Source: a virus. From it: a stretch of DNA of 34,462 nucleotides. The notes below the pieces were generated by a model. It was given only the letters and a program-made list of their open reading frames with translations. It was not told the origin of the DNA and did not search any database. The stretch is from positions 1 to 34,462 of the IMG/VR virus record IMGVR_UViG_3300036832_000888. The stretch is one strand, 5' to 3'. Shown here piece by piece: positions 1 through 34,462 of this stretch; the stretch's first letter is position 1, and every line of letters starts with the position of its first letter. Both the position numbers and the translations under genes were made by a program.

Positions 1-25
1 CTCAACTCACCGGGCAGGAGTCTAA
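1..25 (+). other. Possible 3' end of the holin gene if the molecule is circular
   Basis: The last gene of the window (from 34068) is still open at base 34462, ending in codon AGT plus GA. If the molecule is circular, joining the ends completes GAC and then reads TCA ACT CAC CGG GCA GGA GTC TAA, which stops at 23-25. This would give the 3TM holin a short polar C-terminal tail, as expected for the family. It is an inference; the window could equally be a linear fragment cut at both sides. Confidence 0.4.
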
Positions 26-62
26 TCGCTCCGTCCGTTATTACTCCTCTAAAACCTCCGCC

Positions 63-111
63 CGCCGGCGCGCCGGCGCCCTTCGGCTTCTCAATCCTTC
101 TTTTCTCTTTT
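63..111 (+). terminator. GC-rich perfect palindrome followed by a T-rich tract
   Basis: Bases 63-78 (CGCCGGCGCGCCGGCG) form a perfect 16-bp palindrome. A pyrimidine/T-rich stretch follows at about 85-111. This is compatible with a Rho-independent terminator for the late operon if the genome is circular, although the T tract is interrupted and starts several bases after the stem. A second small stem (ACGTCG, 7-nt loop, CGACGT) lies at 112-130. The palindrome could instead be a protein-binding site. Confidence 0.35.
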
Positions 112-225
112 ACGTCGACAAATTCGACGTTACCCCCGCGGCCACACAGCCGCTCTACAAATTCGCGGTATGCGTGGAGCACCCGCGCCATTACGCGTTT
201 AACAACCCAAGCCACCCTCCCATGA

Positions 226-243
226 GGTGCGTTTAAACGCACC
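226..243. promoter_or_regulatory. 18-bp perfect palindrome upstream of the first gene
   Basis: GGTGCGTTTAAACGCACC reads identically on both strands, without a spacer. It lies 33 bases before the start codon of the first gene and just before its Shine-Dalgarno sequence. A dimeric regulator could bind here, or the leader RNA could fold into a hairpin. No convincing -35/-10 pair was found around it. The remainder of 1-276 shows no supportable gene. Confidence 0.4.
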
Positions 244-276
244 CGAGGCCCAACTCAACCCGAAAGGACACAACAC

Positions 277-687
277 ATGATCGTGACGATTAATTTCAGC
301 GGATACAATTTCCGCCGCTACTCTAGACCGTGGATAGCGCGCGTGATCGCTTGGCCGATCGGCGGCCGAGCCACCCTCACATGGGGAACCTTCTTAGGCA
401 ATGACGCCGGCGGCGCCGCCGAGATCGAAGCCGAGCCCGGAGACGTAATCCGCTACGGCCAGAAGGATTACCGGAAAGCCCACAACTCGAGCGCGGAATG
501 GGCGCTAGTGCTCGAGGATGGCAGCCACCAGGACATCGACGAGCTAACGGCGGCCCGCGCGTTTCGCGCCAAAGCCGAAGCCAAAGCCGACATGCCGGCG
601 CCGACATCAAAGATAGATATCGATCGGATACCGAAAATCCGCTCCTTCTATTCCGCCGCACAGAAAGGAAACACGGAGAAATCATGA
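277..687 (+). CDS. Conserved-looking phage protein of unknown function (136 aa)
   Basis: I do not recognise a family. The ATG has a good Shine-Dalgarno sequence (AAAGGA at 263-268, 8-base gap). The N-terminal half alternates hydrophobic and polar residues like a beta-rich fold, followed by the segment GDVIRYGQKDYR and a basic, alanine/lysine-rich C-terminus. No membrane segment or cysteine motif is present. The stop overlaps the next start by ATGA (684-687), so it heads a coupled operon with the next two genes. Being first after a gene-free region with palindromes, it may be expressed early. Confidence 0.75.
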   Translation: MIVTINFSGYNFRRYSRPWIARVIAWPIGGRATLTWGTFLGNDAGGAAEIEAEPGDVIRYGQKDYRKAHNSSAEWALVLEDGSHQDIDELTAARAFRAKAEAKADMPAPTSKIDIDRIPKIRSFYSAAQKGNTEKS

Positions 688-953
688 AAAACGACTACAC
701 AGAGGCAATGGGCGCTTTCTACGACGAAACGCCAAAGGACATATTCGCGGCACTAGCCTACAGCTATGCCGCAACGTTTGGGACTTCCGGCCAAGGGAGC
801 GATGAGACCACGGACCCGGATGAAGTAGTACGCCGTTTAGTCCGCGAATGGCTCGCGCTCCTCGAAAACGCCATCATTCGCCGCTTCCCGCCGAAGTCGG
901 CGCGATGCCGCATTCAGCAGTTGAACGTTAAAATCACGGATGGGACTGTATGA
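684..953 (+). CDS. Small acidic protein of unknown function (89 aa)
   Basis: The protein starts MKNDYTEAMGAFYDETPKDIF at the ATGA overlap with the upstream gene; GGAGA at about 675-679 could serve as ribosome binding site. It is predicted mostly helical, with an acidic first half and a basic end (RRFPPKSARCRIQQ). The reading frame is open much further upstream, but that part only shadows the preceding gene. It overlaps the next gene by four bases (950-953). No domain recognised. Confidence 0.65.
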   Translation: MKNDYTEAMGAFYDETPKDIFAALAYSYAATFGTSGQGSDETTDPDEVVRRLVREWLALLENAIIRRFPPKSARCRIQQLNVKITDGTV

Positions 954-1150
954 AAACTAATTACGAAAAACTCCTCGATCGCATACCGGCCGATGCCATC
1001 ATGAAACGCGCGGCCAGCATCAGCGGCAAGCGTGGCGGAGGAGGCGCCCGGCCGAACTCCGGCCCAAAACCAACCTATGTCAAATGCCGGTTTTGTGGCC
1101 AGCGAGTTACCAAGACCCAAGCAGCCCGCGGGCATGGATGCACCCGCTAG
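950..1150 (+). CDS. Small basic zinc-finger-like protein (66 aa)
   Basis: It begins at an ATGA overlap with the preceding gene. The middle is very basic and glycine-rich (KRGGGGARPNSGPKP), resembling the flexible AT-hook-like stretch at the start of some phage and plasmid DNA-binding proteins. The C-terminus carries a CRFC...HGC arrangement that could coordinate one zinc ion. Binding to nucleic acid is therefore an inference from composition and motif. It closes the first short operon; a hairpin follows at 1305-1332. Confidence 0.65.
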   Translation: MKTNYEKLLDRIPADAIMKRAASISGKRGGGGARPNSGPKPTYVKCRFCGQRVTKTQAARGHGCTR

Positions 1151-1304
1151 AACCGCGGCCCGCAATGGCTAGCAGGCGGCGGCGGGGCATCTTCCGGCCC
1201 CGGCGCGTAGACATAAACGATACTCGATCACCAATGTTGCGCTTGCTGGAGCAAGTGGAACGACGAGGGAGCGCAGAACAAGATCGTCCAGTGAAAATCA
1301 CAAA

Positions 1305-1332
1305 GGGCCACTCTCTCTCTCAAAAGTGGCCC
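1305..1332 (+). terminator. Hairpin with 8-bp GC-rich stem
   Basis: Arms GGGCCACT (1305-1312) and AGTGGCCC (1325-1332) flank a 12-base loop. The downstream sequence is only moderately T-rich (CCGCGTTTCTTT), so this is a weaker Rho-independent terminator than that at 19688-19722, whose stem has the same eight core bases. The gene-free stretch 1151-1441 holds nothing else that I can support. Confidence 0.45.
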
Positions 1333-1441
1333 CCGCGTTTCTTTGCACCACGACTAGGAGGGAAACGGTTCTAGCTCATGCGCAGTATTACCGCCCCTCG
1401 AGATGATGTTACCCGATACGCTGAAACCTGGAAAGCTCTAA

Positions 1442-1897
1442 ATGCACACGCAGAACATGAAAACACGGCGCACCCCTCACCATGTCTATGAAGCTTTTCT
1501 CCTCTGCCCTGGAGGACATCCATTAGCCGCAATGCTCGCGTTTATTCCCGACACTGAGGCCGGCTGTCGAGCGCTCGCCGAATACATGATGTCGGAGACC
1601 GACTTGAAACTAGGCACAGCCGCCGCCGCGCACTGCAAAAAATGTGGCAAGCCCTCGAAAGAATGGCGCGTAGTGATCGCCCGCACCGAGCACGGCAGCA
1701 TAGTAACCGCGGAACACTTCGTAAACCTGATACACGACGCCGAGGACATCGCTAAGGAGCTCGCCGACTGTCCCGAAATTGAGAGGCAACTTATCGAGCA
1801 CCGAACCCGACCGATCCGGCAACCGAACCCTGTAGAGCAGAAACGCATAAAACTCTTACAGCACATACACCCGCAGAGCCGGACCTGGATTAACTAA
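1442..1897 (+). CDS. Hypothetical protein with a CxxC motif (151 aa)
   Basis: Starts at ATG 1442 behind a purine-rich GGAAAG about ten bases upstream; an alternative ATG is six codons further on. The sequence contains a KKCGKPSKEW knuckle near residue 70, CPGGH near the N-terminus, and a helical acidic stretch (HDAEDIAKELADCPEIERQLIEHR). A single CxxC suggests half of a zinc site or a redox pair. No family is recognised. It is the first gene of a second cluster running to 2452. Confidence 0.6.
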   Translation: MHTQNMKTRRTPHHVYEAFLLCPGGHPLAAMLAFIPDTEAGCRALAEYMMSETDLKLGTAAAAHCKKCGKPSKEWRVVIARTEHGSIVTAEHFVNLIHDAEDIAKELADCPEIERQLIEHRTRPIRQPNPVEQKRIKLLQHIHPQSRTWIN

Positions 1898-1910
1898 GCC
1901 CCGGCCCAAA

Positions 1911-2123
1911 ATGCCCACCAACCCACCCGTTTGCCAACCGACCCCGTTCAACAACGAGCAGGACCTCGAGCGATGGGTGCGCGAGAACGCCGCGGCCGAT
2001 TGCTGCTGTTGGCTCGCCGAGCACGATGTATTTATAGTGCGGCCCGTTATCTGCCGAGTGGTCCGCCCTATCCCGCGGCCCGCCGAGCCACGCCCCCGGC
2101 TGTGGATGTTCTTCGACGAGTGA
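1911..2123 (+). CDS. Small cysteine-containing protein (70 aa)
   Basis: Begins at ATG 1911, 13 bases after the previous stop. A predicted N-terminal helix (NEQDLERWVRENAAADCCCW) with three consecutive cysteines is followed by an arginine/proline-rich end (RVVRPIPRPAEPRPRLW). The last codons overlap the next gene by GTGA (2120-2123), supporting both genes. Function unknown. Confidence 0.5.
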   Translation: MPTNPPVCQPTPFNNEQDLERWVRENAAADCCCWLAEHDVFIVRPVICRVVRPIPRPAEPRPRLWMFFDE

Positions 2124-2452
2124 GCACGAAACGAAAGCCCATGAAGAAGCAGAGGAGCCGCACCTGGATTAAACTTCCCACGATGACGGCCGAGCAGCAC
2201 CACCAGCGACACGCCGAGCTGCATCACGCGCTTGATGAACTGATAGCCGATTATTTCGCGTGGGAATTCGAGACCCGGCCCCAGAACTCGAAACTAGGAG
2301 CAACAACCATAACCGAGCTCATGCACTGGAGCAACGAGCAGCAGAAAGCCGCCCCGCCCTGGATACCGAGAGGCAGAGAGCACGCGCACGGACGAAGAAT
2401 TCAGCGCAGCCGGCAGCCGGCAGCTATACAACTGGACGACCGGGATTACTAG
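2120..2452 (+). CDS. Hypothetical His/Glu-rich helical protein (110 aa)
   Basis: The preferred start is GTG 2120, overlapping the upstream stop; ATG 2141 (MKKQRSRTWIK) is an alternative. The core, HAELHHALDELIADYFAWE followed by ITELMHWSNEQ, resembles short conserved phage proteins that I associate with soil-bacterial prophages (from memory, unverified). No enzymatic motif is seen. The C-terminus is basic and low-complexity. It ends the second cluster; a 361-base stretch without a certain gene follows. Confidence 0.6.
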   Translation: MSTKRKPMKKQRSRTWIKLPTMTAEQHHQRHAELHHALDELIADYFAWEFETRPQNSKLGATTITELMHWSNEQQKAAPPWIPRGREHAHGRRIQRSRQPAAIQLDDRDY

Positions 2453-2462
2453 TTACCCCGGC

Positions 2463-2603
2463 ATGAAACTGCCGCCCCCGAGTCCCGACTCGCTCCGGAG
2501 AATGTCCCGACTCTGCGATCCACACAGCGGAGAACTTCACAGAAAATCGTACGTACTCTATCCGTTACCGCCATCCATTCCCCTATTTCTTTCGCCGGAC
2601 TAG
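2463..2603 (+). CDS. Doubtful short ORF (46 aa)
   Basis: ATG 2463 opens a proline/serine/leucine-rich reading frame (MKLPPPSPDSLRRMSRLCD...) ending at TAG 2601. There is no strong ribosome binding site and no recognisable motif. It fills part of the otherwise empty stretch 2453-2813, so it is listed for completeness only. Confidence 0.22.
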   Translation: MKLPPPSPDSLRRMSRLCDPHSGELHRKSYVLYPLPPSIPLFLSPD

Positions 2604-2689
2604 TGACAGAACCCGGCAAAAAGCCGCATCATTGTTCACAGATTTATGAAACTGCAATCAAAATTTATACGGACCTGAGAAAAGCAAAA

Positions 2690-2716
2690 GCGCTCTGTTG
2701 CCAGCAGAGCGCCTTT
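2690..2716 (+). terminator. Rho-independent terminator-like hairpin
   Basis: Perfect 8-bp stem GCGCTCTG (2690-2697) / CAGAGCGC (2705-2712) with a 7-base loop, preceded by AAAA and followed by C and TTT. The A/T flanks could pair as well, so the element may work in both directions. It would separate the left accessory genes from the replication transcript. Confidence 0.6.
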
Positions 2717-2779
2717 AGAATTCGACAGCGGGAGAAGAACCGCGACGAAGAAACGTAACAGCCTTCATTGTCGCGACTC

Positions 2780-2807
2780 AGCTCCCCTTGCACAAGCACA
2801 AGGAGCT
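2780..2807 (+). promoter_or_regulatory. Hairpin that covers a Shine-Dalgarno sequence
   Basis: AGCTCC (2780-2785) can pair with GGAGCT (2802-2807), and TTG (2788-2790) with CAA (2799-2801), leaving a two-base bulge and an 8-base loop. The right arm contains AAGGAG (2800-2805), the ribosome binding site of the leader ORF starting at GTG 2814. Translation of the leader, and by coupling of the initiator gene, could be limited by this structure. This is an inference from base pairing. Confidence 0.4.
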
Positions 2808-2813
2808 AGAAAC

Positions 2814-2924
2814 GTGACCAACCAACCCGCGCAGTACACACAGGACCAGCAGAAGCAAAAGAGAGTAGAACGTACCGGCATATGCCGCCGTGTGAGCGTT
2901 CTCGCTCAAGGAGGCATTCAGTGA
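2814..2924 (+). CDS. Short leader ORF coupled to the replication gene (36 aa)
   Basis: GTG 2814 sits eight bases after AAGGAG, and the frame runs to TGA 2922-2924, overlapping the GTG start of the next gene (GTGA 2921-2924). The product is glutamine/arginine-rich (starts MTNQPAQYTQDQQKQKR) without a recognisable domain. Strong SD placement and the exact overlap are the evidence; it may act only as a translated leader controlling the next gene. Confidence 0.4.
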   Translation: MTNQPAQYTQDQQKQKRVERTGICRRVSVLAQGGIQ

Positions 2925-4273
2925 GCAGCAAGGAGCTTTCGCACCTCGACCTGGTACAAGCCCAAGGCGCAGCACGCCACGAGGGATACAACCCCATCGC
3001 CCCGCGCTCTCATCGCTGGATGATGGATTACTCGAAACCGGAAGACGTACGCGTGATCGGGTGGGCGCTATGGCGCACCATCGACCGCGACCCGAACGGG
3101 AAGACCGGCCCGGCCAAGCGTAAGCGCACCATCTGGGCTCACGATGCGCGCGGCTGTCTCACGCTGAAGCACCTCGCCGAAGACCTCGGCATGGAGATGC
3201 CGAACGCCAGCGCCGCCGTGTGCCGACTGGAGGAGTCCGGACACGTGCGCCGCAACGACAAAGGCCACATTATGCCGCGCGGCGACATGCCCGACGCGAG
3301 GCGAATAAAAGAGGAAATCGACGAAGGCGAAGAAAAAGCGGCAGATATCTGTACAGATAACCTGCCTAGTGATTTCTCCCTTTATTTACAACAGTTTGAC
3401 GAAACGGAACGCCACAGTAGGGTGGCGGAATATTTGAAGCTCAAGGAGTACCGCAAACGGCTCGAGGCCGACGCGATCGCACTCGCCCGCGACGCCGGCG
3501 ATGAGCTCGAGCAAAAGTACTTCGAGGCCATCGGATTCAAACGGCCGGCGCGCCAAGGGCGACGCAAAAACGACCGCTCCGATTGTGCCGTGCAACTCTC
3601 GCTTTTGCAGCCGCCGCAGTTATCTGTACAGATCACCGCGAACGGCTCGAACGGTCATTCTGTACAGAGCGCGCCAGATCCTCTGTACACAAGCGAAAAC
3701 GGCACTGTACAGATAAGCCCATCCTTATTGATCTTTCACAGTTCCCATAGTTCTCACAGTGAAGTGGAAGCGCCGTCTGTGGATAACTCCGTTTCCGAGG
3801 CGCAGCCCCCACCCACCGCCCCACCTCAAAACCTTGCTCAAAAAGTGGGTGAGCCAAATCCGATAATCGCCGCAGTCGAGGCAATAGCCGGCCGGAAAAT
3901 CGGCCGGACGGACCCGCTCCGCGGAAAACTCGCCGACCTGCCCGCGAGATTTCGAATTACCGCGAGATCAGTTTGCCGATGGATGGAAGAGAAGGCCGAG
4001 AAGAAGCAGAAGGACCCGAACTATGAAAGTTTGAGCCCCGGAGCGTTGTACAAATTCGCTCTGAGCGACCTGCCCGGATGGATCAAGAGACATAAATACC
4101 AGATCAATTCGGACTGGCAGCAGGAGAACGAGCGACGCCGCGGCGACCCGGCGACTCCGGACAAACTCCGGACAAACTCCGGAGACACGACCAATCGGGA
4201 AACCGAGCCCTTCGACCCGCTTTCATACACGCAATCAATGGCAGCCCTTGCCGCCAAAAAGGGGATGCGATGA
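2921..4273 (+). CDS. Replication-initiator-like winged-helix protein (450 aa)
   Basis: GTG 2921 is chosen because AAGGAGG (2908-2914) lies six bases upstream; ATG 2882 in the same frame lacks such a site. Residues about 40-130 look like a winged helix-turn-helix (LTLKHLAEDLGMEMPNASA, then VCRLEESGHVRR). A helical middle is followed by a Ser/Gln/Pro-rich linker of about 100 residues, and a C-terminal helical part ending near LPGWIKRHK. The linker DNA contains repeated CTGTACAG sites and a DnaA box, the arrangement known from lambda O. Role as origin-binding initiator is inferred; no catalytic motif is seen. It overlaps the next gene by ATGA. Confidence 0.7.
   Translation: MSSKELSHLDLVQAQGAARHEGYNPIAPRSHRWMMDYSKPEDVRVIGWALWRTIDRDPNGKTGPAKRKRTIWAHDARGCLTLKHLAEDLGMEMPNASAAVCRLEESGHVRRNDKGHIMPRGDMPDARRIKEEIDEGEEKAADICTDNLPSDFSLYLQQFDETERHSRVAEYLKLKEYRKRLEADAIALARDAGDELEQKYFEAIGFKRPARQGRRKNDRSDCAVQLSLLQPPQLSVQITANGSNGHSVQSAPDPLYTSENGTVQISPSLLIFHSSHSSHSEVEAPSVDNSVSEAQPPPTAPPQNLAQKVGEPNPIIAAVEAIAGRKIGRTDPLRGKLADLPARFRITARSVCRWMEEKAEKKQKDPNYESLSPGALYKFALSDLPGWIKRHKYQINSDWQQENERRRGDPATPDKLRTNSGDTTNRETEPFDPLSYTQSMAALAAKKGMR
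3346..3786. other. Candidate origin of replication: iterons plus DnaA box inside the initiator gene
   Basis: Five related sites with core CTGTAC lie within 371 bases: TATCTGTACAGATA (3346-3359, perfect 14-bp palindrome), TATCTGTACAGATC (3621-3634), ATTCTGTACAGAGC (3657-3670), CTCTGTACACAA (3681-3692) and CACTGTACAGATAA (3703-3716). A perfect DnaA box, TGTGGATAA (complement TTATCCACA), follows at 3778-3786. The local sequence 3718-3765 is relatively AT-rich for this genome. Together this matches origins built of initiator iterons with adjacent DnaA sites. Function is inferred. Confidence 0.6.
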
Positions 4274-4506
4274 CAAGCGATCGCCGGCGGCCACCCTACA
4301 CCGAACATGCCCGGCGAGGCTTACTCGCATTAGCCCGCGACCTGCGGCGCGACCGTCAAACCGTGATTCCGGGTATGGAGAATGAGTACCGCCGCGTATG
4401 CCGCAAGGCGTTTTGCGAGCTAAAAGCGGAAGTCATCAAGCGAGAGGAACAGTACCGCGCGACCGCGAGAAACAATTTCATCCGTTGGGGACTGTTGAAG
4501 CCATGA
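4270..4506 (+). CDS. Small basic protein of unknown function (78 aa)
   Basis: Starts at the ATGA overlap with the initiator gene. Highly charged and helical (ARRGLLALARDLRRDRQ, then YRRVCRKAFCELKAEVIKREEQYR), ending IRWGLLKP. Its position directly behind the initiator suggests a replication-accessory role, but there is no motif to support this. It overlaps the following gene by ATGA (4503-4506). Confidence 0.6.
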   Translation: MTSDRRRPPYTEHARRGLLALARDLRRDRQTVIPGMENEYRRVCRKAFCELKAEVIKREEQYRATARNNFIRWGLLKP

Positions 4507-4772
4507 CCCCGCGCGAGGCAAGTCTCGATTGGGTAGCCCGCACGTTGCGCGCCGAGCATATACCTAACGCCGAATCGCTCGCAGAGTACCTAGTCACCTC
4601 CGCCGAGCTTTGCCGCGTGTTAATCGACGACGACTTTATAGTGGCTATCCGCCAGATGTGTGACCAAGCCCGGCAGCAACAAGAGGCGACAGAACGACAG
4701 CGCCGGCGCCACACCCGATGCCGAAATCTCGGAAGGGAGCGCCGCCGCCGTGCCCAGGCTGACCGCAGCTAA
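4503..4772 (+). CDS. Small helical protein of unknown function (89 aa)
   Basis: ATG 4503 (MTPREASLDWVARTLR) overlaps the upstream stop. The first 60 residues look like a compact helical domain (ESLAEYLVTSAELCRVLIDDDFIVAIRQM). The C-terminus is glutamine/arginine-rich and low-complexity, and overlaps the beginning of the next gene. The frame is open further upstream, but that part shadows the preceding gene. Confidence 0.55.
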   Translation: MTPREASLDWVARTLRAEHIPNAESLAEYLVTSAELCRVLIDDDFIVAIRQMCDQARQQQEATERQRRRHTRCRNLGRERRRRAQADRS

Positions 4773-5004
4773 CTACTACCCCGGCGATTTAAGCGCCCTC
4801 CGCGCCGGCTTTCTCATCCTGCTTTTGAAACAGACCGGCGAATACGACCGTGACGAAATTGCGCGGATAGTCGCCGACCGCTACCCGCGCGCAGCCCGTT
4901 TGCTCGATGACCAGATGACGAGGCCAAGAGTGATAGAGGAGGAGGAAAAAGAAGATGTCCGAGACGACGAAAATACCGCCGCCGCTACCGCTGCCGGCGA
5001 TTAA
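4750..5004 (+). CDS. Small acidic-tailed protein of unknown function (84 aa)
   Basis: Start GTG 4750 is preferred because GGAAGGGAG lies about ten bases upstream and the overlap with the previous gene becomes small; GTG 4660 in the same frame would add 30 low-complexity residues. The conserved-looking core is ALRAGFLILLLKQTGEYDRDEIARIVADRYPRAARLL, followed by a very acidic tail (EEEEKEDVRDDE) and an alanine-rich end. The last 50 bases overlap the next gene. Function unknown. Confidence 0.5.
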   Translation: MPRLTAANYYPGDLSALRAGFLILLLKQTGEYDRDEIARIVADRYPRAARLLDDQMTRPRVIEEEEKEDVRDDENTAAATAAGD

Positions 5005-5260
5005 AACGAAACCCCGCGGCCCCCTGCCCGGCGCCGCGAATCTAAAACAGCGTTGGACCTGTAGCGCGTGTCAGCAAACGGGAGTCGTCGCCTTTGAATC
5101 GTGGGAAGACTCCGGCAGCGTTTACGGCCGAATCAAAGACCAACACAAAATGAAAACGCCGACCTGTACACAAATGGCCCGCGTGTGTGGAGGATGGAGA
5201 GGCCCGCGAGTCGTGAGCCAACAAACCGAGCTCACCGAAGACCCCAACGACGCCCGCTAG
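4955..5260 (+). CDS. Small zinc-motif protein (101 aa)
   Basis: ATG 4955 follows a strong purine-rich ribosome binding site (GAGGAGGAAAAAGAAG). After a proline-rich N-terminus, residues about 34-80 contain WTCSAC and later two further cysteines (TPTC..., RVC), with a histidine between them, suggesting one structural zinc site. Function unknown. The 50-base overlap with the previous frame is unusually long for this genome but both frames look coding. Confidence 0.55.
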   Translation: MSETTKIPPPLPLPAIKTKPRGPLPGAANLKQRWTCSACQQTGVVAFESWEDSGSVYGRIKDQHKMKTPTCTQMARVCGGWRGPRVVSQQTELTEDPNDAR

Positions 5261-5365
5261 TACCCGTTCCATTGCATCCCGCCATCCCGTCACGCTAACC
5301 TTTTGAGCAAATAGACCGGCCAATTTGTCAAAACTTTGCTCGATGGCAGGAAAGGCACTCCCCGC

Positions 5366-5977
5366 TTGGAACCCACACCGAACGAACAGAAAGAATGGCT
5401 CAGCGCAACGGAGGCATGCGCGGTACTTGGACGCGAAAACCGCACGCTTCACCGAATGGTTCAAAGAAACCAAATTAAATCAAAGTTGGTTCGTGTTCCC
5501 GGCCGAAAATCAGCACGAGTGTTTCACGCGGCAGACCTAGACCGAATCATTCACGAACAACAGCAACCCACACCCGCTAAACCACCCGCAGCACCGCGAA
5601 CGCGACGGCCACCCGACCCAGAGCCGCCGCAGGAGATGACTATCGCGCCGGCCGCTATCACTTCGTTTTTTGAGCGAATCCTCGCCCTGCAGGAGCTACA
5701 GCAGAAAGTCAACGGGGAAACAGCAGCCGCCGCACTCCGAGCCGACCACGAACGCCAGCTCCAGAAAGAATTTATCGACGCCGACCGCCGGCGCGCCGAA
5801 GCTGCCCAAATCGCGGCCCGTACCCGACCCTGGTTAACGATCGCCGAAGCCGCCGACGTTTCCGGCCTACCGAAATCCTACCTACGTCTTTTAGTGCGAC
5901 AAGGAAAACTGAAAACTTACGGCGCCGGCAGCGGACGCCGGATTTCGCGCGCCTCACTGGAGAAATTCCGGGGATGA
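5366..5977 (+). CDS. Protein with two excisionase/MerR-like helix-turn-helix domains (203 aa)
   Basis: The frame has no ATG near its start; TTG 5366 lies about ten bases after AGGAAAGG, and TTG 5336 is the alternative. The N-terminal HTH (WLSATEACAVLGRENRTLHRM, then VPGRKSARVFHAADLDRII) and the C-terminal HTH (WLTIAEAADVSGLPKSYLRLL, then GAGSGRRISRASLEKFRG) both have the helix-turn-helix-plus-wing layout of excisionase-like proteins. A proline-rich linker and an Ala/Glu/Arg helical segment join them. Tandem domains suggest binding to two adjacent DNA sites, perhaps as a transcription regulator; no integrase is present to pair with an excisionase. Confidence 0.6.
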   Translation: MEPTPNEQKEWLSATEACAVLGRENRTLHRMVQRNQIKSKLVRVPGRKSARVFHAADLDRIIHEQQQPTPAKPPAAPRTRRPPDPEPPQEMTIAPAAITSFFERILALQELQQKVNGETAAAALRADHERQLQKEFIDADRRRAEAAQIAARTRPWLTIAEAADVSGLPKSYLRLLVRQGKLKTYGAGSGRRISRASLEKFRG

Positions 5978-6462
5978 ACCGCGCAAAAAAACGCACCTCC
6001 ATTTACCTGCAGACCACGGAAGTATCAGCCGCGCGCACTTCGGGCGAGATCCAGCAAATACTAATCCGCGCCGGAGCTTCGCAGATAGCCACCGACTACG
6101 GCCCCGATGGACGAGCAACCGGCATGAGATTCACAGTTGCCAACGGCAAACTGAACGAGGCATACTCTTTGCCAATTCGAACCGAGCCCCTTTACGAACG
6201 ACTGCAGAAACAGCGGCAGCGATACCGAATAAGAAACGCGGACAAAGACCGCGTGCAAGCCGAGCAGATCGCTTGGAGACAGTTACTCACGTGGCTGAAG
6301 GCTCAACTAGCCATGATCGACATAGGCATGACGACAACGGGCGAGGTGTTTTTTCCGTACTTACTCGCCGCCGTTGACGGCCGCGGAAAAGCAACGACGA
6401 TGTACCAAATCTTCGAACAGCACGGACGCAAACTACTTCCAGCAGGGGAGCCCGAGCGATGA
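5974..6462 (+). CDS. Conserved phage hypothetical protein (162 aa)
   Basis: Begins at an ATGA overlap. The sequence has a mixed alpha/beta N-terminal half (TSIYLQTTEVSAARTSGEIQ, ILIRAGASQIATDYGPDG, GMRFTV) and a helical C-terminal half (AEQIAWRQLLTWLKAQLAMIDIGMTT followed by EVFFPYLLA). From memory this matches a conserved uncharacterised protein found in prophages of several soil bacteria. The AEQIAWRQLLTWLKAQLAMI helix is its most recognisable part. Function unknown; it sits in the early-gene block. Confidence 0.7.
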   Translation: MNRAKKRTSIYLQTTEVSAARTSGEIQQILIRAGASQIATDYGPDGRATGMRFTVANGKLNEAYSLPIRTEPLYERLQKQRQRYRIRNADKDRVQAEQIAWRQLLTWLKAQLAMIDIGMTTTGEVFFPYLLAAVDGRGKATTMYQIFEQHGRKLLPAGEPER

Positions 6463-6746
6463 AGAGAGCCCGAGCAGTGAAGAACCTCCCAATTTCAAGC
6501 GAGAACAACTGGCCGCCGCTTGCCGCCGGACACGACGCCATCGGTAAGCGCTGCCCAATTTGTGATCACAAGTTTGTCGCCGGCGACCGCTGCACTCCAA
6601 TTGAACTCGCATTAGAACAGCAGCCGGACGAGCAGCAGGACACAGGCGGATACATCGATATAGTACTGACTCACACCAACTGCGCAGAGCAAGCAGTTAC
6701 CGCGATCCTCGAACGACTAGGCAACCTGGAGCCGTTTAAGCAATGA
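6459..6746 (+). CDS. Zinc-ribbon protein (95 aa)
   Basis: Starts at an ATGA overlap and ends in one. Residues about 30-45 hold CPICDHKFVAGDRC, and HTNC lies near residue 74, giving a plausible four-ligand zinc site built from two CxxC-like pairs. Otherwise helical. Likely a small nucleic-acid- or protein-binding adaptor by analogy with zinc ribbons; target unknown. Confidence 0.6.
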   Translation: MKRARAVKNLPISSENNWPPLAAGHDAIGKRCPICDHKFVAGDRCTPIELALEQQPDEQQDTGGYIDIVLTHTNCAEQAVTAILERLGNLEPFKQ

Positions 6747-7003
6747 CGTACACCGAGAAAGCAGACCGCGTAACACTCGAAATGTCGCGCGAGGAATTCG
6801 CACGCTTGATGTATGAACTTGGATTCGGCCTAAGCGCCGCCATAAACGAGCGCTCGACGTACGAGGTTCATACTGGATTCGGCCTAAGCGCCGCTATAAC
6901 CGGAAAAACACAGTTGTTCCGGCACTTACGCCTTGTGAATCAGCTAAACGCCGGCAACCCACACTTTCAGCCGTACGAGATCCCGGAGAACTTCGGCCGA
7001 TGA
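6743..7003 (+). CDS. Hypothetical protein with an internal 18-residue duplication (86 aa)
   Basis: Begins and ends with ATGA overlaps. The octapeptide GFGLSAAI occurs twice, 18 residues apart, because a 26-base DNA segment is repeated (6820-6845 and 6874-6899, one mismatch). The region between copies therefore looks like a tandem duplication inside an otherwise short helical protein. No domain recognised. Confidence 0.55.
   Translation: MTYTEKADRVTLEMSREEFARLMYELGFGLSAAINERSTYEVHTGFGLSAAITGKTQLFRHLRLVNQLNAGNPHFQPYEIPENFGR
6820..6899 (+). repeat. 26-bp direct repeat inside a gene
   Basis: The copies at 6820-6845 and 6874-6899 agree at 25 of 26 positions; each begins TGGATTCGGCCTAAGCGCCG. The period is 54 bases, a multiple of three, so the frame is preserved. 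The synonymous difference and in-frame period indicate a recent duplication of 18 codons. Confidence 0.8.
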
Positions 7004-7416
7004 CAACGCAACTCGCCCTTTGGTGTCGACATTGCGGAGCATCCGAGCTGCACGCCCGCGGCCTATGCCAGCCCTGTTATGACGCCTGGAGACTCAGCGA
7101 GCGTAATTTTGCCGGACTCCGCGAGATCGCCCTCGAGCGAGACGCCGCCACCTGTACTATTTGTCTCGAGCACGATCAGCCAGTCATGCATCACAGGTTT
7201 TACAGTTCGAGACTCGACCACCTGATAACACTCTGCGCCGCTTGCCACGCCCGCGTACATCGGACCCTATACCCAGACTGGACGATGCACCCGCAACTGC
7301 GGGTTTACTGGCGCGAACTCCACCCCGGCCGGCCGGAACAACTTCCGTTATTAGAAGGCACCACCGAATTACACTTATTACGGCGCCGGCGCCGCCGGAA
7401 GGCAATGAGGGAATGA
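7000..7416 (+). CDS. HNH-endonuclease-like protein with N-terminal zinc ribbon (138 aa)
   Basis: The N-terminus CRHCG...CQPC forms a zinc ribbon (residues about 9-26). Residues about 45-90 resemble an HNH fold: RDAATCTIC, then MHHRFYSSRLDHLITLCAACHARVH, where CxxC pairs hold the structural zinc and the HH pair would supply the catalytic histidine. The asparagine position is less certain. It starts at an ATGA overlap and is immediately followed by a small membrane protein. Possible roles are DNA nicking in replication or host takeover; a second HNH gene lies at 9415. Confidence 0.65.
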   Translation: MTTQLALWCRHCGASELHARGLCQPCYDAWRLSERNFAGLREIALERDAATCTICLEHDQPVMHHRFYSSRLDHLITLCAACHARVHRTLYPDWTMHPQLRVYWRELHPGRPEQLPLLEGTTELHLLRRRRRRKAMRE

Positions 7417-7584
7417 ATGCACCACCCGGTACGTTTGGCCCTAGTGTTCTTATGCCTCACCTTCTTGTTCGTAGTGGCGGCATGGTGGCACCGCCGGCAA
7501 CGCCGAAAAATATTTGAGGCAGACTACCAGAGATTTGAGAAATTTCTGAATGAGCTCAAGAAGAAAACCGACTGGCCTATCTGA
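7417..7584 (+). CDS. Small single-pass membrane protein (55 aa)
   Basis: ATG 7417 follows the upstream stop directly. Residues about 6-24 (RLALVFLCLTFLFVVAAWW) form a clear transmembrane helix; the rest is basic (HRRQRRK) and then helical and charged (DYQRFEKFLNELKKKTDW). The basic stretch after the helix predicts N-out/C-in topology. It could belong to lysis (holin, antiholin or inner spanin) or act at the membrane early in infection; no endolysin is adjacent. Confidence 0.5.
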   Translation: MHHPVRLALVFLCLTFLFVVAAWWHRRQRRKIFEADYQRFEKFLNELKKKTDWPI

Positions 7585-7599
7585 GTTAGAATCGCGGGC

Positions 7600-7851
7600 A
7601 TGAAGGCAACCCCCGCAGCTCAACCCCAAACCGACCCGCAGACGCCGGAGCAATGGCAGGATGCGGTTAACCTCGCCCATTTTTTCATGGCCATCGATAG
7701 CGCCCGGCAATATGGGCTCATCGCCGGCGGCCCTACAGTGAACATCGAACGCTGCGAAGTGGTTTTAACCCAAGGCCGAGAGAAGGGAATCACGCCAAAC
7801 ACGCCGAACGTGATCGGCAAAGCGGAAAAAGCCGCTCGCGCCGCGCGCTAA
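7600..7851 (+). CDS. Hypothetical protein (83 aa)
   Basis: ATG 7600 after a 15-base gap. A glutamine/proline-rich N-terminus leads into a helical segment (WQDAVNLAHFFMAIDSARQYGLI) and a C-terminal part with GREKGITPNTPNVIGKAEKAARAAR. The pattern suggests a small soluble DNA- or protein-binding protein, but no family is recognised. A long inverted repeat starts three bases after its stop codon. Confidence 0.55.
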   Translation: MKATPAAQPQTDPQTPEQWQDAVNLAHFFMAIDSARQYGLIAGGPTVNIERCEVVLTQGREKGITPNTPNVIGKAEKAARAAR

Positions 7852-7853
7852 TT

Positions 7854-7918
7854 GAGGAGAAGACACGAAACGGAATTTAAAGCACGCTAAGCAGTCTGCC
7901 GTTTCGTGTCTTCTCCTC
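7854..7918. repeat. Perfect 20-bp inverted repeat with 25-base spacer
   Basis: Left arm GAGGAGAAGACACGAAACGG (7854-7873) is exactly complementary to the right arm at 7899-7918. AATT outside the left arm matches AATT beyond the right arm with one extra base. The RNA would form a very stable hairpin directly behind the stop of the preceding gene. No T-run follows, so ordinary intrinsic termination is not supported; RNA processing, a recombination site or a protein-binding site are alternatives. Confidence 0.85.
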
Positions 7919-7962
7919 TAATTGCTGAGACAGCAGCACCGCAAATAGCACTTTTGTAGAGA

Positions 7963-8322
7963 TTGAACAACCATAACGGCCCCCTGCGCCCCCCGATACT
8001 GCCCGCCAGAGGCCAGCCGATCGCGCCGCCCCCGGCGGCACTCCTAAGCCAATCCGCCTATACGGAAGTCAGACGCGAAACCCGGCGCCTAGAACTGATG
8101 TTCTCGAGACGACTGCCCGGCGGCACACGACACGACTATATCCGCGTGCCCGAAACGCAAACCGGCCTGGTTGTCATTGAAGTACTCACCCACGAAGTAG
8201 AAGAACTGATTAGACGCGCGTTCCTCTCGTCAAATGGGCAAATGGCGCGCGGAGGAATTCGCGTAAGAGTGCTCGAACGCCAAAAAATCACCAACGAAAC
8301 ACCGGGAGAGGCTAACACGTAA
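7963..8322 (+). CDS. Hypothetical protein with TTG start (119 aa)
   Basis: An in-frame TAG at 7957 limits the start to TTG 7963 or an internal codon; no strong ribosome binding site is present, so the start is uncertain. The N-terminus is proline-rich, the remainder alpha/beta (ETRRLELMFSRRLP, GLVVIEVLTHEVEELIRRAF). No catalytic motif is evident. A further 51 open codons follow its TAA stop in the same frame (see 8323-8478). Confidence 0.5.
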   Translation: MNNHNGPLRPPILPARGQPIAPPPAALLSQSAYTEVRRETRRLELMFSRRLPGGTRHDYIRVPETQTGLVVIEVLTHEVEELIRRAFLSSNGQMARGGIRVRVLERQKITNETPGEANT

Positions 8323-8478
8323 GACCCTTTTCACCGCCCCGAGTGGATTCCCTCCCGTAAACGACCATACGACATTTACGACCCCAGAAAAATCGGGGAT
8401 ACCGTTCTGTGCCCTGTATGCGAATTAAAAGCACCAAAGAGCACTGCAATTAACACCCGTCCCCCGGAACGGCTTTAA
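8323..8478 (+). other. In-frame open extension after a stop codon, zinc-knuckle-like
   Basis: Directly after the TAA of the 119-residue gene, 51 sense codons continue in the same frame until TAA 8476-8478. The predicted peptide looks coding, with RPEWIPSRKRPYDIYDPRK and a CPVC motif, but has no ATG, GTG or TTG. It could be a readthrough product, a gene starting at a rare codon, or the remainder of a longer gene interrupted by a recent stop. Confidence 0.35.
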
Positions 8479-8547
8479 GTCCGGACGCGCTCCCGTCGAG
8501 CCGCCTTTTCGTTCCACACCGGAACCCGTTTCAACCCCGTTCCCTAA

Positions 8548-8940
8548 ATGCGATACATTCCGACTTTCAACGCCGCCGGCCGGCGCGATCGCCGTTATTC
8601 GCTCGAGGCCATCGAGCGATTACTCGCCCTCAAAATGATCACGCCGAAGTATCACAAACGCACCGGCGCCATAATTGCCGCTCAATTCCTGCCCAAAGTC
8701 GGACGCGACCCGAAACCCCTAACGATCGCCGCCATTCTCGGACAGCATTACTGTAGACAGCGCAGAGTCACCGAAAACGCCCGCGTTTGGGAACTTAACG
8801 ACCTACCGAAAGCCGCCGACCTCCGGCACCGCATGACCGAAGACGACGCCGACAACCCGGCGGCCGTCGATGCTTTTATCCGCGCCGTATTCTGCGCAGT
8901 GCCCCTCACGATCGCCTCACACCGAACCAATGCAGCGTAA
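8548..8940 (+). CDS. Hypothetical protein upstream of the endolysin (130 aa)
   Basis: ATG 8548. The N-terminus is basic (RRDRRYSLEAIERLLALKMITPKY), followed by a segment FLPKVGRDPKP and an acidic helical region (RHRMTEDDADNPAAVDAFIRAVF). The first 60 residues could form a small HTH-like fold, which is speculative. Its last 11 bases overlap the lysozyme gene, so the two are translationally coupled. Confidence 0.55.
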   Translation: MRYIPTFNAAGRRDRRYSLEAIERLLALKMITPKYHKRTGAIIAAQFLPKVGRDPKPLTIAAILGQHYCRQRRVTENARVWELNDLPKAADLRHRMTEDDADNPAAVDAFIRAVFCAVPLTIASHRTNAA

Positions 8941-9415
8941 AACCTACTCGCCCCTCGCAATCGCATCAATAAAGGCCTGGGAATCCTTACGCCTCAAGGC
9001 CTACCGAGACGAAAAAGGAATCTGGACCGTTGGATATGGATCGACTACCGGCGCCGTCCCCGGCCTAGTCGTCAACGCCTTGACGATATGCACCCCGGAC
9101 CAGGCAAACGAATGGCTCGAAACCAAAATAAAAGCCATCGCCGCCGATATAGATTACTCCGTCACCGTCGAGCTCAACCAAAATCAATTTGATGCTCTGG
9201 TTAGCCTGATCTATAACGTTGGATCGACCGCGTTCCACCGCTCCAAATTACTCGCGCGGCTGAACAACGGCGACCCAGACGCCGCAGATGAAATGCTCGA
9301 CTGGTGTTTTGAGCACCGAGGCGGCCAACTCGTAAAGAGCGCCGGACTCGAGAACCGGCGCCGCGCCGAATACACGCTTTTTCATACGCCAATCGACGAA
9401 GAAGACGCCGCTTAA
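8930..9415 (+). CDS. Endolysin, GH24 lysozyme family (161 aa)
   Basis: Cleaves the glycan strands of peptidoglycan at the end of infection. The T4-lysozyme-type triad is exact: E18, eight residues, D27, five residues, T33, in the context KAWESLRLKAYRDEKGIWTVGYG. The second family signature NQNQFDALVSLIYNVG is at about 83-98, and ENRRRAEYTLF near the end is also typical. Length fits the family. There is no signal peptide or SAR helix, so release needs a holin; the likely partner starts at 34068. ATG 8930 is chosen; upstream codons of the frame shadow the previous gene. Confidence 0.93.
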   Translation: MQRKTYSPLAIASIKAWESLRLKAYRDEKGIWTVGYGSTTGAVPGLVVNALTICTPDQANEWLETKIKAIAADIDYSVTVELNQNQFDALVSLIYNVGSTAFHRSKLLARLNNGDPDAADEMLDWCFEHRGGQLVKSAGLENRRRAEYTLFHTPIDEEDAA

Positions 9416-9741
9416 TGCCCACGCGTGCCCGGCGCCCTTGCGCAGCTCCGAGCTGTAGCGCACTCGTCACGAGCGGATATTGCCCCGCGCACGCCGGCCG
9501 AGCCCGACCCGTCGAACGCTGGAGAGGATCAGCCACCGAAAGAGGATATGACGGCGCCTGGAGACGATTCCGACGCGCGTATCTGGCGAAATATCCGACT
9601 TGCGCAGACTGTCAAAGCCCGGCCACCGAAGTACACCACGTCGAGAAGATCGCGACTCACCCGCAACTGAGATTAGTTGCAAGCAATTGCCGAGCCCTCT
9701 GTAAAACCTGCCACTCGAGACGCACCGCGGCCGGCGAATGA
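9415..9741 (+). CDS. HNH endonuclease (108 aa)
   Basis: Starts at a TAATG overlap with the endolysin. The C-terminal half has the HNH pattern CADC...VHHVEKI...LVASNCRALCKTCHSRRTA, with two CxxC zinc pairs and the HH catalytic site. The N-terminal third has additional cysteines and histidine (RRPCAAPSCSALVTSGYCPAH), likely a second zinc knuckle. In HK97-like phages an HNH protein helps TerL cut DNA at cos; here TerL is about 4 kb downstream, so that role is plausible but not certain. Confidence 0.85.
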   Translation: MPTRARRPCAAPSCSALVTSGYCPAHAGRARPVERWRGSATERGYDGAWRRFRRAYLAKYPTCADCQSPATEVHHVEKIATHPQLRLVASNCRALCKTCHSRRTAAGE

Positions 9742-9753
9742 TCCAAACCCGAA

Positions 9754-10146
9754 ATGCCAAAACCGAAAATCACACCCGCGCTTAGCCAGCTCGCCGATGA
9801 ATATGGCGACCTCGCCGAGAAAATCGCGCCGCATAAAGCCAACATCAAGCGACTTGAAGAAGTAGGGAAGGCACTCCGCGCCCATGTCGCCGACCTGGAC
9901 CCCGAAGAATCGGCCGAAGTCGCCGGCGAACGTCATAGCGTCACCATCGGCCCCCGCGGATACGAGAGCAAAATTATTTCGCTTGAGAAAGTCTTTTCCA
10001 AACTCGGAAAATCCAAATTTCTCGCCGCTTGCTCGCTCACTCTGAAAGCCCTCGAGACGGCCCTCACGCCGGCCGATGTCCTCACCCTCACCGAACGCAA
10101 GCGCACCGGATACCGGCCCCTCGAACCCCGGCCCTTCAACAAATAA
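9754..10146 (+). CDS. Hypothetical protein with coiled-coil N-terminus (130 aa)
   Basis: ATG 9754. Residues about 8-50 form a long charged helix (LSQLADEYGDLAEKIAPHKANIKRLEEVGKALRAHV), followed by a beta-like segment (GERHSVTIGPRGYESKIISLEKVF) and a helical end. It resembles uncharacterised phage proteins placed near replication or modification genes, without a defined function. It precedes the PAPS-reductase-family gene by 19 bases. Confidence 0.6.
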   Translation: MPKPKITPALSQLADEYGDLAEKIAPHKANIKRLEEVGKALRAHVADLDPEESAEVAGERHSVTIGPRGYESKIISLEKVFSKLGKSKFLAACSLTLKALETALTPADVLTLTERKRTGYRPLEPRPFNK

Positions 10147-10165
10147 GCCAAAGCCCTCAAACTGA

Positions 10166-11017
10166 ATGAAACATATCGTTGGTTTTTCTGGCGGAATTGA
10201 TAGCCAAGCATGCGCCAGATGGGTACTGAACCGATACCCCGCTGAGGACGTGCTTTTACTAAACAGCGACGCCGGCGGCAACGAACACCCGCTTACTACC
10301 GCGTTTGTTCGACACTACTCGCGCACCGTGCATAAGGTCATTGAGATAAGCGCCCGAGTCGCCGACCTCTGGAAAACCGAAGGATTCGCGGAGACTAAAG
10401 GGCTCAACGGAAACGAACGCCTCACCTTTAAACGGATGATCCAAATTAAAGGCCGGCCGCCGTCACGAACCGCGCAGTTTTGCACCGAAATTCTAAAGCT
10501 AAAGCCGCAAAAACGATGGATGGAAAAGCACTTTGGACCCGGCGGAACCTACGAAGGTGAAGATTTCTGCCGTTATACCGGAGTCCGGCGCGATGAAAGC
10601 CACAAGCGGCACGATGCCGAAATCACCGAATGGGACAGCTATTACGATTGTGAACTTATCCGCCCTATCGCCGATTGGACAAAAGAGATGTGTTTCGCAT
10701 ACGTCCAAGCGCACGGAGAGGAAGTAAACCCGCTCTATAAACTGGGCTTTTCCCGCGTAGGATGCGCGCCCTGTATCAACTCCGGCAAAGAAGACATTCG
10801 ACTGTGGTTCGATCGAGCCCCGAAAATGATCGACAAAATACGCGCATGGGAAGCCGACACCGGGAAAACGTTTTTCGCGCCGATGGTCCCCGGAAAATAC
10901 ATGAACACGATTGACGAGGTAGTTCAGTGGGCATTCACAAAGCACGGCGGAAAAGAAAAATTAGTAATTCTGCAGGACCGGCCCGCTTGTGAATCCAAAT
11001 ATGGACTTTGCGCCTAG
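10166..11017 (+). CDS. PAPS-reductase-family protein (adenine nucleotide alpha-hydrolase fold, 283 aa)
   Basis: The N-terminal SGGIDS (residues 8-13) is the PP-loop that binds ATP or PAPS. Family features follow in order: LLLNSDAG, RTAQFCTEILKLKP (C106), YTGVRRDES, RPIADWTKEM, and NPLYKLGFSRVGCAPCINSGKED (C200, C203). Relatives include CysH, which reduces PAPS, and DndC, which takes part in DNA phosphorothioation; phage versions are common and mostly of unknown activity. The extra C-terminal cysteines could hold an iron-sulfur cluster or zinc. Its neighbour is a glycosyltransferase, so a joint role in modifying DNA or virion parts is conceivable but unproven. Confidence 0.85.
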   Translation: MKHIVGFSGGIDSQACARWVLNRYPAEDVLLLNSDAGGNEHPLTTAFVRHYSRTVHKVIEISARVADLWKTEGFAETKGLNGNERLTFKRMIQIKGRPPSRTAQFCTEILKLKPQKRWMEKHFGPGGTYEGEDFCRYTGVRRDESHKRHDAEITEWDSYYDCELIRPIADWTKEMCFAYVQAHGEEVNPLYKLGFSRVGCAPCINSGKEDIRLWFDRAPKMIDKIRAWEADTGKTFFAPMVPGKYMNTIDEVVQWAFTKHGGKEKLVILQDRPACESKYGLCA

Positions 11018-11022
11018 ACCCC

Positions 11023-11847
11023 ATGAGCTACGCAGACCCATTACCGAAACCACCGGCCCCGCCGCCGCCGGCGCCGCCGGCACCGGAAGCGCCCCGCTTT
11101 TCGCTGAAAGCCGTAACGACTTGTGTAAACAACGCGGATTTTCTCGCACATACGGCGCCGCTTAACCGCGCCTGGTTCGACCGTTTTGTAATCGTCACCG
11201 CGCCGGAAGACCAAGCCACTCAAAAAGTGTGCAAGACCTGGAAGCTCGAATGCATCGTGACCGATGCGTTTAACTCGCACTGGGGAGACTTCCGCAAAGG
11301 CGCCGGAATCAACCGCGGACTCGCAAAGCTCGACATTCAGCCGCACGACTGGTTACTACACCTCGACGCGGACATAATCCTACCCGGCTCATTCCGCCAT
11401 TCGATCGAGACGGCCGAACTCGATCCGCGCATGATTTACGGATGCGATCGCATCGAGTTTAAGAGCTACCAGCAGTTTCAAAAATGGTTCGGCAACCCAA
11501 CACCGCTCAGAGACAATATGTTTATCGATATGTCGCACGTTGACGGCGCGACTATCGGCACGCGCATAGCGTTCGACCACCACAACGGATATATTCCGAT
11601 CGGTTTTTTTCAATTGTGGAACGCAGCCAGCGGCAAACTGAAATACCCAGAAGGCCACACTAACGCCGGCCGCGAGGATAGCCTGTTTAGCGCATCCTGG
11701 CCCCGCCGTCAGCGCGCATTTTTGCCCGAAGTCGTCGTTTATCACCTGGAATCGGAAGCCGCCGACATGGGTGTTAACTGGAAAAAGCGGACAACGAAGC
11801 CCTTCAGCGTCGATGCTCCGCAAAATTCAAGGTTTTCCGCAAAATAA
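11023..11847 (+). CDS. GT-A-type glycosyltransferase-like protein (274 aa)
   Basis: ATG 11023 is chosen over TTG 11008, five codons upstream, because it follows the upstream stop. The first 25 residues are a Pro/Ala-rich linker. Then comes a glycosyltransferase A pattern: FSLKAVTTCVNNADFL, FDRFVIVTAPED, and the metal-binding LHLDADIILPG (DxD). Later parts contain GYIPIGFFQLWNAASG and REDSLFSASWP, where the acidic pair could be the catalytic region. It presumably transfers sugar from a nucleotide-sugar donor; acceptor unknown. It ends the early block, before a 424-base gene-free region. Confidence 0.8.
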   Translation: MSYADPLPKPPAPPPPAPPAPEAPRFSLKAVTTCVNNADFLAHTAPLNRAWFDRFVIVTAPEDQATQKVCKTWKLECIVTDAFNSHWGDFRKGAGINRGLAKLDIQPHDWLLHLDADIILPGSFRHSIETAELDPRMIYGCDRIEFKSYQQFQKWFGNPTPLRDNMFIDMSHVDGATIGTRIAFDHHNGYIPIGFFQLWNAASGKLKYPEGHTNAGREDSLFSASWPRRQRAFLPEVVVYHLESEAADMGVNWKKRTTKPFSVDAPQNSRFSAK

Positions 11848-11972
11848 CAGGTTTCTACGGCTTTGCCCTCTCCTCTCGGATGGACCCACCCACCCGCGCG
11901 GACTTCGGGCGACCTCGGCCGCGCGAGCGTAACCGCCCCGCGGCCCTTCGGATTTACTCAATGAAACGCAAA

Positions 11973-11996
11973 GTATACCCGTTTGTATACCCGTTT
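11973..11996 (+). repeat. Two tandem copies of a 12-mer
   Basis: GTATACCCGTTT occurs twice without a gap; each copy begins with the palindromic GTATAC. Such short direct repeats are used as binding sites for terminase, replication or regulatory proteins. No function can be assigned. Confidence 0.7.
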
Positions 11997-12203
11997 CTGC
12001 CTTGACAGCGGCAACCCGGCTTTGCGCCTAAACAAACGTCTTTTCTTTCAAACCTTGTATTTTGCGGACGCAAAAAATCGACCACTGCGCGGTCGCCGGC
12101 CCCATCCCCCGGAGGATTAGACCCACCCCTACCCCTGCCGATATGGGAGATAGCCCGCTAGGAACTACCACCAAAACCGGCCCGGCATAAGGGTCTTGGC
12201 CGG

Positions 12204-12219
12204 CGGTTCGGCCGAACCG
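12204..12219. promoter_or_regulatory. 16-bp perfect palindrome
   Basis: CGGTTCGGCCGAACCG is perfectly self-complementary and lies just before the promoter candidate and operators of the PLD-like gene. It could bind a dimeric regulator, or form a terminator-like hairpin; no T-run follows. Confidence 0.5.
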
Positions 12220-12221
12220 TT

Positions 12222-12279
12222 ATTCAACAGTTGATTGTTTCGTTCAAATGTCTGTACTATTCAACAGTTGAATGGTACA
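12222..12279 (+). promoter_or_regulatory. Candidate promoter overlapped by two palindromic operators
   Basis: ATTCAACAGTTGATT (12222-12236) and ATTCAACAGTTGAAT (12259-12273) are near-perfect and perfect copies of the same 15-bp palindrome, 37 bases apart. The second lies in a larger palindrome, 12253-12279, in which TGTAC/GTACA flank the core with a single mismatch. A sigma70-like pair, TTGATT (12231-12236) and TACTAT (12255-12260) with an 18-base spacer, overlaps both sites. TACAAT (12276-12281) is another possible -10. A dimeric repressor bound here would block transcription of the PLD-like gene. Confidence 0.6.
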
Positions 12280-12931
12280 ATGGGTAATGACCACACAAAA
12301 ACCGACCCGCGCTAAAGCCGCCATTACGTCTAGACGGACTCAGGCGCACGAATCGTTTCGATCCGCAGCCGATTGCATCGGAACACTCAAGGCCGGCCAG
12401 TCATTGTTTGCCATCACCCGCGGCCAGTTCTCGATGATTGACGCCACCTTAGCGTGTCTCGATCAAACCGGCCCGGCCGATGTCAGCATATGGACCTGGA
12501 CTATCGCCGGCTACGAAATTGAATGCTTCGAACGCTTGCGCAAAGACGGCCGGATCAAAAACGGATTACTCATCATTGATTACGGCGCCCGCGGCAAAAA
12601 CGCCGACCTACTCCGCGACTGGCAGAGCAGTTTTGGGAGAGAGTCAGTCAGAACCGTTCTGAATCACGCGAAGATCGTAACCATTGAATCCGCCAATTTC
12701 AAACTGCTACTCCGCGGCAGCATGAATTTAAATTTCAATCCGCGATTCGAACAATTCGACCTATCGGAAGGCGGCCCGGCATTCGACCTAGTTAAAGGGA
12801 TCGAGCGCGAACTACCCGTACTCGCCGATGATGCACCCGGCGCCGAAGTATACAAAGCGAGCAAAGTCTCACACGCGTTTGACTCGCAAACGCTCGAGCT
12901 TTTCAGCGGATGCAAAACCTGGGCCAAATAG
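12272..12931 (+). CDS. Phospholipase D-like superfamily protein with one HxK motif (219 aa)
   Basis: Residues 132-152 carry the PLD signature in modified form: H132, K134, E139 in place of Asp, then GSMN (149-152). PLD-superfamily enzymes with one motif dimerise to form an active site and include nucleases and phospholipases. The N-terminal part (QSLFAITRGQFSMIDATLAC, GLLIIDYGA) fits the alpha/beta core. Start ATG 12272 lies inside an operator palindrome, so ATG 12287 (MTTQKPTRAK) may be the true start; neither has a clear ribosome binding site. It is the first gene after a regulated promoter and precedes the packaging genes; a DNA-cleaving role is conceivable. Confidence 0.7.
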   Translation: MVQWVMTTQKPTRAKAAITSRRTQAHESFRSAADCIGTLKAGQSLFAITRGQFSMIDATLACLDQTGPADVSIWTWTIAGYEIECFERLRKDGRIKNGLLIIDYGARGKNADLLRDWQSSFGRESVRTVLNHAKIVTIESANFKLLLRGSMNLNFNPRFEQFDLSEGGPAFDLVKGIERELPVLADDAPGAEVYKASKVSHAFDSQTLELFSGCKTWAK

Positions 12932-13206
12932 TCGAAGCGGAACTCCGCACGGATTACGGCCTAGTGAGCTCGATGGCCCGCTCGACTATTCTGCGATCGA
13001 AACAGACGATACTTTTCGGATCAGTGCAAAACTCAGCAGCGATCACCCCGAGAAGTTGATGCGCCTCTTGAAGCCGTTCGGCTTCATGAATCTCTTCGTC
13101 ACCGGGATACTCGCCTTTTCCGTTCAGTTCAAGCAGACGGTCTGATAGCTTCACGAGGCTTAGTTTACGGGAATGGCAGAAATAGACATCGAAGCGGAAC
13201 TCCGCA
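12932..13206 (+). repeat. 18-bp direct repeats bracketing a small segment
   Basis: TCGAAGCGGAACTCCGCA occurs exactly at 12932-12949 and 13189-13206, 257 bases apart. The first copy begins one base after the stop codon of the PLD-like gene; the second encodes part of the start of the next gene (IEAELRK). The segment between them holds the only minus-strand gene candidate. A local duplication, or insertion of a cassette with target duplication, would give this arrangement. Confidence 0.75.
12954..13154 (-). CDS. Candidate minus-strand small protein (66 aa)
   Basis: From GTG (complement of 13152-13154) the minus strand encodes a helical, protein-like sequence (LSDRLLELNGKGEYPGDEE..., then LLGVIAAEFCTDPKSIVCFD and RRIVERAIELT). 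The motif AEF..DP.SV.CFD looks to me like a short conserved phage protein, but this is from memory. No good ribosome binding site is seen, and the frame continues open upstream as a shadow of the terminase gene. It would be the sole gene on this strand, lying between 18-bp direct repeats. Confidence 0.42.
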   Translation of the reverse strand: MKLSDRLLELNGKGEYPGDEEIHEAERLQEAHQLLGVIAAEFCTDPKSIVCFDRRIVERAIELTRP

Positions 13207-13460
13207 AAGACAACCGCTCCACTCGAGCGATTGACCTCCGAGTTTTCGCAGACGCGCTCCGCACGTATCACGAAGCCAGCGCCAACATACGGAAACACGG
13301 CGCAATCGTGATGCACCCGCGCACCGGCGCACCGCTCGAGAACCCGTATTTAAAAGTGCAGGAGAAGGCCGGCGCAGTTTTGACGCGCATGCGCAGTATC
13401 CGCGCCGATCGCATCAGCGCTTTACTCGCCGACGCACCCGCAGAACGAACCACCGAATAA
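13173..13460 (+). CDS. Small terminase-like protein, P27-type part (95 aa)
   Basis: ATG 13173. Residues about 20-75 (RVFADALRTYHEASANIRKHGAIVMHPRTGAPLENPYLKV, then QEKAGAVLTRMRSI) resemble the middle and C-terminal part of P27-family small terminase subunits, where a tyrosine-rich helix is followed by G-x-hP-x-NP. The N-terminal DNA-binding arm of that family is missing. It overlaps the next gene (itself small-terminase-like) by TAATG, so the two could form one functional unit. Confidence 0.6.
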   Translation: MAEIDIEAELRKDNRSTRAIDLRVFADALRTYHEASANIRKHGAIVMHPRTGAPLENPYLKVQEKAGAVLTRMRSIRADRISALLADAPAERTTE

Positions 13461-13876
13461 TGGCACGCCCACGAAAACCCACTGCCCTGTTAGAGCTCAC
13501 CGGAGCTTTCAAACACGACCCGCAGCGACGCCGGCCCGACGAACCGAAACCCGATGGACCGCTAGGACCGCCGCCGGCAGCGTTCGGCGATGACCTCGAG
13601 CTAAAAAGTATCTGGGAAGAACTCGCCGAAATTGTACCGGCTAACGTCCTCACCTCCGCCGATAGATGGCTTGTTGAGCTCACCTGCAGAGTAATGATGC
13701 AAATCCGATCCGGCGAAACCGTAGCAGCGAAAGAAGGCGTTTTACTGAATTGCCTATCTCGCATGGGATTAACCCCCGCCGATCGCTCGAGGATTACGCT
13801 CGAGCCCAAAGGCAAATCGACTTTTGACGACTTAGCAGCCCTGGCACGTGAAACGGAAAATATCCGGACCCAGTGA
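13460..13876 (+). CDS. terS: Terminase small subunit (138 aa)
   Basis: Recognises phage DNA and delivers it to TerL. The sequence has the TerS layout: basic MARPRKPTALLELTGAFKHDPQRR, a proline-rich linker (GPLGPPPAAF), a helical oligomerisation core (LKSIWEELAEIVPANVLTSADRWLVELTC) and the P27-like signature LSRMGLTPADRSRI near residues 106-120. The gene lies directly before TerL and overlaps it by 29 bases, the expected arrangement. No ATPase motif is present. Confidence 0.8.
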   Translation: MARPRKPTALLELTGAFKHDPQRRRPDEPKPDGPLGPPPAAFGDDLELKSIWEELAEIVPANVLTSADRWLVELTCRVMMQIRSGETVAAKEGVLLNCLSRMGLTPADRSRITLEPKGKSTFDDLAALARETENIRTQ

Positions 13877-15596
13877 GACGGCCGAGGCGAGCAGCAGTAT
13901 AGCGTCACACGTCGAACGAGCCCACCGCTACGCGGCCGATGTCACCGCCGGCAAAATTCTTGCCTGCAAATGGGTAAAACTCGCGTGTCAACGGCACCTG
14001 AACGACCTCGAGCAATCGAAGACGGACGAAAGTTATCCCTACCGTTTCGATGAGCACAAAGCCGCGCGTATCTGCCGTTTCGTTGAAAGCCTACCGCACG
14101 TAAAGGGCGACTGGGCAAGAAAAGACGGCCGAAATCTCCAGATCCGACTTGAAGACTGGCAATGCTTCATTTATTGCGCGGTTTTCGGATGGATACGCCG
14201 CGATAACCGGACGCGCCGTTTTCGCAAAGCCTATATTTGTGTGCCCCGGAAGAACGGCAAATCCGCCCTATCCGCGGGATTAGGGCTTTACATGCTCGCC
14301 GCCGATGGAGAAGCCGGCGCCGAAGTCTACACCGGCGCCACCTGTGAGCGCCAAGCGTGGGAAGTTTTCCGGCCCGCAAAGCAAATGCTCGAGCGGACTC
14401 CGCAACTGCAGCAGCTTTTCGGCATCAAAGCCGGCGCCCGAAATTTGCACACGCCGGAACACGGCGGCAGATTTCAGCCGCTAGTAGGCGACCCCGGAGA
14501 CGGCGCCTCGCCGAGCTGCGGAATTGTCGACGAATACCACGAGCACCGCACAGACCGCCTTTACGACACCCTGCTAACCGGCATGGGAGCCCGGCTTCAG
14601 CCGCTTCTATGGATTATCACGACGGCCGGCAGCAACACCGGCGGCCCTTGCCGCAGTTTTCAAACGGATTGCGAGAAGGTACTCGAGGGAATCGTTGAGC
14701 AAGATGACCTTTTCGCGATCATTTACACGATTGACGAAGGCGACGACTGGACCAGTGAAGAAGCTCTCCGCAAAGCGAACCCGAATTACGACGTTTCCGT
14801 TTACGGTTCGTTTTTAAAAGCCGAGCAAGCCGCGGCACTTGCGAGCGCACGCAAACAGAGCGTATTTCAGACCAAACATTTAAACGTTTGGGTTGGAGCC
14901 TCAGTCGCGTGGCTCAATATGACGCAATGGCGCGCCCTCGCCGATCCGACGCTAAATGAAGACGACCTCCGCGGCTGTTCTTGCTCGATGGCAGCGGACC
15001 TCTCGAGCAAGCTCGACATTACCGCAGTAGTTCGTGTCTATCGGAAAAAAATCGAACGCCTAGACCACTTTTACGTCTTCGCCCGTTTCTATGTGCCCGC
15101 AGAACGGGTAAAGGACCCGGAACGCACGCAGTACCCGACCTGGAAAAACTCCGGACACCTGACGACGACGCCCGGCAACGTGCTCGATTACGATTTCATC
15201 GCCGACGACGCGATAAGCGATATCAAACGCTCGAAAGTCGCTGAATTCGGCTTTGACCCTTGGAACGCGGAACAATTCGCCCAACGAATCGCGAAAGAAA
15301 CACCCGCGACGCCCGTTGAAATCCCGCAGCAGGTTCGGCACTTATCCGAACCAATGAAACAGCTCGAGGCCTTAACGATAGACGGCCGGATTCACCACGA
15401 CGGCAACCCGGTACTCGCCTGGATGCTATCGAACGTGGTTGCTCGCATCGACGCGAAAGGCAACATTTACCCGAATAAAGAACGCGCACAAAACAGCATT
15501 GACGGCGCCGTAGCTCTGATTATGGCGCTATCGCGTGAGCTCAAGCGCATCGCCGCCCGCTCTGTTTACGCCATACGCGGATTAAGAACTCTGTGA
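13848..15596 (+). CDS. terL: Terminase large subunit, HK97-like (582 aa)
   Basis: The packaging motor and nuclease. Walker A VPRKNGKS is at 132-139, Walker B CGIVDEYHEH at 224-233 (D228-E229 for ATP hydrolysis), and the coupling motif ITTAGSN at 257-263. The C-terminal RNase H-like nuclease contains AADLSSKLD (D384), EFGFDPWNA (around 470) and NSIDGAVALIMAL near the end, giving the acidic metal ligands. Length is normal for Terminase_1 proteins. GTG 13848 is the first plausible start, overlapping TerS. HK97-type enzymes usually cut at cos, often with an HNH partner. Confidence 0.95.
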   Translation: MKRKISGPSETAEASSSIASHVERAHRYAADVTAGKILACKWVKLACQRHLNDLEQSKTDESYPYRFDEHKAARICRFVESLPHVKGDWARKDGRNLQIRLEDWQCFIYCAVFGWIRRDNRTRRFRKAYICVPRKNGKSALSAGLGLYMLAADGEAGAEVYTGATCERQAWEVFRPAKQMLERTPQLQQLFGIKAGARNLHTPEHGGRFQPLVGDPGDGASPSCGIVDEYHEHRTDRLYDTLLTGMGARLQPLLWIITTAGSNTGGPCRSFQTDCEKVLEGIVEQDDLFAIIYTIDEGDDWTSEEALRKANPNYDVSVYGSFLKAEQAAALASARKQSVFQTKHLNVWVGASVAWLNMTQWRALADPTLNEDDLRGCSCSMAADLSSKLDITAVVRVYRKKIERLDHFYVFARFYVPAERVKDPERTQYPTWKNSGHLTTTPGNVLDYDFIADDAISDIKRSKVAEFGFDPWNAEQFAQRIAKETPATPVEIPQQVRHLSEPMKQLEALTIDGRIHHDGNPVLAWMLSNVVARIDAKGNIYPNKERAQNSIDGAVALIMALSRELKRIAARSVYAIRGLRTL

Positions 15597-15763
15597 AACA
15601 TTTCGACTTGCAAGACCTGTTATTAGCCGCCGGCCTATGCTCCATTTTCGGCGGCATCTATTCGATTTACCGGCCCGCCGCGTTCATCGCCGCCGGCGCC
15701 GCACTGATCAGCTTCGCGCTCCTGATTCAATTCGCACGCAACCGCCGCAAGGATTCAAAATAA
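15593..15763 (+). CDS. Small two-TM membrane protein between TerL and portal (56 aa)
   Basis: GTG 15593 overlaps the TerL stop (GTGA), and the stop TAA shares a base with the portal ATG (TAATG). Two hydrophobic segments, LLLAAGLCSIFGGIYSIY and AAFIAAGAALISFALLIQF, are joined by a short YRPA turn and followed by a basic RNRRK tail. Small two-helix proteins occur at this position in many HK97-like phages without known function. It could act at the membrane, for instance as an antiholin, but nothing in the sequence decides this. Confidence 0.6.
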   Translation: MKHFDLQDLLLAAGLCSIFGGIYSIYRPAAFIAAGAALISFALLIQFARNRRKDSK

Positions 15764-17361
15764 TGGGACTACTCACCCGCGCACTCGGAATTCACGCGGT
15801 ATCGCTCGAGGACCCCGGCACCCCGTTACAACCCTACTCTTCATTGCTCGAATCGATGGGACTCGGAAGAAGCGACGCCGGAGTGGTAGTCAGCGAAAAA
15901 CAAGCGCTCCGCCTCGCGACGGTTTACGCCGCTATCAAACTTATTTCGGAAGACCTTGCTTCACTCCCGCTTGGGATCTACCAGCGGATGCCCGACCAAA
16001 GCGTGAGAGAGGCATACGAACACAAAAGCTATCCACTGCTACACGACTCGCCGGCACCGCACTTTACAGCGATGACGATGAGAGAGGCCTGGATTGCATC
16101 GGCCCTCACCTGGGGAAACGGTTATCTACTCATCGTTCGTGACCGCGCCGGCCGGCCGCTCCGCCTTGCACTACTCGCACCAGACAAAACCTCCGCCATC
16201 AAATTAAAAGACGGCGGCCTAGCCTACGTTACGACCCAAACCGACAGCGGCGACCCCGCACCGATCGCCCCGGAAAACCTATTGCACCTCCGCGGCACAA
16301 CGTTAGACGGAATTTCCGGAATCTCACCAATCCGAAATTGCATGCAAGCGATGGGATTAGCCATCGCCGCGGAAAAGTTCGGCGCCTTGTTTTTCGGCAA
16401 CGGAGCAAGATCCACCGGAGCACTCGAACACCCCGGAATCCTTGACGAAGAAGCCTACGGCCGCCTCAAAGCGAGCACGCAGCAATGGGCGACCGGCGAC
16501 CAGGCACTACGCCCGATCATTTTGGAAGAGGGGATGAAATGGAGCCAAATAACCATCGCCCCCGAAGAGGCGCAATTTTTGGAGACGCGAAAATTTCAGC
16601 GCTCCGAAATCGCCGCCATCTATCGCGTACCGCTTCATATGTTGCAAGACCTGGAACGCTCGACAAATAACAACATCGAGCACCAGAGCCTTGATTACGT
16701 GCGCCACACGCTACGACCGTGGGCAGTGCGAATCGAGCAGGAAGCAAACCTAAAGCTCCTCACGCGACCGTTTTACACCGAGCACGACTTTCAAGACCTG
16801 CTGAGAGGCGACTTTGCGAGCCAAACGGAGGGTTTCGCCACCCTACGCGCCGCGGGAATCTACTCAGCAAACGATATCCGAAGACGGTTACGTGAAAATC
16901 CGATACCGGCCGAGGAGGGAGGCGACATCCGTTTAGCCCCGCTGAACATGATGAACCTCGCCCAACTCGCCGCCGGCCAACCGGCCACCCCCCCGAATAG
17001 CCAAAGCAATTCGGAGGCAGCCGACGCGGACACACAAGCCGTCTTTCGGATGCGAATCGAACACGCCTACCGCCGCCTGATTAGAGACGCGATCGGACGC
17101 ACCACGAACCGCAAAGGCGACCTCACCGGCTTTACCAATGCCGCGTTTACTCCAATTTTCTCGAGCATGGCAGAGGCAATGCTCGCCCTCGCCGACTTGC
17201 CGGCCACCACTTTGAGCGACCAGCAAAGCACTGAGATTTCGCGCTATGCCGCACAACTGGCCATCACTGCAAAATCCTGGACACCGCAGAACGCCGCCGA
17301 GATAGCCACTTCGCTCACCGCCGAAGCATTTACCCACCTCGCCGCAATCATCGCCCTTTAA
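15763..17361 (+). CDS. Portal protein, HK97 family (532 aa)
   Basis: Forms the dodecameric ring through which DNA enters and leaves the head. Family features include LRLATVYAAIKLISEDLASLPLGIYQR near the N-terminus, WGNGYLLIVRDRAGRP, the LHLRG segment, IEHQSLDYVRHTLRPWAVRIEQEAN, and the C-terminal Asn-rich portion. ATG 15763 (MGLLTRALG) is the natural start; upstream codons of the open frame shadow the small membrane protein. The last 120 residues are helical and alanine-rich. Placement between TerL and protease is canonical. Confidence 0.93.
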   Translation: MGLLTRALGIHAVSLEDPGTPLQPYSSLLESMGLGRSDAGVVVSEKQALRLATVYAAIKLISEDLASLPLGIYQRMPDQSVREAYEHKSYPLLHDSPAPHFTAMTMREAWIASALTWGNGYLLIVRDRAGRPLRLALLAPDKTSAIKLKDGGLAYVTTQTDSGDPAPIAPENLLHLRGTTLDGISGISPIRNCMQAMGLAIAAEKFGALFFGNGARSTGALEHPGILDEEAYGRLKASTQQWATGDQALRPIILEEGMKWSQITIAPEEAQFLETRKFQRSEIAAIYRVPLHMLQDLERSTNNNIEHQSLDYVRHTLRPWAVRIEQEANLKLLTRPFYTEHDFQDLLRGDFASQTEGFATLRAAGIYSANDIRRRLRENPIPAEEGGDIRLAPLNMMNLAQLAAGQPATPPNSQSNSEAADADTQAVFRMRIEHAYRRLIRDAIGRTTNRKGDLTGFTNAAFTPIFSSMAEAMLALADLPATTLSDQQSTEISRYAAQLAITAKSWTPQNAAEIATSLTAEAFTHLAAIIAL

Positions 17362-17380
17362 AAGAAACGAAACGAACAAC

Positions 17381-18259
17381 ATGAGGACACACCAACCCGC
17401 TCGAACTGTATTCTCCGCGGCCACCAAGGGGAAAACGCTCGAGCTCTATTGCTACGGAGCCATCGGCGCCGGCTATTTTAGCGAAGGATTTACCGCGGCC
17501 GATGTCGCGAACGCCATCAAAGAGGCCGGCACATTTAGCGCGATCGCACTACGCATAAACTCGCCCGGCGGAGATGCGTTTGAAGGTATCGCGATCTACA
17601 ACTTACTCCGCTCGCAAAAGAAGAACATCACAGTATCCGTTGACGGACTCGCCGCTTCAGCCGCCTCAATTATTGCGATGGCCGGCGACCGAATCGAAAT
17701 CGGCAGCAACGCGATGATTATGATTCATAACGCGTGGAGCCTGGCGGCCGGCGACGCGAAAGAACTCCGAGCACAAGCCGACATTCTCGAAAAAGCGTCT
17801 ACTTCGATCGCCCAGACCTACACCGAGCGAACCGGCAAAACGCTCGAGGACATTACCGCGATGATGGACGCGGAAACGTGGTTATCGGCAGAAGACTCGC
17901 TCGAGCATGGTTTCGCCGATGCACTCCAAGAGCAGAGCGACGCCGGCGCCCAATCACGAACGCGTCACAATCTGAAGGCCTTCAAATTCAAAAACACGCC
18001 CGCGGCCCTGCAAAGCGAGAGCGACGAAGAGTGTAACTGTACCTGCCCGGCATGCGAAAAAGGCGACTGCCCGGATTGCACGGAGCCGAATTGTGATGAT
18101 CCCGGCTGTAGTTGCGAAGCACAAAACACCACTGCCACCCCGAAAAGTGGTGACAAAGGTGACAAAAGCCCGGAGACGGCACCCGCCGGCGCCGCCGCCG
18201 CTACCCCGTCGAATCTGAGCAATTACGAAGCCCGAACCCGGCTACTCAAAAAAGTTTAA
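17381..18259 (+). CDS. ClpP-like prohead protease with Cys-rich tail (292 aa)
   Basis: Cleaves capsid/scaffold during head maturation. The S14 (ClpP) triad is S93 in GLAAS, H116 in MIHNAWS and D163 in MDAETWLSA; INSPGGDAFEGIAIYNLLR at about 60-77 is the substrate-strand region. After the protease domain the sequence continues into a tail with nine cysteines between residues 218 and 245 (CNCTCPAC...CPDC...C...CSC), suggesting a zinc-binding module. It lies between portal and capsid genes as expected. Acidic, low-complexity residues close the protein. Confidence 0.92.
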   Translation: MRTHQPARTVFSAATKGKTLELYCYGAIGAGYFSEGFTAADVANAIKEAGTFSAIALRINSPGGDAFEGIAIYNLLRSQKKNITVSVDGLAASAASIIAMAGDRIEIGSNAMIMIHNAWSLAAGDAKELRAQADILEKASTSIAQTYTERTGKTLEDITAMMDAETWLSAEDSLEHGFADALQEQSDAGAQSRTRHNLKAFKFKNTPAALQSESDEECNCTCPACEKGDCPDCTEPNCDDPGCSCEAQNTTATPKSGDKGDKSPETAPAGAAAATPSNLSNYEARTRLLKKV

Positions 18260-18382
18260 AGCCTAAATCCTCTGCGCAAAACCGGCACCCCCGCCAACGC
18301 TGAGGATGGCAAGCGAAGCAACGGCCCGCACGGAGCGAGCCGCCGGCGCGCAAAACCAACCCCCACCCCCAAAGGAAACACG

Positions 18383-19660
18383 ATGTACGCAAAAGTAATT
18401 CGCGATCGCATGGCGAAGCTTGCCCATGACATGCGCGCCATTGTCGAGACTGCTAAATCTCAAGACAATCGAGGACTCACGACCGAAGAGGCCGAAAAAT
18501 TTGATGCGATGGAAGTAGACTACTCCGCGCTCGAGGCATCCCTCGCACGCGCGGAAAAGTCAGACAACCTCAACGCCTCATTGCGTGAGCAAGATCCGGC
18601 ATTTAACGGAATCGGCGCCGGCGCCCCGAGCTCGCAGAAAAAAGACGATCGAGACCCCCACGCCGTTGCATTCAGCAAATACCTTCGCGGCGGCATGGAA
18701 GCACTGAACCAAGAAGAACGCCAGATTATGGCGCGAAACATGGTTACTGTGCAAAACACCATGAGCACCACGACCGGAAGCCAAGGCGGATATACAGTTC
18801 CGCAGTCATTCAGCGACCAGCTCGAGCAGGCTCAGAAGTGGTTCGGCGGAATCGATGGCACCGTCGAGCAATTCATGACCGACACCGGCGCGCCGCTACC
18901 CTGGCCCACCGATAACGACACTGCGCAGACCGGCGAAGTGATCGGACAGAACACAGCCGTAGCCTCGCAGGACATCGCATTCAACCAGGTTATTTTCGGC
19001 AGCTTCATTTTCAGTTCGAAGTTGGTGAAAGTTCCCCTCGCGTTGATGCAGGACAGCTATTTCAACGTGGATAGCTATCTCGCAAGCAAACTCGGTACGA
19101 GACTCGGACGAATCAAAAACACGAAATTCACCGTGGGCGCAGGAACCACCGAACCCCTCGGTATCCAGGCGGCCGCAGTCGCAGCCGGCAACACCTTCAC
19201 CCCGACGACCGGCAACGCAACCTCCGTTTCTTACGATTCGTTGGTGGAACTCGAGCACGCCGTTGACCCGGCCTATCGGAACGAGCCGACCGCGGCTTAT
19301 ATGTTCCACGACAGCACGCTAAAGGCAATCAAAAAGTTGAAGGACGGCCAGAGCCGCCCGATTTGGCTACCGCTGACCGACAGCAGCTTGACCAACTCCA
19401 CCGGCGCAACGATCCTGAATCACAAATATGTGATCAACAACGACATGCCAGTGATGGCAGCGAACGCGAACAGTATCTTATTCGGCGATTTGTCGAAATA
19501 CAAGGTGCGCAACATCGCCGGCGGAACGAGCATTCTCCGTCTCGTCGAGCGTTACGCCGAATTTTTGCAAGTTGGATACATCGCGTTCACACGCGCCGAT
19601 GGCAACTTGATCGATGCCGGAACGCACCCGATAGCCGTTTACACCAACAGCGCCACGTAA
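18383..19660 (+). CDS. Major capsid protein, HK97 fold (425 aa)
   Basis: ATG 18383 follows AAAGGA. The first 110 residues form a coiled-coil delta domain acting as an internal scaffold (KLAHDMRAIVETAKSQ, KFDAMEVDYSALEASLARAEK). The capsid core follows: GSQGGYTVPQSFSDQL, TDTGAPLPWPTDND, FSSKLVKVPLALMQDSYFNVDSYL, GTTEPLGI, and the C-terminal GDLSKYKVRN ... RLVERYAEFLQVGYIAFTRADG. Cleavage by the adjacent protease would remove the N-terminal domain. A strong terminator follows. Confidence 0.95.
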   Translation: MYAKVIRDRMAKLAHDMRAIVETAKSQDNRGLTTEEAEKFDAMEVDYSALEASLARAEKSDNLNASLREQDPAFNGIGAGAPSSQKKDDRDPHAVAFSKYLRGGMEALNQEERQIMARNMVTVQNTMSTTTGSQGGYTVPQSFSDQLEQAQKWFGGIDGTVEQFMTDTGAPLPWPTDNDTAQTGEVIGQNTAVASQDIAFNQVIFGSFIFSSKLVKVPLALMQDSYFNVDSYLASKLGTRLGRIKNTKFTVGAGTTEPLGIQAAAVAAGNTFTPTTGNATSVSYDSLVELEHAVDPAYRNEPTAAYMFHDSTLKAIKKLKDGQSRPIWLPLTDSSLTNSTGATILNHKYVINNDMPVMAANANSILFGDLSKYKVRNIAGGTSILRLVERYAEFLQVGYIAFTRADGNLIDAGTHPIAVYTNSAT

Positions 19661-19687
19661 TCACGCGCTCTAGACCCCATTCAATGC

Positions 19688-19722
19688 GGAGTGGCCCGAA
19701 TTTTGGGCCACTCCTTTTTTTT
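19688..19722 (+). terminator. Strong Rho-independent terminator after the capsid gene
   Basis: Perfect 10-bp stem GGAGTGGCCC (19688-19697) / GGGCCACTCC (19705-19714), 7-base loop, then eight T (19715-19722). It lies 27 bases after the capsid stop and only eight bases before the next gene, so it may partly uncouple the very highly expressed capsid gene from the tail genes. Confidence 0.9.
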
Positions 19723-19730
19723 GCCCTCCG

Positions 19731-19919
19731 ATGAAAAACAGAAAAATCCGTTTCCTCTCGAGCATTGCCGGCAACGAAGACCCGCGTTACGACCTCCGCA
19801 CCTTCGGATTTCAGACCGGCGACCTGGCCGAGCTCCACCCCGATCTAGCCGCGGCCTGGATTGCGTCCGGAATCGCGGAAGATGCGGCCCCGGCAACAGC
19901 AGCACCCAAGAAAAAATAA
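19731..19919 (+). CDS. Small head-associated protein (62 aa)
   Basis: ATG 19731. The pattern MKNRKIRFLSSIAGNEDPRYDLR...GDLAELHPDLAAAWIASGIAE matches a frequent short phage protein found between the capsid and head-tail connector genes; its beta-hairpin plus helix layout includes the AWI.SGIA end. Role is unproven, presumably a head accessory factor. A lysine/alanine tail follows. It ends directly at the start of the connector gene. Confidence 0.7.
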   Translation: MKNRKIRFLSSIAGNEDPRYDLRTFGFQTGDLAELHPDLAAAWIASGIAEDAAPATAAPKKK

Positions 19920-20573
19920 ATGTCACTCGTTACCATTCAGGACCCGGCAGCCGAACCCGTTTTGCTCGATGAGCTCAAGGCATATCTACGCGTCGATGCG
20001 TCGGACACCTCGAACGACTCCACCATTACCGCGCTCGCCAAAGGCGCCCGCTTTTACGCGGAACACTTCACCCGGCGCCGCTTCATTACCCAAAAAGTCG
20101 CAATGAAGATGGATTTTTTCCCCGGCTACATCGGCGGCAAACTCCCCGGACAGATGGTTGCACAAACTTATTTCGCCGGCCCCTCGCCGCTAATGATCGG
20201 CCTGAATTTTGCGATTGTTTTACCCTATCCGCCCGTTCAGTCGATCGACACGTTCAGCTATCTCGACCCCTCGAGCGGAACGCCTATCATTTTGCAGCCG
20301 AACAGCGATTACATCGCCGACCTTGCGAGCAACCCCGCGCGCCTCACGCCGCCCTATGCGCAAATGTGGCCAGTCGCGCGTGTCGAACCGGAATCAGTCT
20401 CAGTAAATTTCACGTGCGGATACGGCCCCGATGGTTCAGCCGTCCCCGAGCCCATCAAGATCGCAATCAAGCAACTCACCCTTTACTGGTATGAGAACCG
20501 CATCCCCAACGACGAGAACATTCCGAAGAGTGTAACCGCGCTCCTCTGGCCCTATCGCAACCTCCGGTTTTAA
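19920..20573 (+). CDS. Head-tail connector protein, gp6-like (217 aa)
   Basis: Belongs to the HK97 gp6 / SPP1 gp15-like connectors that form a ring under the portal. Recognisable parts are the N-terminal helices (EPVLLDELKAYLRVDASDTSNDSTITALAKGARFYAEHFTRRRFI) and the later segment FTCGYGPDGSAVPEPIKIAIKQLTLYWYENR. The middle insertion is rich in proline and aromatic residues. It is longer than the usual family size of about 100-200. Position after capsid genes is canonical. Confidence 0.85.
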   Translation: MSLVTIQDPAAEPVLLDELKAYLRVDASDTSNDSTITALAKGARFYAEHFTRRRFITQKVAMKMDFFPGYIGGKLPGQMVAQTYFAGPSPLMIGLNFAIVLPYPPVQSIDTFSYLDPSSGTPIILQPNSDYIADLASNPARLTPPYAQMWPVARVEPESVSVNFTCGYGPDGSAVPEPIKIAIKQLTLYWYENRIPNDENIPKSVTALLWPYRNLRF

Positions 20574-20575
20574 CT

Positions 20576-20920
20576 ATGTGGCCCTCACTTGAACCCGGAG
20601 AGCTGCGCCACCGCATTCAAATTCAGCAGCAGACCTCGAGCCCCGATGGATTCGGACAGCCTCAACCGACCTGGACCACGATTGTCGATGCGTGGGCAAG
20701 AATTGAAGCGCTCAGCGAGAAAGAGCTCTACCAGAACGGCCAACTCACCTCGCAAGTGAGTCACACAATTACGCTCCGTTATCCGGCCGGCGCCACCGTC
20801 ACCGCTGGAATGAGAGTCACCTACGGAAGCCACGTCTACCACGTGCAAGCCGCGAACAATCTCGAACAGCGCAACACCGTTTTAAAGCTACTCGTACTCG
20901 AAATCAACGCCGCCGCATGA
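20576..20920 (+). CDS. Head-tail adaptor / head closure protein (114 aa)
   Basis: Belongs to the phage head-tail joining family (SPP1 gp16 type). Signature: ELRHRIQIQQQTSSPDGFGQPQPTWTTIVDAWARIEALS, a beta-barrel opening, then ITLRYPAGATVTAGMRVTYGSHVYHVQAANNLEQRNTVLKLLVLE. Length is typical. It is coupled to the next gene by a four-base overlap (20917-20920). Confidence 0.88.
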   Translation: MWPSLEPGELRHRIQIQQQTSSPDGFGQPQPTWTTIVDAWARIEALSEKELYQNGQLTSQVSHTITLRYPAGATVTAGMRVTYGSHVYHVQAANNLEQRNTVLKLLVLEINAAA

Positions 20921-21528
20921 TCCTAGTTAGCGCGATTATGCCGACCCGCGGCCGGCCCGAGTGGGCCCCGCAGTGTGTAAGGCACTGGGAAAAACAGTAC
21001 TGGCCCGAGACCGAGTTAATCGTAATCGACGACGCCGACGCGCCCAGTTTTCCGGACGGACTCACCGGCCGGCGCATCCAGTATCACCGAACCGAGACGC
21101 GCCTCACCATCGGAGCAAAACGTAACCTCGCCGCCTCACTTTCTAGCGGCCTGGCCATCGCTCATTTTGACGATGACGACACCTACGCGCCCGACCGCAT
21201 CACCGATCAAATCGAGCGACTACTCGCCAGCCACAAGAGCGTAACCGGCTACGTGAATCTCCATTTCACGGACGGCCGGCACTGGTGGAGGAACACCAAC
21301 CAGCCCGGCGGATTCGGCGCCTCGCTCTGTTATTGGCGCGCCTGGTGGAAGACTCATCCGTTTCCGGACCTGAACCACGGCGAAGACTGGCATTTCGCGC
21401 AGGAAGCCACCCGCGCCCGGCAATTCATTGCAGCCGACGCCGGCGCCATGATGCACGCCACGATACACAGCGCCAACACATCGCCGCGCGTAATCGGCGC
21501 CGGATGGGAGCCGATCAAAACCAAATGA
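20917..21528 (+). CDS. Glycosyltransferase family 2-like protein in the head-tail module (203 aa)
   Basis: A GT-A fold is indicated by VSAIMPTRGRPEWAPQCVRHW, ELIVIDDADA, GAKRNLAASLSSGLAIAHFDDDDTYAPDRI (DxD metal site), and a C-terminal part with HGEDWHFAQEATRARQF, where the ED pair fits the general base position. It overlaps its neighbours on both sides by four bases, so it is expressed with structural genes. Glycosylating a virion protein such as capsid or tail tube would be consistent; acceptor and sugar are unknown. It is a different type from that at 11023. Confidence 0.85.
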   Translation: MILVSAIMPTRGRPEWAPQCVRHWEKQYWPETELIVIDDADAPSFPDGLTGRRIQYHRTETRLTIGAKRNLAASLSSGLAIAHFDDDDTYAPDRITDQIERLLASHKSVTGYVNLHFTDGRHWWRNTNQPGGFGASLCYWRAWWKTHPFPDLNHGEDWHFAQEATRARQFIAADAGAMMHATIHSANTSPRVIGAGWEPIKTK

Positions 21529-21917
21529 TTGAACAGGGAATCTATAACCTACTCGCCGGCAACGCCGGACTCACGGCAATTGTGGGAGATCGTATCTATC
21601 CCGTTGTCGTGCCCGAGCCGACCGTTTACCCCTGCCTGAGTTACACCGGCATTACCTCGAGCTCCGCCTATACCTTTGACCGGCGATCGCACGACACCAA
21701 ACGAATTCAATTCGACGCGTGGGCAACGTCCTACAGCGATGCGAAAAGCATATTGCACGCGTTAAAGCTCGCGCTCGATACTCTTTCCGGCACGCTCAGC
21801 GACGGAACCCGGCTACTCGCCGCTTTCAGTGACCAAGAAATTGACCACTTCGAAAGCGACGGCAGAATCTACCGCAGTCTTGCGGAGTACACCTTCGAAT
21901 ACATCGAAGCAGCATAA
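21525..21917 (+). CDS. Tail completion / neck protein, DUF3168-like (130 aa)
   Basis: ATG 21525 overlaps the previous stop (ATGA). MIEQGIYNLLAGNAGLTAIVGDRIYPVVVPEPTVYPCLSYTGI is typical of DUF3168; RIQFDAWATSYSDAKSILHALKLAL and the closing beta strands complete the fold. Such proteins join the tail tube terminator region to the head. Length fits the family. Upstream codons of the frame shadow the glycosyltransferase. Confidence 0.85.
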   Translation: MIEQGIYNLLAGNAGLTAIVGDRIYPVVVPEPTVYPCLSYTGITSSSAYTFDRRSHDTKRIQFDAWATSYSDAKSILHALKLALDTLSGTLSDGTRLLAAFSDQEIDHFESDGRIYRSLAEYTFEYIEAA

Positions 21918-21965
21918 GGCCCCCGGCCCTTTCAAACACCCCCTTTTAGGAGAAACAACCAAACC

Positions 21966-22421
21966 ATGTCATATACAGGAAGCTTGGCCGGCATCGGCCT
22001 AGGCACAGTCCTAAGCGTCAACACCGGCACCGTCAGCACACCGACCTGGACCGCAGTAGGCGAACTCAACAAACTCAATCTCAGCGGCCGGCAAGCCGGC
22101 ACCGCGGATACAACCAATTTCGCCAGCGGCGCCCGCGAATTTAAGCCCACCCTGATTACTTCCGGATCATGGGAATTCGGCGGCAACCGCGTAGGCGGAG
22201 ACGCCGGCCAAGTCGCGATGGAGGCGGCCTTCGTCGGACTCGCAATGAAGAGTTTTAAAATTCAGTTGCCCATCTCCGGCGCCCAGACCACAACCGGCGA
22301 TTCATTCACGTTCACGGCACTAGTCGAAGAACTCGATTACTCCGTCGAAGTGGATAAAGTCGTGACCATTTCCGGACGGCTCAAGGTTAGCGGCATCCTC
22401 ACTGAGACAGCCGGCACCTAA
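21966..22421 (+). CDS. Major tail tube protein (151 aa)
   Basis: ATG 21966 lies 48 bases after the previous stop, behind TTTTAGGAGAAACAACC (AGGAG, about 11 bases). The protein is a small beta-rich tube subunit: GTVLSVNTGTVSTPTWTAVGELNKLNLSG, ADTTNFASGAREFKPTLITSGSWEFGGN, and a C-terminal strand set ending in SGRLKVSGILT. Such a strong ribosome binding site suits an abundant protein. Length and position between completion protein and chaperones match siphovirus tail tube proteins. Confidence 0.87.
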   Translation: MSYTGSLAGIGLGTVLSVNTGTVSTPTWTAVGELNKLNLSGRQAGTADTTNFASGAREFKPTLITSGSWEFGGNRVGGDAGQVAMEAAFVGLAMKSFKIQLPISGAQTTTGDSFTFTALVEELDYSVEVDKVVTISGRLKVSGILTETAGT

Positions 22422-22488
22422 ACCGCTCTTACCCCAATGAGGCGGCCCGCGCGCCGCCTCACATCAGAAAAAGCCAAACCAACACCGA

Positions 22489-22872
22489 ATGACCGAAAAA
22501 GCAACCGTTTCCGGCACGCCGGCCGATCCTACCGCGCGCTATACGACCCTCGAGCTCGCCGGCAAGACCTTCTATCTTTGCTACGACTTTGACGCGATCG
22601 CCAAAGCCGAACAATTGACCGGCATGCCGCTATTGTTCGGAGTCGACTGGAGCCACATAGACGCGAAGCGTATGCGCGCGATGCTCTGCGCAGCAATGCT
22701 CAAGGCGCAGCCGGACACCAAGCCCGAAGACCTGACACGCTATTTCACGCACCGCAACGTGTTGATGATTCAGAACGCCATTATCGAAGCGTGGCTCAGC
22801 TCCACCCCCGAGCCCGAAGAAGACGGTAGCAAAACGGACCCTCAGACGCCGGACCCGAGCCCGGCAGACTAA
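22489..22872 (+). CDS. Tail assembly chaperone, G-like product (127 aa)
   Basis: Short product of the G/GT pair that keeps the tape measure soluble during tail assembly. Contains LELAGKTFYLCYDFDAIAKAEQLTGM, the conserved entry of this class, then DAKRMRAMLCAAMLKA and an acidic/proline-rich C-terminus (EPEEDGSKTDPQTPDPSPAD). It ends at TAA 22870-22872, while another frame is open across this end and continues to 23225. Position before the tape measure is canonical. Confidence 0.82.
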   Translation: MTEKATVSGTPADPTARYTTLELAGKTFYLCYDFDAIAKAEQLTGMPLLFGVDWSHIDAKRMRAMLCAAMLKAQPDTKPEDLTRYFTHRNVLMIQNAIIEAWLSSTPEPEEDGSKTDPQTPDPSPAD

Positions 22873-23225
22873 CAAACCTCAAACTCTGGGATCGCTGTTA
22901 TACGACGGCGATAGTACGGCTAAGGCTCACCGCAGACCAGTTTTTTAGACTCACTCCGCGGCAATTGCGCACCCTCGCAGACAGCGACGCCGCCCGACTC
23001 GAGCTCCAAAGCGAGCACCTTGAATTACTGGCCGGCATCGTAGCTGCCACCGTTGCAAATTACGGCTTTGCTCCGCCGAAGAAAGCCCTAGCGCCCGCTG
23101 ACTTCATGCCCTCGCAGCAGAAGGCCCGGCGCCAACAGAAACACGAGACCGCGGCCGGCAATCGCGAACTCATCGCGCAAAACATCAGGTGTTTTCTGAA
23201 AGCGCAACTGACCGCTAGACAATGA
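22863..23225 (+). CDS. T-like part of the G-T tail chaperone, reached by frameshift
   Basis: The frame one base behind that of the G-like gene is open from 22830 to 23225. Its predicted protein begins with coding-like sequence (TNLKLWDRCYTTAIVRLRLTADQFFRLTPRQLRTL) well before the first possible start, TTG 22965. A -1 shift between 22830 and 22872 would fuse it to the G product, giving about 245 residues. No canonical slippery heptamer is present; AGC CCG GCA at 22858-22866 permits only P-site re-pairing of the proline tRNA. The end overlaps the next gene by ATGA (23222-23225). Confidence 0.6.
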   Translation, partial: GRLTNLKLWDRCYTTAIVRLRLTADQFFRLTPRQLRTLADSDAARLELQSEHLELLAGIVAATVANYGFAPPKKALAPADFMPSQQKARRQQKHETAAGNRELIAQNIRCFLKAQLTARQ

Positions 23226-23683
23226 TTCAAATTAAAGGGTTAGAGGAAGTACTTCGCCGGATGCGCGGAGCCGCGGACCACATTGTAATTCGGTCCTATG
23301 CCCGCGCCCTCGATCGAGCCGCCGGCATCATTGCGGCCGAAGTAGAGCGACGCGCCGAAACACTGCCCGAGGTATCGGACACCCCGCTACACGAACACGT
23401 CACGGTCAAAACCGAAGTGGACACCCAGAAACGAGGCGGAATTTCCCGCATCAGTTTCGACCAAACGCCAGACGCGCGAACCGGAATACCGCAAGACCTA
23501 AAAGCCCTATTCGTAGAAGCCGGCCATAAACTCATCGGCCACCACCCCGGCGACAAAAACATAGGCCAAGTAACCGCGCACCCGTTTATGCGGCCGGCGT
23601 TTGAAGCCAGCCGCGAGAAAGCCGTTTCGGTTTTCGCCGCCACCCTGAAGCAAGAGTTAGACAACGAGGAGCAACTACCGTGA
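23222..23683 (+). CDS. HK97 gp10-like protein (153 aa)
   Basis: MIQIKGLEEVLRRMRGAADHIVIRSYARALDRAAGIIAAEVERRAE matches the helical N-terminus of HK97-gp10/SPP1-gp17 neck proteins (tail completion), and PFMRPAFEASREKAVSVFAATLKQEL the family's C-terminus. Normally this gene lies before the tail tube gene, so its place between chaperones and tape measure is unusual. Coupled on both sides by ATGA and GTGA overlaps. Confidence 0.78.
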   Translation: MIQIKGLEEVLRRMRGAADHIVIRSYARALDRAAGIIAAEVERRAETLPEVSDTPLHEHVTVKTEVDTQKRGGISRISFDQTPDARTGIPQDLKALFVEAGHKLIGHHPGDKNIGQVTAHPFMRPAFEASREKAVSVFAATLKQELDNEEQLP

Positions 23684-26652
23684 AAGCCGGCAAAATCACC
23701 ATTGACTTGAGCGCCGGCACCGCGCAATTTGTTGCGGACCTGGAGAAAGCCGGCTCAAAACTAAGGGACTTCCAGAACACAGCCAACAACGCCGGCAACT
23801 CGGGTAAACAAGCATTCGGCCACATTGCGGACGGATCAGCGCACGCCGTAACCGGAGTCCAGGCGACCAGCGCCGCCCTCAGAACGCTCGAGGGGAACAT
23901 GACGAACAACCTCCGAGCGGCAGAGCGATTTCTGGCGAACACGCTCAACCTCGGAGGCGCACTTCAGAAAATCTTTCCCATAGTCGGAGGAATCGCTTTT
24001 CTCGGAGTCATCAGCGAATTAGTCACCAAAGCGAACGAAGCGTATGAGGCATTCAAGCGAATGGCCGAAGCGCCGAAGCGGATAGCCGGAGAATTTCAAA
24101 AGCTCTCCGCACCCGTAAGAGTCGCAAACGACGAGCTCGCCCTCACCAACGATCGACTATCGAACTCCATAGCGAAGCTGGAAGGCAAACCGCAAAACGG
24201 CCTGGTGATTGCACTCGACGAGGCCCGCTTAGCATCGGATAAACTCGCCGAGTCGTTAGGGCGCTCGCTCGATGCAGTCGGAAAGCTACTCCAAGAGGAA
24301 TCGATAAGCGCAATCGAAGGCGCCTTTACCGGCAACGCCAAGACCTCAGACCTCGCAGAAAATTTCAAAAAGCTCCAAGCGAGTCTTGCAGACATAAGCC
24401 TAAAGAGCGGAGAGCAAGAACTCGCCACCAACGACCCCACGGCGCAAGCCAAACTCTACAAAGACGCGACCGACGACCGCAAAACAGCCGTTATCGATTA
24501 CGTCTCAACTTTGCGAACGCAGTTAGCCGAAGCCGAGAAACTTCAGAAGCAACACGACAACCCGCAGCGGCCGGCCGCGCGGCCGGCCCCGAAGCTCAAC
24601 AGCGACGGTATACCGATCGCCACACCCGGCGACTTCCAAAAACCCGGAACGGCCGTTCCTTTAGCGCAAGGCGCGCCCGCTGATCAGGCGACCCGAATAG
24701 CAGCACTCAAGGGCCAAATCGATGTCCTGCAGCAGTACCTACGCGGCATTCAACTCACTGAGCAAAATACCGGACTCGTCAAAACTAAAGACTTGCTCGA
24801 GGCAGCCGCGGCCAATGCCAAATTAGGCCAAGGCCCACGAGACAAAATCAACGAGCTTCGCGCCACCCTTGCCGGAGTTAACGCAGAAGTAAAGGCCATC
24901 GGCACCGAGAAAAATCCCTATGCCGAATCGCTTGCAAAAGGCGCAGCCGCGGCCGGCAAAGACCTAGAGCAGCTAAACAAGCAACTCACCGAAACGCACC
25001 AGAAGCCGGTAAACCTCGCACAATCGGCGACCATTCAAAACCTCGAGCGCCAAATCGCTCTAGGCGAAGCCAATAAAAAAGTTGCTGAGGACTGGGCGAA
25101 GCGTCTCGAGAACATTGAACGGCTCAGCGCTGAATCGGCCGTACAGACCGAGCTCGACAACCAGAAAAGGGATGCGACTCTCAAGACGCTCAATGAGGAA
25201 GTAACAGCGGCGGAAAAACTCGCCGCGGCGGAACGACTAGGACCGGAGGCAGCCCGGCGCGCCCAAAACGAAATCGGACTCACCAAAATTGACGACCCGG
25301 CCATCCAAGCAGCAAACCGCCGGCTACTCGATGCCGAGCAAGACGCCCAGAACGCTAAGACCATCGCACAATTGCAGCGGCAGACCGATGCCACCCTGCG
25401 ATTAGTCAACGCCCAACGCGGAAGCGTGGATGCACAGCGCGCCGCAGAACTGGCAACCATTCGAGCCAGCGGACAGGCACCCGATGTAATCGAAGCCCAA
25501 ATCAAAGCGCAACAAGCCGCCTACGAGCTGCAGGACAAACTAGACCTCCGCAACGGTTCGGCAATGGACGGCATGAGAGCGTATTTCGAAGAACTCGCCA
25601 ATCAATCACACTCCGCGGCGGCCGAAATACACGAAACCCTGAAATCGACTTTCGAAGGCGTTAACGATCAACTCTCCCGCCTGATGACCGGACAGAAAAC
25701 TTCATGGGCATCATTTTTTCAGGGATTAGGCCAGCAAATCAGCAAGCTTGCACTGGGGAACCTCGAGCAAGGACTCGCCGCCAAACTCAAAGGCGTTATG
25801 ACCGGCGCCGGCGGCCGTCACCCAATGGATGAAAAAGGACCCGTCGGCGGAATTCTGCAAAAAATCGGCGGAATCTTCACCGGAGGCGCCGCCACCCGCG
25901 ACGGCAACAGCGCAGCAACGGCCCTATTTGTTACCCTCGCCGGCGCAAATGGATTACCCCAATTCGATGTGAACGGCAAAGCCGGAGACGGCGCCACTGG
26001 TGAAACGACTACACCGAGCGCCGACGCGCCGGACAGCTCCGAAGCCGGCGACACCTCCGCAAAGAAAACTTTGCCCGGATGGATGAAGACGTTATCCAAC
26101 GGCTATCGGAAATTGCCCAGTGTCGGAAGCCTGTTACTGAAAGACGCCATCGGCATAGCCGGCGGCCTCGCGACCAAAGGCCTGCAAAGCGTAGGCGGAG
26201 GAAGCGATAGCAGCGACAATTCAACCCGCACGGTTGGCTTCGCCGCCGGCGGCCGGCCCCACGTTGGAAAACTCGCGATCGTCGGAGAACGCGGCCCGGA
26301 GCTTTTCATACCCGATCGAAGCGGAACGATTATTCCGAACCACAAGCTAAAGTTTGGAGGCGCCCGCGCATTCGGCGGAAACGTGGATGCCGGCAACGCG
26401 TATTTAGTCGGAGAACGCGGCCGAGAGGTGTTTAGCTATGGAGCCCCCGGCGAAGAAGCCGGACACCGCGCGGCAGCCGCCGGAGGCGGAGTAACCAACG
26501 TTTACAACATCGATAACCGCGGCACCGATGCAGCCGCGGCCGAGCAACGCACCAAGGCCGGCATTATTGCCGCTCACCAATCCGCCGTAGTCACCGCTTC
26601 ACACGTCATGCAGGAACGAGCCGCCCGGCTACCCCGCGGCGGAAGACACTAA
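23680..26652 (+). CDS. Tape measure protein (990 aa)
   Basis: Determines tail length and leaves with the DNA during ejection. GTG 23680 overlaps the upstream stop. The N-terminus MKAGKITIDLSAGTAQFVADLEKAGSKLRDF is typical, and a hydrophobic stretch (GALQKIFPIVGGIAFLGVISELV) lies near residues 88-110. Long Ala/Glu/Lys-rich coiled-coil segments follow, with a glycine-rich end containing GFAAGGRPHVGKLAIVGERGPELFIP and a second GERG repeat typical of tape-measure C-termini. At the known ratio of about 0.15 nm per residue the tail would be near 150 nm long. No peptidase domain is seen. Confidence 0.93.
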   Translation: MKAGKITIDLSAGTAQFVADLEKAGSKLRDFQNTANNAGNSGKQAFGHIADGSAHAVTGVQATSAALRTLEGNMTNNLRAAERFLANTLNLGGALQKIFPIVGGIAFLGVISELVTKANEAYEAFKRMAEAPKRIAGEFQKLSAPVRVANDELALTNDRLSNSIAKLEGKPQNGLVIALDEARLASDKLAESLGRSLDAVGKLLQEESISAIEGAFTGNAKTSDLAENFKKLQASLADISLKSGEQELATNDPTAQAKLYKDATDDRKTAVIDYVSTLRTQLAEAEKLQKQHDNPQRPAARPAPKLNSDGIPIATPGDFQKPGTAVPLAQGAPADQATRIAALKGQIDVLQQYLRGIQLTEQNTGLVKTKDLLEAAAANAKLGQGPRDKINELRATLAGVNAEVKAIGTEKNPYAESLAKGAAAAGKDLEQLNKQLTETHQKPVNLAQSATIQNLERQIALGEANKKVAEDWAKRLENIERLSAESAVQTELDNQKRDATLKTLNEEVTAAEKLAAAERLGPEAARRAQNEIGLTKIDDPAIQAANRRLLDAEQDAQNAKTIAQLQRQTDATLRLVNAQRGSVDAQRAAELATIRASGQAPDVIEAQIKAQQAAYELQDKLDLRNGSAMDGMRAYFEELANQSHSAAAEIHETLKSTFEGVNDQLSRLMTGQKTSWASFFQGLGQQISKLALGNLEQGLAAKLKGVMTGAGGRHPMDEKGPVGGILQKIGGIFTGGAATRDGNSAATALFVTLAGANGLPQFDVNGKAGDGATGETTTPSADAPDSSEAGDTSAKKTLPGWMKTLSNGYRKLPSVGSLLLKDAIGIAGGLATKGLQSVGGGSDSSDNSTRTVGFAAGGRPHVGKLAIVGERGPELFIPDRSGTIIPNHKLKFGGARAFGGNVDAGNAYLVGERGREVFSYGAPGEEAGHRAAAAGGGVTNVYNIDNRGTDAAAAEQRTKAGIIAAHQSAVVTASHVMQERAARLPRGGRH

Positions 26653-26659
26653 ACCCCCG

Positions 26660-26944
26660 ATGAACATCCTTGAAAAAAAACATACTGACTGGCCCTGGCC
26701 ACTCAGTAAAATTCCTCGCGCGTGGACCGCTATCCCGTCGACCACTCCGCCGCGCACGCTGGCCGGACAGAACACCGACGTACCCTCACCAGGCCGATTC
26801 ACGCTGCAGCTTTCGCGGTACGGATTCATGTTCTCAGTGCAGACGAAAGGGCAATGGCTGTTCCGGATTGGAAGTTTTCGCTTCGATTACGTAGACAACT
26901 ACTACGAAATTTTCACGTTGACGCTGAAGAGGCATAAGCCGTGA
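26660..26944 (+). CDS. Small tail protein (94 aa)
   Basis: ATG 26660. Beta-rich sequence (PGRFTLQLSRYGFMFSVQTKGQWLFRIGSFRFDYVDNYYEIFTLTLK) after a tryptophan/proline-containing start. Its position between the tape measure and the next tail gene, to which it is coupled by GTGA (26941-26944), suggests a tail-tip component. No family recognised. Confidence 0.6.
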   Translation: MNILEKKHTDWPWPLSKIPRAWTAIPSTTPPRTLAGQNTDVPSPGRFTLQLSRYGFMFSVQTKGQWLFRIGSFRFDYVDNYYEIFTLTLKRHKP

Positions 26945-27330
26945 GCACTTACAACGGCTGGACTATCGTTACGATGCCGAGCACTCCGGCGCCGAAATCC
27001 GTTGAATTTTCCGCCGTCAGTATCGTTGCAATCTCTAACAACCCATTTTCAGGACAGCAGCAAATACATGATTGGAACGCGTCTTATCTCGAGGCGCAAG
27101 TAACGCTCCCGCCGATGACCGGCACGGATGCGACCGCATGGACGACGTTCCTACTCGCTTGCAAAGGCCCGGCATGCGTTTTTCAAATCAGTAATTCAAC
27201 CTTCGCCGGACTAGTTCCGGCCGCCACCGTCCCCGGCGGATACTGGCGCCTCAAAACCAACGTGAACAAGTGGAGCGTAAACGATGCGCTCCTCTATGGC
27301 CTGCAATTCGAAATGAGAGAGGCAATTTAA
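26941..27330 (+). CDS. Tail protein, minor, distal-tail position (129 aa)
   Basis: GTG 26941 overlaps the previous gene. The protein is beta-rich with segments YNGWTIVTMPSTPAPKSVEFSAVSIVAISNNPFSGQQQIHDWNASYLEAQVTLPPM and GYWRLKTNVNKWSVNDALLYGLQFEMREAI. This layout (WxVxLP start, paired strands, C-terminal F-E) resembles minor tail proteins located after the tape measure in many siphoviruses. Function at the tail tip is inferred from context. Confidence 0.68.
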   Translation: MSTYNGWTIVTMPSTPAPKSVEFSAVSIVAISNNPFSGQQQIHDWNASYLEAQVTLPPMTGTDATAWTTFLLACKGPACVFQISNSTFAGLVPAATVPGGYWRLKTNVNKWSVNDALLYGLQFEMREAI

Positions 27331-27335
27331 AACCA

Positions 27336-27533
27336 GTGTTTACCTACAATTTCCCCGCGTGGAACCGCGTTCTATGGCTTTGCGTGATAGCCCTCGCGTT
27401 TGCGCTTGAATTTCTGGGCATTTTCAACACCCGCGAAGCGACACTCACACAGCTCATAAAAGAAACGCTGCCCGCACCATTCCGCGCAATGGTTCTCGGA
27501 TGGCTCTGTTATCACTTCCTCATCCAGCCATAA
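27336..27533 (+). CDS. Small membrane protein within the tail genes (65 aa)
   Basis: GTG 27336 lies five bases after the previous stop; the frame is open further upstream, but this part shadows the previous gene. Two hydrophobic stretches (NRVLWLCVIALAFALEFLGIF and FRAMVLGWLCYHFLIQP) could be transmembrane segments separated by NTREATLTQLIKETLPAP. A small holin-like or membrane-interacting protein among tail genes is uncommon. No ribosome binding site is evident. Confidence 0.5.
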   Translation: MFTYNFPAWNRVLWLCVIALAFALEFLGIFNTREATLTQLIKETLPAPFRAMVLGWLCYHFLIQP

Positions 27534-27537
27534 GCCT

Positions 27538-28122
27538 ATGCCCCGAATCGACGCAACGCCCGCTTTTGTCGCCGGACTAGAGCAGCCGACCATACGGCCC
27601 GCCTTATTCGTGCAAGCGCAATTTGCGACCGCAACGCTCTATCTGTGGACCGGCCGCGGTTCGGTTTCATGGAACGGCCACACCTGGATAGGAGTCGGCA
27701 CGTTAGGCGGAGTATCGACCATCGAAGAAGGGTCGACCGTCGAAGCCCGCGGAATCTCCTTAACGCTCAGCGGAATCGATGCCACCGCACTACCAGACGT
27801 GTTGAACGAAGTACAGCAAGGTTTACCCGCTCTCGTCTATCTCGGATTATTCGATGATTCGCTGACTCTCATTCCTAACCCCGTTTGCGCGTTCGCCGGC
27901 CGGATGGACCAGCCCACCTTAGACGTTGACGGCACCAGCGCAACCATACAAATCAATTGTGAAAGCCGGCTGATGGATATGAACACGCCGGCGATGCGCC
28001 GATACAACAACGAAGACCAGCAGCGCGATTATCCCAACGACCAAGGCTTTTCATTCGTCCCCTCAATCCAAGAGCTCACCATCTACTGGGGACGCACTCC
28101 GAATAGCACCAACAATTTGTAA
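27538..28122 (+). CDS. Tail tip / baseplate hub protein, DUF2163-like (194 aa)
   Basis: ATG 27538. The pattern ALFVQAQFATATLYLWTGRGSVSWNGHTWIGVGTLGGVSTIEEGSTVEARGISLTLSGID is typical of DUF2163/gpL-type tail proteins, with LPALVYLGLFDDS and FAGRMDQPTLDVDG downstream. Such proteins bind around the tape measure end and the central J-like hub; the gene before an NlpC/P60-like and J-like gene is in the canonical order. Confidence 0.75.
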   Translation: MPRIDATPAFVAGLEQPTIRPALFVQAQFATATLYLWTGRGSVSWNGHTWIGVGTLGGVSTIEEGSTVEARGISLTLSGIDATALPDVLNEVQQGLPALVYLGLFDDSLTLIPNPVCAFAGRMDQPTLDVDGTSATIQINCESRLMDMNTPAMRRYNNEDQQRDYPNDQGFSFVPSIQELTIYWGRTPNSTNNL

Positions 28123-28551
28123 ATGCTCCAACGCTCCGAAAATTGGACGCGCGAACTCGAGCGTTATCTCGTTCTCGCCAGTTACCGCCCGTTTATTTAC
28201 GGACACCATGATTGCTGCCTTTTCGTTTGCAATGCCATCGAAGCGATGACCGGCACCGATGTAGCAGCACCGCTCCGCGGCCTATACGCCTCTCACCGGG
28301 AAGCGCTCCGCGCGATCGCCGCTTATGCCGGCCGCCCCTCCGTCGAAGCCGTTGCAGAACGCATCACCGCAGAACACCAGATGCAGGAAGCTACGCCCGC
28401 TCTGGCACAACGAGGAGATATCGTTTTGCTCGAGCGAGACCGCGATTACTCACTAGCCCTGATCGGACTCGACAGCTCTATCCTCGCCGCGGCCGGATGC
28501 GGATACACACGCGCCCCGCTCTCACTCGCCCGGCGCGCCTGGCACCTCTAA
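28123..28551 (+). CDS. NlpC/P60-like tail protein (142 aa)
   Basis: Starts at ATG 28123 right behind the previous stop. YGHHDCCLFVCNAIEAMTG (C31/C32) corresponds to the catalytic cysteine region of NlpC/P60-type peptidases, and GDIVLLERD...ALIGLDSSILAAAGCGYTRAPL to the part that normally has the catalytic histidine. That histidine is not obvious, and this fits DUF6950-type proteins of tails. It could cut peptidoglycan locally during DNA entry or have kept only the fold. Confidence 0.75.
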   Translation: MLQRSENWTRELERYLVLASYRPFIYGHHDCCLFVCNAIEAMTGTDVAAPLRGLYASHREALRAIAAYAGRPSVEAVAERITAEHQMQEATPALAQRGDIVLLERDRDYSLALIGLDSSILAAAGCGYTRAPLSLARRAWHL

Positions 28552-28558
28552 AAACCAC

Positions 28559-31453
28559 ATGGCCAAATTCAGCCAGATCATTATCGGCGGCCTTGAGATC
28601 GCCGCCGGCATCGCCATAGACATATTTGTTCCCGGAGGCGCGCTATTTGGAAATTTCCTAATCGCCGCCGGAGTCGGCGAGATAATCGGCGGACTCGGAA
28701 CGCTTCTCACACAGCCCCAAGGCGGACTCGCTACCTCATCCCGCAACCCCATACAGCCCTGGAATGTCATTTATGGCCGAGCCAAGACCGGCGGAACAGT
28801 CGTTTACATCAACGAATCCGGAGAGAACGACAAATATCTAGACATGGTGATTGTGCTCGCGTGCCACCCATGCGCGGGAGTCGACGCGCTCTTATTCGAT
28901 AACCAGCGAGTCTTAATCGGCTCGAACGGAAACAGCGTACGGCCCACCCGCATCACAGGCACCGACAACCAGGAAACCATCAACTTCTCGAGCATCACGC
29001 GCAGTAACGGAGTCGTCACCGTAGTTCTCTCCTCCGCCTTCACAATCCCACTGCAGGACGGAGACCAGCTCATAGTGAGCAACGTGAGCGGACAGACCAC
29101 CGGCGACAAATCGCTCAACGGCAAGTGGTACATCTCCGTGGTCAATTCCACCACCTTCACCTATATCTGCGGAGGCTTTAACGTTTCGCTCAGCTCGACC
29201 GGCAAGGCGCAGACGTGCTTTCCGGACTATCGCGAAAAGGTTCACGTTGAGTACTTACTCGGAAACCAGACCGCCACGTTTCCGGGCATGATTTCAGGAA
29301 CGCCCTACGATGCCGGCGGCTCGACTGTCACAGTCTCAAATAACCCCTGGACAGCGGATTGCAAACTCACCGGCCGCACCGCGGCCTTTCTTCGCTTGCA
29401 CTACAACGATGAGGTGTTTGCGAGCGGACTACCGCAAATCAGTTTTCGACTCCGCGGAAAAAATGACATTCTCGACCCGCGCACCGGAGACACCGGCTAC
29501 ACCGAAAACGCCGCCCTTTGCATTGCGGACTATTTGAGTAATCAGAGCTTCGGTTACAAGGCGGCCTACGGAACCGAAATTCCAACCGGCCCCTTGATGG
29601 CGGCAGCAAATATCTGTGATGAAGCCGTGACCCTTGCCAGCGGCGCCACCGAACCGCGCTACACCTGCAACGGGCAATTTACCCTCAATACCTCACGAGG
29701 CGAAGTACTGCAAAACCTTCTGACGAGCTGCGCCGGCCGGCTAACTTATTCAGGCGGCCGATTCGTCGTGACGCCGGCGGCATGGGTTGGAACTTCGGTA
29801 CAGGCTTACACCGGAATCGTCAACTCGAGCGGATCGCCGGCAACGACCGCAACCCTAAAAATACTGACCTCGCACACGCCCGGAAGCCCGGCCGCACTCC
29901 CCGGCCTGTGTTCAGTGCAGGGGTTTTCCCTCTTCTATCACGGATGGATGAACGATTCCTCTTCATGGACACTCCGCACCGATTCACTAACACTCTCGCC
30001 CGGCGACCTCTCCACCCTGAAGGTAATGTTCGCAATTGGACCCGGAACAGCAATCAGCACCGAAAGCACCGCCGACGAATTCAGAATTTATGACTGTTGG
30101 ATCGAGGTTACTTTCGCCGACTCGACCACCGGCACCTATCGAGCAACCAACGCGGCCATTAGCACCGCATGGACAGACGGCACGATAACCAACCAGGCAA
30201 ACGCGATTGACTCATCCACTTCGACCTACGCCACCATCCAACGCTCGCACGTCGACACGTTGGACTTTTCCCCGGTACTCGTCTTAACCGCGTTCAATTA
30301 TCCGGACCAAACCGCCGTATTGACGCCGGCACCCCTCGCCATGAGCCCACTAGGCAACGCGGCCGGCCCGTTTCGATGGCGTTCGAAAGTGGCAATCCGC
30401 GACCTCTACAACGGAGTGAAAGGAACCTATGTCAGCCCGGTAAACGGATGGCAAACCAGCGACTTTCCACCCTACGCGCAGGACACGCTACACGGATACT
30501 CGAGCGATGCCAACCTCACAGCAGACGGAGGCGACCGCCGTTGGTTAGATATCCAGTTACCCTTTACAGTTTCCTCGAGCACCGCGCAACGCTTAGCCAA
30601 AATCGAGCTCATGCGGCGCCGGCAGCAAGGCACCGGCACGTTTGCTTTCAATGCCTCGCTTTACCAGCTCACCGCGCTTGATGTCGTGCAAATGACCGTC
30701 CCCTACCTCGGATGGACGAACAAACTTCTCGAGGTTAGCGCGCACCGACTCACACAAAACAAAATCCAAAACGGCGATGCCGAAGCAACGCTCCTCGGTT
30801 GTGAAATCGATGTTCAGGAGACCGACCCGAGCGTTTACGATTGGAGCGCAACCGAAGAGCTGACCCCGCAGGGATTTCAACAAACCACCACGCCCGGCAG
30901 CGGCGCGAACACCATTGTCACCGCACCCGCGGGAGTATCGGCGACCAACACGACCGCGGCCGGAACTGGACTCACAACCGGACAAATTCAAATCACCTGG
31001 ACCGCTCCGAGCGATGGATACGTGACCAGCGGCGGCCAGACCATCACTCAATATTCGCTCGATAACATCAACTGGATACCGCTAGGCACCTACGACGCGA
31101 GCGTTACCACTGCCTATATCCCCACCGTCGCCGCCGGCCAGAGCTATTGGGTGAGAGTCGCATTCCAGAATGCTCAAGGCGTTCAGAGCGCATGGACGGT
31201 TTACGGCCCGCTCACCGCAACCGGCTCGAGCGTTTCGGCAGGCGTCGGAGTCCGAGAGACCCCGAGCGGAACCCTGAACGGAACCAACACCGGCTTTACC
31301 TTGAGCTTCACACCGGCCACCGGATCATTACTGCTGTTCCTCAACGGCGCCGAGCAGCTTCCCACTACGGACTACACCATCACCGGCGCCGCCATCACCT
31401 TTACAGTTGCACCGAAATCAACAGACCTCATGATTGCGTGGTACACGCACTAG
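28559..31453 (+). CDS. J-like tail tip / host-specificity protein (964 aa)
   Basis: ATG 28559. The first 60 residues are hydrophobic and glycine-rich (IIIGGLEIAAGIAIDIFVPGGALFGNFLIAAGVGEIIGGLG), then QPWNVIYGRAKTGGTVVYIN opens the conserved hub domain of J-like proteins. DTGYTENAALCIADYLSN and GEVLQNLLTSCAGRLTYSGGRFVVTPAAW are typical for this class. A fibronectin-type III-like domain occupies residues about 780-890 (PAGVSATNTTAAGTGLTTGQIQITWTAPSDGYV...). It joins the tail tip to the receptor-binding fibre encoded next. Confidence 0.87.
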   Translation: MAKFSQIIIGGLEIAAGIAIDIFVPGGALFGNFLIAAGVGEIIGGLGTLLTQPQGGLATSSRNPIQPWNVIYGRAKTGGTVVYINESGENDKYLDMVIVLACHPCAGVDALLFDNQRVLIGSNGNSVRPTRITGTDNQETINFSSITRSNGVVTVVLSSAFTIPLQDGDQLIVSNVSGQTTGDKSLNGKWYISVVNSTTFTYICGGFNVSLSSTGKAQTCFPDYREKVHVEYLLGNQTATFPGMISGTPYDAGGSTVTVSNNPWTADCKLTGRTAAFLRLHYNDEVFASGLPQISFRLRGKNDILDPRTGDTGYTENAALCIADYLSNQSFGYKAAYGTEIPTGPLMAAANICDEAVTLASGATEPRYTCNGQFTLNTSRGEVLQNLLTSCAGRLTYSGGRFVVTPAAWVGTSVQAYTGIVNSSGSPATTATLKILTSHTPGSPAALPGLCSVQGFSLFYHGWMNDSSSWTLRTDSLTLSPGDLSTLKVMFAIGPGTAISTESTADEFRIYDCWIEVTFADSTTGTYRATNAAISTAWTDGTITNQANAIDSSTSTYATIQRSHVDTLDFSPVLVLTAFNYPDQTAVLTPAPLAMSPLGNAAGPFRWRSKVAIRDLYNGVKGTYVSPVNGWQTSDFPPYAQDTLHGYSSDANLTADGGDRRWLDIQLPFTVSSSTAQRLAKIELMRRRQQGTGTFAFNASLYQLTALDVVQMTVPYLGWTNKLLEVSAHRLTQNKIQNGDAEATLLGCEIDVQETDPSVYDWSATEELTPQGFQQTTTPGSGANTIVTAPAGVSATNTTAAGTGLTTGQIQITWTAPSDGYVTSGGQTITQYSLDNINWIPLGTYDASVTTAYIPTVAAGQSYWVRVAFQNAQGVQSAWTVYGPLTATGSSVSAGVGVRETPSGTLNGTNTGFTLSFTPATGSLLLFLNGAEQLPTTDYTITGAAITFTVAPKSTDLMIAWYTH

Positions 31454-31463
31454 GCGGCCTTCT

Positions 31464-34061
31464 ATGTCAGCTCATTCTTATTGGCGCCTCAACATAACAG
31501 CAGTCGCAACCGGCAAACTGGCCGGAATCGCGAAGTGGATTCCGCTCGACAGCGGCGGATCAGCTATCGCGACCACTGGCGGAACGGCTTCAGCCTCGAG
31601 CAACTACCCTGGACAACCCGCGTCGAATGCGTTTGACGGCAACACGAGCACATTCTGGCTATCTAACGCCGAGCCCTCCTGGTTGCAGTATCAATTTGCG
31701 TCCCCGGTCGACATTGTTTCGTTTACGTTGACCAATCCACCATCAGGGAATGAGGACAATTGCCCGCAGAATTTTCAACTGCAGTACAGCGACAACGGAA
31801 CCACCTGGACCACGCTTTACACCTATAAAGGCGTCGGATGGGGCTCAGCGAGCAACACGCTCACTTTCAACGCGAGCAACATAACTCCGGCATCGCCCCC
31901 GATCTGCTGGCGTTTAAATATCAACACAACGGCATCTTCGGCAAATTCCGCCTCTATCGCTGAATGGAAACTCTACGACGCCAGCTCCACCCAAATTCCG
32001 ACGAGTCTTTTCAGTGCGGACGCGTCCTCCACTTATGGCGGGCAATACGGGCCAAGCAGTGCATTTGATGGAAACACAAGCACATTTTGGAACTCCTCCG
32101 CTATCATCTCCACCGGCAATCCGCAATGGCTTCGCTACGACTTTGCGACTTCTGTAACCGTCGCATCCTTCAGCATCCAAGCGCGGCCGAGCGCTCCTCT
32201 GAGCCAGACGCCCGCCACCTTCGACCTGCAGTACAGCACCGACGCCGGCGCCACTTGGACGACTAGCGCTAGCTACACTGCCGCCGCCTGGACGACGAAC
32301 GGCCAGACTCAGACCTTTAACGTACCTAGCAGTGTCCTTTCACCGTCCAGTGCAAATCAACTAACAAGCCCGACTGTAACGGCCACTGGGACTAATACCC
32401 ATTTCGTCTCAGGAACAACCACCGTCGCAGTCAGCGGAACCGGCGTCACCGTAGGCACAGTCACCGTTTCCTCAGGTACTTCGCTCACCGCCGCGCTCAC
32501 CGTCAGCAGTTCGGCCCCCCCCGGTACACGAACAGTAACAATTACAACCGGCTCAGAGGTGGCCATTGCCACATTTACGGTTATCGCGGGAAGCGCCGCA
32601 ATTTCCCTTTCGCCGACAACCGCGCAGCAAGGCGCTGTACTGACAGTCAGCATCACCGGAACTTTCACGCATTTTGTTTCCGGAACGACTACCGTTGCTG
32701 TCAGCGGAACCGGCGTCACCGTAGGGACACTTACCGTTTCCTCCGGTACTTCGCTCACCGCCGCGCTCTCCATTAACAGCTCAGCCGCCGCGACCGCTCG
32801 AACCCTCACCGTCACCACCGGATCAGAAGCACCGACCGCCACATTCACAATCACGACAGCAAGCACCAGCAGCGAACGCGGCCATATCGATTTTGACCAG
32901 CTACGCGCATCGGCACGCCTCGGAACCGGCACGCAAATACAGATGGCCGGCCCCGGCGGATACGTCCAAGGAAACATCCCTGTCTATGACGTCAACGGAA
33001 ACCTAGTCAATAGCGGAGCGAACCTACCCGGCGCCGGCCCCGTCGGAACCGTCGCGGCCGTAGGCCTTTCCATGCCGGCTGATTTTACTGTCACCGGATC
33101 ACCCCTCACTGGCGCAGGAGGAACACTAGCCGTTACGGGAGGAGTTAGCAAAAACGCGATCCAGCAACAGTCATATCTGTACGCCGCCGACACCGGCGCC
33201 GCCAACGCCTACGCGGTTTCGCTATCTCCCGCGCCGACACTCGCCGCCGGCTCATGCGTGGTCTTCAAAGCCACGAACGCCAACACCGGAGCAAGCACGC
33301 TCGCCGTCAACGGCGGCACCGCAACGCCGATCAAGAAAAACGGCTCGACCGCTCTAGCTAGCGGCGACATTGCCGCAGGCCAGATAGCCGTAGTAGTTTA
33401 TGACGGCACCAATTTTCAACTCATTGCAGGCGCCACCTCGGGAGGCGGCGGAGGCATCAGCGCGCCGGCCATTCGTGGAAGTGGTATCCAAGCCTCATCA
33501 AACTCGAGCTATACCGTCAACTGGCCCACCGGAACCGCAGCCGGAGACCTGGCGGTTATCGCTGGTGGACATGGCTTTGGCTTAAACAACCCCACGGGCT
33601 GGACCGTCCTTGATAACTCGACCGGGAGCAACTGGAACGGCGCCGCCTGGAGTCGTGCACTGACCGCGGCCGACATTACCACCGGCCACGTCACGATCAC
33701 CACTGCGGGCAGTTTTGATGGAGCCCTGGCGATTATTACGTTCGTGGGAAGCCCCGGCGGAATTCGGGCAACCGTCGCACAGCGGAACGGCGCCGGCGCC
33801 AGTTCGATCACGCTCAACACTGACGGCAGCCCGCTCACTACCGACGTTATGGTGTACTTCGGCTCTAACCGCGCCGCTTCCACCGACACTGTTTCCCTAG
33901 GCTCGAACTTGCAGCAAGCTAACGACGGTTCAGCCGCGTCCGCTTGCCTATTCGCCGGCTCGCCCGCAGCTATCGGCGGAGTAAGTCCCGTCTTTTCGTA
34001 TAGCGCCGCGGGAAGCGGTAACTACCAAGCCGCCATTGCCGTGAAAGCGATCGGAACCTAA
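31464..34061 (+). CDS. Tail fibre with two discoidin-like domains and two Ig-like repeats (865 aa)
   Basis: ATG 31464 (MSAHSYWRLN) is preferred over TTG 31434, which lies inside the previous gene. Two F5/8-type C (discoidin) modules occur near residues 1-145 and 150-290 (each with YWRLNI/CWRLNI, AFDGNTSTFW, LQY/RYDFA). Two 90-residue Ser/Thr-rich beta repeats follow (about 300-470), then a fibre body with LSMPADFTVTGSPLTGAGGTLAV. The C-terminal 200 residues (IRGSGIQASSNSSYTVNWPTG... onward) look like a fibre head. Discoidin modules usually bind carbohydrates, so receptor binding to cell-surface glycans is plausible. Confidence 0.85.
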   Translation: MSAHSYWRLNITAVATGKLAGIAKWIPLDSGGSAIATTGGTASASSNYPGQPASNAFDGNTSTFWLSNAEPSWLQYQFASPVDIVSFTLTNPPSGNEDNCPQNFQLQYSDNGTTWTTLYTYKGVGWGSASNTLTFNASNITPASPPICWRLNINTTASSANSASIAEWKLYDASSTQIPTSLFSADASSTYGGQYGPSSAFDGNTSTFWNSSAIISTGNPQWLRYDFATSVTVASFSIQARPSAPLSQTPATFDLQYSTDAGATWTTSASYTAAAWTTNGQTQTFNVPSSVLSPSSANQLTSPTVTATGTNTHFVSGTTTVAVSGTGVTVGTVTVSSGTSLTAALTVSSSAPPGTRTVTITTGSEVAIATFTVIAGSAAISLSPTTAQQGAVLTVSITGTFTHFVSGTTTVAVSGTGVTVGTLTVSSGTSLTAALSINSSAAATARTLTVTTGSEAPTATFTITTASTSSERGHIDFDQLRASARLGTGTQIQMAGPGGYVQGNIPVYDVNGNLVNSGANLPGAGPVGTVAAVGLSMPADFTVTGSPLTGAGGTLAVTGGVSKNAIQQQSYLYAADTGAANAYAVSLSPAPTLAAGSCVVFKATNANTGASTLAVNGGTATPIKKNGSTALASGDIAAGQIAVVVYDGTNFQLIAGATSGGGGGISAPAIRGSGIQASSNSSYTVNWPTGTAAGDLAVIAGGHGFGLNNPTGWTVLDNSTGSNWNGAAWSRALTAADITTGHVTITTAGSFDGALAIITFVGSPGGIRATVAQRNGAGASSITLNTDGSPLTTDVMVYFGSNRAASTDTVSLGSNLQQANDGSAASACLFAGSPAAIGGVSPVFSYSAAGSGNYQAAIAVKAIGT
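32400..32785 (+). repeat. 270-base periodic repeat encoding two Ig-like modules
   Basis: A segment of about 116 bases starting at 32400 recurs at 32670 with high identity, in the same frame. The period is 270 bases (90 codons). Translation gives FVSGTTTVAVSGTGVTVGT in both copies. The DNA similarity indicates a recent tandem duplication within the fibre gene, or conversion between copies. Confidence 0.85.
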
Positions 34062-34067
34062 CCCACC

Positions 34068-34462
34068 ATGCCACTTTTTGACTCTCTCATTAAACCCGCG
34101 CTCGATTCCGTGTCAACGTTGATCGGGCAATTTCATCTTTCACCCGAGGACAAAGCGAAAGCAGAGCAAGCGATAGCCGACGCGACCGCGAAAGCGCAGC
34201 AAAGCGCCCTTGACTACGATGCAAAAATGAACGACATAGCCGGCGCCAATATCCGCGCCGAGGCCCAGAGCACCGACAAATTCACCAGCCGCGCCCGGCC
34301 GAGCTTTATGTATGTGGTCATCAGCGTTTTGGCGTTTAATTACATTGCACTGCCCACCGCGCAAATTTTCGGCTCGCACGTCCAGCCGATCATCTTGCCC
34401 GGCGACCTGTTGACCTTATTCGGGGTTTGCGTCACCGGATACACCGTAAGCAGGCTCAGTGA
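34068..34462 (+). CDS. Holin of the GTA/3TM type, open at the window edge
   Basis: ATG 34068. The frame reads to the last base without a stop (131 complete codons). It opens MPLFDSLIKPALDSVSTLIGQFHLSPEDKAKAEQAIADATAKAQQSALDYDAKMNDIAGANIRAEAQS, then TDKFTSRARPSFMYVVISVLAFNYIALPTAQIF and LLTLFGVCVTGYTVSRLS. The RARP motif before the first helix is typical of the 3TM holin family (GTA-type). It would release the GH24 endolysin. If the molecule is circular it ends at 23-25. Confidence 0.85.
   Translation, partial: MPLFDSLIKPALDSVSTLIGQFHLSPEDKAKAEQAIADATAKAQQSALDYDAKMNDIAGANIRAEAQSTDKFTSRARPSFMYVVISVLAFNYIALPTAQIFGSHVQPIILPGDLLTLFGVCVTGYTVSRLS

Follow-up and report, generated by a model that had tools for sequence, protein, structure and literature searches.

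We propose, with a probability of roughly 0.8, that a gene at positions 2921-4273 of a tailed-phage contig encodes a replication initiator and carries the replication origin in its own coding sequence. Its N-terminal winged helix would bind CTGTACAG, an array of such sites would support melting in an O-some-like complex, its C-terminal domain would engage the host helicase, and an isolated palindrome would serve control. The window, that is, the whole stretch of DNA analyzed, is a linear IMG/VR virus contig of 34,462 bases with HK97-type head genes. We infer that replication starts at the initiator gene from four lines of evidence, namely the clustering of the sites, their conservation, selection acting on them at the DNA level, and the predicted domains of the protein. 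The preliminary description of this DNA had suggested a lambda-O-like origin embedded in the initiator gene, and this view is upheld by the retention of the array in homologs and by the occurrence of the same motif in genuine PF04492 O proteins.

Putative initiator gene and predicted domains

The gene and the segments of its predicted product are as follows.

2921-4273, + strand: initiator gene, 1353 bp and 450 aa, with a GTG start and AGGAGG at 2909-2914; defined from the sequence and from homologs L174, L175, L169, L177, L137, L007, L179/L180 and L182
3041-3277, + strand: codons of the predicted winged-helix DNA-binding domain (residues 41-119; H-H-H-beta-beta; AF2 pLDDT mostly 82-92, one loop lower)
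3401-3532, + strand: codons of a predicted long helix (residues 161-204; AF2 pLDDT about 77-81), which parts the two site-bearing linkers
3857-4144, + strand: codons of the predicted C-terminal helical domain (model residues 313-408; AF2 pLDDT mostly 77-91)

Profile searches with the window protein gave no Pfam or PHROG assignment for this family. The winged helix showed weak MarR matches at 90-125 of a 463-aa frame, and its matches to Pfam winged-helix families were under the cut-offs. In the AF2 model the winged helix is followed by a low-confidence segment (residues 122-142), and the site at 3349 is encoded just past this segment, ahead of the long helix; the second linker (residues 220-312) is disordered and spans the array. 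The C-terminal helical domain, which occurs in the family alignment as two exchangeable sequence types, is presumed to contact the replisome. A whole-chain Foldseek search with the window protein yielded PDB matches that were not significant and BFVD matches that were marginal; those among viral models, all of them weak, included replication initiators as well as DnaD-like proteins and a lambda GpO N-terminal protein.

Several other features of the window were also observed. Just 5' of the initiator gene, the minus strand has a terminator-like hairpin with a T-rich stretch after it (2685-2717). An HNH nuclease gene (7000-7416) is kept near the initiator in L174, L175, L177 and L169, and likely belongs to the replication/recombination module of the initiator. 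A PAPS reductase gene and then a possible glycosyltransferase (10166-11847) form a likely cargo pair, and PAPS reductase is among the functions reported in Acidobacteriota-linked viral genomes (PMC11924767). In addition, two F5/8 type C (discoidin) domains occur in a protein of the tail region (31434-34061), which may be a surface adhesin.

Sites within the gene

The candidate DNA signals in the gene are as follows.

3345-3360, strandless: isolated palindrome ATATCTGTACAGATAA, 14/16 dyad, the top match (22.5 bits) of a weight matrix built without the window; putative dimer or operator site
3624-3631, strandless: array site 1, CTGTACAG (exact search, matrix and homolog comparison)
3660-3667, strandless: array site 2, CTGTACAG (same evidence)
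3683-3690, strandless: array site 3, CTGTACAC, in a different codon frame (site search, frame analysis and homolog comparison)
3705-3712, strandless: array site 4, CTGTACAG (exact search, matrix and homolog comparison)
3720-3765, strandless: conserved post-array element, CATCCTTATT then CACAG/TTCTCACAG half-site-like repeats (8 family members aligned at the DNA level); candidate element for unwinding or ssDNA binding
3330-3409, strandless: least stable 80-bp stretch of the gene (nearest-neighbour scan), AT 61% vs 41% for the gene; possible unwinding element
3778-3786, - strand: exact DnaA box TTATCCACA (TGTGGATAA on the + strand), the only exact DnaA box of the window

Exact CTGTACAG occurs four times in the whole record (3349, 3624, 3660 and 3705), always within 2921-4273; the search across all 34,462 bases, which had been suggested earlier, found no exact copy elsewhere. 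The mean expectation in first-order Markov sequences of the window's length is 0.16 copies, and the chance that four random positions would all fall in the 1353-bp gene is, by simple arithmetic, about 2e-6. The most clustered 8-mers of the window are CTGTACAG itself and two 8-mers that overlap it. The preliminary description had counted five sites and a DnaA box, with all of the sites in one Ser/Gln-rich linker. Four exact sites and one perfect DnaA box were recovered, but the fifth site, at 3683, is a 7/8 copy; likewise, four sites do form an array (3624-3712, spacings 36, 23 and 22) in the disordered Ser-rich linker, but the site at 3349 stands alone, 275 bp upstream of the array, in the earlier linker between the winged helix and the long helix. 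The dyads of the window sites score 14, 12, 10 and 8 of 16, so that they are imperfect inverted repeats.

The AT content just past the array (3717-3775) is moderately raised, at 51% vs 41% for the gene, and the least stable DNA of the gene lies at and to the right of the isolated palindrome, not after the array. Across the family, the least stable stretch is at the place of the isolated palindrome in five of eight members and at the array in the other three. DnaA boxes show no enrichment in the window when up to one mismatch is allowed (2 observed vs 3.7 expected), and a box at the matching place, TTTTCCACA, is present among the homologs only in L174; the DnaA box is thus weak sequence evidence for an origin. 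The GC skew of the window, a linear fragment, showed no switch.

Homologs and the conserved plan

The window protein used alone as a query gave no matches among phages or viral contigs. A DNA pattern scan for three sites centred on TGTACA and spaced 12-18 bp from one another identified L007, L137 and L169, which carry genes homologous to the initiator, and a search with a protein-only alignment added L174 (E 8e-70), L175 (2e-57), L177 and the near-identical pair L179/L180. Most matches of the DNA scans were discarded as peptide repeats, for example pentapeptide or PVQ repeats. The genome collection contributed one member, L182, in the Bryobacterales (Acidobacteriota) MAG palsa_130, which brings the homologs to seven distinct IMG/VR loci and one Bryobacterales MAG. 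Scanning again with sub-alignments turned up no additional members, and no plasmid relatives were found. The host of the phage is likely a member of the soil Acidobacteriota, as suggested mainly by the single locus L182 and also by the PAPS reductase gene of the window. Integrase genes were present in six of the seven homolog records tested but not in the window.

The window and six phage homologs (L174, L175, L169, L177, L137 and L007) share one plan, in which an isolated site is followed by a four-copy array, each in the matching linker. The isolated site lies at the codons CTD/CTE in all seven, with two copies in L175, and the array starts 269-296 bp 3' of it; in L174, where a segment is inserted, the distance is 353 bp. 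We considered and rejected a fixed helical phase from isolated site to array, given that these distances share no phase. The array spacings are 36-23-22 in the window and L177 and 24-23-22, 15-23-22, 24-24-21, 24-22-23 and 21-23-22 in the others; the homolog spacings are mostly 21-24 bp, and the last two are 23 and 22 in five of the seven. In the phage homologs, a CATCCTTATT-like element and then ACAGAG/TCTCAGAG-like repeats come after the array, and TGTACAGA is nearly limited to the initiator gene across the whole homolog records.

The isolated sites are more symmetric than the array copies (mean 13.5/16 vs 9.8/16; Mann-Whitney p=0.002, with copies that are not independent of one another), and they are perfect 16-bp palindromes in L169, L175 and L137. 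The palindromic form of the repeats had been taken as a sign that the recognition mode may be new. This is not supported, both on account of the lower symmetry of the array copies and because each 19-bp iteron of lambda is likewise an imperfect inverted repeat, to which O binds as a dimer (PMC7466680; PMC3985674). The more divergent homologs have a palindrome with a changed core 5' of the start codon, namely TTGTATGTACATACAA twice in L179 and GACCATGTACATGGTC in L182, and the L182 gene contains no array.

Selection at the DNA level

A weight matrix built from 21 homolog sites, leaving out the window, ranked 3349, 3624, 3660 and 3705 first to fourth in the 34 kb, with 4046, also in the initiator gene, ranked fifth and 3683 eighth. 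All three codon frames are represented among the window sites (ICTD, SVQ and LYT), and therefore the sites are not a peptide repeat. The codons used at the sites are uncommon, as TCT, ACA and GTA make up 5%, 13% and 22% of their synonyms, respectively. Because the motif itself had defined the sites, a codon test over all pairs was replaced by a fairer one, in which the comparison was made only with homologs found by protein search. Where the amino acids agree, codons were identical at 26 of 36 positions at the sites vs 214 of 478 elsewhere (p=0.0016). These results support selection at the DNA level on the sites in the linkers. The earlier suggestion that the coding function of the linker is subordinate to its DNA signals is supported by this codon usage and raised codon identity, as well as by the AF2 disorder at residues 220-312 and the low confidence beside the isolated site.

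The same site in other initiators and loci

The DNA pattern alone also identified initiators of unrelated families, namely L130, which is O-like (PF04492 E=6e-26; phrog_277 1.5e-30), and L031 and L134, which are O-like by PHROGs; each of the three carries a CTGTACAG array in the linker. The recognition helix of L130 (SHVSEVLSQL) resembles that of L007 (SHASEVLTEL); these two sequences fit a recognition helix that may read the site. IPK, which among isolated phages comes nearest to L130 in its O protein, has no TGTACA in its O gene, and therefore the site is not general in O genes. A literature search for CTGTACAG returned no replication paper among the matches listed.

Other loci were noted as well. 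In the O gene of L130 (6607-7902), an insertion that resembles a GIY-YIG homing endonuclease (phrog_314) separates the winged helix from the CTGTACAG array. In the Acidobacteriota genome G203, the gene L184:520-1938, which is homologous to the initiator in its C-terminal part and adjoins a ParA-like ORF, contains four to five embedded palindromes GTTTCATCCCC[A/T]GGGGATGAAAC, the same plan with another site; L184 is probably a plasmid replicon. In L095, an isolate-derived viral record, five near-palindromic (A/G)GTCTGTACAGAC copies (7656-7790) lie just 5' of an ORF (7876-8445) whose product looks like a winged-helix protein. Three CTGTACAG sites with gaps of 22 and 41 (L008:9835-9905, with orthologs L014, L032, L121 and L128) occur near the 5' end of a long ORF resembling a phage DNA polymerase, as a possible origin or a coding coincidence.

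Proposed mechanism and alternative explanations

In the proposed mechanism, the N-terminal winged helix would bind the CTGTACAG sites, and the four array copies, about two helical turns apart, would organize a complex like the lambda O-some. This complex may melt weak DNA nearby, for which 3720-3765 and 3330-3409 are the candidates, and the C-terminal domain would then recruit the host helicase. The isolated, more symmetric palindrome would be bound by a dimer, probably for control, either as autorepression or a roadblock or by handcuffing to the array; this is the least certain step. The palindrome looks like an operator because two distant homologs (L179 and L182) have it 5' of the gene. More tentatively, the protein might be a two-state initiator whose whole control circuit lies within its own frame, such that palindrome-bound dimers block transcription or handcuff the array in the manner of plasmid copy control, the array fires the origin, and the palindrome moves between promoter and internal linker in evolution. 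The concerted change of site and protein in L179 and L182 was counted in favor of a self-encoded binder. Counted against the embedded-origin reading were the lack of a detected loader, a PF04492 match and a GC-skew switch, the position of the least stable DNA at the isolated site, and L182, without an array.

We also considered the possibility that the sites are operators only, with the winged-helix protein not an initiator but a regulator of transcription, repressing either its own gene or a promoter inside it. In L179 and L182, perfect palindromes immediately precede the start codon, which agrees with this notion, as does the MarR-type winged helix. However, four regularly spaced copies in the middle of a gene typify origins rather than operators, the long helix, disordered linker and C-terminal domain fit the architecture of an initiator, and the same arrays are carried by PF04492 initiators; we therefore consider this explanation improbable, although it is the strongest of the alternatives. 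It is more improbable still that the sites belong to a phage-plasmid and form its centromere-like partition locus, to which an adaptor, ParB-like or other, would bind. Clustered 16-bp palindromes would suit such a locus, as would the ParA-like gene beside the embedded palindromes of L184, but no ParA or ParB domain was found among the window proteins scanned, and the integrases of the homolog records point to integrating temperate phages.

Nearly as improbable is that a host factor, and not the phage protein, reads CTGTACAG. This would explain the sharing of one core among several unrelated initiator families, but the flanks and even the core vary with protein lineage (ATAT, TTGT, ATGTACAT), as expected for a self-encoded binder. 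Finally, the sites might reflect coincidence or a repeated Ser-Val-Gln peptide with no DNA function, given that CTGTACA arrays in viral contigs are in many cases simple peptide repeats. The use of three frames, the synonymous-codon bias, and the spacing and isolated site kept across remote homologs contradict this explanation, and we regard it as very nearly negligible. Thus, the reading of the gene as an initiator with an embedded origin is preferred.

Implications

The protein family, the site and the isolated palindrome are new here, whereas palindromic iterons and an embedded origin, as in lambda, were already known. The analysis provides a base-precise predicted origin for probable Acidobacteriota temperate phages, and the predicted minimal replicon is a possible vector for soil bacteria that are hard to handle. 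It also indicates that an embedded origin with four iterons recurs beyond the recognized lambda-O family. The natural series of sites paired with recognition helices offers a test of how such initiators choose their DNA, and the separate palindrome allows a direct test of copy control in a phage origin of the embedded kind.

Comparison with known systems

The Vibrio cholerae PLE RepA_N replicon resembles the present system in its self-encoded initiator and semi-palindromic iterons, but the PLE origin is intergenic, with three repeats of about 30 bp. The F plasmid RepE/oriS system is similar to the proposed layout in that one initiator would have two kinds of site, less symmetric tandem iterons and a more symmetric palindrome, and only in L179 and L182 does the palindrome lie 5' of the gene, like the RepE operator (PMC13028717). 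It differs in that the window iterons lie in coding sequence and a single winged-helix domain is predicted; no Pfam match to a plasmid Rep family of the RepE type was found in the window protein or its homologs.

The lambda O gene, read as a control, has four annotated iterons with spacings of 20, 24 and 23 in different codon frames. In lambda, and by prediction in the window, the origin lies within the initiator gene, in a linker past the winged helix, and comprises four tandem inverted repeats about two helical turns apart in differing frames, with weak DNA nearby, which in the window is least stable at the isolated palindrome. The window gene thus has the lambda-O-type features of a predicted N-terminal winged helix ahead of a disordered linker and of four tandem iterons inside the gene, about 20-24 bp apart save for the first spacing of 36. 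The two differ in the site itself (CTGTACAG vs TCCCTC-N5-GAGGGA in lambda) and in the extra isolated palindrome about 275 bp upstream inside the window gene, for which we know of no lambda counterpart. They differ also in the neighborhood of the gene: no helicase-loader gene is recognized next door in the window, where the adjoining ORFs have no family matches and no P-like neighbor was recognized, and the nine records (window and homologs), which are fragments, yielded neither a DnaB_C nor an IstB-type loader. PF04492 (Phage_rep_O) gave no match in the window protein or its homologs. A profile comparison of the winged helix with the lambda-O family by hhalign, using the O genes of lambda, Sf101, Pm34, Kp6 and YPHTV-1, gave a probability of 54% (P=1.3e-4), which is suggestive only. 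Without claiming membership in the lambda-O family, we conclude that the plan shared by the homologs, the matrix ranking and the arrays in unrelated O-type initiators strongly support a lambda-like origin embedded in the gene, and that the family probably works like lambda O.
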